This document shows, one piece after another, positions 1 through 64,000 of a stretch of 64,000 nt of DNA. Both the position numbers and the translations under genes were made by a program. Where the stretch lies: positions 1 to 64,000 of the forward strand of contig NZ_SOSC01000006.1 of assembly GCF_005049285.1 (NCBI RefSeq), given 5' to 3'. Each line of letters opens with the position of its first letter. Within the stretch, counting starts at the first letter, position 1. This stretch comes from Halorientalis salina (GTDB taxonomy: Archaea > Halobacteriota > Halobacteria > Halobacteriales > Haloarculaceae). The notes under the pieces were generated by a model that was not told the origin of the DNA, made no database searches, and worked only from the letters and a program-made list of their open reading frames with translations.

Positions 1-655
1 CCAAACAAGTACACTCCCTGGTTCGTTTTTCAAAACGTACGACGGAACATCGGCTTCCCGTAACCCCTACTGGAGGATCGCTCCTCGGTCGTTTGTTACG
101 GGACCTTGTATGCCCCGTCGCTCCATCACCAACTGATTTCAAGCCCTATTGCACCTCCCTTCTGAGGGTGCTTTTCAGCGTTCGCTCACGCTACTTGTTC
201 ACTATCGGTCTCAGGTAGTATTTAGCCTTGGCAGTCGATGCCTGCCATGTTCACGAGGGATTTCCAACCCCCGATACTCCGGAGCTGACGCACACCGTAC
301 TGGTCTTCATTACGGGGTTGTCACCCTGTTTCACGCTCCGTTCCAGGAGACTTCGTGAAGACGATCCGGTGATGAGAGCCAGTCCAAACACCACATTGCG
401 CGTAAGCGCTTCGGTTTGGGCTGCGTCGCGTTCACTCGCGGTTACTAACGACATCACATTCGTTTTCTTTTCCTGTCCCTACTGAGATGTTTCAATTTGG
501 GACGTTCCCCATTGCGCAAAGCAATTGCGAAGAGGATTCCTATTCGGAGATCCATGGTTCTTAGCCTCCGTGCGGCTCCCCATGGCTTATCGCAGCTTGG
601 CACGTCCTTCGTCGGCACCTGAGCCGAGCTATCCACCAGCTGGCATAGTAGCCAA
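1..655 (-). rRNA. 23S ribosomal RNA, 5' portion (cut by window edge)
   Basis: The minus strand reads as the 5' part of an archaeal 23S rRNA, beginning near 655 with GGCTACTATGCCAGCTGG and continuing through the conserved helices of domain I to the window edge, where it is truncated. It is the large-subunit catalytic rRNA, co-transcribed behind 16S and tRNA-Ala. The exact mature 5' end is uncertain by a few bases because it is set by processing of a flanking stem whose partner lies outside the window. Confidence 0.95.
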
Positions 656-666
656 TCTGATATGGT

Positions 667-719
667 GACCCGGACTAGGTCCGGGTCGTGTTGTAGTGAC
701 TCGGATATAATTCCGAGTC
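667..719 (-). other. Two perfect stem-loops in the spacer before 23S
   Basis: Two adjacent inverted repeats lie just upstream of the 23S 5' end: 667-675 pairs with 679-687 (9 bp, 3-base loop), and 698-705 pairs with 712-719 (8 bp, 6-base loop). They sit where the pre-23S processing stem is expected, so they are probably folded parts of the precursor; the function is inferred from position only. Confidence 0.6.
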
Positions 720-888
720 GACGTCGTTGAAGACTCGATGTAACTGCACACGAGTCCAGTGGACGCCTGGATCGCACGTACACACAGTCTCATCCGCACG
801 CCCGGTGACAGCCGGCCGTGCATCAACCCTTCCCACCCGCGTTCACACGGGGTGGTGCATCGGTTCTCCGTACCCGATCCGAGCGCCG

Positions 889-905
889 TCTCCCACTTAA
901 GGGAC
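889..905 (-). promoter_or_regulatory. Probable spacer promoter for 23S rRNA
   Basis: A CTTAAG core (896-901) lies between tRNA-Ala and 23S, in the same flanking context (TCCCTTAAGTG on the minus strand) as the three boxes upstream of 16S. Haloarchaeal rRNA operons are known to carry an internal spacer promoter, so this is the likely one here. Transcription would run towards lower coordinates into 23S. Confidence 0.6.
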
Positions 906-929
906 ACGGTTCGGAGCAGGCACGGGGTA

Positions 930-1001
930 TGGACCCACAGGGATTCGAACCCTGGGCATCCTCCTTGCAAAGGAGGCACTCTACCACTGAGCTATGGGCC
1001 C
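930..1001 (-). tRNA. tRNA-Ala (anticodon UGC)
   Basis: A 72-base cloverleaf on the minus strand lies in the 16S-23S spacer. The acceptor stem GGGCCCA pairs with TGGGTCC with discriminator A at 930; the T arm contains GGTTCGAATCC and the anticodon loop reads CTTTGCAAG, giving UGC. A single tRNA-Ala in this spacer is the standard haloarchaeal arrangement. No intron and no encoded CCA. Confidence 0.97.
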
Positions 1002-1020
1002 GTGCGGTTCCGCCGACAAT

Positions 1021-1073
1021 GTTAGCCCTGGCAGTTCATAGGTGCTCGGTCGGTTCGAGTGTGTCGAAACGTG
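1021..1073 (-). other. 16S pre-rRNA processing stem, 3' arm
   Basis: This stretch is complementary to 2681-2735 on the other side of 16S. A perfect 17-bp block (1021-1037 with 2719-2735) is followed by interrupted pairing that includes 1045-1054 with 2702-2711. This is the long stem in which archaeal splicing endonuclease cuts a bulge-helix-bulge motif to release pre-16S; the exact bulges were not resolved. Confidence 0.8.
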
Positions 1074-1139
1074 AAAGTCACCGTGTGCCTGTCCGAAGAC
1101 AGGACTTGTGGGCTGGGGCGAACCCCAGTCCCGTACGTT

Positions 1140-2610
<1,471 letters not shown>

Positions 2611-2680
2611 GTCCCTGGCACAAGGCCAGGGGGGCTGGCGGGAATACTCTCGAATGAGAGTGTTCCGCTATCGAAGGTTC

Positions 2681-2735
2681 ACGTAGTTCGACGACACACG
2701 GACCGACCGAGTGTCACCGAACTGCCAGGGCTAAC
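2681..2735 (-). other. 16S pre-rRNA processing stem, 5' arm
   Basis: Leader segment pairing with 1021-1073 downstream of 16S (17 perfect bp at the base, then interrupted pairing). The leader between this arm and 16S also has small local hairpins, for example CCCTGGC/GCCAGGG around 2613-2632. Together they form the 16S excision structure. Confidence 0.8.
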
Positions 2736-2900
2736 ATCAGATCCCATCTGTACGGCGGACCGCAGGGGTGGAATCCTCATTTACTACGGATCCGAATGTA
2801 GACCACGATGGGCTATAAACCCATCGAAGTTCATCGATCCGTTGGCCGGGCGATTTCGGCCCCGGCCGGGCCGTGTCTGCAATCATTCCGAGCGCCCTTG

Positions 2901-2919
2901 ATCACTTAAGGGCGTCGGA
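2901..2919 (-). promoter_or_regulatory. rRNA operon promoter, gene-proximal
   Basis: CTTAAG core at 2905-2910 with TCCGACGCC upstream on the minus strand. It is one of three similar boxes spaced 79 and 83 bases apart in the 16S leader, the arrangement known for tandem haloarchaeal rRNA promoters. Confidence 0.7.
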
Positions 2920-2978
2920 TCGGTCGCAGCCGGAATCGGCATCCGGTGCGGCCGTGTGTGTTCTGTCGGAACCCTCGT

Positions 2979-2998
2979 TCGTACTTAAGGGCACCGAT
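2979..2998 (-). promoter_or_regulatory. rRNA operon promoter, middle
   Basis: CTTAAG core at 2984-2989, preceded on the minus strand by ATCGGTGCC. Second of the three tandem boxes upstream of 16S. Confidence 0.7.
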
Positions 2999-3064
2999 GC
3001 AGACTGCGGGTGAACGGGTCGATCCCACCACGCCGCCTTCGTAACTCAACAGAGAGGGGTGATT

Positions 3065-3083
3065 CACTTAAGACCGTCGAACC
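3065..3083 (-). promoter_or_regulatory. rRNA operon promoter, distal
   Basis: CTTAAG core at 3067-3072, preceded on the minus strand by GGTTCGACGGT, the best match among the four boxes to the TTCGACG element of haloarchaeal rRNA promoters. Probably the first promoter of the operon. Confidence 0.7.
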
Positions 3084-3442
3084 GGAGCGCCACCGTAACG
3101 AAATCACATGGGGAGCGCTCACGCGCGGTTGCTGAATTATCTGTTTTAGTATGTGAGTGATTTCTTATAATTCGCCGTTTGCTGGCCACTGGTCGTCCGG
3201 AAGATGTCACGTGGGAGGAGACCGGCAGTTCATCCCGCGCATGGCACGTGCGGTCGGGCCGGGTGCTGTCCACGCGGTCGAACGTTCACGCGGCACCGAG
3301 TTATACTGTCGGTTTGGATCCGGCCCGAAGTCGGGATGGACACACCCGGAGCCACGCAGTCGTGCGACCGTCCCGTCGGTTCTGGTGACGTAGTTGTGTC
3401 TTCACACGTGGGCGCAAAAGAATCCCAGACAGACGATCCGAA
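3084..3442. other. Intergenic region upstream of the rRNA operon
   Basis: This stretch of about 360 bases separates the rRNA promoters from the end of the MC1 gene. It includes an AT-rich segment (about 3130-3180) that could be upstream promoter DNA. Open frames here are short and show no recognisable protein signature. Confidence 0.5.
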
Positions 3443-3754
3443 CTAGATCTCTTCTAAGTGTTCGACGCCCTGTTTCTCCACGTTACCTTTGGTGATTTCG
3501 TTCGGCATCCAGTCGGGCTTGTCGTCGGGTGCCTCCTCTTCCCAGGCCCAGCCCTCGTAGATGTGGATCTTGTGGGTCCCTTTCTCTCGAAGCCGTATTT
3601 TCGTCCGGTCAGCCGCCGACTCGCTGTCTGCGGGGTCGAGCCGCCGGGCTGCCTTGAGTGCCGCCTGCCGGGGCGTGCCACCGGAGAAGACACTCGACTC
3701 GTCACCACTCTCTTTTCGAAGCGCGAAGTTGCGCTTATCTTCGTCACGTGCCAT
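3443..3754 (-). CDS. Non-histone chromosomal protein MC1
   Basis: A 103-residue small basic/acidic DNA-bending protein of the archaeal MC1 family, which compacts and kinks chromosomal DNA as a monomer. Family marks visible are the N-terminal MARDEDKRNFALR, the FSGGTPRQAALKAARR block and the tryptophan-rich EGWAWEEEAPDDKPDWMP segment. I chose the ATG at 3754 because homologues begin at this point; an in-frame ATG three codons upstream (3763) is possible. A TATA element (about 3795-3806, minus strand) lies about 45 bases upstream. The gene stands alone and runs towards the rRNA promoters. Confidence 0.9.
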   Translation of the reverse strand: MARDEDKRNFALRKESGDESSVFSGGTPRQAALKAARRLDPADSESAADRTKIRLREKGTHKIHIYEGWAWEEEAPDDKPDWMPNEITKGNVEKQGVEHLEEI

Positions 3755-3982
3755 GGTTTTCACCTCTCCATGTCAATTCAGCACATGACCCACCATAAAT
3801 ATACCCCCCGATCGGCCCGCCGTCTGGCGATACATTTATATAAGAGAATGTGAACCACTCGATAGTTCAGGTCGAAACCGGGGGACAGAGTACTGGTTCG
3901 TCGCTCGCCCGCAGTTTCGAGTGGTCACGGCGGGGAGCCCAGAGACGGAGAGCGGATATCGAGGCACGGGTCGCACGGTAAG

Positions 3983-3992
3983 CTTAAGTATA
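3983..3992 (+). promoter_or_regulatory. TATA element for the AbrB-like/pyrD pair
   Basis: CTTAAGTATA lies about 33-42 bases before the ATG at 4025, so transcription would start within a few bases of the start codon. This fits the leaderless pattern seen at many genes in this window. Confidence 0.5.
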
Positions 3993-4024
3993 TCCTACGG
4001 CGAACCACGACGTACGATAGCGCG

Positions 4025-4222
4025 ATGGTGCGAAAAAAGAAGCTGAGTCCGAGTGGTGCCAAAGACGATGATGGCGAGTACCACAACGTCCACATCAACC
4101 TGCACGAGGACGAACTGGCCGTCGCGGGCATGGAAATCGGAGACGAGGTGTTCGTACGGGTTCGCGACAACAAGATCATCATTCAGAAGGCGGACCCGGA
4201 GGACGTGGAACACGAGTTCTAA
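4025..4222 (+). CDS. Small AbrB/MazE-like conserved protein
   Basis: A 65-residue protein. It has a basic N-terminus (MVRKKKLSPSG) followed by a short beta-rich stretch ending GDEVFVRVRDNKIIIQK, which resembles the swapped-hairpin AbrB/SpoVT DNA-binding fold (compare the V-x-I-x-x-N/I-x-I pattern). The resemblance is only in pattern, so DNA binding is inference. It lies 51 bases upstream of pyrD on the same strand and may share its transcript. A TATA element at about 3986 suggests a near-leaderless start. No partner toxin is visible. Confidence 0.65.
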   Translation: MVRKKKLSPSGAKDDDGEYHNVHINLHEDELAVAGMEIGDEVFVRVRDNKIIIQKADPEDVEHEF

Positions 4223-4273
4223 CGTGTCCACCCGAACGCATTCTTCGAGAGCCGACCACCAGGAGCCCGAACA

Positions 4274-5329
4274 GTGAGTGTCTACGACCTCGCCAAGCCG
4301 CTGTTGTTCCGCCTGCCCCCCGAGACAGCCCACGGGTTCGGCCACGGAATGCTCGCACTCGCCGACGGGACGCCCGTGACGGAACTGCTCGCTCGCCGGT
4401 ACGCGGTCGACGACGACCGGCTCGGCGTCGACGCCTTCGGCCAGTCGTTTTCCAATCCCGTCGGCGTCGCCGCGGGGTTCGACAAGAACGCCGAGGTGCC
4501 CGGCGCGCTCGCAGCGCTCGGGTTCGGCCACGTCGAGGTCGGGGGCGTCACCGCCGAGCCACAGGGCGGGAATCCGCGGCCACGGATGTTCCGTCTCCGC
4601 GAGGACGACGGCATCATCAATCGGATGGGGCTGAACAACGACGGCGCGGCCGAGATCGGGCGACGGTTGGCCGACACCGATGTCGACGTGCCGGTCGGCG
4701 TCAACATCGCCAAGACCGAACGCGTCGCGGGCGAGGACGCCCCCGCCGACTACCGCGAGACCTACGAACAGGTCGCCGAGGGCGGGGATTTCTTCGTCGT
4801 CAACGTCTCCTGTCCGAACTCGGAGGGCTTTCGCGAGTTGCAGAACCGCGACTCGATGGAAGCCATCCTCGGCGAACTGGTCGACGCCGGGGCGTCTCCA
4901 CTGCTGGTGAAACTCTCGCCGGACCTGCCGGACCCGGCCGTCGAGGACGCCCTGGAGTTGGTCGACGAACTCGACCTCGACGGCGTGGTCGCGACGAACA
5001 CGACGACGGACAGGCCGGCGTCGCTCCGCAGTCCGAACCGCGCCGAGAAAGGCGGACTCTCCGGGAAACCGATCGAACACCGGGCGACGGAGATGGTCCG
5101 GTTCGTCGCCAAGCGGACCGACGTGCCCGTCGTCGGCGTCGGCGGCGTCTCCAGTGCGGAGTCGGCCTACCGGAAGATCCGCGCGGGCGCGAGCGTGGTG
5201 CAACTCTACACGGCCCTCATCTACCACGGGCCCTCGATCGCCCGGGACATCAACCGGGGCCTCCTCGAACTGCTGGATCGGGACGGGTTCGACTCCGTCG
5301 CGGACGCGGTCGGCGTCGATCTGGACTGA
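4274..5329 (+). CDS. pyrD: Dihydroorotate dehydrogenase, class 2-like
   Basis: Flavoenzyme oxidising dihydroorotate to orotate in pyrimidine synthesis. The 351-residue length, the N-terminal helical extension (YDLAKPLLFRLPPETAHGFG), the FDKNAE motif (69-74) and the FMN-phosphate loop (VGVGGVSSAESA) match the quinone-linked class 2, which docks on the membrane. The catalytic loop reads NVSCPN (177-182): it has Cys180 where class 2 enzymes normally use serine and class 1 enzymes use cysteine. The start is GTG. It follows the AbrB-like gene and converges with pheT. Confidence 0.93.
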   Translation: MSVYDLAKPLLFRLPPETAHGFGHGMLALADGTPVTELLARRYAVDDDRLGVDAFGQSFSNPVGVAAGFDKNAEVPGALAALGFGHVEVGGVTAEPQGGNPRPRMFRLREDDGIINRMGLNNDGAAEIGRRLADTDVDVPVGVNIAKTERVAGEDAPADYRETYEQVAEGGDFFVVNVSCPNSEGFRELQNRDSMEAILGELVDAGASPLLVKLSPDLPDPAVEDALELVDELDLDGVVATNTTTDRPASLRSPNRAEKGGLSGKPIEHRATEMVRFVAKRTDVPVVGVGGVSSAESAYRKIRAGASVVQLYTALIYHGPSIARDINRGLLELLDRDGFDSVADAVGVDLD

Positions 5330-5540
5330 CGGCTCCACGTTCTTCGCGAAAACCCGTAAAAAACGCCGCCCGTCCGCCCCGACAATTCGGGACTGAGTAG
5401 TTGAGAGCGTCCAGTCGGAACTCGAACGCCGCAACCAGCCCACCTTTTTCTTCGTCGGGTTCGTCGCTTCGCTCCGAACCCCTCCTCGAAAAATCTGGAC
5501 CAAAAAGGCCGCTCGCTCACTGCGTTCGCTCGCGGTTCAG

Positions 5541-7253
5541 CTACTCGAGTGCATCCAGACGGAACTCGAATGCCGCCACGGGCAGTTCCAGGTCGTGTTC
5601 GACGATGACCTCGGGATGGACCTCACCGATGACGCCCACGTCCTCGCCGTCGAGAACGACGCTGGCGGTTCGACCGGAAATGAAGGTCGGATGCTCCGTC
5701 GGCGGCGTTTCCAGCTCCTTGTCGAAAGCGTCGGCGACGGCCTGGAGTCGCGCTTTGGCGTCCTCGTAGGACGCCCCGTCGTGACACAGCGCGGCGGCGA
5801 CGGTCCGATGTTCGGCGACGTTCGTGTTCTCGCTCTCGTCGACCTCGACCGCCAGGCCGATCTCGGCTAAGTCCTGGGGATACGCGCGGTGCGTGTTGTT
5901 CTCCAGAACCATCATGATCGAGGGGAGCGCCCACGAGCGGACCATCGTGAAGTCCTCGCTGTACGGTTCCTGAATGGTGACGGCCTCGCCGCCACCCACG
6001 ACGTCGCTGTCCTGTTCGATCCCGAGCCGCTCGTAGTTCTGCTCCTCGTCGATGAGATAGAAGTTCAGTAGGTCCTCGAAGCCCAGACCCACCAGCGTCT
6101 CCCTGGCCGCGCGTTCCAGCCGGGAGCGCTCGTGCCGGCCGCCGACCGTCGACACGTCGGGGTAGCGCGGTTCGAGCTCGTTGAACCCGTAGGCCCGGCC
6201 CACGTCGTCGACGAGGTCGACGGGATGGAGGACGTCCGTCCGGTACGGCGGCACCTCGACCTCGTAGGTGACGGTGTCGTCGGTCTCCTCGGTCGCGGCG
6301 TTCATCCCGGCGCGTTCGACGAGGTCGACGACGGTCTCGGGATCTAGGTCGATGCCGAGCGTCGTCTCGATGTCGCCGTGGTCGACGGTCTTGGTCTTCG
6401 TCTCGAAGTTTGGCCGCACGAGTTCGCGGTCCTCGTAGACCACGCGAACGTCCTCGACTTTCCCGCCCCGGGCGTCGAGCGCGTAACAGACGATGTTCAG
6501 CATCTTGTCGATGGTCCACTGATCAGTACCAGTCATCTCGATGAACAGGTCCCGGGACTCGGCCGAGACCTCCGTCCGGCGACCGTTGACCACCGGCGGG
6601 AACGAGAACAGTCCGATCTCGTCGTAGATGGCGGGGTAGGTGTCGTACTCGGTCACGAGGTCGGCGTACTCCTGGCCGATGTGGTGGTCGTCGAGGACCT
6701 CGGCGAGCGTCATCTCCGCGTCGCCCTCCAGCGGCACCATCGTGTCGCCCTCGGGGTCGATCCCGGTGTAGGTCACCGACTTGGCCCGCTCGTCGTCCTC
6801 CAGCGAGTCGCCTTTGAGCATCGTCAGGTCGTGGACGCCGATGGCCCCTTTCGCGCGCTGACGGCCCATCGTCGCGTGGAGTTTCTCCTGGACCTGGATG
6901 AGCGACTCCAGGGCCCCCTCGTCCATGTCCAGCCCGCGAACGACCGCGCCGGTCACGTAGGGGCGTTCGTCGGGCACGTCCTCGACGCGGATGGCCCAGT
7001 CCGCGTCGTTCGTGTTCGGGACGTAGACGCCCCGGTCGTCGCCGTAGTGATACCGCAGCGAGCGGGCGACGCCCTCGACAGAGAGGCGGTCGAGGCGGTC
7101 GGGCGCGAACTCCAACTCGAACTCGCCGTCGTCGGTCTCGCCCTCGAATTCGAGGCCCAGACCGAAGAGGTCCTCCTTGAGCTGTTCGTCGTCTTTCTCG
7201 TCGTGGCCGGTCAACCGGCGCAGTTCGTCGGGGTCTACTTCGACTGTTGGCAT
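5541..7253 (-). CDS. pheT: Phenylalanine--tRNA ligase beta subunit
   Basis: A 570-residue archaeal-type beta subunit of the alpha2-beta2 synthetase that charges tRNA-Phe. Visible features are the N-terminal PTVEVDPDELRRLTGHDE, the B3/B4-type region with TMGRQRAKGAIGVHDL (about 150-170), the B5 region and the C-terminal synthetase-like core. It lacks the bacterial N-terminal tRNA-binding and C-terminal anticodon-binding extensions, as expected for archaea. Its ATG overlaps the pheS stop by one base (TGATG), so the two are translationally coupled. A run of A at 5359-5364 (T on this strand) lies downstream. Confidence 0.96.
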   Translation of the reverse strand: MPTVEVDPDELRRLTGHDEKDDEQLKEDLFGLGLEFEGETDDGEFELEFAPDRLDRLSVEGVARSLRYHYGDDRGVYVPNTNDADWAIRVEDVPDERPYVTGAVVRGLDMDEGALESLIQVQEKLHATMGRQRAKGAIGVHDLTMLKGDSLEDDERAKSVTYTGIDPEGDTMVPLEGDAEMTLAEVLDDHHIGQEYADLVTEYDTYPAIYDEIGLFSFPPVVNGRRTEVSAESRDLFIEMTGTDQWTIDKMLNIVCYALDARGGKVEDVRVVYEDRELVRPNFETKTKTVDHGDIETTLGIDLDPETVVDLVERAGMNAATEETDDTVTYEVEVPPYRTDVLHPVDLVDDVGRAYGFNELEPRYPDVSTVGGRHERSRLERAARETLVGLGFEDLLNFYLIDEEQNYERLGIEQDSDVVGGGEAVTIQEPYSEDFTMVRSWALPSIMMVLENNTHRAYPQDLAEIGLAVEVDESENTNVAEHRTVAAALCHDGASYEDAKARLQAVADAFDKELETPPTEHPTFISGRTASVVLDGEDVGVIGEVHPEVIVEHDLELPVAAFEFRLDALE

Positions 7254-8764
7254 CAGTAGATCGCCTCCTCGCTTCGCAGGTAGTCGATGTCGAGCAGCGT
7301 GCCGTGGACGTCCCGGATGTCCTCGGCCCCGGTGACCAGCATCATGAGCCGTTCGAGGGCCAGCCCCCAGGCCATCACGTCACAGTCGACGCCGAGCGGT
7401 TCGAGCATCTCCGGCCGGAAGATGCCGGAGTTGCCGATCTCGATCATCTCGCCCGTCTCGGGATGCCGACCGAACAGCTCGAAGCTGGGTTCCGTGTAGG
7501 GGTTGTAGTGGGGTTTGAACTCGATGTCCGTGATCCCGAACTGCTCGTAGAATTCGGTGAAGGTGCCCATCAGGTCCCGCACGGAGAGGTCCTCGGCCAT
7601 CACCCAGCCCTCGATCTGGAAGAACTCAAGCAGGTGGGTCGCGTCGAGCGTGTCGTTCCGGTAGGCCTTCTCGATGGAGAAGAAGCGCTTGGGCGGCTCC
7701 AGCTCGCCCATCGCCTCGCCCGAGAGGTGCCGCGCGGTGAGCGACGTGGTGTGACCCCGGAGCGCGAGCGCCTTCGCGAAGTCCAGGTCCCACGGGGAGT
7801 GGTAGCCCTCGCCGTCCGCGCCGACGCCCTCGCGGTGGGCGGACTCGACGGCGTCGACCAGGTCCTCGGGCAACTCGTCGATTTGTTCCGGATTGTCCAG
7901 CGCGAACCGGTCCCAGTGATTTCGAGCAGGATGGTCCTGGGGCATGAACAGGCAGTCGTTGATCCAGAAGTCCGCGTCGACGGTCGGCCCCTGCATCTCC
8001 TGGAACCCCATCCCCACGAGCACGTCCTTGACGCGCTCGGACATCTGTCGGAGGACGTGGGTCTTCCCCGGCGTGAGGTCCTCGGCGTCGGCCTCGACGT
8101 TGTACTCGGCGAACTCGACGTCGTCCCACTCCCCGCTAGTGATGAGATCCGACGTGACCTGGCCGACCGTTTCGGCCGCTTCGACGCCCTCCATGAGCGC
8201 GGTGACGCCCTCGTCGGTCAGCAGAATCGAGCGGACGGTCGTCGCCGAGCGGTCGACGAGCCCCCGTTTCTCCAGGTCTTCGAGCGCGAGGTCGCTCTGG
8301 TAGGCGACGTTCCCCTCGTCGATGGCGTCGAGTGCGGCCGCTTCGCCGTCATCGTCGGGGTCGGCGTCGGGGTTCGCCTCGATCTCGCCGCTGTCGATCG
8401 TCCCGTACCCCTTCCGAGCGTAGTTCGAGAGCGCGATGTCGACGGCCTCACCCTCGAGCCCGGCCTCGCCGATGACCTGGCCGAGCTGGACCGACTCGTC
8501 GTCGGCACCGATCGAGACCGCGGCCTCGTACAGCCGGAGTTCCGGCAGCCGCTCGTCGAGGTAGGTCTCGGCCTCCTCGGTCAGTTCCACCTCGTTGCTC
8601 GTGCGTTCGACGATCTCGACGAGCCCCTCGTCTTCGAGTTCGAAGGCCGCCCGCGTCACGGCGGCGGGGTCCATGTCGATCTCCTCGGCGATGCGTTCTG
8701 TCGTCTGTTCCTCGTCGGCACTCGCGGCGTTCAACACCGCGACCTGTGCTTGTGGGAGCTTCAT
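7253..8764 (-). CDS. pheS: Phenylalanine--tRNA ligase alpha subunit
   Basis: The 503-residue catalytic alpha subunit. It has N-terminal winged-helix modules that contact tRNA (MKLPQAQVAVLNAASADEE onward), an acidic linker around 165-180, and the class II synthetase core with a motif 2 region (LLEFFQIEGWVM) and motif 3 (GLALERLMM). It is the first gene of the pheS-pheT operon. The ATG at 8764 begins the conserved N-terminus. Confidence 0.96.
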   Translation of the reverse strand: MKLPQAQVAVLNAASADEEQTTERIAEEIDMDPAAVTRAAFELEDEGLVEIVERTSNEVELTEEAETYLDERLPELRLYEAAVSIGADDESVQLGQVIGEAGLEGEAVDIALSNYARKGYGTIDSGEIEANPDADPDDDGEAAALDAIDEGNVAYQSDLALEDLEKRGLVDRSATTVRSILLTDEGVTALMEGVEAAETVGQVTSDLITSGEWDDVEFAEYNVEADAEDLTPGKTHVLRQMSERVKDVLVGMGFQEMQGPTVDADFWINDCLFMPQDHPARNHWDRFALDNPEQIDELPEDLVDAVESAHREGVGADGEGYHSPWDLDFAKALALRGHTTSLTARHLSGEAMGELEPPKRFFSIEKAYRNDTLDATHLLEFFQIEGWVMAEDLSVRDLMGTFTEFYEQFGITDIEFKPHYNPYTEPSFELFGRHPETGEMIEIGNSGIFRPEMLEPLGVDCDVMAWGLALERLMMLVTGAEDIRDVHGTLLDIDYLRSEEAIY

Positions 8765-8971
8765 GCGTAGTGGTCGTTGTTCGAGAAAGCGCGGGACGGC
8801 CAGTTAACGGTTCTCATACGGACAGCTGTAAATCAGTTTTAGCCGAAAATAGACAGTCGACGAGCGGTGCGGTCGGCGGTGTAGCAAGCACAGCACCCGC
8901 ACGCGAGCGGCGAAGCCGCGAGCGCGCGGACCGGCGCGTCCGACGAACGGGAGGACGCGGCGATTTTTGTA

Positions 8972-9029
8972 CTAAATTTTTGCCTGAGCGAGGGCGCGGT
9001 TAGCGCCCGAGAGAAGTGCAAAAATTTAG
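8972..9029. repeat. Long inverted repeat downstream of the thermosome gene
   Basis: CTAAATTTTTGC (8972-8983) is perfectly complementary to 9018-9029, and an inner 6-bp stem pairs 8992-8997 with 9003-9008 around a 5-base loop. The outer arm lies 3 bases past the thermosome stop, so the element is in the 3' UTR of that mRNA. Termination or mRNA protection is the likely role (inference). Confidence 0.7.
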
Positions 9030-9031
9030 CT

Positions 9032-10708
9032 TCACATCATGCCGCCCATGCCGCCGCCCATGCCGCCCATGCCGCCGGGGGCGCCACCGGGGCCGCCGGG
9101 GCCGCCTTCCTCGCCGCCCTCGGTCGAGAGGTCGTCGGCGGCGATGATGTCGTCGATCTTCAGGACGAGGTTCGCGGCCTCGGTGGCCGAGGAGATCGCC
9201 TGCTCCTTGGCGTGGGCCGGTTCGACGACGCCGGTGTCGAGGGTGTCCTCGACGTCGCCGGAGAAGACGTTCAGGCCGGCGCGTGTGTCGCCCTCGTCGT
9301 GGGCCGCACGCAGGTCGACCAGCGTGTCGATCGGGTCCAGTCCGGCGTTCTCGGCGAGCACGCGCGGGATGAGCTCGACCGCGTCGGCGAAGGACTCGAC
9401 GGCCAGCTGTTCGCGACCCTCGACGGAGTCGGCGTAGTCGCGCAGCCGACGGGCGAGTTCGACCTCGACGGCACCGCCGCCGGGGAGGACGCGACCGTCC
9501 GTGACCGTTGCGGCGACCACGTCGAGCGCGTCACTGACGCCGCGTTCGAGTTCGTCGACGACGTGCTCGGTCGAACCGCGCAGCAGGAGGGTCACGCCGT
9601 GGCTGTCGTCGCCCTCGACGTAGAACAGTTCGGCGTCCTCGTCGCGGCTGATGTCGCCGGTGCCGAGGTCGGCCGCCGAGGCGGCGTTGAGGTCCGAGAC
9701 GATGTTCGCGCCGACGACCTCCTTGAGGAACTGCATGTCCGATTTCTTGACGCGGCGCAGGGCGAGGATGCCCTCCTTGGCCAGGTAGTGCTGGGCCATG
9801 TCGTCGATGCCCTTCTGGCAGAAGACGACGTCCGCGCCGGTCTCGACGATCTTGTCGACTTTCTCCTGGAGCTGCTGTTCTTCCTGCTCGATGAACTGCT
9901 GGAGCTGGTCGGGCGAATCGACCGAGAGGGACGCGTCGGCTTCCGCTTCCTCGACCTCGATCGGCTGGTCGACCAGCAGGATGGAGGCGTCCTCGAAGTC
10001 GGTCGGCATGTCCTCGTGGACGGGGTCCTTGTCGATGATCGACCCGTTGAGGAGTTCGGACTCGCTGGCGGAGCTGCCTTCCTGGGTCTCGATGTTGAGG
10101 AACTCCAGGTCCGAGATGAACGAGCCGTCCTCGGCCTCGACGGTGACGGCCTGCACGGCGTCGTAGATGAGCTGGGAGAGGTGTTCCTTGTTGAGCTCCG
10201 CGCCCTTGCCGGTCATCGAGGTCTCGGCGACTTTGCGGATCGTCTCCTCGTCGTCGGGCTCGACGGACTCGGCGATGTCGTCGATCTCTTCCTGGGCCTG
10301 CTTGCTCGCGAGGTCGAAGCCTTTGATGATGGCCGTCGGGTGGATGTCCTGCTCGATGAGGTCCTCTGCCTGTTTGAGGAGTTCGCCCGCGACGGCGACG
10401 GCGGTCGTCGTCCCGTCACCGGCCTCGTCCTCCTGTGTCTCGGCGACCTCGACGATCATCTCGGCCGTCGGGTTGTCGATGTCCATCTCCTGGAGGATGG
10501 TCACGCCGTCGTTCGTGACGGTGACCGACCCCATCGAGGAGACGAGCATCTTGTCCATGCCCTTGGGACCGAGCGTCGAGCGTACCGACTCGGCGACTGC
10601 GCGGGCCGCCGCGATGTTGTGTTCCTGTGCGTCCTTGTCTTTCATCCGCTGGGCATCGTCGCCCATGATGATCATCGGCTGCCCTTGCATTCGCTGTTGC
10701 TGACTCAT
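9032..10708 (-). CDS. Thermosome (group II chaperonin) subunit
   Basis: A 558-residue subunit of the archaeal double-ring chaperonin that folds proteins using ATP. Marks include the nucleotide-binding GPKGMDKM and NDGVTIL motifs, the GDGTTT phosphate loop, a second catalytic region rich in VLPGGGAVE, and a flexible Gly-Met-rich C-terminal tail ([14 protein letters not shown]). Haloarchaea usually encode two or three paralogues; which this is cannot be told here. A strong TATA (10735-10742) leaves only a few leader bases before the ATG. It stands as a single-gene unit with a hairpin after the stop. Confidence 0.96.
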
Positions 10709-10732
10709 ATGGGAGAAAGATTGAAAGCCCTT

Positions 10733-10765
10733 CTATATAAATCCATCGTACCCGAATCGCTTCGA
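10733..10765 (-). promoter_or_regulatory. Thermosome promoter, possibly heat-responsive
   Basis: On the minus strand TTTATATAG (about 10733-10742) lies about 25-30 bases before the ATG. Upstream is a CGAAGCGATTCG inverted element around 10753-10764. Haloarchaeal chaperonin genes have heat-responsive core promoters with CGAA-type elements; regulation here is inferred from that. Confidence 0.5.
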
Positions 10766-10959
10766 GAACGGCCCCGACCGACCGGTGGAGTCGTAGAACC
10801 GACAGCAGGCGACCCGGTTACCGGAATCGGTATGTGTCCGAGTACCATGGATTCGACCAAGCAGACGGTCGGCTTGGACGAGGGTTTAAATGATATAGGA
10901 GTCTCGACGGCGTGAAAGCGCCATCGACGACGAAAACCGGAGATTCAGCGGTTGGGCGA

Positions 10960-11784
10960 TCAGTTCGCGCCGCGATCGAAGTCGACGTTCTCGAACTCCG
11001 ACGGTCGCTGGCCTTCGGTCGCGTAGACGTACAGCGCGGTCTTTGCGATGGCTCCCAGCGCGGACGCGAACAGGAACATCGCGAGGACGATGACGGCACC
11101 GATGACCGCGCCGACGACGAACCCGCCCGAGCCGACGGCGGAAGACAGCAGGAACGTCACGCCGACGGCGATAACGATGCCGACGACGACGAACAGCAGC
11201 GAGACGAGGCCGACCCCGAAGTTGGCACCAGCCGTCTCGCCCCACGTGTTCTTGAACGTCTCACCGCTGCGCTTGAACATCTCGGTGACGCTCACGTCCT
11301 CGAAGACGATGACCGGGATGATGAAGTAGGTGATAATCGACCACGCGACGCTGAACAGCAGGGCGGCGACGTCGGCCAGGAGGTTGTCCTGCTGTTCGAT
11401 GGCTCGCATGATCATCCCGACGACCGCGGAGATGATCGCCCAGGCGAACAGCGGACCCTTGTGTTTCCAGGCCTCGGCTAACCCCGATTTGAGCGTCGGC
11501 TCGCGCCCCTCGAAGGCCTCGCGTGCGCTGTAGACCAGCGCAGCGTTGAAATACGCCGCGATAAAGGCCGTTCCCAGGTAAAACAGGAACAGCACGGCGA
11601 AGCCGGTCGATTGGGCGTCGAACAGCCCGGCGACGAACGACCCCCCGAACAGGAGGGCGATGTACAGCAGGCCGGCGATACCACTGATCAGCGGGAAGAG
11701 GGCCAGTTCGGGTTGTCGCTTGAGGACCAGGAAGCTGTCTTTCGACAGGTTCCACCCCATCTTCAGGCGGGCAAAGATTCCCAT
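10960..11784 (-). CDS. DUF6159-type multi-pass membrane protein
   Basis: A 274-residue integral membrane protein. It starts with an amphipathic cytosolic segment (MGIFARLKMGWNLSKDSF) and has about six hydrophobic helices in three hairpins (for example 28-55, 60-85, 110-135, 140-165, 190-215, 220-245). The C-terminus is hydrophilic and ends in an acidic stretch (SEFENVDFDRG). The overall pattern matches the conserved prokaryotic family called DUF6159, whose role is unknown. It is not clearly in an operon with the thermosome gene 250 bases away. Confidence 0.7.
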   Translation of the reverse strand: MGIFARLKMGWNLSKDSFLVLKRQPELALFPLISGIAGLLYIALLFGGSFVAGLFDAQSTGFAVLFLFYLGTAFIAAYFNAALVYSAREAFEGREPTLKSGLAEAWKHKGPLFAWAIISAVVGMIMRAIEQQDNLLADVAALLFSVAWSIITYFIIPVIVFEDVSVTEMFKRSGETFKNTWGETAGANFGVGLVSLLFVVVGIVIAVGVTFLLSSAVGSGGFVVGAVIGAVIVLAMFLFASALGAIAKTALYVYATEGQRPSEFENVDFDRGAN

Positions 11785-11839
11785 AGCACAGGTTTCACCG
11801 AGGCATCATATAGGAACTTTGGGTTGGGTGGTCGCAAAG

Positions 11840-12040
11840 AGCACCAGGTATTGACGGGTATCAAATCGGGAGAACGGCCGTCGAAACGCCAGGACTGGGA
11901 TGTCAACAGCCCCACCCTGCTCGCTCACACCACGGAGTTTGCTTTGTTATGGGTGAGACTTGTCCATGTTCTCTGCCTCAAACCCATCAGGGTAGGGAGT
12001 AAAACCCCGTTCGGCGTCACTGTTCCGGACTTCAGGGCGT
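11840..12040 (-). ncRNA. Possible TnpB guide (omega) RNA scaffold region
   Basis: In IS200/IS605-family elements the guide RNA scaffold overlaps the 3' end of tnpB and runs to the right end of the element. This span is where it would lie. No boundary or secondary structure could be fixed by eye, so the coordinates are only an estimate. Confidence 0.25.
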
Positions 12041-13196
12041 ATTGACTGACGCCCCTCCGCCGAGAAGACTGTTGCTCTCGACGGAGATACGCATCTGCAA
12101 CGTTCTTTGCCGCGTTGTAGTCGGCGTGATTCTTGTTTCCGCATTGCTGGCACTCGAAAGCGTCGCGTTCAGGTCGGTTGTCGTCAGCAACAAAACCACA
12201 CTCTGGGCATCGTTTCGACGTGTTGTTCGGTGGGATTGTCTCGACGAACAGACCTGCTGCCTCTGCCTTGTACGTAACGTAGGTGAGCAAGACATCGAAG
12301 GCCCACTTGGAGTGCCAGTCTGCGTTGGGGAGTCGCTCACGGATACCAGCTAGTTCCTCAAACACGATTCCGGCACAATCGTACCGTAGCGCCTCCGCTA
12401 CGAGTTCTTTGGAGACACTGTGGAGGACGTGTTTTACGTACTCGGTTTCTCGACCGGTAACCGTCTCAAGTGTCCGGTGAGCGTTTCGTGTCCCACACGC
12501 CTGAAGACCGAAATGAACACGGTCGAATTCCCGACGTTTGTGATTGAGTTCGCTCGCCGAAAAGAACCTGGCAGTGCTCGTGACGGCAATCTCGTTGACA
12601 CCGAGGTCGACCCCGAGAACCGTCCCGTTCTCGGTAGTCTCTTCGGCTTGCTGGGTTTCGGGAGCGAGTTTGCGAACCCCAATATGCAGGTACCACTCCC
12701 CGTCCCGGTAATGAAGTGTACTTTCGGTCAGTTCCCAGTCCTCGCCGTCGAGGTACTTGTACTGATACCCGTTCTCGTCGGCTGGGAGAACTAAATCAGC
12801 TTGAATACGCGATTCGATAGTAGTGAGAGTCACCTGTTCTTTTTCGCGGAACAATGTCAGCGTCCGTGGATCATACGTGACGGTTGGACTGGTGTAGGTC
12901 GGCTTCGATACCGATTTGCCGTCTTCCCGGCGGCTAAGACATGTCTTGATGTTCTCCGCGGCCTGGTGACTTGCGAGGATTGCGTGTTGACTCCCTAACT
13001 CCGTTTGCTCGCGGATGTCGTCGTAGGCAATCTGCTGGACCGTGGTTTTCGATGTGTACTGGTCCCACGACTTGTCGACAGCGATCTGGCAGCCGCGTTT
13101 CCACTCAGATACCGTCTCCCGCAGTAGGCTCTCGTCAGACGGTGATACGTCCAGTCGTGTAATCACGGTTCGGCGCAGATAATCGTCCGACGACAC
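11925..13196 (-). CDS. TnpB-family RNA-guided nuclease (IS1341-type, orfB)
   Basis: A 423-residue OrfB/TnpB protein. The RuvC-like catalytic set is present: Asp197 (in GVDLGVNE), Glu280 or 281 (in VFEELAG) and Asp359 (in NHADYNAAKN). A zinc ribbon has Cys330/333 and Cys349/352. TnpB proteins cut DNA guided by an RNA made from their own 3' region. No tnpA transposase is present, so this is a TnpB-only element that would move in trans. The last residues (from about 397) run in a different frame from a plausible ending RGFTPYPDGFEAEN in the +1 alternative frame, suggesting a one-base deletion near 12010. The catalytic part is intact. It sits 75 bases from tRNA-Ser. Confidence 0.9.
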   Translation of the reverse strand: MSSDDYLRRTVITRLDVSPSDESLLRETVSEWKRGCQIAVDKSWDQYTSKTTVQQIAYDDIREQTELGSQHAILASHQAAENIKTCLSRREDGKSVSKPTYTSPTVTYDPRTLTLFREKEQVTLTTIESRIQADLVLPADENGYQYKYLDGEDWELTESTLHYRDGEWYLHIGVRKLAPETQQAEETTENGTVLGVDLGVNEIAVTSTARFFSASELNHKRREFDRVHFGLQACGTRNAHRTLETVTGRETEYVKHVLHSVSKELVAEALRYDCAGIVFEELAGIRERLPNADWHSKWAFDVLLTYVTYKAEAAGLFVETIPPNNTSKRCPECGFVADDNRPERDAFECQQCGNKNHADYNAAKNVADAYLRREQQSSRRRGVSQYALKSGTVTPNGVLLPTLMGLRQRTWTSLTHNKANSVV

Positions 13197-13271
13197 AGTA
13201 CACAGTGGCTACGTTATGCAACTTAATCTCTCGCCGTGCCCTGAGCTAGCAGATTGTTTTCCGGCAAAAAG

Positions 13272-13353
13272 CGCCGGGACAGGGATTTGAACCCTGAATC
13301 CCATAAGGGAACACGCTTTCCAGGCGTGCGCCTTACCGTTCGGCCATCCCGGC
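13272..13353 (-). tRNA. tRNA-Ser (anticodon GGA)
   Basis: An 82-base class II tRNA on the minus strand. The acceptor stem GCCGGGA pairs with TCCCGGC, discriminator G at 13272. The anticodon loop reads CTGGAAA, giving GGA (reads UCC/UCU). There is a long variable arm (TTCCCTTATGGGA region) typical of serine tRNAs, and the T arm has GGTTCAAATCC. No intron seen. Confidence 0.96.
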
Positions 13354-13380
13354 CCAGTCGTACCTATCCGGGTTCGCCGT

Positions 13381-13587
13381 TTAAAGCCTTTCTTTCCTTC
13401 TCGCCCGCTGTTGATAGGCGTACGACAGGCCGGTCGCGCCGGCGACGACGACCAGTGCCACGCCGAACTTCACCAGCCAGTCGACGCGCTGAGTACTAAG
13501 CAGTTCGTACCCCTGGAGGAGCACGAGGAAGGACAGGCCGCCGACGAATCCCCAGAGGAGACTCGCCTTCCGGATCGGCCCCATCAC
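13381..13587 (-). CDS. Small two-helix membrane protein
   Basis: A 68-residue protein with two hydrophobic helices (about 8-27 and 37-60) and a very basic C-terminus (QQRARRKERL), so the tail is predicted to be cytosolic. It begins MMGPIRKASLLWGFVGG; the second Met may be the true start. Its start overlaps the stop of the RidA gene by 4 bases, so it is probably the second gene of that operon. I do not recognise a function. Confidence 0.65.
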   Translation of the reverse strand: MMGPIRKASLLWGFVGGLSFLVLLQGYELLSTQRVDWLVKFGVALVVVAGATGLSYAYQQRARRKERL

Positions 13588-13961
13588 TTCGTCGCGACGG
13601 CCTCGATCTCGATGCCGACGCCTTTGGGCAGGGCCGCCACCTCGACGGCGCTCCGGGCGGGCGGGTCCGTCTGGAAGTAGTCGGCGTAGGTGTCGTTCAT
13701 CGCCTCGAAGTCGTCGATGTCCGCCAGGAAGACCGTAACCTTCAGCACGTCGTCGAGCGACGAGTCGGCTTCTTCGAGGACAGCCGCGATGTTGTCGAGC
13801 GCCTGCTCGGTCTGGACTGCGATGGGTTCGTCGTCGAGCAGGTCCCCGTCGGGGGTAAGCGGGATCTGGCCGGCGGTAAACACCATGTCGTCGGTCTCGG
13901 TCGCCTGACTGTAGGCCCCGACTGCTGCGGGGGCGTCGTCGGTGCTGACGATACGTTTCAT
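13584..13961 (-). CDS. RidA family enamine/imine deaminase
   Basis: A 125-residue RidA/YjgF/UK114 protein, which hydrolyses reactive 2-aminoacrylate and related imines released by PLP enzymes such as threonine dehydratase. The family pattern is clear: APAAVGAYSQA near the N-terminus, VFTAGQIPLTPDG, QTEQALDNIAAVLEEA, and the C-terminal PPARSAVEVAALPKG with the substrate-binding arginine. The ATG at 13961 (MKRIVS) is the family start; the frame stays open upstream only as the shadow of the opposite gene. ilvA, the classic source of RidA substrate, lies 2 kb away in the same window. Confidence 0.93.
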   Translation of the reverse strand: MKRIVSTDDAPAAVGAYSQATETDDMVFTAGQIPLTPDGDLLDDEPIAVQTEQALDNIAAVLEEADSSLDDVLKVTVFLADIDDFEAMNDTYADYFQTDPPARSAVEVAALPKGVGIEIEAVATK

Positions 13962-14081
13962 ACCTTCACGCGCGGACGGGACCGACTTAGTTCCCGTGGC
14001 GGCGATGACTCCGACCCCGAACACGGTCCTGCCGCCACCCGCCTCTTTTTCCGGACCGATGGTGTGAGTTGAGCCGTACCC

Positions 14082-14939
14082 ATGACTGACGACGCCATCG
14101 AACCGCCGGAACTGACGACGGACCGAATACTCACGATCGACGACGACCACTTCACGACGGACAGCGTGGCGCTGGTGACGGGTGCCGGGTCCGGGATCGG
14201 TCGGGCGACGGCCGTGGCGCTCGCACAGAACGGCCTCACGGTGGCTGCGACGGATATCGATGCGGAGGGGCTGGCAGGAACCAGCGAGAAAGCGGCGGAG
14301 CTGGACGTTCCCGGCGAGATCGTCGAGATCGAGGGCGACCTGACCGACGACGAGGACGTGCGCCGCATCGTCGACGAGGCGGCCGAGGAAGGGGCGGTAC
14401 GGTACGCGGCCAACATCGCGGGCCTCCAGCACATCTCGCCGCTGCCGGAGTTCCCCATGGAGAAGTACGACCTGATGCACGACGTGATGCTCCGTGCGCC
14501 GTTCCTCGTCTCGAAACTGGTGATGCCACACATCCGCGACACCGACGACGGGGTCGGCGCTATCGGGAACATGTGTTCGATCCACGGCCACACCGCGACC
14601 CAGGACAAGGCGGGCTACATCACCTCGAAGTTCGGCCTCCGGGGGCTCACCCAGTCCATCGCCGCAGAGGGCGATGGAACGCTGCGGGCCTTCACGATCT
14701 CGACGGGCTACGTGAAGACCCCGCTGGTCACCGACCAGATCCCCGATACCGCCGAGGAGCGGGGGATCAGCGAACAGGAAGTCGTCGAGGACGTGATGCT
14801 CGGAGAATCACAGGTCAAGGAGATGATGGAGCCGGTCGACGTGGCGAACCTCTTTACCCTGGGCTTTTCCCAGCACGGCCGCCATCTCGATGGCGGTGAC
14901 CTTACGTGGGACGGTGGTCACCTGACCACGTATGAGTGA
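14082..14939 (+). CDS. SDR dehydrogenase, probable 3-hydroxybutyrate dehydrogenase
   Basis: A 285-residue short-chain dehydrogenase. It has the TGAGSGIG nucleotide motif (about 31-38), ANIAG, a serine in CSIHGHTA and the YITSK catalytic pair (Tyr179, Lys183). The long C-terminal loop (STGYVKTPLVTDQIPDTAEE) and ending resemble D-3-hydroxybutyrate dehydrogenases, which convert 3-hydroxybutyrate to acetoacetate. The stop overlaps the following patatin gene by 8 bases. In Haloferax mediterranei a patatin-like PHA depolymerase (PhaZh1) and a BdhA lie side by side, which supports this assignment; substrate remains inferred. A TTTTT element about 35 bases upstream suggests its own promoter. Confidence 0.82.
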   Translation: MTDDAIEPPELTTDRILTIDDDHFTTDSVALVTGAGSGIGRATAVALAQNGLTVAATDIDAEGLAGTSEKAAELDVPGEIVEIEGDLTDDEDVRRIVDEAAEEGAVRYAANIAGLQHISPLPEFPMEKYDLMHDVMLRAPFLVSKLVMPHIRDTDDGVGAIGNMCSIHGHTATQDKAGYITSKFGLRGLTQSIAAEGDGTLRAFTISTGYVKTPLVTDQIPDTAEERGISEQEVVEDVMLGESQVKEMMEPVDVANLFTLGFSQHGRHLDGGDLTWDGGHLTTYE

Positions 14940-15897
14940 TCAGTCGGGCGACAACATCGCCATCGCCTGTCAGGGCGGCGGCAGCCACACCGCGTTCACG
15001 GCGGGCGTTCTGTCCCGGCTGCTCCCGGCGATCGACCGCAGCGACGACACGCTCGTCGGCCTCAGCGGCACGTCGGGAGGTGCGTTCTCGGCAGTCACCG
15101 GCTGGTACGGCGTGCTCGCCGACGGGGAGTCCGCGCCGGACCTGCTGGAAGCCCTCTGGTCGGACATTACCGCGAGTTCGCCGGTCGAGCGGGCGACCAA
15201 CAACTGGATGGTCTGGGGGACCGCCTTCGAATCGATGGGCGTCCCGACGCCGGCCGTCAGCCCGTACCAGCACGGCCTGTCCGAACTGGGTAAACAACAA
15301 CTGCGCGACACGCTGGAGGCGCACGTCGACTTCGACGCGGTGCCGGAACTGGCCACCGACGGGACGCCCGAACTCGTCGTCGGCACCGTCGACATCACTG
15401 CCGGCGAGTTCGACACGTTCACCAACGAGTCGGTCACCGTCGAGTCGGTGCTGGCCTCGGCGGCGGTCCCCGAACTGTTCGAGGCCGTCGAGATAGACGG
15501 GGATTACCACTGGGACGGCCTGTTCTCGCAGAACCCGCCCATCCGCGACCTCTTTCACGTCCCGGTCGGCCGGAAGCCCGACGAGCTGTGGGTCGTCCAG
15601 ATCAATCCCCAGACGGTCGATGGCGAACCGCAGACCCGCCGGGAGATCATCGACCGGCGCAACGAACTCGCGGGGAACCTCTCGCTCAACCAGGAACTCC
15701 GCTTCACCGAGCAGATGAACGAACTCCTCGCGGAGGGACATCTCCCAGGAGACGAGTACAGACACACCGAGATCCGGCGAATCCAGTTGAACGGGGACTT
15801 CGCGTACGCCTCGAAACTCGATCGGAGTCCGTCCTTTATCGACGAGTTGCTCGAACAGGGCCGGGAGCGCGCCGAAGCGTTTCTCGCCGAGCGGTAG
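14932..15897 (+). CDS. Patatin-like hydrolase, probable PHA depolymerase
   Basis: A 321-residue patatin-fold protein with a Ser-Asp dyad: oxyanion loop CQGGGSH (13-19), nucleophile Ser48 in GTSGG, and Asp195 in HWDGLFSQ. Patatins hydrolyse acyl esters; the haloarchaeal branch includes the granule-bound PHA depolymerase PhaZh1. There is no signal peptide, consistent with action on intracellular granules. It overlaps the upstream dehydrogenase gene by 8 bases (ATGAGTGA), so depolymerisation and monomer oxidation would be coupled. A general phospholipase is the alternative. Confidence 0.85.
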   Translation: MSDQSGDNIAIACQGGGSHTAFTAGVLSRLLPAIDRSDDTLVGLSGTSGGAFSAVTGWYGVLADGESAPDLLEALWSDITASSPVERATNNWMVWGTAFESMGVPTPAVSPYQHGLSELGKQQLRDTLEAHVDFDAVPELATDGTPELVVGTVDITAGEFDTFTNESVTVESVLASAAVPELFEAVEIDGDYHWDGLFSQNPPIRDLFHVPVGRKPDELWVVQINPQTVDGEPQTRREIIDRRNELAGNLSLNQELRFTEQMNELLAEGHLPGDEYRHTEIRRIQLNGDFAYASKLDRSPSFIDELLEQGRERAEAFLAER

Positions 15898-15911
15898 CCC
15901 GAGTCGACGTT

Positions 15912-17123
15912 CTACACCAAGACGTCCGTCTCGTAGCCGTTGGCTTCGAGCGCGTCGAGCAAGTCCGCGGCGTGCTCGTGACCCCGCGTCTCCAGGTCCA
16001 GTTCGACCTCGGCGTCGTTCATCGCCACGTTGCGGGACGTGCGGTCGTGGCGGATCGCGTAGATGTTCGCCCGGTGCTCGGAGATGACCTCGGTAAGGTC
16101 TTCGAGCGCGCCGGGGCGGTCCTTCAGCACCGTCCGAAGCCGGAGGTACCGGCCGGTTTCGATGAGCCCGCGCAGGACGACCGTCGAGAGGACGTTGAGG
16201 TCGATGTTCCCCCCGCAGAGCCCCGGGACGATCACCTCGCCGTCGTCGTAGTCGAACTTCTCCTCCAGCACGGCCGCCAGGGGCACTGCCCCGGCCCCTT
16301 CGACCAGCGTCTTCGAGCGTTCGAGGAGCTTCGTCACGGCGACGGCGATCTCCGAATCGGAGACCGTCACCACCTCGTCGACGCGATCCTGTATGACCTC
16401 GAAGGGTTTGTCGCCGACCCGCCGGGTGGCGATCCCGTCGGCGATGGTGTTGACTCCCTCGCGCTCGACGATCTCCCCCTTGTCGAGCGACTCGGCGACG
16501 CTGGATGCGCCTTCGGCCTGGACACCGACGACCCGTGTGTCGGGGTTCTTGCCTTTGATCGCGGTAGCGACGCCGCTGATGAGTCCACCGCCGCCGATCG
16601 CACAGACGACGGTGTCGACTTCCGGCAGGTCCTCGACGATCTCCAGTCCGATAGTGCCCTGGCCGGCCATCACCGCCCAGTCGTCGAAGGCGTGGACGTA
16701 GGTCCGTCCCTCCTCGCGTTCGATCTCGTGGGCGCGGTCGGCGGCCTCGCTGTAGTCAGTCCCGTGGAGGACGACCTCGGCCCCGTAGTTGCGGGTGGCT
16801 TTGACCTTCGAGACCGGTGCGCCCTCGGGCATGACGATTTTCGAGTCGACGCCGGTGCGGGTCGCCGCCAGCGCGACGCCCTGGGCGTGGTTGCCAGCAC
16901 TGGCGGTGACGACGCCGGCCTCGCGTTCTGCCTCCGAGAGGGTCGCGATGCGGTTGGTCGCACCGCGAATCTTGAACGACCCCGTCCGCTGGAACGTCTC
17001 CAGTTTCAGGTGGACCTCCGCCCCCGACATCGACGAGAAAGTATGTGAGTAGTCGAGCGGCGTGTGCCGAGCGGTTTCGGCGACCCGGTCCTGTGCGGCC
17101 AGGACGTCGGCGAGTTCGAGCAT
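15912..17123 (-). CDS. ilvA: Threonine ammonia-lyase (threonine dehydratase)
   Basis: A 403-residue PLP enzyme converting threonine to 2-oxobutyrate, the first step to isoleucine. The PLP lysine is Lys51 in TGSFKIRGATNR; the phosphate loop is IGGGGLISG. The C-terminal ~80 residues form a single ACT domain (RLRTVLKDRPGALEDLTEVI), usual for allosteric control. It converges with the patatin gene at 14 bases. TATA-like boxes at about 17216-17226 and 17310-17320 lie upstream. Confidence 0.93.
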   Translation of the reverse strand: MLELADVLAAQDRVAETARHTPLDYSHTFSSMSGAEVHLKLETFQRTGSFKIRGATNRIATLSEAEREAGVVTASAGNHAQGVALAATRTGVDSKIVMPEGAPVSKVKATRNYGAEVVLHGTDYSEAADRAHEIEREEGRTYVHAFDDWAVMAGQGTIGLEIVEDLPEVDTVVCAIGGGGLISGVATAIKGKNPDTRVVGVQAEGASSVAESLDKGEIVEREGVNTIADGIATRRVGDKPFEVIQDRVDEVVTVSDSEIAVAVTKLLERSKTLVEGAGAVPLAAVLEEKFDYDDGEVIVPGLCGGNIDLNVLSTVVLRGLIETGRYLRLRTVLKDRPGALEDLTEVISEHRANIYAIRHDRTSRNVAMNDAEVELDLETRGHEHAADLLDALEANGYETDVLV

Positions 17124-17215
17124 GCACGGGCTTCCCGCTGCTCGGTGTTATGTGTTGGTGAGATGGACCAGGAGCGGAAAGGGGAGCGTGTGACCGCATT
17201 CCGATTGGGACACCG

Positions 17216-17322
17216 GAGGTATATAAACGCCCGGGAGACATACGTCAGACAAAACCACCAGAAGAAGAGCGGATATGACCTGTGTCAGACGGTGGACTGA
17301 CGGGTGTCATTGTATATAAATT
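17216..17322. promoter_or_regulatory. Two TATA boxes between ilvA and the GGCT-like gene
   Basis: TATATAAA-type sequences lie at about 17219-17227 and 17312-17320. Because the core is nearly palindromic both strands are possible. The first is about 95 bases before the ilvA ATG and is the likely ilvA promoter. The second could drive a short unannotated transcript or a longer ilvA leader. No convincing coding sequence lies between them. Confidence 0.4.
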
Positions 17323-17332
17323 ACCGAGCCCC

Positions 17333-17722
17333 TTACCCGGGGACGACACGCACATCGTTCGCGTCGAGACACGCGCGGACGCGGTCGGCGAAGGACCCGG
17401 TGCCGGGCCAGTCGGCCGGCGCGCCGAGCGGGTCGGGGTCGCCGACGTAGACGGCCGCGCAGTCGTCGGCCGCGTCGGTTTCGAGGGGGACAGACACCCG
17501 GACGTACAAGCCGCGGTCGACGCCCTCGTAACGGTCCAGCATCTCGACGTCCGTCGTCCGAAGGAGCCGTCCCTCGACGGACCCGCCGGGTGCGAGGGTC
17601 GGATACGTGCCCGCGACGCGATGGAGTCCGGAGAGAACGACATCCCCGACGTACTCGAACGAGTAGAGGAACTGATCGGCCTGCTCGGGGTCGGCCAGAG
17701 TCCCGTAAACGAAGACGTCCAT
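17333..17722 (-). CDS. Gamma-glutamylcyclotransferase-like protein
   Basis: A 129-residue AIG2/GGCT-fold protein. It begins MDVFVYGTLADPEQ, the characteristic YGTL loop that holds the glutamyl group, and carries a conserved acidic residue in DRYEGVDRGLYVR plus AVYVGDPDPLG. Family members cyclise gamma-glutamyl amines or amino acids to pyroglutamate. Haloarchaea make gamma-glutamylcysteine instead of glutathione, so that pathway is a possible context (inference). It is 39 bases downstream of the Cas4-like gene on the same strand. Confidence 0.8.
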   Translation of the reverse strand: MDVFVYGTLADPEQADQFLYSFEYVGDVVLSGLHRVAGTYPTLAPGGSVEGRLLRTTDVEMLDRYEGVDRGLYVRVSVPLETDAADDCAAVYVGDPDPLGAPADWPGTGSFADRVRACLDANDVRVVPG

Positions 17723-17761
17723 GCCCGCGCGTACGCGGACGGGTCGTATCAGCGCCGGGGT

Positions 17762-18409
17762 TCAGAGCAACGAGCGCAGCGAGCGCGTCCGGACGCCACA
17801 CTGCTCGCGGAACTCGCACGGGGCGCACTTGGCGTCGTTGTCGATTCTCGCTGGCGGCCCGTCGACGGCGTCGGCGGTCCGGACGGCCTTGCGGTAGGCC
17901 GCCTTCCGCCGCGTGGTCAGGGACACGTCGCGGACGACGCCGTGGGCCGGGTACTCGGCGAAGGCGCGCTCGACGGGCGTCTCGCGCTCCCAGGCGAGGG
18001 CTTTCGCGGCGGCGACCAGCCGGACCGACTGGGGTTCCCAGACCCCCTGGTCCGGCGGCTGTCCCGAGAAGACCAGCGAGGGGGCCAGCGGGTCCTCGAT
18101 GATCTTGTGGGCGACTCCGCGACACTCTCGACCTTCGAGCAGCCGCTCGCGTTCGGGCGGGTCGACCAGCGACTCCCAGCAGTCCAGTCGAGCTTTCGTC
18201 GCCCCGAGCCTGGACCGGAACTGCGTGGGGGAGGCCTCGATGGGGGCCGCGAGCAGGTCGGCGTCGCTGTCGAGCAGGCGTTCGTACTCGAAGGCGAGGC
18301 TACGGCAGGCGGCCACCTCGTCGGGAACGTCGGGCGGTCCCGAGCGACGTCGGTAGTAGAGCTTTCGCGGGCAGTACGCGGCCGTCTCCACGTCCCGGAA
18401 GGAGTGCAT
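17762..18409 (-). CDS. Solitary Cas4-like (RecB/PD-(D/E)XK fold) protein
   Basis: A 215-residue protein with the Fe-S signature of Cas4/Dna2-type nucleases: Cys13 in ETAAYCPRKLYYRRR and Cys195, Cys198, Cys204 near the C-terminus. Cas4 enzymes are Fe-S exonucleases that help CRISPR spacer capture. Here the catalytic set looks missing: the expected Gly-x-x-Asp region reads GVAHKII (98-104) and the expected Glu-x-Lys region reads PSLVFSGQPP (110-119), though a QSVRLVAAAKAL helix with the usual glutamine is kept. No CRISPR array or other cas gene is in the window. I start at the ATG at 18409; upstream in-frame sequence is low-complexity repeat DNA. The following gene is GGCT-like. Confidence 0.75.
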   Translation of the reverse strand: MHSFRDVETAAYCPRKLYYRRRSGPPDVPDEVAACRSLAFEYERLLDSDADLLAAPIEASPTQFRSRLGATKARLDCWESLVDPPERERLLEGRECRGVAHKIIEDPLAPSLVFSGQPPDQGVWEPQSVRLVAAAKALAWERETPVERAFAEYPAHGVVRDVSLTTRRKAAYRKAVRTADAVDGPPARIDNDAKCAPCEFREQCGVRTRSLRSLL

Positions 18410-18478
18410 GGCCGGGGCTGGTCCCGGACTGGTATTTGAAGGTACGGGCGGGAGCGGAGGCGGGGGGACCACAAGCAT

Positions 18479-18629
18479 CCGCCGCCGGAGGCGGCGGTTC
18501 ACTCGGCGCGAACGGAGTGAGCGCCGAGCGGTTTTTAGTCCACTGTCAGAGCAAGCTCTGACAAGCACCCGCTCGCATGCTCGCGGGAACAGGTTTTTGC
18601 TTCGGGGGGTCGCCGCCGGCGACCCCCCG
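18479..18629. repeat. Run of five consecutive hairpins
   Basis: This 151-base spacer between the Cmi4-like gene and the Cas4-like gene contains five inverted repeats in a row: 18479-18486/18490-18497 (8 bp), 18502-18509/18521-18528 (8 bp), 18544-18552/18555-18563 (9 bp), 18568-18572/18583-18587 (5 bp, with a GCATGC core) and 18603-18614/18618-18629 (12 bp). T runs follow the second and fourth on the plus strand (18532-18536, 18594-18598). All but the fourth are perfect. Confidence 0.75.
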
Positions 18630-18645
18630 CAGTAAAAAAGTGGTG

Positions 18646-19251
18646 TCAGAATTTAGTGTCCGTCTCGATGTCCTCGGCGGCCTCCTCGAGGCCGTCCTCC
18701 CTGGCGGACTCGGTGAGCGTGAGCGACAGGGCGGCGTCGGGGATGGCGTCCTCGAACTCGCTCCGGAAGCGGTGGCTGACCCGGCGGCTGCGGGCCTGGG
18801 CGTTCGCGACGCGCAGGGCGCGAGCGACGGTCGCGGGGTCGGAGTCGAGTCGCTCGGCGAGATCGGGCACGTCCGGAGCGTCGTCGTCGCGCTGGTCGCG
18901 GAGATCGGCGAGGTCGAACGGGAAGTCGGTATCGGCGTCGCGGAGGAGATGCAGGTCCATACGGGCGCGGAACACGGTAGCGGGATCGGCGTCGACCGCG
19001 GCAGCGATGGTCTCGTCGTCGTCCCCGTCGTAAAAACCCTGAACGACCTGCTGGAGGGTGTCCTCGTCCAGGTCGGTGTCGAACTCGTAGCGGTCGCGCA
19101 TACGATCGATGACGGCGACGAGGCGTTCGGGCACGTCGGCCTCGTCGGCGTCGGCGAGCGATCCCCGGTCGTCGGCCTGGGCCTCGGTCACAGTTTCCTC
19201 GTCCGTGACGTCCACGAAGATGTCCCGGAGTTCCTCCGTCTTCTCGTCCAT
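18646..19251 (-). CDS. Conserved haloarchaeal protein, Cmi4-like
   Basis: A 201-residue acidic protein that begins MDEKTEELRDIFVDVTDEE. The middle part contains two repeated helical blocks that look like helix-turn-helix modules (DDETIAAAVDADPATVFRARMDLHL about 76-98 and LAERLDSDPATVARALRVANAQ about 126-148), so nucleic-acid binding is possible. It resembles proteins annotated in haloarchaea as conditioned-medium-induced protein 4; I am only moderately sure of that name. A TATA (GTTTAAATAG, 19279-19288 minus strand) places the transcript start a few bases before the chosen ATG, which argues against the longer upstream frame. Confidence 0.65.
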   Translation of the reverse strand: MDEKTEELRDIFVDVTDEETVTEAQADDRGSLADADEADVPERLVAVIDRMRDRYEFDTDLDEDTLQQVVQGFYDGDDDETIAAAVDADPATVFRARMDLHLLRDADTDFPFDLADLRDQRDDDAPDVPDLAERLDSDPATVARALRVANAQARSRRVSHRFRSEFEDAIPDAALSLTLTESAREDGLEEAAEDIETDTKF

Positions 19252-19414
19252 GGTGACCGTCAAAGGGTGGGTGTGGCTATTTAAACCTATTGCCGAACGC
19301 GGTAACGGGGATGCGACCGGTATCCGCCAGAGGAACAACTCGTTTGCCGTTTCTCCGCGATGGAGGGGTACTGGTTGGCAAGACTTAAGCGCGGAGCGAC
19401 CACGGTGATAAAAT

Positions 19415-21613
19415 ATGGCATTCCCGTTGCAGGCGGGGGAACCGATCACGCGTCCCACGATGTGGCGGATCGGGCACACTGGCGAGGTAATCTTCTATTA
19501 CCTCGCAGCGGTCACCGTCGCAGTGTTCCTGTGGGGCGTCTATCAGCGGTTCAACCGCTATACGGACGGCAGCGAGGACTGGTTCGAGCGGATGGACAAC
19601 CTCGGTGGGCGGATCGTCAGCGCCGCGAAGATCGTCGGGACGAACGAGAAACAGTTCGACCGCGACCTGGTCGGCGGCCTGATGCACTCCTTTATCATGT
19701 GGGGCTTTCTCACCCTGCTCATCGGGACGACCATTCTGGCGATCGACATGGACTTCCTCGAGAAAGGCGGGAAGCTCCTGACCGGCCAGAGTTACTCGGT
19801 CTTCCACGGTGACTTCTACCTGTCGTACTCGCTAGTGATGGACTTCATGGGCCTGCTGTTCGTGGTGGGCATCGGCATCGCGCTCTACCGACGCTACGCC
19901 ATCCGGAAAGAGCGCCTGCGCGGCCCGAACAGTAGCCTCGAAGACGACCTGTTCATCTGGTCTTTGTTCCTGCTGGGCGTCGGCGGCTTCGTCCAGGAGG
20001 GCATCCGCATCGTCGCGATGGAGTTCCCGGACTTCGAGACGGTGAGTTTCGTCGGCTGGTTCGTCGCCGACGTGTTCACCGTCGTCGGGATGGACGCGGA
20101 CATGGCGCTGTTCCTCTATCCCATCTCCTGGTGGTCCCACGCACTGCTGGCGTTCGTCTTCATCGCGGCCGTCCCCTACGCCAAGCCGTTCCACATGATC
20201 TCCTCCTTTGCGAACGTCGTCGCACGGGACGAGAAGGCCGGCAAGCGCCTGCCCGGCATCCCGGCAGACCTGGACGCCGACACCGGTGCTGAATCCATCG
20301 ACGACTTCTCCTGGAAGGAGAAACTCGACCAGGACGCCTGTACCAAGTGCGGTCGGTGTACCTCGGCCTGTCCGGCCAACAACTCCGGGCGTAACCTCTC
20401 GCCGCGAGACGTCATCCTCGACCTGAAGAACTACCGCGAGCACGTCGAGTCCGGCGGCGACGAGTCCGAGATCGTCGGCAGCGGCGACGACGCGGTCATC
20501 CAGGCCGAGACGATGGAGTCCTGCATGGCCTGCATGGCCTGCATGGACGCCTGTCCGGTCGAGATCGAGCACCTCAAGACGTTCACCCGGCTGAACCGCC
20601 AGCTCACCGACGAGGGCGAACTCCAGCCCAGCGTCCAGGACGTCTTCCAGAACCTCATGCAGAAGGGCAACACCTTCGGCGACTCCCAGCGCAACCGCGG
20701 CGACTGGGCCGACGATCTGGAGTTCGACGTCACGGACGCCCGCGAGGAGGAAGTCGAGTACCTCTGGTACGTCGGCGACTACCCGAGTTACGACGACCGG
20801 AACAAGAAGGTCGCACGCTCGCTCGCGAAACTGTTCGAGGAGGCCGACGTGAGCTTCGGCATCCTCTTCGACGACGAGAAGTACGACGGCAACGACATCC
20901 GGCGGCTCGGCGAGGAGTTCCTCTACGTCGAACTGGCGGGCCACCACGTCGAGACGTTCGAGGACTGTGAGTTCGAGAAGATCGTCTGTACGGACCCACA
21001 CTCCTACAACACGTTCAAAAACGAGTACCCAGAGGTCGACTTCGACGAGTTCGCCGACGACCCGATGATGCCCTTCGAGTACGAGGGGCAGTGGAACGAG
21101 GACGGCGAGATCGAGATCTACCACTGGACCCAGGCCGTCGAGGAGATGGTCGAGAACGGCACGCTCGGTCTGAACGGCACCGAACTCGACTACACGGTCA
21201 CCTACCACGACCCGTGTCACCTGGGCCGGTACAACGACGAGTACGAGGCGCCGCGCGAACTCGTCCGCGCCACCGGGTGTGACCTCCACGAGATGCCGCG
21301 CAACCGCGACAACTCCTACTGTTGTGGCGGTGGCGGCGGCGGCCTCTGGATGGAACTCGAAGAGGAAGAGAAACCCAGCGAGGAGCGCCTCCGCGAGGCA
21401 CTCCAGGACACCGAGGCCGGCAACGCCGTCGAGAAGTTCGTCGTCGCCTGCCCGATGTGCATGACGATGTACGAGGACGGCCGCAAGACCGGCGGCTACG
21501 AGGACGACATCGAGATCGTCGACGTGGCCGAACTGCTCGTCGAAGCCGTCGAGTCGAAGGGCGTGACGGCCGGAACGAGCGCCAGCAGCGACGCCGCGCC
21601 CGCCGACGACTGA
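19415..21613 (+). CDS. Membrane (Fe-S) oxidoreductase, cytochrome b-like plus HdrD-like; probable ETF:quinone oxidoreductase type
   Basis: A 732-residue fusion. Residues 1-275 have about six transmembrane helices with histidines suitable for b heme (NarI-like). Then come two [4Fe-4S] motifs, CTKCGRCTSACP (about 309) and CMACMACMDACPVEIEH (about 369), and a C-terminal HdrD-like part with DPCHLGRYND, CCGGGGGG (about 634) and CPMCMTMYED. This order is the one described for ETF:methylmenaquinone oxidoreductases (EMO), which pass electrons from fatty-acid oxidation to quinone. The partner ETF genes are not in the window, so the donor is inference. A GACTTAAG box about 30 bases upstream suggests a leaderless start; a T7 tract (21628-21634) follows. 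Confidence 0.85.
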   Translation: MAFPLQAGEPITRPTMWRIGHTGEVIFYYLAAVTVAVFLWGVYQRFNRYTDGSEDWFERMDNLGGRIVSAAKIVGTNEKQFDRDLVGGLMHSFIMWGFLTLLIGTTILAIDMDFLEKGGKLLTGQSYSVFHGDFYLSYSLVMDFMGLLFVVGIGIALYRRYAIRKERLRGPNSSLEDDLFIWSLFLLGVGGFVQEGIRIVAMEFPDFETVSFVGWFVADVFTVVGMDADMALFLYPISWWSHALLAFVFIAAVPYAKPFHMISSFANVVARDEKAGKRLPGIPADLDADTGAESIDDFSWKEKLDQDACTKCGRCTSACPANNSGRNLSPRDVILDLKNYREHVESGGDESEIVGSGDDAVIQAETMESCMACMACMDACPVEIEHLKTFTRLNRQLTDEGELQPSVQDVFQNLMQKGNTFGDSQRNRGDWADDLEFDVTDAREEEVEYLWYVGDYPSYDDRNKKVARSLAKLFEEADVSFGILFDDEKYDGNDIRRLGEEFLYVELAGHHVETFEDCEFEKIVCTDPHSYNTFKNEYPEVDFDEFADDPMMPFEYEGQWNEDGEIEIYHWTQAVEEMVENGTLGLNGTELDYTVTYHDPCHLGRYNDEYEAPRELVRATGCDLHEMPRNRDNSYCCGGGGGGLWMELEEEEKPSEERLREALQDTEAGNAVEKFVVACPMCMTMYEDGRKTGGYEDDIEIVDVAELLVEAVESKGVTAGTSASSDAAPADD

Positions 21614-21616
21614 CCC

Positions 21617-21634
21617 CTAAGGGTCCGTTTTTTT
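21617..21634 (+). terminator. Hairpin plus T7 tract after the Fe-S oxidoreductase
   Basis: A short ACCCCTAAGGGT palindrome is followed by seven T (21628-21634), 15 bases past the stop codon. T-rich tracts are the usual archaeal termination signal. Confidence 0.55.
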
Positions 21635-21717
21635 GCGCCGAGGAGTTCGGTCGCCACCGATCAAGAACCCACCACGGCAAATACATATACGTCCCGAGAC
21701 AAACACCGCAGCACACA

Positions 21718-23241
21718 GTGGTCAGTCGTCGCCAACTCATCGTGGTCGGGTTAGTCGTCCTCAGCATCAGTTACGTGATCGCGGGGGGTCTCGGACAGCC
21801 GACGTCGACCCCGACCGAGAAACGCGACATGAGCGACGCCAAGTTGGTCCAGCCGGTCGAGAACGGGAGCTACCTCTGGCCGTACACCTCCCGGCACAAG
21901 TCCACGTCGGGGCGGACGCTAGCGATCAACCTCATCATTCACGGCGACGACGAACGCGTCAGAACGGTGCTGACCGAGCAGACGACGCTGAACTGGGAGC
22001 TGACCGAAACCGTCGCGAACAACAGCACGAGGCGAGCGGCCAACGAGTCCGTCGGACCGGACGTACAGGCGAACGACTCGGTTGGGGGGCCGACCGTGGA
22101 AGACGACGGGTCGAACGGGACAGTGACGGGGACCGACTCGCCGGTCGGGACGCCGACCGGGACCGAGACGCTCGTCGGGACGGCAAACGGGACCGAGACG
22201 CCCGTCGGGACGGCGACGGCCAACGAGTCGAACGCGACCAACGGCACGGAGCGGACCAACAGGACCAGGGTGTTGTCCCTCGCGGTCGACGAGGCGGCGA
22301 TCGACTGGAACGACGCCCACGGCTCGACGCGGTACTCCTACATCGACGCGCGGCCCCGTGGCGGCGAGGCCGTCTGGCTCGACGAGAGCTATCAGGTCCA
22401 CGCCGGCGACTACTTCGGGAGCCGGTACCACATCCGGGCGTACACGGTGCCGCGGTCGGAGTGGACGGCGATCCAGATCCACCAGGAGTACTGGGACTGG
22501 TTCCGGCTGCGCCACACGGTGACCGACATCCGGAACTCGCGGCACGCGCTCGAATCGGACTTCCTCGAACAGCCGTACGTGACTGACGTGCGACGGGAGT
22601 ACTACGGCGTCAACGGGGGCTGGAACGACGGCTGGCTCTCGGAGATCGTCCTCGCGCCGGGGCTGGCGGTCGCGCTCGTGCTCGGCCTGTTCACGCGGGA
22701 GACGCGCAGGGAGCTACAGCGGGACGGCCGGCTCGTCCTCAGCTGGGTGCGCCAGAACGTCCGCGGGTTCGTCCTCGCGGGGGTGTTGGCGGGCCAGTAC
22801 CTGGGTGTCAGGAGCGCGGGCATCGTCCTGGAGTCGGTCCAGCCCGAGTTGGACCCGCGAACGTACATCGTCGTCCTCTATCCGGCCATCGCCGTCGGCC
22901 TCCCGATCGTGGCGTTCGTGTTCGCCCAGCCGTTCGGTGCGACCTCGCGCTTCGAGCGCCTCCAGCGGGTCGCCCGCTGGCTCGGCCCGCCGCTCGACGC
23001 GTTGCCGGCGCTCGGCTTTACCGTGGCCGGCCTCGGCTGGGCGTTCGTCGTCGACTTCGGCGGGCTCGGCATCACCTCGGTCCCGGTCCAGCTCGCGCTC
23101 CACCGGATCGCGCTGTCGGTCGCGCTGGGGTTGATCGCCGCCGGCGCGACCCGCATCGACGAGCGGGGCGGCGGCCTCCTGCTGGTCGGCATCGTCGGCT
23201 GGATCGTCGGCCTCGGGATGCCCCTGTTCGGGTATCTCTGA
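21718..23241 (+). CDS. LssY C-terminal-type membrane protein
   Basis: A 507-residue membrane protein from a GTG start. It has an N-terminal signal anchor (RQLIVVGLVVLSISYVIAGG), an extracytoplasmic part of about 290 residues, then about six C-terminal helices (from about 320). The outer part matches the LssY_C pattern: LAINLIIHGDDERVRTVL, YSYIDARP and SRYHIRAYTVPRSEW followed by a histidine-rich HQEYWDWFRLRHTV. LssY function is not established. The outer part is interrupted by three perfect-register 10-residue repeats and several NxT/NxS sites. The GTG at 21718 was chosen because it leads straight into the signal anchor. Confidence 0.7.
   Translation: MVSRRQLIVVGLVVLSISYVIAGGLGQPTSTPTEKRDMSDAKLVQPVENGSYLWPYTSRHKSTSGRTLAINLIIHGDDERVRTVLTEQTTLNWELTETVANNSTRRAANESVGPDVQANDSVGGPTVEDDGSNGTVTGTDSPVGTPTGTETLVGTANGTETPVGTATANESNATNGTERTNRTRVLSLAVDEAAIDWNDAHGSTRYSYIDARPRGGEAVWLDESYQVHAGDYFGSRYHIRAYTVPRSEWTAIQIHQEYWDWFRLRHTVTDIRNSRHALESDFLEQPYVTDVRREYYGVNGGWNDGWLSEIVLAPGLAVALVLGLFTRETRRELQRDGRLVLSWVRQNVRGFVLAGVLAGQYLGVRSAGIVLESVQPELDPRTYIVVLYPAIAVGLPIVAFVFAQPFGATSRFERLQRVARWLGPPLDALPALGFTVAGLGWAFVVDFGGLGITSVPVQLALHRIALSVALGLIAAGATRIDERGGGLLLVGIVGWIVGLGMPLFGYL
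22129..22218 (+). repeat. Three in-frame 30-base repeats in the LssY-like gene
   Basis: Three consecutive 30-base units encode GTDSPVGTPT, GTETLVGTAN and GTETPVGTAT. They add a Thr/Gly-rich stalk, likely glycosylated, to the extracytoplasmic part; such repeats commonly vary in number between strains. Confidence 0.75.
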
Positions 23242-23259
23242 AGCGCGTTCGGCAGCCGG

Positions 23260-23592
23260 TTACCCATCGGACGAGGGGGTCCCGTTTTGACGCCCACTCG
23301 CGGACCCGTTTCCGGCCGGTCCCGGTCCAGGTATCAGGGACCCGTCACTGTGGGCGACCACGTCACAGTCACAGCAGCGAAATCGAACGGCGGCGTCACC
23401 GGGCGTTCTTCGGGTTCCGTCGGCCATCGGCGAGAACAGGTGGTTGAGAGCGTTCGTGTCGACGACGGCCTGAAGTGTACGTTCGATGTCGCCCGGGACG
23501 GCGAGTTCGTCGGCGATGGCACGGACCACCGCGACGCGTGACACGTCGCGAGCCCGCGGGTCGTATTCGACGGTCGACAGAGGGTCGCTCAC
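23260..23592 (-). CDS. HalOD1-type output domain protein
   Basis: A 110-residue protein with the halobacterial output domain 1 pattern in its first 85 residues: SRVAVVRAIADELAV, a central VVDTNALNHLF and the C-terminal VRFRCCDCDVVAHSDG strand. The remaining 25 residues are low-complexity (Gly/Pro/Ser). HalOD1 domains occur in haloarchaeal signalling proteins; the biochemical role is unknown. Its ATG overlaps the stop of the upstream DUF7344-type gene by 4 bases, so the two are co-translated. Confidence 0.75.
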   Translation of the reverse strand: MSDPLSTVEYDPRARDVSRVAVVRAIADELAVPGDIERTLQAVVDTNALNHLFSPMADGTRRTPGDAAVRFRCCDCDVVAHSDGSLIPGPGPAGNGSASGRQNGTPSSDG

Positions 23593-23963
23593 ACCCGACT
23601 GTATCGGCCGGTGAAGGACTCGGAGAGCAACCCGCCTTCGAGCGGTCGGGAGAGGGGCAGTACCGTCGCGTGCTCCGAGAGGGTCACGGCGTCGTCGTCC
23701 CAGTCGATCAGACCCGCAGCCCGGAGCTTCGGGAGATGAACGTGGAGAAGGGAGACAAGCGTCTGCTCGGCGGTGAGACGGGCCGGTTCGTCGTCCGACC
23801 CGAGGATCGTGAGCTGCCGGGCGAGCCCCGAGACCGTCTCCGATCCGCCGCTGGCATCGAGCGCCCGAAGCACGCGGCGGCGAGTGCTGTCGGACAGCGC
23901 CTCGAAGACGGCGTCTTTCGTCGTTCGCTCGTCAGTTGGCCGGTCGCTGGCTGATGACTCCAT
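23589..23963 (-). CDS. DUF7344/ArsR-like winged-helix regulator
   Basis: A 124-residue protein with a winged-helix DNA-binding domain: ALSDSTRRRVLRALDASGG (helix 1-2), LTAEQTLVSLLHVHLPKLRAAGLIDWD (recognition helix to wing) and VTLSEHATVLPLS. This is the very common haloarchaeal DUF7344 type of regulator. It precedes the HalOD1 gene with a 4-base overlap; the pair is a recurring arrangement and suggests they act together. No effector-binding domain is visible. Confidence 0.82.
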   Translation of the reverse strand: MESSASDRPTDERTTKDAVFEALSDSTRRRVLRALDASGGSETVSGLARQLTILGSDDEPARLTAEQTLVSLLHVHLPKLRAAGLIDWDDDAVTLSEHATVLPLSRPLEGGLLSESFTGRYSRV

Positions 23964-24084
23964 ACGGGAGTTGTGGACGGCACACCAATGATTCGATTGC
24001 CTGAGCAGTCATGGCGTTTAATCCGTCCGAGAATCGGACCTGAAAGCGCTCCTGTAACGAGTAGTGTCACGTTTCGTTGGCGTT

Positions 24085-24750
24085 TCATCGGCCGTTGCTC
24101 GCGCGTTGCCTCTCGTCGAGGAGGGTTCGCGTGAGCACCGTGTTCGCGCCCCGCCGGACGCGTTCGGAGACGGCCTGTTCGGAGATGCCGAGGTCCTCGG
24201 CGAGTTCGGCGAACGTGACCTCGCGGGGAACCTCGAAGTAGCCGCGTTCGACGGCCGTGGACAGCGTCTCGTACTGGGCGTCCGTCAGCCCGTAGGGGTT
24301 CCCGACGACGGGGTCGGGCAGCGCGTACACGCGGGAGAGTTGATACGTGATGCCGTGCTCGCGACAGAACTCGTGGAACTCGGACATGCCCTCGTGTGTC
24401 TCGAAGCGGATGCGGAACGTCCAGGCGTCGGTCCCGCGGGCCCTGAGGATCGTCGCGTCCGTTTCGGCGATGCCGGTGACGAGTTGCTCGGCGGGCTCCT
24501 CCCACTGGATCTTGTAGAGTGCGCTTTCGTCCAGACGGTCCAGCACCTCGAACGTCCGGACGCTCTCGGCCGAGGAGAGGTGATCCTCGAACTCCGCGAG
24601 ACCATCACCGTAGCCCCACACGTACGGCATGACGCGTTTGGCCGCCGGGACGACCCGCTCCAGTTCGACGGTCAGCGTGGGATGGGCCGCGACGAGTTTC
24701 CCCAGGAGGAACTCCTCGGCCTCGATGGTGAACTCGGCGATGACACTCAT
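24085..24750 (-). CDS. HTH_10 (bacterio-opsin activator-type) regulator
   Basis: A 221-residue transcription regulator. The N-terminal ~150 residues form the BAT-type sensory domain (MSVIAEFTIEAEEFLLGK start, RFETHEGMSEFHEFCREHGI), and the C-terminal HTH_10 reads YGLTDAQYETLSTAVERGYFEVPREVTFAELAEDLGISEQAVSERVRRG across two stretches (about 155-205). HTH_10 proteins typically control single pathways in haloarchaea; the target is unknown. The frame stays open far upstream but only the ATG at 24750 gives the family N-terminus. DedA is the neighbour upstream on the same strand. Confidence 0.88.
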   Translation of the reverse strand: MSVIAEFTIEAEEFLLGKLVAAHPTLTVELERVVPAAKRVMPYVWGYGDGLAEFEDHLSSAESVRTFEVLDRLDESALYKIQWEEPAEQLVTGIAETDATILRARGTDAWTFRIRFETHEGMSEFHEFCREHGITYQLSRVYALPDPVVGNPYGLTDAQYETLSTAVERGYFEVPREVTFAELAEDLGISEQAVSERVRRGANTVLTRTLLDERQRASNGR

Positions 24751-24821
24751 AGGAACCGTACGGCGCGACGGTCGAAATAGTTCGTAGCCGGATTGCAAGC
24801 GATTCGATGCGAACTGCTGGC

Positions 24822-25454
24822 CTAGATCGGCACGGAGTCGGGCAGGTACTCGACGAAGTACAGCGCGGCGAGAGCGAGCCACGTCTGGAAAATTAGCGTG
24901 CCCAGCGCCGAGAGGGCGAGGAACTCCCAGTCGCGCATCTCCGCCAGGCCGGCGGGAACCGTCACCATCCCGCGGGTGAAAAGCAGGGCGTTGCTGGCCG
25001 GGACGACGATCCGACCCCAGCGGTCGAACCAGCCGTCGAACCGGTCCAGGGCGTCCTCGCTGACCCGGAACCACGGCTTCTGGAGGAGGTACTCCCGACC
25101 GCCCCGCTTTGCCAGTTGGAACAGACAGAACTGACCGATGGTCGCGCCGACCACGGCAACGAGGATGGCCGCGACGTAGCCCGGCACCGAATCCATCACG
25201 AACAGCACCGTGATGGGGATGAGACTCTCGCTGGGGGCGAAGTACAGCAACATCGCGCCTTCGAGGACGAGGATGAAAAACAGGGCGGCGAGGCCGTACC
25301 GGTCGAGCCAGCGCTGGGTCGCCGCGGCGTCGCCGATCATCGCCAGCGCGATGCCGGCCCCGGCCAGTACCAGCGCGAGACCCGCCAGGAGAAACGGACC
25401 GTAGTCCGACAGGAACCGCCGGATCGGACCGCCGGTCGAGACCTCCGACGCCAT
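24822..25454 (-). CDS. DedA/VTT family membrane protein
   Basis: A 210-residue protein with about five hydrophobic segments and the DedA/SNARE-associated signature: GAMLLYFAPSESLIP, VAVVGATIGQFCLFQLAKRGG and the arginine-containing LLFTRGMVTVPAGLAEM. Family members are lipid scramblase or transporter-like proteins, including undecaprenyl-phosphate flippases in bacteria. The start is the ATG at 25454; codons further upstream are antisense to the hemB promoter region. Confidence 0.87.
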   Translation of the reverse strand: MASEVSTGGPIRRFLSDYGPFLLAGLALVLAGAGIALAMIGDAAATQRWLDRYGLAALFFILVLEGAMLLYFAPSESLIPITVLFVMDSVPGYVAAILVAVVGATIGQFCLFQLAKRGGREYLLQKPWFRVSEDALDRFDGWFDRWGRIVVPASNALLFTRGMVTVPAGLAEMRDWEFLALSALGTLIFQTWLALAALYFVEYLPDSVPI

Positions 25455-25557
25455 TTGATTCGTGTGTCGCCGACGACGACCAAATGTCTTGTGAGACGAA
25501 CGGAACGACGACCGGCGCGAACAGTGGGTTTTTGCGCGCACCGTCGATACCTGGGGT

Positions 25558-26538
25558 ATGGACCTCACACATCGCCCCCGACGGCTGCGACGCGACGGCG
25601 TCCGGTCGCTCGTCAGCGAGGTCGACCTCTCGGCCAGCGACCTCATCGCCCCACTCTTCGTCGACGCGACGACGGACGAACGCCAGCCCATCGAGTCGAT
25701 GCCGGGCCACGAGCGCGTCCCCGTCGACGAGGCGGTCGCCCGCGTCGAGGAAATCCGCGAGACCGGCGTCGAAGCGGTCATCGTCTTCGGCATCCCCGAG
25801 TCGAAGGACGACCGCGGCTCCCGCGCCTGGGCCGAAGACGGCGTCGTCCAGCGCGCGGTGCGAGCGATCACCGCCGAGACCGACGCCTACGTCATCACCG
25901 ACGTCTGTCTCTGTGAGTACACCGACCACGGCCACTGTGGACTCATCGAAGATGCCGCCGCCGAGTCCCCGGACCTCACCGTCAGGAACGACGAGACGCT
26001 CGACCTGCTCGGGAAGATCGCGGCCTCACACGCCGAGGCCGGCGCGGAGATGATCGCACCGAGCGGGATGATGGACGGGATGGTCGGCGCGATCCGGGAG
26101 CGACTGGACGCCGACGGGTTCACCGACGTGCCGATCATGAGCTACGCGGCGAAATACGAGAGTGCCTTCTACGGCCCGTTCCGGGACGCCGCCGACGGTG
26201 CGCCCGCCTTCGGCGACCGTCGCCACTACCAGATGGACCCCGCCAACGCCCGCGAGGCGATGCGCGAGGTCGAACTCGACGTCGAACAGGGCGCGGACGT
26301 GCTGATGGTCAAGCCCGCGCTCCCCTACCTCGACGTCGTCAGCGCGATCCGCAGGGAGTACGACCACCCGGTCGCCGCCTACAACGTCAGCGGCGAGTAC
26401 GCGATGCTCCACGCCGCCGCCGAGAAGGGGTGGCTCGACCTCGAAGGGGCCGCCTACGAGTCGTTACTGTCCATCAAACGGGCCGGTGCGGACCTGATTC
26501 TCACCTACTTCGCCGAGGACATCGCGGACCGGCTGTAG
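25558..26538 (+). CDS. hemB: Porphobilinogen synthase (delta-aminolevulinate dehydratase)
   Basis: A 326-residue enzyme joining two 5-aminolevulinate molecules into porphobilinogen for heme and siroheme. Schiff-base lysines are Lys199 ([13 protein letters not shown]) and Lys252 ([10 protein letters not shown]). Cys117, Cys119 and Cys127 in [14 protein letters not shown] form the catalytic zinc site, so this is the zinc-dependent type. A TTTTTG element about 30 bases upstream suggests a leaderless mRNA. hemL, another gene of the pathway, is 9.6 kb away. Confidence 0.96.
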
Positions 26539-26614
26539 TCGGGCAGTTTCGGTCGGTTTCTCGGTCAGAAAACGTCGGTATCGGTTGAAGGGAGTGGCGG
26601 CTGGACCGTACGGT

Positions 26615-27301
26615 GTGGACCGAACCGCGCTGATCGCCGTCCTGACGGCCGGCTGTGCAGCGGTCGCGTTCGCCGTCGGCGCGGCCGCCCTCGACGACGC
26701 CGCACCCTCCGTCTCCGTGGAGTCGCCCGGGGGCGAGGTCACCGCACAGAACAACACCACCGCCGCCAACGACAGCGGAGCGAGCGGTGACTCGATCGAC
26801 GGAGAGAACGACGGAGGCGACTGCGTCGACTGCGGCCTGCTTGACCTCCGGTCGCTGCTCGCCGGATACCTCCCGGGCATCGACAGCCGGCTCCTGTTCG
26901 GGGTCACGGCGCTCGTCGTCGTCGGACTTGGCCTCGCGGGCCTCCGCCGCGGTGAGACGGTGGCCGCGGAGACCGAAGAAGGGGAGCCGGACCGGGGGCT
27001 GGACCGCGAACCGCACCGGGCGGGGACGCCCGAGTTCGCCGCGCCGGACGCCGAGGCGACCAACGACGTGTATCGCGCCTGGCAGCGACTGGTCGACCGC
27101 GTCGAGGTGGCCGGACCCGAGACGACCACGCCCCGGGAGTACGCCCGGCGGGCGGTCGAGGACGGGTTCGACCCCGAGGCGGTCGACCGGCTCACCGACC
27201 TGTTCGACCGGGTGCGGTACGGCGACGCGCCGCCGACCGAGCGCCGGGAACAGCAGGCCCGCGACGCCGCGGAACGACTCGACGACGGGGGTGAGCGCTG
27301 A
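26615..27301 (+). CDS. DUF4129 domain membrane protein
   Basis: A 228-residue protein. It has an N-terminal signal/TM helix (TALIAVLTAGCAAVAFAVGAA), an outer segment of about 70 residues, a second TM (LLFGVTALVVVGLGLAG) and a cytosolic DUF4129 domain with the typical NDVYRAWQRLVDRV and TPREYARRAVEDG. DUF4129 proteins occur in clusters with DUF58 and MoxR ATPases thought to mature secreted or metal proteins. I favour the GTG at 26615; TTG at 26585 or GTG at 26594 are possible. It is the first gene of a four-gene operon with 1-4 base overlaps. Confidence 0.82.
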   Translation: MDRTALIAVLTAGCAAVAFAVGAAALDDAAPSVSVESPGGEVTAQNNTTAANDSGASGDSIDGENDGGDCVDCGLLDLRSLLAGYLPGIDSRLLFGVTALVVVGLGLAGLRRGETVAAETEEGEPDRGLDREPHRAGTPEFAAPDAEATNDVYRAWQRLVDRVEVAGPETTTPREYARRAVEDGFDPEAVDRLTDLFDRVRYGDAPPTERREQQARDAAERLDDGGER

Positions 27302-27846
27302 TGGAGCGCGTGTTGCTGGCGGTCGGGTTCGCGACGACCGGCGCGGGCCTCGTCCTCACGCTGACGCCGCTCTCGGTGGCGGGAACGGGGTGGACGCTGT
27401 TCGCACTCGCCGGCGTCGCGGTGGTCGCACTCGCCGCCGGGACTCTGACCGGGCTCGAACGGTCCGTGACCAGCACGGCCTCGGGGCAGTTGCCGACGCC
27501 GGACGGTCGAACCGGCGTCCGGGTCCCGGGCGAGGGGTTCGATCGCCAGCTCGGGGACCTGTCAGTCGGTTCCGGGGACGATCTGGACGCGCTCCGGGAC
27601 CGACTCGAAGCAGTCGCGCTGGCGGTTCTGGCCGAACACCACGACTGTTCGCGAGCGGCCGCCAGGGACCGACTGGAACGGGGAGACTGGACCGACGACC
27701 CGCGGGCGAGCGCCTTCTTCGCCGACGACCCCGCACCGCTCACCGAGCGGTTCCGGACCGTGGTGACCGGCGAACCGACCGCGACTCGACGGGCGCGCCG
27801 GGTCGTCGACGAACTGACCGCGCTCGGGGAGGACGAGGACGGATGA
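27301..27846 (+). CDS. DUF7269-type membrane protein
   Basis: A 181-residue protein with two N-terminal helices (about 3-22 and 32-50), followed by a cytosolic helical domain rich in acidic residues (LEAVALAVLAEHHDCSRAAARDRLERG about 100-126). Related haloarchaeal proteins always lie between DUF4129 and DUF58 genes. Its ATG overlaps the DUF4129 stop by one base and its own stop overlaps the DUF58 start by 4. Function unknown. Confidence 0.72.
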   Translation: MERVLLAVGFATTGAGLVLTLTPLSVAGTGWTLFALAGVAVVALAAGTLTGLERSVTSTASGQLPTPDGRTGVRVPGEGFDRQLGDLSVGSGDDLDALRDRLEAVALAVLAEHHDCSRAAARDRLERGDWTDDPRASAFFADDPAPLTERFRTVVTGEPTATRRARRVVDELTALGEDEDG

Positions 27847-29129
27847 GCGTCGATGAGGAGGGCGAGATCGAGGCCGGCGTCCGTCGGACGGGCCGCTGGC
27901 GGGGAGTCGGTGCCGCGGCCTTGCTCGCCGGTGCGATCGCGCTGGTGACCCGGACGCCGGCACTGCTGTTCGTCAGCGCCGCCGGCGTGGCCCTGCTGGC
28001 CTACGAGCGGGTCGTCTCCCCGCCACCCGTCTCGCTGGCCGTCTCGCGGACCGTCGACGACGAGGACCCGGAACCCGGAGCCATCGTATCGGTCACGCTC
28101 ACGGTCCGGAACGTCGGGGAGCGCACGATCCCGGAACTCCGATACGCCGACGGCGTTCCCCAGACGCTCACTGTCATCGACGGGGCGGCGAGCGTCGGGA
28201 CGGCGCTCAGACCCGGCGCGGCGACGACGGTGCGCTACGAGGTGGAAGCGGGCCACGGCCGTCGGGAGTTCCGGCCGGGAACGGCAGTGGTCCGCGACGT
28301 GACCGGCGTCATCGAGCGCCGGGCCCAGGTAGCGGTGAGCGGGGACGACACCGTCGGTCACCGACCGAAAGTCTCCGAGGGGGCCGCGCCGTCACTCCCG
28401 CCCATCGCGGCACGGTACGTGGGCCAGCATCCCACCGACAGGGCCGGGTCGGGGCTGACCTTCCGATCGGTCCGGGAGTATCAGCGCGGGGACCCGCTCG
28501 GTCGCATCGACTGGCGGCGACGAGCCAAGACCGGCGACCTCGCCACCGTCGAGTTCCACGAGGAGCGGGCCGTCTCGGTCGTCCTCGCCGTCGACACGCG
28601 CCTGGCGGCCGCGCTCGCCCCGTCGGCCGGCGAGCCGACGGCCATCGAACGAGCGCAGACGGCGGCAGCGACGCTGTTCAGTGGGTTGCTGGCCGAGGGG
28701 CACCGCGTCGGGATCGCGACGCTCGGCGCCGAACGGGCGTGGCTCGCGCCGAGTCGCGGTGCCGAACACGAGCACCGCGCCCGCGAGTTGCTGTCGGCAG
28801 CGCCCCCGGCACTGTCGGCCGACGGCAGCGGTGCAGAGACGGACGACTGGCTGACCGACCGCCTGCCGCCCCACGCGACGGTCGTCCTGCTGACGCCGCT
28901 CTGTGACGACGGCGTCGCCGACCTGGCACGGCGACTCGACGCGGCCGGGACGCCCGTCACCGTCTGCAGTCCAGACCCGACGGCGACCGAAACGGCCGGC
29001 CAGCGACTCGCGCGCCTCGAACGTCGAGAGCGTCTCCGGCGACTCCGGGCGACCGGGATTCCGACCGTCGACTGGGAGCCGACCGGGGACCTCGACCGCG
29101 CCCTCGCAACGGCGAGGTGGTCGGCGTGA
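27843..29129 (+). CDS. DUF58 domain protein
   Basis: A 428-residue protein. Two N-terminal helices (about 20-55) are followed by a beta-rich CARDB-like outer part (VTLTVRNVGERTIPELRY) and then the DUF58 signature REYQRGDPLGRIDWRRRAKTG, leading into a vWA-like fold (VVLAVDTRLA). DUF58 proteins are predicted membrane partners of MoxR chaperones. The ATG at 27843 overlaps the preceding stop (ATGA). No moxR gene is next to it here. Confidence 0.87.
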   Translation: MSVDEEGEIEAGVRRTGRWRGVGAAALLAGAIALVTRTPALLFVSAAGVALLAYERVVSPPPVSLAVSRTVDDEDPEPGAIVSVTLTVRNVGERTIPELRYADGVPQTLTVIDGAASVGTALRPGAATTVRYEVEAGHGRREFRPGTAVVRDVTGVIERRAQVAVSGDDTVGHRPKVSEGAAPSLPPIAARYVGQHPTDRAGSGLTFRSVREYQRGDPLGRIDWRRRAKTGDLATVEFHEERAVSVVLAVDTRLAAALAPSAGEPTAIERAQTAAATLFSGLLAEGHRVGIATLGAERAWLAPSRGAEHEHRARELLSAAPPALSADGSGAETDDWLTDRLPPHATVVLLTPLCDDGVADLARRLDAAGTPVTVCSPDPTATETAGQRLARLERRERLRRLRATGIPTVDWEPTGDLDRALATARWSA

Positions 29130-29623
29130 AACCCGGCCGCGTCGCCACCGTGTGTGCGCTCGCGTTCGGGACACTGGGGTTTGTCCTGGTGGCCGTCGGC
29201 GGGCTGGCGACCGTCGTGGGCGCTGCCGGGCTGTGTTCGCTGGCCGTCGGCTGCCTCACGGGGTCGCGGTCGGCCGTCACCCTCGGCGCCGTCGGACTGT
29301 TCGCCGCGATGGTCGTTGCCGGAGTCGGCGGCGTGGGTGCGCCGACGCTCGTCGGATCGAGCGCGGCCGCCCTGATCGCCTGGACGGTCGGGCAGACGGC
29401 GACCGAGCTACGGACGGCCTTCGATGCCCGAGCGCGGACGCAGGCGCTCGAACTGACCCATGTGGCGGGCACGGCCCTCGTCGCGACCGCGGTCGGCGGG
29501 GTCGCACTCGCCCCCCAGGCGCTCACCGTGGACCCGACGCCGCTCGGAACGACACTGCTCCTGGGCGGAGCCGTCCTCCTGACCACGTCGCTGCTCGGGT
29601 CGACCCGAAGCGGCGGCGAGTAA
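29126..29623 (+). CDS. DUF7519-type membrane protein
   Basis: A 165-residue, almost entirely hydrophobic protein with about five or six helices, many Gly/Ala/Val, and a short charged loop (ATELRTAFDARARTQALE about 94-111). It begins with GTG overlapping the DUF58 stop by 4 bases (GTGA). It is the last gene of the DUF58 operon; the same position is held by DUF7519 proteins in other haloarchaea. Function unknown. Confidence 0.7.
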   Translation: MKPGRVATVCALAFGTLGFVLVAVGGLATVVGAAGLCSLAVGCLTGSRSAVTLGAVGLFAAMVVAGVGGVGAPTLVGSSAAALIAWTVGQTATELRTAFDARARTQALELTHVAGTALVATAVGGVALAPQALTVDPTPLGTTLLLGGAVLLTTSLLGSTRSGGE

Positions 29624-30105
29624 CCGGGAACCCCACCGGTCGATGCGATCCATCCCAGGCCCCATGAGACACAGTCAGACTGGTCGTCTCTAGAACCGCG
29701 AGTACGTCCAAAACCACCTTTGATTTTCATATATTCAACTAAAGTGCCACCAGATCAAATAGATCAGCTACCACACAGACGTAGAAACGCCCATTCGGAT
29801 ACCAGTCGGCGCGCGCCGAGTTATTCTCGGAAATTACGCCGAATCCCGGTTGACAAACGTCCGGAATTCAGCCTCACGAACGCCCAGAGACTGGACGGAA
29901 TACAACCTTATATCGATAATAGTTCATTGTAATCTGGACGCTCGTCTATTATTCTCGCCCAAATTCAAACACCGTCAAGCCAACCCTTATGTAGTGGTAT
30001 TCCATGACCTATTCCCGTGAGCTACCAAACGAATGGTTCAGAATCAGGGCGCATTGCGTACAAACACTCAAAGAAGTGTGCCGGAACTGTACGGGGTGAG
30101 CGCGA
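29624..30105. other. AT-rich intergenic region upstream of amtB
   Basis: This 480-base stretch is clearly more AT-rich than its surroundings, especially 29710-29750 and 29900-30000. It contains a perfect 12-bp palindrome CGGCGCGCGCCG near 29807 and a TATA-like CTTATGTAG near 29987, about 115 bases before the amtB ATG, implying a leader of roughly 90 bases. A 69-residue open frame at 29720-29932 shows no protein-like composition. Confidence 0.5.
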
Positions 30106-31569
30106 ATGGTGAGTGAGCTGCTCGTTCCCCTGCAGTTGAGCGAGGCCGAGATCTCGGCGCTGGTCGAGGGGATCAACCTGCTGTGGGTGCTGGTCGTGAC
30201 CTTCCTGATCTTCTTCATGCACGCAGGCTTCGCGATGCTGGAGGCGGGCCAGGTTCGCTCGAAGAACGTGGCCAACCAGCTGACCAAGAACCTGCTGACC
30301 TGGAGCGTCGGCGTCACGATGTTCTTCCTCATCGGTGCTGGCATCTCCAGTATGGTAGGATCGATAACCGGGGGTGGCGGTGAGTACAGCATCGTCGGGA
30401 CGCTGACTGCGGGATCGAGCGGCTGGGTGTCCTGGCTGTTCGGCGCGGTGTTCGCGATGACGGCCGCGACCATCGTCTCCGGGGCGGTGGCCGGTCGCGC
30501 GAAACTCCGCGCGTACATGAGCTACACCATCCTGCTGGCAGCGGTCATCTACCCTGTCGTCACGGGCCTGACGTGGGCCGGTGGCTTCCTGGCGACCGTC
30601 GCCGGCGTCGGCTTCAAGGACTTCGCGGGCGGGATGATCGTCCACGGCATGGGCGGCGTCGCCGGCCTCACGGCCGCGTGGATGCTCGGTCCGCGCCTCG
30701 ACCGCTACAACGCCGACGGTTCGGCGAACGTCATCCCGGGCCACTCGATCACCTTCGCAGTGCTGGGAACCCTCATCCTGGCCTTCGGCTGGTACGGGTT
30801 CAACGTCGGGACGGCCGCATCCGTCCTGACGGTCACGGACGCGGGCGTCATCGAACTCGGTGCGTTCAGTTACGTCGGTCGCGTCGCGATGGCAACCACG
30901 CTCGCGATGGCGATGGGTGCCATCGGCGCGAGCGCGATGTCCATCGTCAAGACCGGCAAAGTCGACACGCTGTACGTCGCCAACGGCCTGCTCGCGGGCC
31001 TGGTCGGCATCACGGCGTTCCCCGACGCGGCGACCTGGTGGGGTGCGATGCTCACCGGCGGCCTCGCCGGTGCCCAGCTCCCGCTCGTCTTCAGCTTCGT
31101 CGAGACCAGACTGAAGATCGACGACGTCTGTGCGGTCTTCCCGGTCCACGGCAGCGCCGGGATGCTCGGCGCGCTCATGTACCCGTTCGTCTCGATCAAC
31201 GGGTTCAGCACGAGCGCCCTCGTCGCGCAGGTCGCTGGCGTCGCCCTCATCACGGTCTGGACGGTCGGCGCGACGACGGTCGTCTTCGGCGTCCTGAAGG
31301 CGCTCGGGCAGATGCGGGTGACCGCGGAACACGAACGCGAAGGCCTCGACATCTCCGAACACGGCGTCGAGACCTACCCCGAATTCAGTGACGGCGACCA
31401 GTCGACGGTCGCGGACGGCGGTACCATTCGGACCGACGGCGGTCACGTGAGTGAAACGGACGAGAACTCGTCGGAACTCCGTTCCGACGGCGGATACGAG
31501 CGGTTCAACGAAGGTCCCGACGGAACGTCGGGGGCACAGCAGACGGAGTCTGCTGGAGGTGACAACTAA
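30106..31569 (+). CDS. amtB: Ammonium transporter
   Basis: A 487-residue Amt/MEP/Rh channel with 11 predicted helices up to about residue 400. The family signature [18 protein letters not shown] and the conserved GGFLATVAG and [14 protein letters not shown] blocks are present, including the pore histidine. The C-terminal tail after about 410 is long (about 75 residues), acidic and rich in Asp/Gly/Ser. Its stop overlaps the glnK start by one base; PII blocks Amt channels by inserting its T-loop, so the coupling is functional. Expression likely rises in nitrogen limitation. Confidence 0.95.
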
Positions 31570-31922
31570 TGAGCGAAAGTGACATCCAGATGGTCGTTGC
31601 GTACATTCGTCCAGGAAAGCTAACCGCAGTCAAGAAGGGGCTGGCCGAGGCCGGCGCGCCGTCGCTGACTGTCAACAACGTTCGCGGACGCGGCAGCCAG
31701 CCGGTCAAGAAAGGGCAGTGGCGCGGCGAGGAGTACGTCGTCGACCTCCACGAGAAGGTCAAACTCGAGTGCGTCGTCGCGGACGTGCCGGCCGACGACG
31801 TGGTCGAGGCGATCAAGGAGGCCGCCCACACGGGCGACCCCGGCGACGGGAAGATCTTCGTCATCGACGTGGCCGACGCCATCCAGATCCGGACCGGCAA
31901 GAGCGGGCCGGAAGCGGTCTGA
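31569..31922 (+). CDS. glnK: Nitrogen regulatory PII protein (GlnK)
   Basis: A 117-residue PII protein that senses 2-oxoglutarate and ATP/ADP and gates AmtB. The T-loop includes Tyr56 ([15 protein letters not shown]), the position modified by uridylylation in other PII proteins. The C-terminal signature reads [17 protein letters not shown], with [12 protein letters not shown] after it. It is the second gene of amtB-glnK. A lysine/glycine-rich insert before the T-loop tip ([12 protein letters not shown]) is typical for haloarchaea. Confidence 0.95.
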
Positions 31923-31986
31923 TCGGCGATCTCACGGCTATTGTTTCCCCGCGATTACAGCGAACGACAGGACCCACAACCGGACA

Positions 31987-32454
31987 ATGGATATCGACGA
32001 TACTGACAGACGAATCGTGAACGCCCTGCTGGGCGACGGCCGAGCGAGCGCGCGTGACATCGCCGCCGAGACGGGCGTCGCGGCGACGACCGTCACCAAG
32101 CGCCTCTCGGACCTAGAAGACCGGGGCGTCATCGAGTCGTACATCCCGACCGTCGACTACGACGCGCTGGGGTACGACGTGACCGCCGTGTTCCGGCTCA
32201 GCGTCGAGGGCAACGGCCTGGGGACGGTCGTCCAACGCCTCCACGACCACGACCGGATGGTCGGCGTCTACGAGGTCACCGGCAGCGACGACGTCGTCGC
32301 CATCGGGAAGTTCCAGAGCACGGACAGCATGAACACCGAGATCAAGGACCTGCTCACCGACCCGTCGATCACGGCGATGAAGACCAACGTCGTCCTCGAG
32401 ACCGTCCGGGAGTACGAGCAGTTCGCCGTCGACCTCGAAAACGGCGAAGCCTGA
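31987..32454 (+). CDS. Lrp/AsnC family regulator
   Basis: A 155-residue regulator. The N-terminal winged helix reads DDTDRRIVNALLGDGRASARD with AAETGVAATTVTKRLSDL as the recognition region; the C-terminal part is the RAM/AsnC ligand-binding domain (VTGSDDVVAIGKF). Position 64 bases after glnK on the same strand suggests it senses an amino acid, perhaps glutamine, and regulates the nitrogen genes; Halobacterium LrpA1 is known to act on glnA, but direct orthology is not shown. A T7 tract follows the stop. Confidence 0.9.
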   Translation: MDIDDTDRRIVNALLGDGRASARDIAAETGVAATTVTKRLSDLEDRGVIESYIPTVDYDALGYDVTAVFRLSVEGNGLGTVVQRLHDHDRMVGVYEVTGSDDVVAIGKFQSTDSMNTEIKDLLTDPSITAMKTNVVLETVREYEQFAVDLENGEA

Positions 32455-32457
32455 TTG

Positions 32458-32469
32458 GGCTCTTTTTTT
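32458..32469 (+). terminator. T7 tract after the amtB-glnK-lrp cluster
   Basis: GGGCTCTTTTTTT lies a few bases past the lrp stop, with seven T at 32463-32469, and separates it from the converging SLC13 gene. Confidence 0.5.
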
Positions 32470-32474
32470 CCAGG

Positions 32475-34430
32475 TCACGCCGGGCGCAGGCCCCAGAAGA
32501 ACGCGATCCCCAGCACCGTCACCACCGAGAGGAGGAGCTGGAGCGGCGCGCCCACCCGAAAGAAGTCGGCGAACTTGTACCCGCCGGGCCCGTAGACGAA
32601 CAGGTTGGTCTGGTAGCCCACGGGCGTCAGGAAAGCCGTCGAGGCGGCGAAGGTCACTGCCATGACGAACGCGAAGGGGTTCGCGCCGATCTGCGCGGCC
32701 GATTCGATCGCGACCGGGATCATCAACACGACGCTCGCGTTGTTCGAGATGACGCCGGTGATGAGCCCCGTCGCGACGTAGAACACCCACAGGACGCCGA
32801 TGACGGGGAGGAACTCGGCGGTCGAGGCGACCAGGCTCCCGAGGAGGTCGGCCCCGCCGGTCTGTTCGAGCGCGATGCCGAGCGGGATGATGCCCGCGAG
32901 CAACAGGATCACGTCCCACTCCACGGCGTCGTAGAGTTCGTTCGGCTTGATGACGCCCGCCACGACCATCGCGACCACGCCCATCAGCGCGGTGAGCAGG
33001 ATCGGAAGCGAGAGGGCAGAGAGCGCCTCGAAGGCGGCGATCCCGGTCGCGCCGGCCAGCGCCGAGCCGATGGCCCCGAACGGGATCGCGACGAGCCCCA
33101 CGACGCCGGCCATGATCGCGGCCGCGTGCGGGATCTTTTCGGTCCGATAGTCGGGGGATTCGGGTTCGTGGGCGACGATGAAGTCGTCGTTGCGCGAGAG
33201 CCGGTCGATGCTGTCCGGCGGCGCCTGGAGCAAGAGCGTGTCGCCGACGCGGAGCCGTTTTCTGTCCATTCCCTCCCGGATCGTCCCGCCACGGCTCCGG
33301 AACGCCAGGACGTTGGCGTCGTAGCGCTGCCGGAACGTCGAACTCGCCAGCGACTCGCCGACGAGGTAGGAGCCCCGGGGAATGACGACCTCGACGATGG
33401 TCTGTTCGTCCGTCGAGTCGGGTTCGAGGTCCGCGTCGGTCTCCGGTGTGCCCGACAGCGAGAGCGTCTCGCGTTCGACGAGCGTGCCGAGCGTCTCCCG
33501 GTCGGTCCGCAGCCGGAGGGTGTCCCCCGACTGGAGTTCCTTCGTGCCGATCGGCTCGAGGAACTCCTCGTCGCCCCGAACGATCTGGAGGATGTCGGCG
33601 TCGAACTCGAGTTCGTCGATGGCGGTCTCGACGGTCTTCCCGACCATCTGGGAGTTCTCGGTGACGACCACCTCCGTCAGGTACGCTTCGAGTTCGTACT
33701 CCTGGATGTAGTCCTCCTCGGCGGGGACCCGCTCGGGGAGCAGTCGGTGGCCGATAGTGAGCAGGTAGATCGAGCCGACGACGAAGACGACGATGCCGAG
33801 CTGAGTGAACTCGAACATCGAGAAGGGCTCGCCCAGCAGCCGGTCGGAGACGTCGCTGGCGAGGATGTTCGTCGACGTGCCGATGAGCGTGAGCATCCCG
33901 CCGAACATCGAGGCGAACGAAAGCGGGATGAGGAGCTTCGACGGGGAGGTCTTGCCCTTGTGGGCAATGTCGGAGACGACGGGGACGAGGATCGCGACGA
34001 CGGGCGTGTTGTTGATAAAGCCCGACACCGGGCCGGCGACGCCGATCGTGGCCAGCAGTTGCCTGTCTAAGCTGTCGCCCGCGAAAGCGGCCATCTTCCG
34101 CCCGACGATCTGGACGACGCCCGTCTGGCTGATCCCCGAACTGAGAATCAACATCGCGAGGACGGTGATCGTCGCCGGGTTCGAGAACCCCGAGATGCCC
34201 TCGTTACTCGTGATCTGGGTGAAGTTGGCCACGCCGTCCGGACCGAGCAGTATCAACAGCACCATCACGAAGATGGCGGTCACGTCGATGGGCAACAGTT
34301 CCGTGACGAACAGGAACAGGGCGACGAAGATGATCCCGAAGACGACGAGCATGTCGACCGTCACGTCGCCGACGACGGTCCCTGCTGCCAGCGGCGCGGC
34401 GACGTCGAGTGTCGGGACGGGCCCCTGCAT
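32475..34430 (-). CDS. SLC13-type permease with two RCK_C domains
   Basis: A 651-residue anion transporter of the ArsB/NhaD-SLC13 group. Two bundles of about five to six helices flank a cytosolic central part. That part carries two TrkA-C/RCK_C domains (about 245-320, ENSQMVGKTVETAIDELEF; and about 350-420, RGSYLVGESLASSTFRQRYD), which bind small ligands and regulate transport. The repeated motifs GPVSGFINNTPVVAI and ITGVISNNASVVLM are the substrate-binding hairpin signatures. Sulfate, citrate or dicarboxylate are possible substrates. I favour the ATG at 34430; one at 34463 adds 11 residues. Confidence 0.88.
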   Translation of the reverse strand: MQGPVPTLDVAAPLAAGTVVGDVTVDMLVVFGIIFVALFLFVTELLPIDVTAIFVMVLLILLGPDGVANFTQITSNEGISGFSNPATITVLAMLILSSGISQTGVVQIVGRKMAAFAGDSLDRQLLATIGVAGPVSGFINNTPVVAILVPVVSDIAHKGKTSPSKLLIPLSFASMFGGMLTLIGTSTNILASDVSDRLLGEPFSMFEFTQLGIVVFVVGSIYLLTIGHRLLPERVPAEEDYIQEYELEAYLTEVVVTENSQMVGKTVETAIDELEFDADILQIVRGDEEFLEPIGTKELQSGDTLRLRTDRETLGTLVERETLSLSGTPETDADLEPDSTDEQTIVEVVIPRGSYLVGESLASSTFRQRYDANVLAFRSRGGTIREGMDRKRLRVGDTLLLQAPPDSIDRLSRNDDFIVAHEPESPDYRTEKIPHAAAIMAGVVGLVAIPFGAIGSALAGATGIAAFEALSALSLPILLTALMGVVAMVVAGVIKPNELYDAVEWDVILLLAGIIPLGIALEQTGGADLLGSLVASTAEFLPVIGVLWVFYVATGLITGVISNNASVVLMIPVAIESAAQIGANPFAFVMAVTFAASTAFLTPVGYQTNLFVYGPGGYKFADFFRVGAPLQLLLSVVTVLGIAFFWGLRPA

Positions 34431-34612
34431 GATACGACGGTCGATGCGGGCTGCGAACTTCAAGCCGGCGAAGGCGGCGACGGAGACGTCCCGCCCGGCC
34501 CGTCGTCGCCGCCTCGGCCTTCGCGAAAATCGAAAATCCGGTCCGGTTCGGGTGGACCGGCGGCGAATCCCATGCGCATGTTTTCTGGACGTGCGTTCAG
34601 CAGGATGGCGTC

Positions 34613-35089
34613 TTAGGTCGAGTCGTGCCGACGGCAGGAACCACCGACCGTGAACGCGTCGACCTGGGTGCCGTCGTCGGTCAGTGTGACGCGGTAGGTG
34701 CGATCGAACGGAACCTCGGGGCTGGGCCAGCGGACGTAGAATTCGCGAGTCTCGTCGGTCGCGTCGAGTTTGGGGAACAATCCGTCGGGAATGTCGTCTG
34801 CCTCGGCGTCGCGGGCTGGCTCGGCAGCGTGGGTCACGACCTCGTCGCCCTCGTGAGAGACGGTCGCCTCGCTGACCGATATCTCGGGGCGGTCGAGCTG
34901 GACGCCGACGACGAACTCCCCCTCGTACGTCGTCACGCCCTGGAGGCGGACGCCCTCGCGTTGGGGATGCCGGGGCGCCCGCATGGCACAGGACACCGCG
35001 TTCGGGTCCTCACTCGAACCCTCACCGGAACAGCCGGCCAAGGGGACTGAGAGCAGGCCAGCCAGCAGTCTGCGACGCGTGGCGAACAT
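34613..35089 (-). CDS. Tat-exported lipoprotein of unknown role
   Basis: A 158-residue protein with a twin-arginine signal and lipobox ([19 protein letters not shown], lipidated Cys20), so it is predicted on the outer face of the membrane. The mature part is beta-rich ([37 protein letters not shown]), with a cysteine pair (about Cys33 and Cys152) that may form a disulfide. No recognised family. Divergent from hemL. Confidence 0.75.
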
Positions 35090-35147
35090 ATGCCGGCTGC
35101 AAGCCGGACACAGTAATTACTTTCTGCTGGTGGTCCAACGCCGCAAT

Positions 35148-36488
35148 ATGAACCACGACGAGTCGCGCGACCTGTACGACCGGGCGCTGTCGGTCATGCC
35201 CGGCGGCGTCAACTCCGCGGTCCGTGCCGCCATCGAGCCGTATCCTCCCTTCATCGAACACGGCGACGGCGGGCACGTCATCGACGCCGACGGCAACCGC
35301 TACGTCGACTGGGTGATGGGTCTGGGTCCGCTGCTGTACGGCCACGACCTGCCCCAGCCGGTCGAGGCGGCCGTTCAATCCCGGACCAGCGAAGGGCCGA
35401 TGTTCGGGATGCCCACCGAGATCGAGGTCGAACACGCCGAGTTCGTCACGCGGCACGTCCCGAGCGTCGAGATGCTCCGCTTCGTCAACTCCGGGACCGA
35501 GGCGACGGTGTCGGCCTGCCGGCTCGCCCGCGCACACACGGGCCGTGACAAGATCGTCGTCATGCAGGGCGGCTACCACGGCGCACAGGAGACCACCCTC
35601 GTCGACGGCGAGTACGACGACACCCGCCCGTCGAGCCCGGGCATCCCCCAGTCCTTCGCCGACGAGACGCTCGCGATCCCGTTCAACGACAAAGAGGCCG
35701 CCCACCGCGTCTTCGAGGACTACGGCGACGAGATCGCGGCCGTCCTGGTCGAGCCCATCCTCGCCAACTACGGTATCGTCCGGCCGGTCGACGGCTACCA
35801 CGAGACGCTGCGGGACCTCACCGAGGAACACGGTTCGCTGTTGATCTTCGACGAGGTCATCACCGGCTTCCGCGTGGGCGGCCTCCAGTGTGCCCAGGGG
35901 AAGTTCGGCATCGAGCCAGACCTGACGACGTTCGGCAAACTCATCGGCGGCGGCTTCCCGGTCGGGGCCATCGGTGGCGCGGCCCGGCTCATGGAGCAGT
36001 TCACGCCCTCCGGCGACGTGTTCCAGGCCGGCACCTTCTCGGGTCATCCCGTGACGATGGCCGCCGGGCTGGAATCGCTCAAGTACGCCGCCGAACACGA
36101 CGTCCACGACCACATCCACGGCCTGGGCGAGCAGCTCAGGTCTGGCCTGCAGGACATCGTCGAGGACCAGGCTCCCGAGTACACGGTCACCGGCACCGAC
36201 GGAATGTTCAAGCTCGTCTTTACTCGGGAAGCCCCCGATACCTTCGAAGGACATTGCGAGGGTGGCTGCGAGCAGCGCGAGGACTGTCCGCGCTACGAGC
36301 GGTGTCCCAAGACCGGTGGCGACGTGGCCGCCGGGGAGACCGACCGCTGGCGGCGCGTCTTCTGGCCGCAGATGAAAGAACAGGGCGTGTTCCTCTCGCA
36401 GAACCAGTACGAGTCCCAGTTCGTCACGCACGCACACACCGGCGAGGACGTCGAGGAGACCCTGGAAGCGTACAAGCAGGCACTTTGA
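35148..36488 (+). CDS. hemL: Glutamate-1-semialdehyde 2,1-aminomutase
   Basis: A 446-residue PLP enzyme that makes 5-aminolevulinate from glutamate-1-semialdehyde. The N-terminal [19 protein letters not shown], the [11 protein letters not shown] motif and the PLP lysine Lys264 ([14 protein letters not shown]) are clear. The C-terminal region has an insertion with clustered cysteines ([17 protein letters not shown], about 367-383) that could bind metal. The ATG at 35148 was chosen for the conserved N-terminus, about 30 bases after a TAATTAC promoter-like element. Confidence 0.95.
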
Positions 36489-36643
36489 TTCAGTGCTGAA
36501 TCGGCGGTATCAATCAGAAGGCTAATCGGCCAGGACTGAGAGGCGGTAGGTATGGACGGTCCCCTGTCCATCGACGGCCCTCCCCGACGCGCATCGGCAA
36601 CAGACCACGACGCGACCAGTCTCGCCGAGGAGGTGGGGTAAGC

Positions 36644-37594
36644 GTGGCGACCATCGAGACTACCGGACTGACGAAGTCCTTCGGTGACGTCCACGCGGTC
36701 GAGGACCTCGACCTCACCGTCGAGGAGGGAGAGATCTTCGGCTTCCTCGGCCCGAACGGGGCCGGGAAGTCGACCACGATCAACCTCCTGCTGGACTTCA
36801 TCCGCCCGACCAGCGGGAACATAGAAGTGTTAGGCATCGACGCCCAGGAACGGCCCGCGGCGGTGCGCCGCCGCGTCGGCGTCCTCCCGGAGGGATTCGG
36901 GTTCGACGACCCCCTGCTCGGTCGGGAGTACCTCGAATGGGCCATCGAGACGAAGGAAGCCGACGACGACCCCGACGAACTGATCGATCTGGTCGGGCTC
37001 ACGGGCGACGCCGACCGGCTCGCCGCCGACTACTCGACGGGGATGCAACAGCGCCTGGCCTTCGCGATGGCGCTGGCCGGCGACCCGGACCTGCTCATCC
37101 TGGACGAGCCCTCGACGGGACTGGACCCCAACGGCATCCAGAACATGCGCGAGATCGTCCGCGAGCAGGCCGAGCGGGGAACGACCGTCTTCTTTTCCAG
37201 CCACCACCTGGCGGAGGTCGAGGCGGTCTGTGACCGCGTCGGCGTGATGAACGAGGGCGAACTCGTCGCGGTCGACACCATCGAGGGCCTCCGGGAGAGC
37301 GCCGGCGGGCCCGCGACCATCCAACTGGAGTGTGCGACGCCGCCGACCGAGCTGGGAGTCGCCGACCTGGACGTGGTCACCGACGTCGCGGTCGACGAGC
37401 GGACGCTGTCGGTCACCTGTACCGGTGCGAGCGCGAAGGTCGACGTGGTCACGCACGTCGCCGAGCGGGCCGAGATCGTCGACATCCTCTCGGAGTCGGT
37501 GTCGTTGGAGGCGCTGTTCAACGACCTGACCGACGGCGGGCGCGACGGCGACGACGCCGATTCCGAGCAAGCGGCGACGGAGGTGGCACAGTGA
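36644..37594 (+). CDS. ABC transporter ATP-binding protein
   Basis: A 316-residue ATPase with Walker A GPNGAGKST, signature YSTGMQQRL, Walker B LLILDEPSTGLDP and the H-loop SSHHLAEVE. The subfamily resembles NosF/CcmA-type exporters. The C-terminal ~90 residues (after about 220) form an extra regulatory domain seen in this group. GTG start. The stop overlaps the permease start (GTGA). Confidence 0.92.
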   Translation: MATIETTGLTKSFGDVHAVEDLDLTVEEGEIFGFLGPNGAGKSTTINLLLDFIRPTSGNIEVLGIDAQERPAAVRRRVGVLPEGFGFDDPLLGREYLEWAIETKEADDDPDELIDLVGLTGDADRLAADYSTGMQQRLAFAMALAGDPDLLILDEPSTGLDPNGIQNMREIVREQAERGTTVFFSSHHLAEVEAVCDRVGVMNEGELVAVDTIEGLRESAGGPATIQLECATPPTELGVADLDVVTDVAVDERTLSVTCTGASAKVDVVTHVAERAEIVDILSESVSLEALFNDLTDGGRDGDDADSEQAATEVAQ

Positions 37595-38445
37595 GCGTCC
37601 GCACCGTCGCCAAACAGGACTTCCTGAGCGCGCGCCGGTCGCGCGCGCTCTGGTTCGCGACGACGCTGTTCGCGCTACTGGCGGTGCTGATCGCGTACGG
37701 CTCCCAGGGGTATCGGCTCTCTGCCACCGAGCAGGTCCAGAACACGTTCCGATCGTTCGGGATGGTCCTGGCGGTGCTGTTGCCCATCGTGGCGCTGGTC
37801 GCCAGCTACATGTCCATCGCCGGCGAGCGCGAGAGCGGCGGTATCAAGTTCCTGCTGAGTTTCCCGAACACGCGACGGGACGTGTTCCTCGGGAAGCTGG
37901 CCAGTCGCCTCGCCGTCGTCGCGGCCGGCCTGACCTTCATCTTCCTGGCGGCGACGGCCGTCGCGGTCGCCAGACACGGCGCGTTCCCGGTCGGCGTCGT
38001 CCTCGGAACCTACCTCGTGTCGCTGCTGTACGGGTCGGTGTTCGTCGCCGTCGCGGTGGCGCTGTCCTCGGCGGTCGGGGCCCGGAGTCGAGCCATCGGC
38101 GCGGCCGTCGGATCCTACTTCGTCCTGATCGTGCTGTATCTGGTGCCGACCATCCGGATCACCGCGCTCGTCCAGTGGGTCCACGACACGATGCTGGGGA
38201 TGGAGCCGAACCCGCACCTCTACGACGCCGTCACCTACACCAGCCCGTACATCGCCTTCCGGAAGGCCCTGAACCTGGTCCTCCCGACGGAGATGCAACA
38301 GGAGGTGTTCAGAGGGAGCCTCGAGGCGGGCGGGGAGTTACCCGTCTACCTCACCGACGAGTTCTCTCTCGTCGTCTTCGCCGTCTGGCTGACGGTCCCG
38401 CTCGTCGTCGGCTACGTGCGATTCGAGGGGAGTGATCTGGAATGA
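37591..38445 (+). CDS. ABC-2 type permease (NosY-like)
   Basis: A 284-residue permease with about six helices (first at about 25-42; then 58-75, 105-130, 138-162, 170-192, 258-278). The segment SIAGERESGGIKFLLSFPNTRRDVFLGK is the typical ABC-2 coupling region. It starts with GTG overlapping the ATPase stop by 4 bases and ends overlapping the next gene (ATGA), so the three form one cassette. Substrate unknown. Confidence 0.9.
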   Translation: MSVRTVAKQDFLSARRSRALWFATTLFALLAVLIAYGSQGYRLSATEQVQNTFRSFGMVLAVLLPIVALVASYMSIAGERESGGIKFLLSFPNTRRDVFLGKLASRLAVVAAGLTFIFLAATAVAVARHGAFPVGVVLGTYLVSLLYGSVFVAVAVALSSAVGARSRAIGAAVGSYFVLIVLYLVPTIRITALVQWVHDTMLGMEPNPHLYDAVTYTSPYIAFRKALNLVLPTEMQQEVFRGSLEAGGELPVYLTDEFSLVVFAVWLTVPLVVGYVRFEGSDLE

Positions 38446-39086
38446 TTCGAGACCTCCCGCTCGCCCGCGTCCTCGTCGCGCTCGGTATCGTCATGCTCGT
38501 CGTGCCCGCACTGGTCCCGGTCCAGCCCATCCTGTTCCACGAGACAAGAGCGGGGACGACGGCGAACGGCACGCAACTCGAAGCGAACGGCGTCGACGTT
38601 ATCGCCTACGAGAACCTCTCGGAGCGCGGCCAGGAGCTGTACGTCGCGGCCCTCCGGAACGGCGGCAGCTACACCGTCCCGAAGGGATCAGGTGCGTCGG
38701 ACTTCGAGTACGCGAGCGCGGCGGATGAGGCGGAGGACGCCAGAGCCCAGCGGTTGGCCGGGACCGTCGCCATCGAGCGCCCGCCGGACGCCGACTTACC
38801 GCCTGCCGACGAACCCGTCGGCGCGGCCGAGCGCGAGCAGCGACGCCAGCAGGAGCGACAGCGCACGACCAACGAGAGCGCGTCGGGCAACGAGACCAGT
38901 TCGAAGGCGAACCAGTCGACGCCCTCCATCGAGGAGCGCCGACAGCAGATCGCCCGGTACGACCTGATGAGCACGCGAACGGACTCGCCGCCGCTGACGG
39001 CCGGGCAGAACCTCGTTCGGCTTCTCGCCTCGGTCGTCGGCGTGGTCGCCATCGGCGTCGGCGGCTACCTCTCCTCGCGACCCTGA
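38442..39086 (+). CDS. Membrane-anchored protein of the ABC cassette
   Basis: A 214-residue protein with an N-terminal helix (about 8-26), a long outer region, low-complexity and rich in Gln/Arg/Asn with NES/NET/NQS glycosylation sites, and a C-terminal helix (LVRLLASVVGVVAIGVGGYLS). The topology suggests an accessory or substrate-binding component for the ABC transporter ahead of it, with which it overlaps by 4 bases. No recognised family. Confidence 0.75.
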   Translation: MIRDLPLARVLVALGIVMLVVPALVPVQPILFHETRAGTTANGTQLEANGVDVIAYENLSERGQELYVAALRNGGSYTVPKGSGASDFEYASAADEAEDARAQRLAGTVAIERPPDADLPPADEPVGAAEREQRRQQERQRTTNESASGNETSSKANQSTPSIEERRQQIARYDLMSTRTDSPPLTAGQNLVRLLASVVGVVAIGVGGYLSSRP

Positions 39087-39140
39087 CCCCCGGACGACGC
39101 AGTCGGTAGGCTTTCGGGAACGGCCCTCTGGGGTTCTGGT

Positions 39141-39941
39141 ATGAGCGACGAGGACATCAGCATCGACGAGAAGCGCGTCTACGCCGCGAAATCGGACGCG
39201 ACGGAGCTGTACGTCGCCACCGGCCTCGGTCTGGCCGTCGTCTCGGTCTCGGCCGACATCGTCGGCGAGTTCTCGCTGGTCCACCGGTGTACGGCGACCG
39301 ACGTGGCCACCGACGCCGATCGGCTGGCCGTCGCGACCGACGAGGACGTACTCGTCGCGGACAGGACCGACCAAGAGTTCCGGGAGACCGGCTTCGGCCC
39401 CGCGAGCGCCGTGGCACTGGCCGACGGGGACCTGCTGGCGGGCGATACCGATGGTCGAGTCGCCCGCTACGACGGGAGCGAGTGGACGACGCTCGGGACC
39501 GGCGGGTCGGTGCGAGCCATCGACGGCGACCTCGTCGCAACCGCAGAGGGGATCGCTCGAATCGGTGACGAGGGGCTCGATCACGTGGGGTTGGACGACG
39601 TGCGCGACGTGGCCGCGGCGGGCACGCCCCTGGCGGCGACTGGCGACGGGCTGTACTACCTCGGTCCCGGCTGGGCGCGGGCGCTCGACGGGGCCTTCAC
39701 GGCCGTCGCACGCGACGGCGAGCGCGCCCACGCCGCGTCGGGGGAGACGCTCTACGAACACGTCGACGGCGAGTGGCGCGACCGCGAGTTCCCGGCGGAC
39801 GAAACAGTCGTGGCGCTGGCCCACGGGCCGGGGACCTACGCGGTGACCGAGACCGGGCGGGTGCTGGTCGACGCGGGCGACGGCTGGCGCGACCGGGCGC
39901 TGGGGCTGCGCGACGTGAGTGGACTGGCCGTCGCCCCCTGA
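39141..39941 (+). CDS. HVO_0234-type beta-propeller protein
   Basis: A 266-residue protein without signal or TM segments, made of repeated short beta-strand units (YVATGLGLAVVSVSADIVGE; LAVATDEDVLVADRTDQE; LVATAEGIARIGDEGLDHV; YAVTETGRVLVDAGDGWRD). This matches the haloarchaeal HVO_0234 propeller family. Such proteins often sit beside prs, as here (77 bases). No catalytic motif; a binding or scaffold role is likely. Confidence 0.75.
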   Translation: MSDEDISIDEKRVYAAKSDATELYVATGLGLAVVSVSADIVGEFSLVHRCTATDVATDADRLAVATDEDVLVADRTDQEFRETGFGPASAVALADGDLLAGDTDGRVARYDGSEWTTLGTGGSVRAIDGDLVATAEGIARIGDEGLDHVGLDDVRDVAAAGTPLAATGDGLYYLGPGWARALDGAFTAVARDGERAHAASGETLYEHVDGEWRDREFPADETVVALAHGPGTYAVTETGRVLVDAGDGWRDRALGLRDVSGLAVAP

Positions 39942-40018
39942 CGGTCAGCGGTGGCGGGACAGGACACTGCACGGAGCGAAGAAAAAGTGGTTTTACTACG
40001 GGTGGTGACGGCTGGGAT

Positions 40019-40867
40019 ATGATTGTTAGTGGGTCCACGTCGCAGTCACTCGCGGCCGCACTCGCCGAGGCGACCGGCGAGGCGCTCGCAGGGGTCGAGT
40101 TCGAGCGGTTCCCCGACGGGGAACTGATGGGGAAAGTCGGGGAGTTCGAGGCCGATCGGGCCGTCGTCGTCGCCTCGACCGTCTCCAGCGACGCCCATAT
40201 CGAACTGCTCCAGCTGCAGGACGCCGTCCGCGAGGCCGGCGCAGAAGAGGTCGTCACCGTCCTGCCGTACATGGGCTACGCACGCCAGGACGCGGCCTTC
40301 GAGCCGGGCCAGCCGGTGTCGGTCCGCGCGATGGCGCGCGCCATCAGCACCGGCACCGACCGCGTCCTCACGGTGAACCCGCACGAACCGGACGTGACCG
40401 ATCACTTCTCGGTCCCGGCTGAAACCGTCGACGCGGCCGGGCTGCTGGCCGACCCGCTGCCCGAGGACCTGGTCGAACCGGTCTTCTGTTCGCCCGACGA
40501 GGGGGCGATCGGCATCGCCGAGACGGTCCGAGAGACCTACGGCGGCGGCGAGACGGACTTCTTCGAGAAGACGCGCCTGTCGGGCAGCGAGGTCGAAATC
40601 GAACCCAGCGACACCGACGTCGAGGGCCGGGACGTGGTCCTGACCGACGACATCATCGCCACGGGATCGACGATGTCAGAGTCCGTCGCCGTCCTCGAAG
40701 AGCGCGGCGCGGCCCGCGTGTTCGTCACCTGCGTCCACCCGATGCTCGCGGCGAACGCCCACACGAAACTCGCCAGGGCCGGCGTCGAGACCGTCTTCGG
40801 CACCGACACCATCGAACGACCCGTCAGCGCCGTCAGCGTCGCTCCCGTCGTCGCCGACTCGCTCTGA
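40019..40867 (+). CDS. prs: Ribose-phosphate diphosphokinase
   Basis: A 282-residue PRPP synthetase, transferring pyrophosphate from ATP to ribose 5-phosphate to feed purine, pyrimidine, histidine and tryptophan synthesis. It has the ATP region RFPDGELMGKV, PYMGYARQD and the PRPP-binding loop VVLTDDIIATGSTM. The length is that of short archaeal enzymes. A GGTTTTACTAC element (about 39990-40000) places transcription start at the ATG, so the frame extending upstream is not used. Confidence 0.95.
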   Translation: MIVSGSTSQSLAAALAEATGEALAGVEFERFPDGELMGKVGEFEADRAVVVASTVSSDAHIELLQLQDAVREAGAEEVVTVLPYMGYARQDAAFEPGQPVSVRAMARAISTGTDRVLTVNPHEPDVTDHFSVPAETVDAAGLLADPLPEDLVEPVFCSPDEGAIGIAETVRETYGGGETDFFEKTRLSGSEVEIEPSDTDVEGRDVVLTDDIIATGSTMSESVAVLEERGAARVFVTCVHPMLAANAHTKLARAGVETVFGTDTIERPVSAVSVAPVVADSL

Positions 40868-40925
40868 GGCGGCGGACTGCCCCAGCAGAGGGATGAAGAG
40901 GGCGAGCGTGGTAGTTAGTGCCACG

Positions 40926-41351
40926 ATGGGCGACCCCACGGAGATGCCGGACCGGGCCGCCCCCGAGTCGGCCCGTCGGCGGTTGCTGCTTTCGTTCGTC
41001 GCCTTCCTGTTCCTGTTCGGGCAGCCAGTGGTCGTGTTCGCGCTGACGGTGCTGTCGGCGCCGCTGCCGTCGCTGGCCGTCGTCGTCGCCGGAACGGGAC
41101 TGCTGGCCGCACCGACGGCCAGTGCGTTCGTCCGGGCCGATAGATCGGTGGGTCGTCTGGCGGATTTCGTCCTCGCCGTCGCTGGCGTCCAGATCGTGCT
41201 GATACTGCTCGCGCACGTCGCGCTGTCGGACGCCGGCTCGATGGCGACCGTCGCCCGGCCGGCCATCGTGTTCGTCTCCTATCCGGTCGCCTACTATCTG
41301 GTGTATCACAGCGGGGCAGCGAAAGCCCTGAACGACAGGTCGCGCGGGTAG
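40926..41351 (+). CDS. Four-helix membrane protein, unknown
   Basis: A 141-residue protein with a charged N-terminus (MGDPTEMPDRAAPESARRR) and about four hydrophobic helices (about 22-42, 45-66, 76-98, 108-128). I chose the ATG at 40926; an earlier in-frame ATG at 40893 would add 11 residues. No recognised domain. It follows prs on the same strand by 58 bases. Confidence 0.65.
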   Translation: MGDPTEMPDRAAPESARRRLLLSFVAFLFLFGQPVVVFALTVLSAPLPSLAVVVAGTGLLAAPTASAFVRADRSVGRLADFVLAVAGVQIVLILLAHVALSDAGSMATVARPAIVFVSYPVAYYLVYHSGAAKALNDRSRG

Positions 41352-41379
41352 CCGTCGCCGGCCACTCGCAGTGGGACCG

Positions 41380-42306
41380 TCAGAACTGGCCGACGATCTG
41401 CGGGACACACCCCACGTCCCGCTTGTAGTAGTCGCCGTGGGCGTCGATGCCGGCGGTCACGTCGACGTCGGTGTAGTTGTCGGGGGCCGGGCCGTCGATG
41501 CCCTTCTCGCCGACGGCGTCCTCGAACTCGCGGGTCTCGAAGACGTACTCCAGGACCTCGTCGTCGTCGGCGTAGAAGTTGTCGAACTGCCGGGTGGCGT
41601 ACTCGATGTGGTCGCCGTACTCGCTGTCGAACCAGCCGGCGTCCAGCGAGGGGGCGTCCCGTGCGATGGCCCCACCGACCAGCGTCACCGATTCGACGGC
41701 GTCGGCCGCGCCGAAGTCGTCTTCGAGCGACTGGAGCGCGAAGATCGCGACGCGCGCGCCCAGCGAGTGCCCGACGAGTCGGACCGGACCGGACCGGTCG
41801 GTGACGAAGTTCGCCAGTTTCGGCCCGTTTTTCTCCGCGATGTCCTTGGCCGTCGACCAGCCCAGATCCCAGCTGTCGCCCTTGTCCGAGTCCCAGCTGT
41901 AGGCGGCGACGTTGCCCCCGTAGCCGTTCTGCTCTAACGCCAGCTGGCACTCGTAGGCCGAGTTCACGTCGTCGTCGTTGGCGTCGTCGTTGTTCCAGCC
42001 GTGGACGAACAGGAGGAGTTCGCCGCTCCCGAGGTCGCCCTCGACGTCGTAGTTCTGATCGGTGTTCCCACCGACGAGCGACCCGTTGTCGTCGAAGTGG
42101 TCGCGAGTGCTCACCCGCGGGTAGCCGTCCGGTGCCTCGGCGTTCTCCGAGTCCGACTTCGCTGCGGCCGGTCCGGAAAGCGCCGTCACACCGCCCGCAC
42201 CGACGACCGCCGTCGCCGCTCCCCGGAGGAACGTCCGCCTGCTCACCGCTGTCCGCGTTTCTTCCGCGTCGATGCTCCCAATCAGTGATTCGTGTGAACG
42301 AGTCAC
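41380..42306 (-). CDS. Tat-exported alpha/beta hydrolase
   Basis: A 308-residue secreted hydrolase. A twin-arginine signal (SRRTFLRGAATAVVGAGG, Arg23-24) ends near GPAAAK. The mature protein has an oxyanion HGWNND (from His102), nucleophile Ser181 in GHSLGAR and a likely catalytic His290 in DAHGDYYKR. Asp-rich surface as in halophilic exoenzymes. It may be a lipase or esterase; substrate unknown. An ATATAAAAC promoter (about 42346-42354, minus strand) lies just upstream. Confidence 0.88.
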   Translation of the reverse strand: MTRSHESLIGSIDAEETRTAVSRRTFLRGAATAVVGAGGVTALSGPAAAKSDSENAEAPDGYPRVSTRDHFDDNGSLVGGNTDQNYDVEGDLGSGELLLFVHGWNNDDANDDDVNSAYECQLALEQNGYGGNVAAYSWDSDKGDSWDLGWSTAKDIAEKNGPKLANFVTDRSGPVRLVGHSLGARVAIFALQSLEDDFGAADAVESVTLVGGAIARDAPSLDAGWFDSEYGDHIEYATRQFDNFYADDDEVLEYVFETREFEDAVGEKGIDGPAPDNYTDVDVTAGIDAHGDYYKRDVGCVPQIVGQF

Positions 42307-42530
42307 AGATTGGCATTCACCGCGATACTAATTGTAAATTTTCGCTAGTTTTATATTATTATTTTTTATGCTATGGTGTGAAACGAAATTGTCGTTTATA
42401 ACTAGCCGTATATGTACGGCAATATATACAGATAGTTGCGATGCTGCTGATGGTTCACCCATCGTGAATGCAGGTTTCCGTCGCTATCGGGGCGCGGTGG
42501 ATCGTGAATTGGGGAAAAAGTACCGGCTGT

Positions 42531-45500
42531 TCAGTCAGACGCTTCAGCCGCCGCCAGCGGCTCGACCGCGATCGTCATCGTCACGCCTTCGACTTCCCAG
42601 TCCTTCCGGTGGCCGTCCTCGACCGCGCCGAACTCGTCGGCGCGGACCTCCTCGGCGATGAGGCCCTCGTGTTCCCGCACGAGGTCGGCGATCCGGTCGT
42701 CGTCGATGTCCAGATCGACAGCGATGCGCTCCTCGATGTCCAGGTCGAGGTCCTTGCGCATCTCCTGGACGCGGCGGATGACCTCGCGGGCGTACCCCTC
42801 GCTCTCGATGTCCTCGGTGAGTTCGGTGTCGACGTACACCGACCCGCTCCCGTCGAGAGCCTCGAAGCCGGTGCCGCTGATGTCCTCGGGGGTGTGGCGG
42901 ACGAACTCGACCATCTCCTCGGTCAGGTCGACCTCGCGACCGAGTTCGTCTTCGACCGCGGCTTCCAGCGCGTCGAGGGACTGCTCGGTGACCCGGGCGT
43001 CGTTCAGTGCGTTCATGACGCGGCCGGCCTCGTCGCCGAACTCGGGACCGAGCAGACTCATGTCGGCCTCCGCCGAGAAGGTGATCTCGCCCCAGTCCTC
43101 CTCGGGATCGACGACCGTGACCGTGCGGGCGTTGAGCCGCTCGGCCAGAATGTCGGTCCGGTTCGCCAGCGACGCCGTCAGGTCCTCACCGGTCGTGACG
43201 TCGACGATGACCTCGGTGACCGGCCAGCGGAGGCTCCGTTCGGCCTGCTGGCGGGCGTTCGAGCCGGCTTCCTCCGCGGCACGGACGGCCGCGACGTCGG
43301 CCTCCAGGGCCTCGTCGTGCCAGAACTCTGATCGGTCGGGCCAGTCTTTCATGTGGACCGTATCGAACCCGGCGTCACCCGTGAGGTTTTGATAGATCTC
43401 CTCGGCGATAAAGGGCGAGAACGGCGCGAACAGCGCGACCGTCTCTTCGAGGACGTGATACAGCGTGGCGTACGCGGCCTCCTTCGAGGAACTGTCGTCC
43501 TCCTCCCAGAGCCGGTCGCGGACGGTCTGGACGTAGAACCGCGAGACGTCCTCGACGACGAACGAAAGCAAGGCGTCGAGCGCCTTGTGCTGCTCGAAGT
43601 CCTCCATGTACTCGGTCATCTCGGCGGTGACGCTCTGGAGCCGGGAGAGCACCCACTCGTCGACGAGTTCCGTCTCGGCGTCCCGGACGTCCACGCTCTC
43701 GGGGTCGAACTCGTCCATCCGCATATAGGGGAGCGGGAACCGGAACACGTTCCAGAGGATGTTGAGTCGGCGTTTCATCTCGGCCATCTCGTCCCAGGAG
43801 AACTTCATGTCGTCGCCCTGCGGGTTGACCGACAGCAGGAAGAGGCGCATGGGGTCCCTGCCGTGGCGGTCGATGGCCTCGCCGGGTTCGACGATGTTGC
43901 CAAGCGACTTGGACATCTTCCGACCGTCCTCGTCCAGCGCCCACCCGTGCATCAGGACCTGCTCGTAGGGTACCTCGCCCATCGCGGCCGAGCCCATACC
44001 CAGTTGCGACCAGAACCACCCGCGGGTCTGGTCGTGGGCCTCCATGATGAGGTCGGCGGGCCACAGTTCCTCGAAGGTCTCCTCGTCGCTCGGGAAGCCG
44101 ATGGTTCCCCAGGTCGCCACCGAGGAGTCGAGCCACACGTCGAAGACGTCGCCGACGCGCGTGTACGTGGTGCCGTCCTCGGTGATGGTCAGGTCGTCGA
44201 CGGTCCCCTTGTGGATGTCCACCGTGTCGGGGTCGATGTCCTGGTCGACCCGTTCTGCGAGTTCCTCGCGGGTGCCGACGACGATGGCCTCGTCCATCTC
44301 TCCGCTCCAGTCTTCGGGAGTCCAGATAGGAATCGGGATCCCCCAGTAGCGCTGCCGGGAGACGTTCCAGTCCGGCGAGTCCTCGACGAAGTCCCGGAAG
44401 CGCACGTCCCGGGCTTCCTGTGGGTACCACTCCGACTCCTCGATGTTGTCGAGCAACTCGTCTTTGATGTCGGTGACCGTGATGAACCACTGGTCGGTGA
44501 CGATCTGGATGATGCCCGTGTCACACCGCCAGCAGTGACCGTAGTCGTGGTGGACGGTGTCGCGGGCGAGCAGGTTGCCGTTCGCCTCCAGATCGCCCAT
44601 GATCGCCTCGTCGGCGTCCTTGACGAACTCGCCGGCGTACTTGCCGGCAGCGTCCTCGTAGACGCCGTCGGGGCCGACGGGACAGAAGATGTCGAGACCG
44701 AGTTCCTGCCCGCGCTCGAAGTCCACCTCACCGTGGCCGGGCGCGCTGTGGACCAGGCCTGTTCGATCTGCCTCGACGTAGTCGGCGGTGTAGACCTGGA
44801 GCGTCCCCTCGCCGCTCGGGGCGTCGGGCACTTCCTCGCGCAGCGGGTGGTCGTACTCCCAGCCGACCATCTCCTCGCCGGCGACTTCCTCAATTACCTC
44901 GTAATCGCCGTAGCCGCCCTGTTCGAGGGCGTCTTCGACACAGTCCTCGTGGAGGTACAGCGTCTCCGTCTGGCCGCCCCGCTGGGCCTCGACGGCCTGA
45001 TAGGTCGCGTCGCCGTCGACGGCGACGAAGGTGTTGGCTGGAATCGTCCATGGCGTGGTGGTCCAGATAACCAGGGAACCCTCCTTCTCGCGCAGCGAGA
45101 ACTTCACGTAGATCGACGGGTCCTGCACGTGGTCGTACTCGACCTCGTTGTTGGCGATGGCGGTCTCACACCGGGGACACTGGGAGATAGAGCGCTGTCC
45201 CTGCTCGACGAGCCCGCGGTCGTCGGCCTGCTGGAACCCCCACCAGGCCGCTTCCATGTACTCGGGGTCGACCGTCTTGTAGGGGTCGTCCCAGTCCATC
45301 CAGACGCCGAAGGACTTGAAGTCGTCCTGGAGCCCCTGGAGTTGCTCGTCGGCGAACTCCTTGCACTCCTCGATGAAGGCCTCCTCGCCGTACTCCTCGA
45401 TGTCCTTCTTGTTCTCGAAGCCCAGTCGCTCCTCGACTTTCGTCTCGATGGGGAGCCCGTGCATGTCGTAGCCAGGGCGGTCGGTCACGTCGTAGCCCTG

Positions 45501-45728
45501 CATGCGGAGATAGCGGATGTAGAGGTCTTTGAGCGTCTTGTTCCAGGTCGTCCCCATGTGGGCCGACCCAGAGGTGTACGGCGGGCCGTCGACGAAGAAG
45601 TACGGCTCGCCGTCGGCCCTGTGGTCTTTGGTCTGCTCGTAGGCGTCGACCGCGTCCCAGTAATCGAAAACCCCCTCCTCGACCGTCTGCGGGTCGTACT
45701 GGTCGTCGACCGGATCGAACCTGCTCAT
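42531..45728 (-). CDS. ileS: Isoleucine--tRNA ligase
   Basis: A 1065-residue class I synthetase. HIGH is present as HMGT (PPYTSGSAHMGTTWN), KMSKS as GRKMSKSLGN, and the editing domain contains YTADYVEADRTGLVHSAPGHG in two stretches around 300-330. The C-terminal anticodon-binding domain ends with an acidic stretch. The ATG at 45728 (MSRFDPVDDQYDPQ) is the archaeal family start and follows a CCTTTAGTCC box by about 25 bases, giving a leaderless mRNA; longer frames upstream are not used. Confidence 0.96.
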   Translation of the reverse strand: MSRFDPVDDQYDPQTVEEGVFDYWDAVDAYEQTKDHRADGEPYFFVDGPPYTSGSAHMGTTWNKTLKDLYIRYLRMQGYDVTDRPGYDMHGLPIETKVEERLGFENKKDIEEYGEEAFIEECKEFADEQLQGLQDDFKSFGVWMDWDDPYKTVDPEYMEAAWWGFQQADDRGLVEQGQRSISQCPRCETAIANNEVEYDHVQDPSIYVKFSLREKEGSLVIWTTTPWTIPANTFVAVDGDATYQAVEAQRGGQTETLYLHEDCVEDALEQGGYGDYEVIEEVAGEEMVGWEYDHPLREEVPDAPSGEGTLQVYTADYVEADRTGLVHSAPGHGEVDFERGQELGLDIFCPVGPDGVYEDAAGKYAGEFVKDADEAIMGDLEANGNLLARDTVHHDYGHCWRCDTGIIQIVTDQWFITVTDIKDELLDNIEESEWYPQEARDVRFRDFVEDSPDWNVSRQRYWGIPIPIWTPEDWSGEMDEAIVVGTREELAERVDQDIDPDTVDIHKGTVDDLTITEDGTTYTRVGDVFDVWLDSSVATWGTIGFPSDEETFEELWPADLIMEAHDQTRGWFWSQLGMGSAAMGEVPYEQVLMHGWALDEDGRKMSKSLGNIVEPGEAIDRHGRDPMRLFLLSVNPQGDDMKFSWDEMAEMKRRLNILWNVFRFPLPYMRMDEFDPESVDVRDAETELVDEWVLSRLQSVTAEMTEYMEDFEQHKALDALLSFVVEDVSRFYVQTVRDRLWEEDDSSSKEAAYATLYHVLEETVALFAPFSPFIAEEIYQNLTGDAGFDTVHMKDWPDRSEFWHDEALEADVAAVRAAEEAGSNARQQAERSLRWPVTEVIVDVTTGEDLTASLANRTDILAERLNARTVTVVDPEEDWGEITFSAEADMSLLGPEFGDEAGRVMNALNDARVTEQSLDALEAAVEDELGREVDLTEEMVEFVRHTPEDISGTGFEALDGSGSVYVDTELTEDIESEGYAREVIRRVQEMRKDLDLDIEERIAVDLDIDDDRIADLVREHEGLIAEEVRADEFGAVEDGHRKDWEVEGVTMTIAVEPLAAAEASD

Positions 45729-45817
45729 GTGTGCCCCATTCGCGGCCGGGACTAAAGGGGAATCGGTCCGACAGCGGCCCAGGGTCCCATCGGCGTGAAA
45801 AAACCGAACGCGGGCGG

Positions 45818-46606
45818 CTACACCGGGAGGTCCAGGGAATCGGTCTCCAGTTCCGAGAGGACCGTGAGCAAGGAGAACAGGAACAAAAGCAGACACGTGA
45901 ACCCGAACTCCGTCTCGACGAGCGCCAGCACGCCACGCTCGTCGATCTCCGCGATACACTGCTCGGACAGTTCCTCGACGCCGCCCGCCTCGTCGAGTTC
46001 CGCTTCGAGTTCGTCGAGGATGTCGTCGAATGCACTCTCGAACTGGTCGCCGAGAGAGGGAGCGAGGTCCAGCAGCGCGGCCTGGCCGTCTTCGAGTGCG
46101 GGTTCGACCGCGTCGTGAATCTCGTCCTCGTTCGAGTTCAGGATGGACACCATCAGGTCGCGAACGTCATCGACTCGCTCGTCGTCACCCCGTATCATCG
46201 ATTCGACGTCGGATTCGACCGTCCCGTGGAATTCGAGCGAGCCGTGGTTGAGTTCCGTGAGGTGGTCGTCCTCGACGACTGCTTCGAGGTCAGTCACGCA
46301 CAGCAACTCGGCGTCGGTGTCGTTCCCGACGGGCCCTTCGAGTTTGAGTTCCTCGAGGGTAATCGCGTCGTCGTGAGTCGACAAACCGTGCAGTTCGAGC
46401 AGGTCGAAAATCCAGAACGAAAGTCGCTCGTGCGCGACTGGTTGGCCGTCGTCGTGGTCGTCATCGTCGCCACCGGCGGCGATCCCCGACATCGCGCCGA
46501 CGACGGCCGTCCCGCCGAGGGCACGGAGCAGGGTTCGTCGCGTGTTTTCCAGAGGCAGGTCGTCGAGCGGTACGCCGTCGGTCGAGTTCGTGGAGTCGTC
46601 AGTCAT
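45818..46606 (-). CDS. Tat-signal acidic protein with C-terminal helix
   Basis: A 262-residue protein. A twin-arginine signal (ENTRRTLLRALGGTAVVGA, Arg23-24) is followed by Asp/His runs (DDDDHDDG) and a long acidic helical region rich in Glu/Asp/Leu. The C-terminus has a hydrophobic helix (FGFTCLLLFLFSLLTVL) that would anchor it to the outer face. No recognised domain. Start at the ATG 46606. Confidence 0.72.
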   Translation of the reverse strand: MTDDSTNSTDGVPLDDLPLENTRRTLLRALGGTAVVGAMSGIAAGGDDDDHDDGQPVAHERLSFWIFDLLELHGLSTHDDAITLEELKLEGPVGNDTDAELLCVTDLEAVVEDDHLTELNHGSLEFHGTVESDVESMIRGDDERVDDVRDLMVSILNSNEDEIHDAVEPALEDGQAALLDLAPSLGDQFESAFDDILDELEAELDEAGGVEELSEQCIAEIDERGVLALVETEFGFTCLLLFLFSLLTVLSELETDSLDLPV

Positions 46607-46992
46607 GGGTGGAGGGCAGTGTTGCCGACCGGTCTCGGTCGCTGTCGACCGCGTCGACGCTAGCACGCATTCGAACGAATTCGGTCTACCCGTTTGGTTA
46701 TCTGGCCCCGGAATCGGCCCACCGGGACAACTTACTCGGGTAATGGCTGGATGAGTGGGCGAGCGAACAGATACGAACGGGCAACCGCGACGCAAATGAA
46801 CGGAGCTGGGAGAGAGTCCGCTTCGGGAGACTCCCAGTCACAGTACGAGCAGAACCGCCGTATAATAGCCCGCACCGACGGCAAACGCCCAGAACCGACT
46901 CTCCCGTCGCGCCGGCATTCCTCCTTGCTGGCGTTGAGGACGAGCGGCCCGGAACGAACCGCTCAACTGGATCGCACGGAAACTGGCCGACG
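46607..46992. other. Intergenic region between the Tat protein and UDG
   Basis: 386 bases between divergent genes. It must hold promoters for both sides. Apart from the small candidate ORF at 46838-46918, nothing recognisable was seen. Confidence 0.45.
46838..46918 (-). CDS. Possible 26-residue membrane peptide
   Basis: An ATG-started frame of 26 codons encodes a basic N-terminus (MPARRESRF) followed by one hydrophobic stretch (WAFAVGAGYYTAVLLVL) that runs to the stop. The charge-then-helix layout is that of small membrane peptides. There is no homology evidence, and a longer frame upstream looks like shadow sequence, so this is tentative. Confidence 0.35.
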   Translation of the reverse strand: MPARRESRFWAFAVGAGYYTAVLLVL

Positions 46993-47628
46993 ATGCCCGA
47001 GTTCCCCGACCCCGGGTCCAGGAACCCGCTCGCGACCGACTGCCGGCGCTGTCCCGCGCTGGTCGAGTCCCGGGAGTGTATCTCGTGGGGGAACGGTCCG
47101 CTGGACGCCGATCTGGTCGTCGTCGGCGAGGCACCCGGTGCGGGCGACCCCGAGGCCGACCGGTGGCAGGGCGGCAACTGGACTGGGATGGCCTACACTT
47201 CCCGCCACTCCGGCCGGCGCATCCGCGAGTTGCTCGCGGACGCGGGCTACGGTCCCGAACGCTGTTATTTCACGAACGCCGTGAAGTGTTTCCCCGCCGA
47301 CCCCGACGCCGAGTCGCCGACCAACCGGGAGCCGACGGCGGCCGAGCGGGACACCTGCCGGCCGTACCTCCGCGAGGAGATCGAGACCGTCGCCCCCCGG
47401 GCCGTCGTCCCCACGGGCAAACACGCCACGAAGTCCGTCCTCGCCATGGACGACCGCGAGGTGAACGGCTTTCTCGACGCCGTGCTGGAGCCGGTCGAGT
47501 CCCCCGCGCTCGGAACGACCGTGGTTCCGCTCTTGCACCCGAGCTATCAGGACGTGTGGCTCGGCCGCCTGGGGGACACCCGCGACGAATACATCGAGAA
47601 GTTTTCATCAATTCTCGAATACTGCTGA
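46993..47628 (+). CDS. Uracil-DNA glycosylase, family 4-like
   Basis: A 211-residue Fe-S uracil-DNA glycosylase that removes uracil to start base-excision repair. Motif 1 reads VVGEAPGAGDPEADRWQGG, the substrate region contains FTNAVKCFP, and motif 3 is LHPSYQ. Cys17, Cys20, Cys99 and Cys122 have the spacing of the family 4 [4Fe-4S] ligands. It is alone between divergent and downstream genes. Confidence 0.88.
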   Translation: MPEFPDPGSRNPLATDCRRCPALVESRECISWGNGPLDADLVVVGEAPGAGDPEADRWQGGNWTGMAYTSRHSGRRIRELLADAGYGPERCYFTNAVKCFPADPDAESPTNREPTAAERDTCRPYLREEIETVAPRAVVPTGKHATKSVLAMDDREVNGFLDAVLEPVESPALGTTVVPLLHPSYQDVWLGRLGDTRDEYIEKFSSILEYC

Positions 47629-47726
47629 ATTATGCTGTTTTACATGCATTAAGACCATCCTAAAGAAGTTCGCGTACTGATATTCGGCGGGCGGCTTATC
47701 CGTATCGGTGGGTTACGGGGAGCAAG

Positions 47727-50700
47727 ATGTCCAGAGAGTCAGGGGATTCGAAGAGCGGCCGGTCCACCGATCGCGGTCGGGGGGACGGGCACACCGGCGA
47801 ACAGTGGTGTAGCGGGCTCGCGGCGGCGGTTCCGGAGAGCGTCTACCGACTCGACGGTGATCGGCACCTGACGGCGGTCGACGACGCGCTCGTCGAACTG
47901 ACCGGCTACGCGCGCGATGAACTGGTCGGTGAGCACGTCTCGGTGCTGTTCGACGGGGAGGCGTTCGCCCGGAGCGAACTGGCGATCCAGCGGTTGTCGG
48001 GTGACAGCGACGGCGACGTCGAACCCGTCGCCGTCACCGTCGCGACCGCGGACGGCGACGCGGTCCCCTGCACACTCCGGGTCGGGGAAGGCGACGGCGG
48101 CCGGGGGACCACGGTCGGCGTTCTCACGCCAGCCGACGACCACGACGGGGCCGTTCCGACCGAGCCAGCACCGGCAGTCGACACGGCGGGCAACGAGGGC
48201 CGGCAGTGGAAACACAGCCGACAGTTCGAGGGGATGATCGACGCCGTCGAGGACTACGCCATCTTCATGCTGGACCCGGACGGGCGAATCGTCACCTGGA
48301 ACGAGGGGGCCAGACGCCTCAAGGGCTACGAGGAAGCCGAGATCGTCGGTGACCACGTCTCGACGTTCTACACCGAGGGAGACCGCGAGCGCGGGGTACC
48401 CGACCGGAACCTCTCGGACGCGGCCGCCGAGGGACGCGTCGAGGACGAGGGGTGGCGCGTCCGGAAGGACGGCTCGCGGTTCTGGGCCAACGTCGTCATC
48501 ACGGCCGTCCGCGACGACGACGGCCGGCTCCAGGGATTCACCAAGGTAACCCGTGACATGACCGAGCGCCGGGAGTACGAGCAGCGACTGGCGACCGAGC
48601 GGGACGCCCTGGAGTCGGAACTGACCGAGGTGTTCGAGCGGATCACGGACGCGTTCTTCGCGCTCGACGACGAGTGGCGGTTCACCTACGTCAACGAGCT
48701 GGCAGCACAGTTCCTCGACACGGAACGGTCGGCGTTGATCGGTGCGGATATCTGGGCCGCGTTCCCGTCGGCCGTCGACACGACGTTCCAGGCGGAGTAC
48801 GAGCGGGCGATGGCCCACCAGGAGCCGGTCAGTTTCGAGGAATATCTCCCGACGGTGGAGGCCTGGTTCGCGGTCGAGGCCCATCCCTCCGAGAGCGGCC
48901 TGTCCGTCTACTTCCGGGACGTGACGGCGCGCAAGCAACGCGAACAGGAACTCGAACGGTACAGACAGTACACCGACGACATCCTCGGTGCCGTCGACGA
49001 CGTGTTCTACGTCCTCGATGCGGACGGAACCCTCCAGCGCTGGAACGAGCAGTTGTCGGCGGTGACCGGTCGTCCGGACGCCGAGATCGACGGGATGCAC
49101 GTGCTGGATTTCTTCACCGAGTCGGACCGCAGTGCGATCGCCGAGGCCATCGAGGAGGCGTTCGAGACGGGATATGTCCGGGTCGAAGCGCCGTTCCTGA
49201 CGAAAGACGGCGAGCGGGTCCCCCACGAGTTCGTCGCGTCCAGGCTCGAAGACCCCGACGGGAACCCGGTGCTGGCCGGCGTCGGCCGGGACATCAGCGA
49301 GCGCAGGGCTCGCGAGCGGGAACTCGAACGCTACGAAACCATCGTCGAGACCGTCTCGGACGGGATCTACGTGATCGACAACGACGGGCGACTGACGCTC
49401 GTCAACGACGCCTACACCGAACTGGTCGGCCTCCCGGCGGACGAACTGGTCGGCAGTCACGTCTCCAGGCTCGTCGAACGGGGGACAGTCGACGGCGATG
49501 TCATCGCCCGAGCACAGGAGGTAGAGGCCGAGATGCGAGCGGGCGGTCGGGACGCCGCCAGCCTCGACGCGACCCTCCACCGGCCGGACGGGACCGCGAT
49601 CGAGACGGAGGCCACGTTCAGTCTGGTCGAAACCGACGACGGGACCGATCGAGTCGGCGTCGTCCGGGACATCAGCGAGCGCAAAGAGCGCGAGCAGGAA
49701 CTCCAGACGCGGGTCCGCCAGCAGCGGGTCGTCACGCGACTCGGCCAGCAGGCGCTCGCCGAGGACGACCTGGATGCCCTGTTCGAGGAGGCCGCCGACC
49801 TGGTTAGCGGGATCTTAGGCAACGACTACTGCAAGGTACTGGAGCTGCTCCCGGACGGCGAGGAGATGGCCCTCCGATCGGGCGTAGGCTGGCGCGACGG
49901 ACTGGTCGGGAGCGCACACGTCCCGACCGACCGCCATTCACAGGCCGGCCACACGCTCGTCTCGGAGGAACCCGTCGTCGTGCCCGACATGGACGCCGAA
50001 ACGCGGTTTACCGGCCCGGAACTGCTCACGTCCCACGACGTGCAAAGCGGCGTCAGCGTCGTCATCGGGGCGCCCGAGGACCCGTGGGGGGTTCTGAGCA
50101 CGCACGACACGGAGACACGGGAGTACACCCGACAGGACGTGGACTTCGTCCAGTCGGTGGCGAACATCCTCGCGACGGCCATCGACCGCACCGAGCACGA
50201 ACACCAGATCGAGCGCCAACGCGAGCGGCTGGCCGCCCTGAACAACTTGAACGGCGTCATCAGGGACATCGTCAGCGTCCTCATCGACCAGTCGACCCGC
50301 GAGGACGTCGAGCAACTGGTCTGTGAGCGGTTGGCCGACGCGGACTCCTACGAGTTCGCGTGGATCGGCGCGGTCGAGGGCGACACCGACGAGGTCGCAC
50401 TCCGAACGGAGGCCGGCGTCGAGGGCTACCTCGACGACGTGACGATCACCGTCGACGACAGCGAACACAGCCAGGGACCGACCGGGCGGGCGCTCAGGAC
50501 CGGCGAGGTACAGATCTGTCAGGACGTGTTAACGGATCCGGCCTACGAGCAGTGGCAGGACAGAGCGAGGGAGTACGGCTACCGGTCCTCGGCCGCCATC
50601 CCCATCACCTACGAGAACACCACGTACGGGGTGTTGAACGTCTACGCCGACCGACCGGCCGCGTTCGGCGGCGAGGAGCGGGCCGTCGTCGAACAGCTCG

Positions 50701-51428
50701 GCAGAGTCGTCGGCCACGTCATCAACGCCATCGAGCGAAAGCGGTTGCTGATGAGCGACGAGGTCGTCGAGGTGGAGTTCCGCATCCGCGACGTGTTCGA
50801 GAAACTCGACATCGAGGAGGCCGGTGCGGGCGAAATCGAAATCGAGCAGACCATCCCGATCAGCGAGGGATATCTCGCGTACGGAACGGTCACGGACGAC
50901 GGCGTCGAGACGCTGGAACGACTGGTCGAGCAGTTACCGGACTGGGAAGACGTGTCGTTCATCGGCGACGGGTTCGAACGGCAACGGTACGAACTGCATC
51001 TCTCGGAGCCGCCGGCACTGCACATCGTGACGGCCCACGGCGGCCACATCCCGTCGGCGACGTTCGCGGACGGCGACTACCGGATGACGGCCGAACTCCC
51101 GCCGGACGCACCGGTTCGAGCGGTCGTCGACGAGGTCCGCGAGGCCTACCCGGGCGCAGTTGTTCTCGCCCAGCGCCGAACGACCGCCGGCAGGGACGGT
51201 GACGCCGACAGTCGAGACCACGTCGACCTCGGCGAGTTGCTGACCGAACGCCAGTTCGCCGCCCTGCAGGCCGCGTACTTCGCGGGCTTCTTCGAGTGGC
51301 CCCGCGAGAGCACCGGCGAGGACGTCGCCGACGCGCTCGGCATCAGCCCGCCGACGTTCCACCAGCACCTCCGGGGTGCCGAACAGCGCATCCTCGCCGC
51401 CATCGTCGAGGGCGAGTCGACCACATAA
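47727..51428 (+). CDS. Multi-PAS/GAF bacterio-opsin-activator-type regulator
   Basis: A 1233-residue one-component sensor-regulator. Predicted order: PAS1 28-135, PAS2 163-282, PAS3 298-403, PAS4 413-524, PAS5 533-652, GAF1 668-822, GAF2 838-1004, BAT domain 1010-1155 and C-terminal HTH_10 1170-1225 (LLTERQFAALQAAYFAGFFE, GISPPTFHQHLRGAEQRIL). There is no histidine kinase or receiver domain, so the sensory domains act directly on the DNA-binding end. No TM segments, so it senses cytosolic cues such as light, redox or oxygen. A GCTTATCCG element about 30 bases upstream suggests a leaderless mRNA. Confidence 0.92.
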   Translation: MSRESGDSKSGRSTDRGRGDGHTGEQWCSGLAAAVPESVYRLDGDRHLTAVDDALVELTGYARDELVGEHVSVLFDGEAFARSELAIQRLSGDSDGDVEPVAVTVATADGDAVPCTLRVGEGDGGRGTTVGVLTPADDHDGAVPTEPAPAVDTAGNEGRQWKHSRQFEGMIDAVEDYAIFMLDPDGRIVTWNEGARRLKGYEEAEIVGDHVSTFYTEGDRERGVPDRNLSDAAAEGRVEDEGWRVRKDGSRFWANVVITAVRDDDGRLQGFTKVTRDMTERREYEQRLATERDALESELTEVFERITDAFFALDDEWRFTYVNELAAQFLDTERSALIGADIWAAFPSAVDTTFQAEYERAMAHQEPVSFEEYLPTVEAWFAVEAHPSESGLSVYFRDVTARKQREQELERYRQYTDDILGAVDDVFYVLDADGTLQRWNEQLSAVTGRPDAEIDGMHVLDFFTESDRSAIAEAIEEAFETGYVRVEAPFLTKDGERVPHEFVASRLEDPDGNPVLAGVGRDISERRARERELERYETIVETVSDGIYVIDNDGRLTLVNDAYTELVGLPADELVGSHVSRLVERGTVDGDVIARAQEVEAEMRAGGRDAASLDATLHRPDGTAIETEATFSLVETDDGTDRVGVVRDISERKEREQELQTRVRQQRVVTRLGQQALAEDDLDALFEEAADLVSGILGNDYCKVLELLPDGEEMALRSGVGWRDGLVGSAHVPTDRHSQAGHTLVSEEPVVVPDMDAETRFTGPELLTSHDVQSGVSVVIGAPEDPWGVLSTHDTETREYTRQDVDFVQSVANILATAIDRTEHEHQIERQRERLAALNNLNGVIRDIVSVLIDQSTREDVEQLVCERLADADSYEFAWIGAVEGDTDEVALRTEAGVEGYLDDVTITVDDSEHSQGPTGRALRTGEVQICQDVLTDPAYEQWQDRAREYGYRSSAAIPITYENTTYGVLNVYADRPAAFGGEERAVVEQLGRVVGHVINAIERKRLLMSDEVVEVEFRIRDVFEKLDIEEAGAGEIEIEQTIPISEGYLAYGTVTDDGVETLERLVEQLPDWEDVSFIGDGFERQRYELHLSEPPALHIVTAHGGHIPSATFADGDYRMTAELPPDAPVRAVVDEVREAYPGAVVLAQRRTTAGRDGDADSRDHVDLGELLTERQFAALQAAYFAGFFEWPRESTGEDVADALGISPPTFHQHLRGAEQRILAAIVEGESTT

Positions 51429-51819
51429 CGCCGCCCGGCAGTTCGCTGGATCGGTCCTACCCTGCCGGGAGATCGCTTTTGCCAATATCGGAAGTCCATC
51501 GGGGTAGACGACCGCACACGCGAACCGACCGGCTCCGACGGCCACCGAAGCGTACGAGGTGCTCGCGTCAGCCGGTACTCACACCCTGATCGTCGCCGAC
51601 CGACGGGCGGCCATGCTGGCGACGCTCGACGACGGGTCCGATCGGGCCGACACGGCCATCACCGGCGACGGCCGAACCAACGACCACCGCAGGGCCGTCC
51701 GGGACCTGCTCGGGACGCGGTTCGACGCCGTCGACGGTCACGAACCCGACGCCCGGTCGCCGGCCTCACCGTCGTCCCGGCGGGACTGTTATGACACTGC
51801 CCCCAGAACCGGCAGGCAC
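51429..51819. other. Spacer before the ZIP transporter, possibly a gene remnant
   Basis: 390 bases. From about 51500 to 51819 one frame stays open with haloarchaeal-like composition and could read as part of a degraded protein (VLASAGTHTLIVADRRAAML), but it lacks a good start and no family is recognisable. A TGTTATGAC element at about 51786-51795 fits a promoter for the ZIP gene. Confidence 0.4.
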
Positions 51820-52653
51820 ATGGTGTCGATCGTCGACCTGTTCCAGCAGGTCGCCGGAACTGATCCGGTCATCCAGGGCCTCGTCGGTGGCGTCGTCATC
51901 GCGTCGCTGAACCTGCTCGGCGCGTCGCTCGTCCTGGTCTGGCGCGACCCCTCCGAGCGGGCGCTGGACGGTGCCCTCGGCTTTGCGGCTGGGATCATGC
52001 TCGCGGCGGCGTTCACGAGCCTCATCATCCCCGGCATCGAGCAGTACTCGGGCGGCGACCCGCTGCCGGTACTGGCCGGCGTGGTGCTGGGCGTCCTCTT
52101 TCTCGACCGCGCCGACGTACTGGTCCCCCACGCACACTACCTGCTGACCGGCAGCCGGCGGACCGACGCCGCGAACCCGAGCGAGTCAGTCCCGCTGGAC
52201 AGCGACCGGCTCGCACCGGTGGTCCTCTTCATCCTCGCCATCACGCTGCACAACATGCCCGAGGGGCTGGCGGTCGGGGTCGCCTTCGGCTCGGGCGACG
52301 TGGAGGCGGCCGTTCCGCTCATGCTGGCCATCGGCATCCAGAACATCCCCGAGGGACTGGCCGTGTCGGTCGCAGCCATCAACGCCGGCCTGGACCGGCG
52401 CTTCTACGCGACGTTCGCGGGCCTGCGCTCGGGTGTCGTCGAGATTCCCCTGGCGGTGTTCGGCGCGCTGGCAGTCCAGGTCGCCCGACCGCTGCTGCCC
52501 TACGCGATGGGCTTTGCCGCGGGCGCAATGTTGTTCGTCATCTCCGACGAGATCGTCCCCGAGACCCACACCCGGGGCAACGAGCGAATCGCGACGCTGG
52601 GGACGATGTTCGGCGTCGTCGTCATGCTGTACCTCGACGTGAGCCTGGGATAG
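51820..52653 (+). CDS. ZIP family metal transporter
   Basis: A 277-residue transporter with about eight helices. The ZIP metal site lies in helices 4-5: LHNMPEGLAVGVAFGSG (about 144) and IQNIPEGLAVSVAAINAG (about 176), with further polar residues in FVISDEIVPETH. ZIP proteins move zinc, iron or other divalent metals into the cytosol. The ATG at 51820 follows a promoter-like element by about 28 bases; the frame upstream is not conserved. Confidence 0.9.
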   Translation: MVSIVDLFQQVAGTDPVIQGLVGGVVIASLNLLGASLVLVWRDPSERALDGALGFAAGIMLAAAFTSLIIPGIEQYSGGDPLPVLAGVVLGVLFLDRADVLVPHAHYLLTGSRRTDAANPSESVPLDSDRLAPVVLFILAITLHNMPEGLAVGVAFGSGDVEAAVPLMLAIGIQNIPEGLAVSVAAINAGLDRRFYATFAGLRSGVVEIPLAVFGALAVQVARPLLPYAMGFAAGAMLFVISDEIVPETHTRGNERIATLGTMFGVVVMLYLDVSLG

Positions 52654-52702
52654 CGACCGGGTCGCTCCGTTGCTCACGGGCCACTCCGTTCCCCGTTCGC
52701 TT

Positions 52703-52728
52703 CGAGGTCTCTCTCCGGTCGACCTCGC
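52703..52728 (+). repeat. Dispersed palindromic repeat copy
   Basis: CGAGGTCTCTCTCCGGTCGACCTCG forms a GAGGTC/GACCTC hairpin and closely matches the three copies at 58823-58973. A partial repeat of its second half follows at about 52731-52744. Confidence 0.6.
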
Positions 52729-52795
52729 CCCCGGTCGACCTCGCTCGCCGGAATCGGCCTCAAGACTCTTTGGCATCCGACACGTCGAGACGGCA

Positions 52796-54604
52796 ATGGT
52801 AACGCGCAGCGGCTGGTTGAAGATCGGCGGTGCGGTTCTGGGCGTCGTGGTGCTGTTGGGCATCGTCGGGGCAGTCGTCGCCGTGACGACGTTCGAGCCC
52901 CCGACGGTCGAAGAGTCGACGTACGCCTGGGGCGAGGTGACGGACGAAACGACCGAGATCCGGACCGAAGTCGTGGTGAACAATCCGAACCCGGTCGGCG
53001 TGCCGGGGATCGTCGACGTCTCCTACACGGCGAAGCTCAACGACGTGACGCTCGCCGAAGGCGGCCAATCGGGCGTCGGCTTCGGGCCGGGAACCAACAG
53101 CATCGACCTCACGACCGAGATGGAAAACGAGCGCATCGCCGACTGGTGGGTCACCCACGTCAACGGCGACGAGCAGTCGACCCTGGCCATCGACGCCAGC
53201 GTCGGCGCAGTCGGGGTCTCCCGGGAAATCCCCGCCAAGGAAGACACCATCGAGACGGACATCCTCGGCGGCTTCAGCCAGGAGGGCGAGCGCACTGTGA
53301 CGGTTCGGAACGACTCGTTCCTGCGGGTGAGCGACCAGACCGCGACGTGGGGTGAAGCCGACGCCGAGACCACGCCCATCACGTTCGGATCGACCGTCGA
53401 GAACGTCCACGACTACCCGGTCACGCTGGACGGCGTCGAGTACGTCGTCACGATGAACGGCGTCGAACTCGGCCGCGACCGACAGACCGCGGGCGTCGAC
53501 GTCGACCCCGGCCAGCGGGACCAACTCGACGTGGAAGTCGGCCTCGACACGCCGAAGATGGCCGACTGGTGGGCCGAACACGTCCGGGACGACGAGCAGA
53601 GCAACCTCACCGTCGAGATGTACGGCATCGTCGAACAGGACGGCGAGCGGAAACGGGTCCCCATCCGCCTCTACGACGAGACGCTGTCGCTTGAAACCGA
53701 CATGCTGGGCGGCGGCGGGACGAACGTGACGAACGTCGGCGGCGAGCGCGCCCAGTCGTTCGAGTTCCCCGAAACCACCGAGACGAACCGCACGTGGGGC
53801 GAGGTCACCGACGCCACGACCGAGATCGACTCGACGGCCACCATCGAGGCCCCCGACGACGAGATGACGGACCTGCTGACCCTGGACATCAGCCAGGAGA
53901 CGACCATCAACGACGTGACGGTCGCGGAGGGAACCCGGCAGGTGTCGGATCTCGCGCCCGGGACGAACCGGGTCGACAGCACGACCGAGATGGACAACGG
54001 CGAGGTCCCGACCTGGTGGGCGCGCCACCTCAATCAGGGCGAGCGGTCGACGGTACGAACCGCGCCGACCGCACTGGTCGACGTCGGCGTCACGAAGTTC
54101 GACGTGGCCATGGACACCCGGACCAGCACCTTCGAGACCGACCTGCTGGCCGGGATGAACGGTGACCGCAACGAGGAAGTCACCGTCGAGGGACGACGCG
54201 CGCTGGTGGTCCAGGGCGTCGAGTCCGACTGGGGGCAGGCGGACCCCCGGACCGCGCCGCTGAACGTCGACGCGACCGTCGAGAACGAACTCCCCGCGGA
54301 GGTGGAAGTCACCCGCGTCGACTACCGCGTGACGCTGAACGACGTGGTGCTGGCCGACGACACCGCCCGGAACGTCGGAACGATCGCGCCCGAATCGACC
54401 GACACCGTCGGGCTGACGATGGCACTCGACAATCGGAAGATGGACGAGTGGTGGGTCACCCACGTCCCCGAGGAGCGCTCGGACCTGGAGGTGACCGCCG
54501 TCGTGACCGTCGACTCACGGGCCGGCAGTACGACCCAGGAACTCGACTCGCTGGGTCAGTCCGAGACCATCGAAACGGACGTGTTGAACCAGAGCGGGAA
54601 CTAA
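52796..54604 (+). CDS. Membrane protein with four LEA2/WHy repeats
   Basis: A 602-residue protein with one N-terminal helix (KIGGAVLGVVVLLGIVGAVV) and an extracytoplasmic part of four tandem repeats, each of about 140 residues. Each opens with the same phrase: TYAWGEVTDETTEI, TATWGEADAETTPI, NRTWGEVTDATTEI and ESDWGQADPRTAPL, followed by a valine-rich strand and later xxWWxxHV. This is the water-stress/LEA type 2 fold. Such repeats suggest a surface-exposed, possibly stress-related structural protein. A leaderless-type promoter lies about 27 bases upstream. Confidence 0.82.
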   Translation: MVTRSGWLKIGGAVLGVVVLLGIVGAVVAVTTFEPPTVEESTYAWGEVTDETTEIRTEVVVNNPNPVGVPGIVDVSYTAKLNDVTLAEGGQSGVGFGPGTNSIDLTTEMENERIADWWVTHVNGDEQSTLAIDASVGAVGVSREIPAKEDTIETDILGGFSQEGERTVTVRNDSFLRVSDQTATWGEADAETTPITFGSTVENVHDYPVTLDGVEYVVTMNGVELGRDRQTAGVDVDPGQRDQLDVEVGLDTPKMADWWAEHVRDDEQSNLTVEMYGIVEQDGERKRVPIRLYDETLSLETDMLGGGGTNVTNVGGERAQSFEFPETTETNRTWGEVTDATTEIDSTATIEAPDDEMTDLLTLDISQETTINDVTVAEGTRQVSDLAPGTNRVDSTTEMDNGEVPTWWARHLNQGERSTVRTAPTALVDVGVTKFDVAMDTRTSTFETDLLAGMNGDRNEEVTVEGRRALVVQGVESDWGQADPRTAPLNVDATVENELPAEVEVTRVDYRVTLNDVVLADDTARNVGTIAPESTDTVGLTMALDNRKMDEWWVTHVPEERSDLEVTAVVTVDSRAGSTTQELDSLGQSETIETDVLNQSGN

Positions 54605-54636
54605 CAGGTACCAGCGGACGGGGCGGTTTTTCGGCG

Positions 54637-55713
54637 TCAGATGAGGCGGCCGAGATACATCTCGAAGACGGTGAAAAAGACCGGGAGGAGGATCGACGAG
54701 AGCAGTCGGACGATGATGCCGACCGAGAGCGGGTAGAGGCTCACGCCGGCGTACTCGTTGTACTCGTCCCTGAGCCGCTGGATTTCGAGGCGTTTGGCCA
54801 CTTCGTCCATCGTCGCCGCCTCCTCGGCCGCGCCGTCGGCCTCGGCGAGTTCCGCGGCCTCGGTCCGGAGGCGTTTGATCTTCGCGCTGGTCCGTTCGAG
54901 TTCCGCCTCCACGATCGCCTGCGCTCGCCGGTTCACGTACACCGTGGGGTAGACGAACGAGACCGCGATGACGGCGACGTAGACGCCGACGGCCAGGTAC
55001 ACCAGCGTCCCGAACCCCCCGCCGATCCCGAACATCAGTGCCAGGGGGAGCGCCAGCGACCCCAGCGAGATCAGCATCGTCGTCCGAATCGCCAGGTAGC
55101 CCACGGCGCTCAACCCGCCGAGGCCGTCCGGGTGCAACGGATCGATCTCCAGGTCGAGTCGCCCGACCGCCCGGATCGCCCGGATCGCCGTGATCGCGCC
55201 GTGGAAGCCGATCCCCGTCACGATCCCGAACCACGCGACGATCAGGAGGTAGACCGAGAACGCGGGGTCCGCGACGCCCCGGACGCCGATCGTTTCGAGA
55301 TAGCCGACGTTCAGCGCCACGACACCCACGACGAGGGCAGTCCAGGGCGCGACGAACCGCAGGAACCGGTCGCTGAAGACCCGTTCGTATCGGTCCCCGA
55401 CCCGACGGACCGCGTCCGGATCGACGGCCAGGCCCGCCGTCTGTTCGACGAACTGGGCGAAGACGTGCGTATCCCAGTACCAGATGGCGGCCGGCCCCAC
55501 GAACGGGATCGCCATCGCGAGGAGGTGTGCCGTCACGAAGTCGAGCGGTGGCCGCGCCGGCAGCAGGGCGAAAAAGAGGAGCGACAGCACGGCCGGAATC
55601 GTCCCGAAGGTCAGGCAGCCGACCAGGAGCGGGTGGTCGACGGTCCGGGCCGCGAAGCCGTCGATCGACTGGGTGATCCAGATTCGGTGGCGAGAATCGG
55701 CTGACTGTCCCAT
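54637..55713 (-). CDS. Polytopic membrane protein with cytosolic coiled coil
   Basis: A 358-residue protein with about six to eight helices grouped in pairs (about 30-50, 60-80, 112-135, 150-175, 205-225, 232-258, 330-352). A charged coiled-coil segment rich in Glu/Ala/Arg (about 268-318) lies between the last two. No recognised family. Both neighbours face away, so it appears to be a single-gene unit. Confidence 0.72.
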   Translation of the reverse strand: MGQSADSRHRIWITQSIDGFAARTVDHPLLVGCLTFGTIPAVLSLLFFALLPARPPLDFVTAHLLAMAIPFVGPAAIWYWDTHVFAQFVEQTAGLAVDPDAVRRVGDRYERVFSDRFLRFVAPWTALVVGVVALNVGYLETIGVRGVADPAFSVYLLIVAWFGIVTGIGFHGAITAIRAIRAVGRLDLEIDPLHPDGLGGLSAVGYLAIRTTMLISLGSLALPLALMFGIGGGFGTLVYLAVGVYVAVIAVSFVYPTVYVNRRAQAIVEAELERTSAKIKRLRTEAAELAEADGAAEEAATMDEVAKRLEIQRLRDEYNEYAGVSLYPLSVGIIVRLLSSILLPVFFTVFEMYLGRLI

Positions 55714-55822
55714 CGTCTGTGGACGAATCCGGACAGCACTCCCTTCAAAACACTGACTGGCTCGCGCGCCGAAAGCGAAGATCGTGACTCGGCCTACACC
55801 CGTTCGGTGATCGTCTTCGCAG

Positions 55823-56974
55823 TTAGACCCGCTCGATGATCGTCGCGATACCCTGCCCGAAGCCGATGCACATCGTACACAGGCCGTAGTCCTGCCCGGT
55901 CCGCTGGAGGTCGTGGGCGAGTTTCGTCATGAGCATCGACCCCGTCGCGCCGAGCGGGTGGCCGTGAGCGATGGCCCCGCCGTTGACGTTGGTGTCTTCC
56001 CAGGACGCGCCGGTCTCTTCGAGCCAGGCGGCGACGACGGCGGCGAAGGCCTCGTTGACCTCGAAGAGGTCGATGTCGCTGATGTCCATGTCGGCCTTGT
56101 CGAGTACCTGCTCGGTGGCCGGGATCGGTCCCTTCAGCATGGTGAGCGGGTCGACGCCGACGACCTCGGTGGCGACGATGCGGGCCATCGGGTCCCAGCC
56201 GCGGTCCGCGGCGGCCTCCTCGCTGGCGACGAGCACGGCCGAGGAACCGTCAACGATGCCCGAGGAGTTGCCGGCGTGCTGGACGCCGTTGCCCTCCTCG
56301 CGGAAGGACAGCGGGAGATTCGAGAGGGTCTCCAGGTCGGTCTCGGGCCGGGGGTGTTCGTCCTGCTCGACGGTGACGGTCTCGCCGTCGAGTTCCGTCT
56401 CGACCGGGACGACCTGGTCGTCGTAGTGGCCGGCTTCCCAGGCCTCGCCCCAGCGGTGCTGGGAGTCGACGGCGATCTCGTCGAGTTCCTCGCGGGAGAA
56501 GCCGTACTCCTCGGCGATGCGCTCTGCCCCTTCGCCCTGCGTGGTCACCTCGTCGAAGTGCTCGAAGTAGGAGTCCGTGACGCTGTTGCCGTCCGACCCC
56601 ATCGGGACGCGAGTCATGTGCTCGACGCCGCCGCCGACGAGCACGTCGTGTTGCCCGGACATGATCATGCTCGCGGCGAAGTTGATGGCCTGCTGGCCGG
56701 AGCCACACATCCGGTTCAACTGGACGCCGGGCACCTGATCGTCCCACCCGGCCACCATCGGTGCGAGGCGGGCGATGTTCAACCCCTGCTCGTCGACGGG
56801 CGTCACACAGCCGTAGATGACGTCCTCGACGGTCTCCGCGCCGTCGAAGTCGTTGCGCTCGGCGAGGGCTTCGAGCGGTTCGGCCGCCAGGTCCTGGGGA
56901 TGGGTGTCACGGAACGAGCCGTTCTGTTTGCCGAAGGGCGTCCGTACCGCGTCGACGATGACTGCATCGTGCAT
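55823..56974 (-). CDS. Thiolase family acetyl-CoA acyltransferase
   Basis: A 383-residue thiolase. The nucleophile is Cys90 (RMCGSGQQAIN); the catalytic base is in the C-terminal GGAIAHGHPLGATGS and the second cysteine in TMCIGFGQGIAT. NEAFA is also present. The sequence is of the degradative/biosynthetic acetyl-CoA acyltransferase type, so it could serve fatty-acid oxidation or 3-ketoacyl-CoA synthesis for polyhydroxyalkanoate. It is a single gene; the assignment to one route is not certain. Confidence 0.93.
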   Translation of the reverse strand: MHDAVIVDAVRTPFGKQNGSFRDTHPQDLAAEPLEALAERNDFDGAETVEDVIYGCVTPVDEQGLNIARLAPMVAGWDDQVPGVQLNRMCGSGQQAINFAASMIMSGQHDVLVGGGVEHMTRVPMGSDGNSVTDSYFEHFDEVTTQGEGAERIAEEYGFSREELDEIAVDSQHRWGEAWEAGHYDDQVVPVETELDGETVTVEQDEHPRPETDLETLSNLPLSFREEGNGVQHAGNSSGIVDGSSAVLVASEEAAADRGWDPMARIVATEVVGVDPLTMLKGPIPATEQVLDKADMDISDIDLFEVNEAFAAVVAAWLEETGASWEDTNVNGGAIAHGHPLGATGSMLMTKLAHDLQRTGQDYGLCTMCIGFGQGIATIIERV

Positions 56975-57118
56975 GGTTGTGAACTGTCATACAGGTGCGA
57001 GTCGTATCAGTGTTTCTTCGGATCCCTTACAAACAGTGTGAGAACAGAACTGGAGTTTCCAACGTTCCAGCGGGCAGGTTCGCGAGTTAACGATCGAAGG
57101 CAGACAGGTCGCGTGGGA

Positions 57119-57790
57119 TTACTCGACGGTGAGGGAGCCGTCCTGATGGAGATGGATCTCGTGGCCTTCGACGCCGAAGGAAAGGTAAGTCCCGGGGTCG
57201 GCGTCGACCAGTCGGACGACCTGGACGGCGTCGACGTAGGCCTCGGGATGGTCGAGGTGTCCGCGTTCGAGGTCGGTCTCCGCGGTCACGGTGTCGACGA
57301 TAGCCAGACTCAGCGGGACCCGCGTCGCCCCGCCGGCGTCGTCCTCGGCAGTGACGTAGATGGCGTCCAGATCCGTCTCGACGATGTCGATCGGGGCCGC
57401 AGCGTCGGGATCGGTCCCGTTGGCCGCCTGGTCTTCCCCCCAGATGTTCGTCACGATGCCGGTGTCGTCGGCGTCGGACTCGCTCTCGGCCTCGGTGTCC
57501 TCGTCGGTCGTGCCCGGTTCGGGACCGCCGAGGTTCGCCGGGAGGACCAGGTCGTCGTACTCACGGGCAACCTCGGTGAGACGCGTCCGGGCGGTAACGC
57601 CCATCACGTCGACGTAGGCGGCGACCAGGTCACCGACGACGGCCCGGTCGTCCTCGGCGACCTGCGCGACCTGGCCGTCGTCGGTCACGTCGATGCCCTC
57701 GACCGAGCGGGCGATGTCGACGGCCCGCTTGCCGAGCATCGTGCGCTGTGTCTCGATGAGGCGTTCGGCGAGGCGTTCGTAGCTACTCAT
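57119..57790 (-). CDS. Conserved haloarchaeal protein, unknown
   Basis: A 223-residue acidic soluble protein. The N-terminus is helical (SYERLAERLIETQRTMLGKRAVDIARS), the middle is low-complexity acidic (EDTEAESESDADD), and the C-terminal ~85 residues are beta-rich (IYVTAEDDAGGATRVPLSLAIV). No motif for catalysis or DNA binding. It starts one base after the stop of the small membrane protein upstream, with which it probably forms an operon. Confidence 0.68.
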   Translation of the reverse strand: MSSYERLAERLIETQRTMLGKRAVDIARSVEGIDVTDDGQVAQVAEDDRAVVGDLVAAYVDVMGVTARTRLTEVAREYDDLVLPANLGGPEPGTTDEDTEAESESDADDTGIVTNIWGEDQAANGTDPDAAAPIDIVETDLDAIYVTAEDDAGGATRVPLSLAIVDTVTAETDLERGHLDHPEAYVDAVQVVRLVDADPGTYLSFGVEGHEIHLHQDGSLTVE

Positions 57791-57791
57791 C

Positions 57792-58220
57792 CTAGGCGGT
57801 CGCGTGGCCGCTCATCGTCTCCCACAGCATGTAAAAGCCCGCCAGCAACAGGGCCGTCGCGACGAGATACACCGCGCTCTCGACGCTGCCCGGCGGACGC
57901 TCCATCTGCAGTATCTGTGACGCCCCGTCGAGGAGTCGCCAGACGGCGAAGACGACCACGCCACCGCCGGCGACGTAGAGCGCCTTCCCGATCTCGCCGC
58001 CGTACGCGCGTGCCGCCTGCACGACGAACCCGACGGCCCCGATCGAGAGCATCACCTGCGCGATGAGACTCGTCGCGTGCCACAGCCCGGGTTCCTCCGC
58101 CCCGTTCGCCCCGGTCTGAGCGAGCGCCGGCATGGCAAAGGCGACGCTCCCGACAGAGACGAGACACACCAGTAGTCCGACCCCACGTACCAGTCCGCGA
58201 ACAGTGCGTGTCATTCTCAT
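57792..58220 (-). CDS. Membrane protein with signal-like N-terminus, unknown
   Basis: A 142-residue protein. A signal-like N-terminus (TVRGLVRGVGLLVCLVSVGS) is followed by three hydrophobic helices (about 48-68, 80-100, 115-135). It lies one base before the next gene. The ATG at 58220 was chosen because it precedes the signal; an alternative is 58214. Function unknown. Confidence 0.68.
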   Translation of the reverse strand: MRMTRTVRGLVRGVGLLVCLVSVGSVAFAMPALAQTGANGAEEPGLWHATSLIAQVMLSIGAVGFVVQAARAYGGEIGKALYVAGGGVVVFAVWRLLDGASQILQMERPPGSVESAVYLVATALLLAGFYMLWETMSGHATA

Positions 58221-58396
58221 GCGACTTTCAGGCGAACCGGTAATAACTGTTTGCCCACAGCGGCCAGTGGTCGAACCTTTCAGCGACGACCACAAATTAT
58301 TCAAACTATAATTGTTCTAAATTAACGTGTCGTCCCCGTTCGGCCGTCGTTCTCGGTGGGGAGAACGACAGCGCCGAGACCCCTGCACGACCACAC

Positions 58397-58777
58397 ATGA
58401 CGACCGACGCCCTGGACATCGACCGCCCGTCGAACGGACAGCCAACCACGAGCACCGGCCGACTCACTACCCTCCGAGTACGCCTCGTCGAACGCGAACG
58501 CGCCCTGTGGTGCCTCGTCGCCGTCGTCCTCTGTGCCGACGTGCTGTCGACCTACGTCGGACTCGCAGTCGGCGGAACCGAAGGGAACCCGATCGTCCGA
58601 ACGGCCCTCGCCGACGGCGGGTTCGCAGCCTTTACGGCGTTGAAACTCGCCGCCGTCAGTTTCGGCGTCTCGGCCTGGGTCGTGCTGCCGCGACCGAACC
58701 GGCTCGTCGTCCCACTGGGGCTGGCGCTGCCCTGGACCGCGACGACGCTGGTCAACCTCGGCGTACTGCTCGGGTAG
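58397..58777 (+). CDS. DUF5658-type membrane protein
   Basis: A 126-residue protein with about four helices and the typical DUF5658 core, AVVLCADVLSTYVGLAVGGTEGNP, where the Asp and the EGNP are conserved. Family members are small membrane proteins of unknown role. A TATA-rich stretch at 58306-58325 is the likely promoter for this gene. Confidence 0.72.
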   Translation: MTTDALDIDRPSNGQPTTSTGRLTTLRVRLVERERALWCLVAVVLCADVLSTYVGLAVGGTEGNPIVRTALADGGFAAFTALKLAAVSFGVSAWVVLPRPNRLVVPLGLALPWTATTLVNLGVLLG

Positions 58778-58822
58778 TCGGATTCGCCTTTGCTCACGGC
58801 TCACTTCGTTCACCGCTCGCTT

Positions 58823-58973
58823 CGAGGCGCTCTCTCCGGTCGCGCCTCGCCCTTCCTCACGGGTCGTGCCTCGCCGTTTGCCTTTCCGAGGCGCTCTCTC
58901 CGGTCGCGCCTCGCTCTTCCTCACGGGTCGTGCCTCCCCGTTCGGTTCGAGGCCTCCCTCCGGTCGGCCTCGC
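58823..58973. repeat. Three direct copies of a palindromic repeat
   Basis: CGAGGCGCTCTCTCCGGTCGCGCCTCGC occurs at 58823-58850 and 58887-58914 (64-base period, 1-2 differences), and a shorter variant at 58948-58973. Each forms a GAGGC/GCCTC hairpin. The linker between copies, including CTTCCTCACGGGTCGTGCCTC, is repeated too. A fourth related copy is at 52703-52728. The last copy overlaps the amidohydrolase C-terminus. Confidence 0.75.
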
Positions 58974-59808
58974 TCCCCAAAAACCTCGTCGCCGTCCGAG
59001 CGAAGACGTCCCGGCAGACCGACTCGGACAGGTCGCGTGCGAGCAGGCCCGCCCGCTCCTGTTCGTACTCGTAGGGGATGTTCGGGAAATCGGAGCCGTA
59101 CATGACCGACTCGGAGAGTTCGGCGAGCGTCTCGTCCGCGATAGCAGCAGGGTCGAAATCGACGACCTCCGGCGAGCGCGGGGCCATCGCCATCGTGGTG
59201 TCGAGGAACACCTGTTCGTGGTCGCGGGCCATGTCGAGGAACCGGTCGACCTCGTAGGTTCCCATGTGGGCGGCACAGGCCCGCACGTCGGGATACGAGG
59301 CGACGAACTCCGCGAACCGGTCGGCCCCGACGTAGGGGCTGTCCTCGAACATCGGTGCCGTCCCGGCGTGGAACAGGATCGGCCGGTCGTACTCGGCGGC
59401 CAACTCGAAGGCCGGATCGAGCCGCGGGTCGGTCGGGCCACACTCCTGGACCGGGCACTGGAACTTCAACCCGCGCGCGCCGGCCTCGAAGGCATCGCGG
59501 ACGACCGACTCGACGGGGTCGTCGCCGTGGACTGTGGCGAAGGGCACGGCCATCTCGGAGTCGGCCGCCCGGTCGAGCACCCAGTCGTTGAGGTCGGCGG
59601 CGATGCCGGGCTCGTGGGCGTAGGGAAGCGCGAAGTACCGGTCGACGCCGGCGTCCCGGAGGTGCGCTTCGATCGCCGCCCGGGACGTGGGGTGGTCGAA
59701 CGACCACCCGGTTTCGGCCGAGAGGACCTCGCGGATGGCGTCGAGCAGTCGCTCGGGCATGAGGTGGACGTGGGCGTCGGTCGCGGGCGCGAACTGGCCC
59801 TCGGACAT
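58921..59808 (-). CDS. Amidohydrolase family protein (TIM barrel)
   Basis: A 295-residue amidohydrolase_2-type protein. Metal-ligand motifs: TDAHVHL near the N-terminus, ILFHAGTAPM, CAAHMGTYE and YGSDFPNIP near the C-terminus. These decarboxylate or hydrolyse small aromatic or lactone substrates; substrate unknown. The ATG at 59808 was chosen because TTTATTGG (about 59829-59836, minus) is 25 bases upstream and would start transcription there. The last 16 residues (EADRREASNRTGRHDP) are encoded by repeat DNA, so the original stop may have been lost. Confidence 0.82.
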   Translation of the reverse strand: MSEGQFAPATDAHVHLMPERLLDAIREVLSAETGWSFDHPTSRAAIEAHLRDAGVDRYFALPYAHEPGIAADLNDWVLDRAADSEMAVPFATVHGDDPVESVVRDAFEAGARGLKFQCPVQECGPTDPRLDPAFELAAEYDRPILFHAGTAPMFEDSPYVGADRFAEFVASYPDVRACAAHMGTYEVDRFLDMARDHEQVFLDTTMAMAPRSPEVVDFDPAAIADETLAELSESVMYGSDFPNIPYEYEQERAGLLARDLSESVCRDVFARTATRFLGSEADRREASNRTGRHDP

Positions 59809-59894
59809 GTCCCAAGCCACGGCGACCCTGCCAATAAATCCGGAGGGCGATCGACCGGGAAACCTTCTTTGTGCGTGCGGTCGACCCCTCGTCC

Positions 59895-60320
59895 ATGTCC
59901 GAGGACTGCATCTTCTGTCAGATCGTCGCCGGAGAGATCCCGAGCCACACCGTCTACGAAGACGAGGACGTGTTCGCCTTCCTCGACGTGAACCCGCTCG
60001 CGCCGGGCCACACGCTCGTCATCCCGAAGGGCCACCACGAGCGGCTGAACGACCTGCCCGACGACGTGGCCGACTCGCTGTACGAGACGCTCCACGACCT
60101 GATTCCGGCCGTCGAGGACGCCGTCGACGCGCCCGCGAGCAACGTCGGCTTCAACAACGGCGACGCGAGCGGCCAGGAAGTGCCCCACGTCCACGGCCAC
60201 GTCATCCCGCGGTTCGAGGGCGACGGCGGCAACCCCATCCACGCCGTCGGCGGGTCCGCGCCGGATCTGGACGACGACGAACTCGCAGCCATCGCCGAGG
60301 ACATCGAGGCCGACCAGTAG
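59895..60320 (+). CDS. HIT family nucleotide hydrolase/transferase
   Basis: A 141-residue histidine-triad protein starting MSEDCIFCQIVAGEIP. The catalytic triad is His98, His100, His102 in HVHGHVIPR. HIT proteins hydrolyse adenosine phosphoramidates or dinucleotides. The N-terminal CIFC may bind zinc. The ATG at 59895 is the family start. Single-gene unit. Confidence 0.92.
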   Translation: MSEDCIFCQIVAGEIPSHTVYEDEDVFAFLDVNPLAPGHTLVIPKGHHERLNDLPDDVADSLYETLHDLIPAVEDAVDAPASNVGFNNGDASGQEVPHVHGHVIPRFEGDGGNPIHAVGGSAPDLDDDELAAIAEDIEADQ

Positions 60321-60379
60321 CGCCGACCTGTCACTCGAAGAACCGTAGGTTTTTATCGGAAAACGAGGGACCCTGAGCC

Positions 60380-61123
60380 GTGACCACCAGTAGTTCGCTC
60401 GCGCTCGTCGGGGTGACGGGGGGCGCGGGGACGACACGACTGACCGTCGAGTTCGGCGCGACGCTCGCGCGGGCGGGCCGGGACGTGGCGCTCGTCGACG
60501 CCGCGTTCGCGACCCAGGGGCTCGCGACGCACGTGCCCGGCCGCATCGACCCGGACGTGACCGCGCTCGTGACCGACGCCACCGATCTGGCGCTCGACGC
60601 CGGCCTGGCCGAGTACCCCGTCGACCTCCCGGGTCGACTGGCGGTCTGTCCCGCCAGAGCACCGTTCGAGCGGTTGGCCAGGGCGAAGACGCCCGAGGCC
60701 GCCCGACAGTTCGAGGACCGACTCGCGACGGCTGCCCGGCAGTTCGACCACGTGATCGTCGACGTGCCGCCGGTGGCCGACAACCAGGCGCTCGCCGCGG
60801 TGTCGGCCGCCGACCGCGTCGGCGCGGTGGTGCCGGCGACCGAACGCGGCTTCGACCGGGTACCGGCGATGCAGGACCGGCTCCACGACGTGAACGCGCC
60901 GGCCGACGCGGTCATCGCCAACCGGGTCGACGAGGGCGAGACCCTCGAGGGCGTCGACGCCACCGTCCCGGAAAGCGACGCGACCGCGGTCAGTGACCTG
61001 CCGGTCTGTGCGGACCCGGAGACGACCTTTGCCCCCGCCGTCGCCGCGGCGGTCGAGACGGCATTCGAGACGACGCTCGACCTGTCCTTCCCCGAGGAGG
61101 GGTTGTTCGATGGGTACCGCTGA
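60380..61123 (+). CDS. MinD/ParA-fold protein lacking P-loop lysines
   Basis: A 247-residue protein with a MinD/ParA-like fold: a P-loop-like GVTGGAGTTRLTVE (11-24), an Asp-containing switch VALVDAAFATQ and a Walker B VIVDVPPVADN. Both lysines expected in the deviant Walker A (KGGxGK) are missing (Thr13 and Thr18 positions), as in CpaE/TadZ-type relatives. So it probably binds nucleotide weakly or not at all. TTTTTATCGG about 30 bases upstream supports the GTG start. Role unknown; possibly localisation. Confidence 0.75.
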   Translation: MTTSSSLALVGVTGGAGTTRLTVEFGATLARAGRDVALVDAAFATQGLATHVPGRIDPDVTALVTDATDLALDAGLAEYPVDLPGRLAVCPARAPFERLARAKTPEAARQFEDRLATAARQFDHVIVDVPPVADNQALAAVSAADRVGAVVPATERGFDRVPAMQDRLHDVNAPADAVIANRVDEGETLEGVDATVPESDATAVSDLPVCADPETTFAPAVAAAVETAFETTLDLSFPEEGLFDGYR

Positions 61124-61178
61124 GGCGATCAGACGGCGGCCGGGAAACCCCTTTACTCGGGGGACTCCAAGTGCAGCC

Positions 61179-61400
61179 ATGGCAAAGGAGTCGTGCGACG
61201 GGTGTGGGCAGGGCGTCACGATCGCCGGGGGGATCAGCGATTTCTGGTCGCTCTCGCGGGACAAGACGGAGGGGCTGGCGCTCGAACTCGCCGACGGGTC
61301 GGAGTGGTTCCTCTGTAACGACTGCATCGAACAGCTCCCGGACGACCGCGACGTCACCGCGGCGGACGTGCGGGACCTGCCGGAGTGGACTGACGGGTGA
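61179..61400 (+). CDS. DUF7561-type zinc-ribbon protein
   Basis: A 73-residue protein. CDGCG near the N-terminus and CNDC near residue 49 give a four-cysteine zinc ribbon, with FWSLSRDKTEGLALELADG between. This matches the small haloarchaeal DUF7561 family. A CCCCTTTACTC box about 28 bases upstream indicates the ATG at 61179. It precedes the helicase by 40 bases on the same strand. Confidence 0.75.
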   Translation: MAKESCDGCGQGVTIAGGISDFWSLSRDKTEGLALELADGSEWFLCNDCIEQLPDDRDVTAADVRDLPEWTDG

Positions 61401-61440
61401 AGCCGATGACTTTAGGCTGTCCGGGTCACTTTCCCGGAAC

Positions 61441-63180
61441 GTGAACCCCGCCCGGATACACGATGGCTTCCCCGCGCCCTCCTACCGGGGTGCCCAGGAG
61501 CAGGCCCTGGACGACATCCGCGCCGCCTTCGAGCGGGGCAAGGACGTCGTGCTGGTGCGTGCCCCCACCGGGAGCGGGAAGTCCCTGCTCGCGCGGGCCA
61601 TCGCCGGGTGTGCGCGCCGTGCCGGCGACGCCGAGGCCCACGAGCCCATCGGGGCGTACTACACCACCCCGCAGGTCTCCCAGCTCGACGACGTGGCCGC
61701 CGACGAACTGCTGGAGGACCTGAACGTCATCCGCGGGAAGAACAACTACTCCTGTATCCTCCCCGGGGAGACCGACACCCCCGTCGATCAGGCACCCTGC
61801 GCTCGCGAGCGGATGTTCGACTGCCAGGTCAAACACCGGTGTCCCTACTTCTCCGATCGGTCCATCGCCTCGAATCGCAACATCGCGGCGATGACGCTGG
61901 CCTACTTCATGCAGACGGCCGGGTCGGACGTGTTCGGCAAACGTGACGTGGTGGTCGTCGACGAGGCGCATGGACTCAGCGAATGGGCCGAAATGTACGC
62001 GACCATCGACCTCTCGCCGGGCCGGGTGCCGGTCTGGGACGACATCCAACCACCGAACATCGGTGGCGATCTGGACGCGGCGGCCGACTACGCCGACCGC
62101 GTGATGACGGTCTGCTCGCGCCGCCAGGAGGAACTCCGGGGCAACGCGGAGCTAACCCCCGACGAGGTGGCCGAACGCGACCGCCTCACGGAGTTGATCT
62201 CGGAGCTCCAGTGGTTCCTGGAGGACTACCGGGACACCGAGAGCGGGACGACGTGGGTCGTCGACCAGCCCGACGGCGAGGGCAGCGCCGTCACGGTCAA
62301 GCCCATGGCCCCCGAGCGCTATCTCAAACACACCGTCTGGGACCGGGGCAACAAGTTCGCGCTGCTGTCGGCCACGATTCTGAACAAGGACGCTTTCTGT
62401 GCCGGAGCCGGGCTCTCGCCCGACCGCGTGGCCCTGGTCGAGGTGCCCCACACGTTCCCCGTCGAGAACCGGCCGCTGTACGACGTGACCCAGGGGAAGA
62501 TGACCTACGAGGACCGCGACGAGACCCTCCCCGCCATCGCCCGCACGCTCGTCCGGCTGATGCAAACCCACCCCGACGAGAAGGGGATCGTTCACTGTCA
62601 CTCCTATGGAATACAGGAGCGGCTGGCCGACCAGCTCGCGGACCTCGGCGTCGAGAGTCGCGTCCGGTCCCACGACAGGGAGAACCGCGACGCCGTGCTT
62701 TCGACCTGGAAGCGAAGCGACGGCAACGAGGTGTTCCTCTCGGTCAAGATGGAGGAGGCGCTGGACCTGGAGGGTGACCTGGCGCGCTGGCAGCTCCTGT
62801 GTAAAGCGCCCTATCCCAACACCCGCGACTCGCGGGTGGCGCGTCGACTGGAAGAGGGCCAGTGGGGCTGGTACTACCGGGCGGCGCTGCGGACGGTCAT
62901 CCAGGCCTGCGGGCGGGTGATCCGGGCCCCCGACGACTACGGGGCGACGTATCTGGGGGACTCCTCGCTCCTCGATCTCTTCGAGCGCGCGCGGACGGAC
63001 ATGCCCGACTGGTTCGCCGCGCAGGTCGACCGGATGACCGAACCGGACCTGCCGACGTTCGACCCGGCGGCCGCAGTCGGCGACGACGCTGGCGGGAGCA
63101 GTCGCTCCCGGTCCCGGTCGCGTCGGCGGTCGTCGGCCGGCGACGATTCCCACCCCCTGTCGGACGTCTGGGAGAGCTAG
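61441..63180 (+). CDS. XPD/DinG-like Fe-S helicase
   Basis: A 579-residue superfamily 2 helicase. Motif I is APTGSGKS (41-48), motif II DEAH (174-177), and motif VI lies in QACGRVIRAPDDYG. Four cysteines (105, 120, 128, 134) between motifs Ia and II match the Fe-S cluster of XPD/DinG enzymes, which unwind 5'-3' in DNA repair. The C-terminal tail is Ser/Arg-rich (SSRSRSRSRRRSSAG). Start is GTG, supported by a promoter-like ACTTTAGG 25-30 bases upstream. Its stop overlaps a small minus-strand gene. Confidence 0.88.
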   Translation: MNPARIHDGFPAPSYRGAQEQALDDIRAAFERGKDVVLVRAPTGSGKSLLARAIAGCARRAGDAEAHEPIGAYYTTPQVSQLDDVAADELLEDLNVIRGKNNYSCILPGETDTPVDQAPCARERMFDCQVKHRCPYFSDRSIASNRNIAAMTLAYFMQTAGSDVFGKRDVVVVDEAHGLSEWAEMYATIDLSPGRVPVWDDIQPPNIGGDLDAAADYADRVMTVCSRRQEELRGNAELTPDEVAERDRLTELISELQWFLEDYRDTESGTTWVVDQPDGEGSAVTVKPMAPERYLKHTVWDRGNKFALLSATILNKDAFCAGAGLSPDRVALVEVPHTFPVENRPLYDVTQGKMTYEDRDETLPAIARTLVRLMQTHPDEKGIVHCHSYGIQERLADQLADLGVESRVRSHDRENRDAVLSTWKRSDGNEVFLSVKMEEALDLEGDLARWQLLCKAPYPNTRDSRVARRLEEGQWGWYYRAALRTVIQACGRVIRAPDDYGATYLGDSSLLDLFERARTDMPDWFAAQVDRMTEPDLPTFDPAAAVGDDAGGSSRSRSRSRRRSSAGDDSHPLSDVWES

Positions 63181-63263
63181 AAGGCCGAGACAGCCGCGTA
63201 CGCGATGGGCGAGAGGACCATCAGCAACACGAAGACGAGCGCGATGATCTGTTGGCGGTCCAT
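63177..63263 (-). CDS. 28-residue single-helix membrane peptide
   Basis: An ATG-to-TAG frame of 28 codons encodes MDRQQIIALVFVLLMVLSPI followed by AYAAVSAF. The short charged N-terminus and one hydrophobic helix resemble small membrane peptides that I believe recur in haloarchaea, but no family name is known to me. It lies 62 bases downstream of the Taw2-like gene on the same strand, so it may be co-transcribed. The stop is interlocked with the helicase stop. Confidence 0.6.
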   Translation of the reverse strand: MDRQQIIALVFVLLMVLSPIAYAAVSAF

Positions 63264-63325
63264 ACTCGAACTCCTTCGTCCACTCAATTATGCCTTTCGA
63301 GCGGACAGCCCCATCGAGCGGCTGC

Positions 63326-64000
63326 TCACTCGATCCTGGCGTCGACGACGACGTGAGCGACGCCCTCGCTGTACCCCTTGACCCGGTGCCGGCCGACGAC
63401 CTCGACCGTTCGGCCGGCGTCGGCGGCGGCCGCTTCCAGGCGCTCGATGGGACGGTCGAACACCAGTCCCTCGGGCGTCGCCTCGTGCATGTGGAGGATG
63501 CCGCCGGGTTCGAGCGCGTCGAACGCGCTGTCGAGGTACTCGTGGGCCTCGTAATACCCCATCACGACGCGGTCGGCCTCGACCTCGCCGGCCACGTCCC
63601 GGCAGTCCGCCCGGTAGATGTCCACCCGGTCGTGGACGTCGTTGAGTTTCGCGTTCTCCAGTAAGTACCGGAACGCCGTCGGGTTGTGTTCGGTGGCGGT
63701 CACGCGGGCACCGGCTCGGGCCATCGGGAGCGTGAAGTAGCCCACCCCGGCGAACATGTCGAAGACGCGCTCGCCGTTCTCGATGGTTTCGCCCATCCGT
63801 GCGCGTTCAGCCTTGTTCCCCGGCGAGAACATGACTTCCGCGAGGTCGAGTGCGTACTTCGTCCCGTGTTCGGTGTGGACGGTTTCGGTATCGCCGCTGC
63901 CCGCCAGGACCTCGACGTCGGGTTCGCGGTGCTGGCCGTCGATGCCGCCTCTGGCGAGGACGGTGTCGGCGTTGGCGTGGAGTTCGAGCAACGCTTCTCC
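63326..64000 (-). CDS. Taw2-like tRNA wybutosine enzyme (5' end cut by window)
   Basis: The C-terminal 224 residues of a Trm5/Taw2-family SAM-dependent enzyme that modifies G37 of tRNA-Phe. The SAM loop is VFDMFAGVGYFTLP; HGTKYALDLAEVMFSPGN is family-typical. Where Trm5 methylases have Asn-x-Pro, this has MGYYEAHEYL, and ILHMHEATPE follows, as in Taw2 (aminocarboxypropyl transfer). The frame is open to the window edge, so the start is outside. Confidence 0.82.
   Translation of the reverse strand, partial: GEALLELHANADTVLARGGIDGQHREPDVEVLAGSGDTETVHTEHGTKYALDLAEVMFSPGNKAERARMGETIENGERVFDMFAGVGYFTLPMARAGARVTATEHNPTAFRYLLENAKLNDVHDRVDIYRADCRDVAGEVEADRVVMGYYEAHEYLDSAFDALEPGGILHMHEATPEGLVFDRPIERLEAAAADAGRTVEVVGRHRVKGYSEGVAHVVVDARIE

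Follow-up and report, generated by a model that had tools for sequence, protein, structure and literature searches.

The locus considered here encodes a Cas4-like protein on the minus strand of a 64,000-nucleotide stretch of Halorientalis salina DNA (hereafter the window), and it raises the question of whether this protein is still a nuclease and, if it is not, what it might do instead. Descriptions of the Cas4 family treat all its members as nucleases, and such genes are entered in databases as Cas4; surveys of the family found active-site residues conserved throughout (PMC5704561, PMC12538437), and a 2025 paper reported conservation of the metal-chelating residues across archaeal Cas4 (PMC12538437). 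A sequence-only reading of the window had proposed that the product may be a Cas4-like Fe-S protein that is nuclease-dead and has no part in CRISPR, and residue counts, independence from Cas1 and purifying selection bear this proposal out at the level of sequence.

The reading frame is uninterrupted (215 codons plus stop), and the nearest relatives of its product are from Halorientalis, with 86–89% identity. The NCBIfam cas4 equivalog model TIGR00372 aligned with nearly the full length of the protein (residues 6–205) at 32.4 bits, below its cut-off of 65, and Pfam Cas_Cas4 aligned with the C-terminal part at 15.4 bits, below its cut-off of 22.7; TIGR00372 matches to some relatives outside the haloarchaea were far stronger (down to 3e-23). 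Searching the PDB with the single sequence gave no matches, and searching with a family profile identified the Cas4 of 8d3l (E 1.7e-6). An AlphaFold2 model built from 21 sequences was of moderate quality (mean pLDDT 73.6), the core being good and both cysteine-bearing ends poor (<50). Its best Foldseek matches were AdnAB at the top, the type I-C Cas4 of a Cas4-Cas1-Cas2 complex, RecE and Cas4/Cas1, with E-values of 2.4e-5 to 7e-4 for AdnAB, Cas4 and RecE and best-match TM-scores of only about 0.4–0.5. As the Foldseek and 8d3l profile matches indicate, the protein is predicted to have a Cas4/RecB-like PD-(D/E)XK fold.

Residue counts were taken from three aligned groups: 116 distinct sequences of haloarchaea, 57 relatives belonging to other families of the phylum, and eight intact Cas4-type controls. 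The controls include CRISPR-type Cas4s of the same phylum, a 383-residue Cas4-like protein encoded in the window's genome and one locus neighbour. The protein has the Cas4 pattern of one N-terminal and three C-terminal cysteines. Cys13 was present in 115 of the 116 haloarchaeal relatives and Cys195, Cys198 and Cys204 each in 116/116, and all four were found in 57/57 relatives from other families. The cysteines picked out by the sequence-only reading are therefore near-invariant across 173 relatives, a pattern suggesting that the protein binds an Fe-S cluster. Coordinates of these and the other features are given in the table.

Table. Features of the Cas4-like locus, in coordinates of the window
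Feature	Position	Strand	Basis
CDS, 215-aa Cas4-like protein, predicted to be nuclease-dead	17762..18409	-	intact ORF; TIGR00372, fold, distribution
Cys13, putative N-terminal Fe-S cysteine, in A-A-Y-C-P-R	18371..18373	-	invariant in A1 and A2; 115/116, 57/57
His101 at catalytic Asp position of Cas4	18107..18109	-	alignment to 8d3l
Leu112-Val113-Phe114 at Glu-x-Lys position	18068..18076	-	alignment to 8d3l, residue counts
Arg130 at Gln position of Q-x3-Y	18020..18022	-	residue counts
Cys195-x2-Cys198-x5-Cys204, putative C-terminal Fe-S cysteines	17798..17827	-	invariant in 173 relatives
Conserved C-terminal tail, residues 206-215, VRTRSLRSLL	17765..17794	-	loose motif counts
Upstream co-directional gene, helical protein of about 200 aa, no library match	18646..19251	-	most frequent haloarchaeal upstream neighbour
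Series of short inverted repeats between upstream gene and Cas4-like gene	18479..18638		inverted-repeat search
GGACT (gamma-glutamylcyclotransferase-like) gene, neighbour here only	17333..17722	-	Pfam GGACT 1.6e-11

The catalytic positions gave a different picture. Two things set the register of the Glu-x-Lys motif: the 'FPVEYKRG' stretch of 8d3l in the profile alignment, and the anchor 'P-x-E-x-K'; in two controls MAFFT had placed a gap inside the motif, and both read directly as P-(I/V)-E-R-K. The sequence-only reading had a His at the catalytic Asp position, in agreement with His101 in this alignment, but had placed Phe-Ser-Gly (114–116) at Glu-x-Lys, two residues late. Position 101 was His in 103/116 haloarchaea; it was Asp in 47/57 relatives outside the haloarchaea and in 8/8 controls. 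An acid was never seen at position 112 among the 116 haloarchaeal and 57 other-family relatives, and across the phylum none of these 173 had Asp or Glu anywhere in positions 111–113, whereas the motif is intact in all eight Cas4-type controls. Position 114 was Ser or Phe in 108/116 haloarchaea and Lys or Arg in 51/57 other-family relatives. The Gln of Q-x3-Y (Gln in 8/8 controls) was replaced by Arg or His in 101/116 haloarchaea and its Tyr (Tyr in 8/8 controls) by Ala134 in the 215-residue protein; the Gln helix said earlier to be kept rests on Gln127, a different residue three places before Arg130. Both the Asp plus Glu/Asp-x-Lys metal site of Cas4 nucleases (His101, Leu112, Phe114) and their Q-x3-Y motif (Arg130, Ala134) are absent from this protein. 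That the Asp and Glu positions matter follows from a Cas4 study that took TON_0321 D96A/E105A as its control without catalytic activity (PMC12538437). With the metal-binding acids and the lysine lost, the Cas4-like protein would not cut DNA, and the 215-residue haloarchaeal protein is very probably without nuclease activity. Two early-branching haloarchaeal sequences (L075 and L077) have kept Asp and Lys and lost Glu, which points to a stepwise decay of the site: Glu would have been lost before the clade diversified, and Asp, Lys, Gln and Tyr later, in the haloarchaea.

Migration of catalytic acids is known in PD-(D/E)XK enzymes, and activity could in principle persist through relocated residues. 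Glu152, present in 116/116 haloarchaea and 38/57 relatives elsewhere, is one candidate; outside the haloarchaea another would be Asp127, position 127 being Asp or Glu in 57/57 of these sequences, acting with the retained Asp101 (47/57) and Lys/Arg114 (51/57). In the haloarchaea, however, position 127 is Gln or His, 101 His, 114 Ser or Phe and 130 Arg or His, leaving no metal-binding pair near the old site, and a relocated nuclease is quite improbable. Outside the haloarchaea, where Asp101 and Lys/Arg114 are often kept and position 127 is acidic, residual or relocated activity is excluded less firmly.

The loss sets this protein apart from the families that it most resembles. With solo-Cas4 (COG1468/DUF83/TIGR00372) it shares the fold, the four Fe-S cysteines, a stand-alone gene and largely vertical inheritance in order-level clades; it differs in that the catalytic Glu was found in no examined member here, the haloarchaea also being without Asp, Lys, Gln and Tyr, and in the conserved C-terminal tail of the present clade. 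The fold and cysteine module are likewise common to CRISPR Cas4 (8d3l, 7mi4), SSO0001 (4ic1) and Pcal_0546 (4r5q), but these are active nucleases with a metal site, whereas the 215-residue protein has neither the site nor a link to cas genes. As judged by residue counts, the present clade is an exception to the published conservation of the Cas4 active site. No description of the haloarchaeal clade was found in the open literature searched, and an earlier annotation may exist in subscription journals or arCOG tables. A conserved, single-copy haloarchaeal core gene that has kept the fold and cysteines without the catalytic site separates the job of the Fe-S scaffold from cutting, and would amount to a natural experiment on cluster and fold alone in organisms with good genetics.

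A search of 242 haloarchaeal genomes, each at least 90% complete, found a homologue in 240, representing all 74 genera and normally as a single copy; genomes with two matches mostly had one gene split by insertion. Across the phylum, 287/296 genomes matched a broader profile, which also catches CRISPR Cas4s. Pairwise dN/dS within the window's genus was 0.07–0.15, and the gene is under purifying selection; with the same loss in every relative examined and dN/dS of about 0.1, the altered site reflects more than chance. A quick maximum-likelihood tree, rooted on the eight controls (some of them long-branched) and with several long branches, separated the solo sequences from the controls (SH-aLRT 98) and placed the haloarchaea in one clade (SH-aLRT 99). 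On this tree the gene is a haloarchaeal member of a putative solo-Cas4 clade spanning the phylum Halobacteriota. In the two genomes without a homologue, L241 (G014) and L242 (G225), the Sua5 side of the locus and the redoxin genes are intact and the Cas4-like gene is gone; since two species have lost it from an otherwise recognizable locus, the gene is not strictly essential. One of these two genomes has a CRISPR-type Cas4. In many haloarchaeal chromosomes that appear complete, no more than about 100 kb separates the gene from the start or the end of the sequence, and an origin may be close by.

This distribution bears directly on any connection with CRISPR. Homology to Cas4, together with the involvement of an active archaeal solo-Cas4 in the processing of prespacers in Pyrococcus furiosus (cited in PMC12538437), would suit an accessory factor in spacer acquisition. 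Cas1, however, was found in 93/242 haloarchaeal genomes as against 240/242 for the Cas4-like homologue, and no Cas1 was found in any of the five genomes of the window's genus, including that of the window itself; where CRISPR does exist, intact Cas4 paralogues exist too. The gene shows neither the linkage to nor the co-occurrence with cas1 that mark a CRISPR-associated Cas4. A direct-repeat search of the window revealed no CRISPR-like array, only a single unrelated repeat pair, and this, with the lack of a genome-wide Cas1 match, agrees with the earlier statement that no array or cas gene lies nearby. A CRISPR role for the protein was rejected on the distribution of Cas1, participation in spacer acquisition being extremely improbable, and such genes should not be annotated as CRISPR exonucleases. 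In the repeat pair (58823–58942) a 56-nt sequence occurs twice in direct orientation, with 96% identity between the copies and 64 nt between them. The window's genome, in which no Cas1 was found, also encodes the 383-residue Cas4-like protein (L169, contig C22 8893–9189) with D, E-x-K and Q-x3-Y intact, and another genome (G285) has a gene for an intact Cas4-like nuclease (L210:4399–4977) next to, and divergent from, the one predicted to be dead.

The surroundings of the gene were compared for hints of function. At most haloarchaeal loci a convergent Sua5/YrdC gene lies downstream, followed by redoxin and glutaredoxin genes (names that reflect our reading of the sequences), and five loci from other families have Sua5 in the vicinity. 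The Sua5 of Haloferax volcanii is HVO_0253, and the glutaredoxin HVO_0251 is in the list of an oxidative-stress regulator (PMC3017900, PMC9426492). Judged by synteny, the orthologue of the Cas4-like gene in this species is probably HVO_0254, next to HVO_0253. The Sua5, redoxin and glutaredoxin neighbours would fit an Fe-S sensor with a redox or thiol link, or an accessory to t6A tRNA modification. The Sua5 block is nevertheless on the opposite strand, and so does not form one operon with the Cas4-like gene; it also persists at the loci that have lost the Cas4-like gene. Genomes of the window's genus have no Sua5 next to the gene; what follows there is a threonine dehydratase-like gene. A role of this kind is accordingly unlikely.

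Genes of DNA metabolism were also seen near the Cas4-like gene. In the earliest-branching family (f15) genes for a HerA-like ATPase and DUF555 and the Cas4-like gene are consecutive on one strand at three loci (L128, L209 and L237), an operon-like order with overlapping ORFs at two of these (L128 and L237). A divergent PCNA gene adjoins the Cas4-like gene in nine loci of f16, and MCM is nearby in f17, f22 and f25, with TBP too in f22. An enrichment of replication genes among the neighbours (PCNA, MCM, HerA, ERCC4) was striking at first but was rejected: among 120 distinct neighbour families about 2–4 would be expected by chance if, as we assumed, 2–3% of the genome consists of such genes, and the observed number was not above this expectation. 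With so many families and a few such neighbours expected anyway, only the position of HerA in f15 and the recurrence of PCNA next to the gene were kept, as weak hints. Identification of a small protein beside some relatives as a Holliday-junction resolvase was dropped, as it had no Pfam or PDB match.

The C-terminal tail provides a further clue. The strict motif [ST]LxSx[FL][FL] was present in 39/57 relatives outside the haloarchaea and in 0/464 other neighbouring proteins; a looser form was found in 103/116 haloarchaeal and 53/57 other-family sequences, compared with 7/464 background C-termini and 0/8 Cas4 controls. The tail resembles a PIP box, but the strict PCNA-binding pattern Q-x2-[ILMV]-x2-[FYW]-[FYW] occurred in 0/116 and 0/57 sequences, and this identification was discarded. 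Its conservation suggests that the tail would bind a partner.

The conserved tail would equally suit a structural or protein-binding Fe-S protein acting off nucleic acid, such as a complex scaffold, and there is a precedent in the archaeal virus TTV1, whose nucleocapsid includes a Cas4-like protein that has been inactivated (PMC5704561). That protein is, like the present one, a nuclease-dead Cas4 derivative in archaea (PMC5704561), although it is viral and structural whereas the 215-residue protein is cellular and found in nearly all haloarchaea, and the two are likened by description, not by sequence. The wide conservation of a chromosomal gene in cells argues against such a fate; moreover, as part of a nucleocapsid the TTV1 protein is itself associated with nucleic acid. 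A structural role off nucleic acid therefore has a low probability, similar to that of the redox or t6A reading.

Retention of the cysteines with loss of the cutting site suggests instead that DNA is most likely handled without being cut, and a DNA role is favoured by the f15 HerA–DUF555 arrangement and the divergent PCNA in nine f16 loci. We infer DNA binding, a partner and a process as follows. The Cas4/RecB-like scaffold with its four Fe-S cysteines, no longer cutting DNA, would most likely still bind DNA ends or single strands, and the tail would recruit a partner for replication, recombination or repair, perhaps replication or repair. A non-catalytic Fe-S protein that binds DNA as an adaptor or reader during some housekeeping process is, taken as a full account, a proposition to which we give even chances. 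Against it, outside f15 no conserved operon links the gene to DNA metabolism, and the genes around it in haloarchaea encode Sua5, redoxins and a helical protein without a Pfam or NCBIfam match. The RecB-like fold is shared with AddB, AdnAB (the top Foldseek match) and the nuclease-dead domain of RecC, although these are domains of helicase complexes and the 215-residue protein is single and small. RecC illustrates how a dead nuclease domain can read DNA, and by analogy the role of the Cas4-like protein may be comparable. A more specific and more doubtful version, offered tentatively, is that almost all Halobacteriota carry a Cas4 subunit of ancient origin that does not cleave, an Fe-S reader of DNA ends made from a nuclease and serving chromosome maintenance, whose tail would engage a DNA translocase or a clamp; in some lineages these would be HerA or PCNA.

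The immediate flanks of the gene in the window are partly local. The GGACT-like gene had correctly been placed beside the Cas4-like gene, but the arrangement is not conserved: GGACT was adjacent at 0/64 other haloarchaeal loci and present in one, 4.3 kb away, and a gamma-glutamyl or thiol operon was ruled out because the adjacency is unique to the window. On the other side, a gene for a helical protein lies upstream on the same strand at 44/64 other haloarchaeal loci, usually at a distance of 27–130 nt. Neither Pfam nor NCBIfam matched this protein, and its AlphaFold2 model had helix-turn-helix-like stretches and only weak fold matches; we take it to be the protein labelled conditioned medium-induced protein 4, a phrase not found in the literature searched. 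Rfam and consensus promoter and terminator scans of the locus gave nothing useful. The run of hairpins behind which the gene was earlier said to lie corresponds to the inverted repeats in the table, and the gap that holds them is 237 nt here, compared with 27–130 nt in most haloarchaea and about 490–700 nt in 3/4 Halorientalis relatives.
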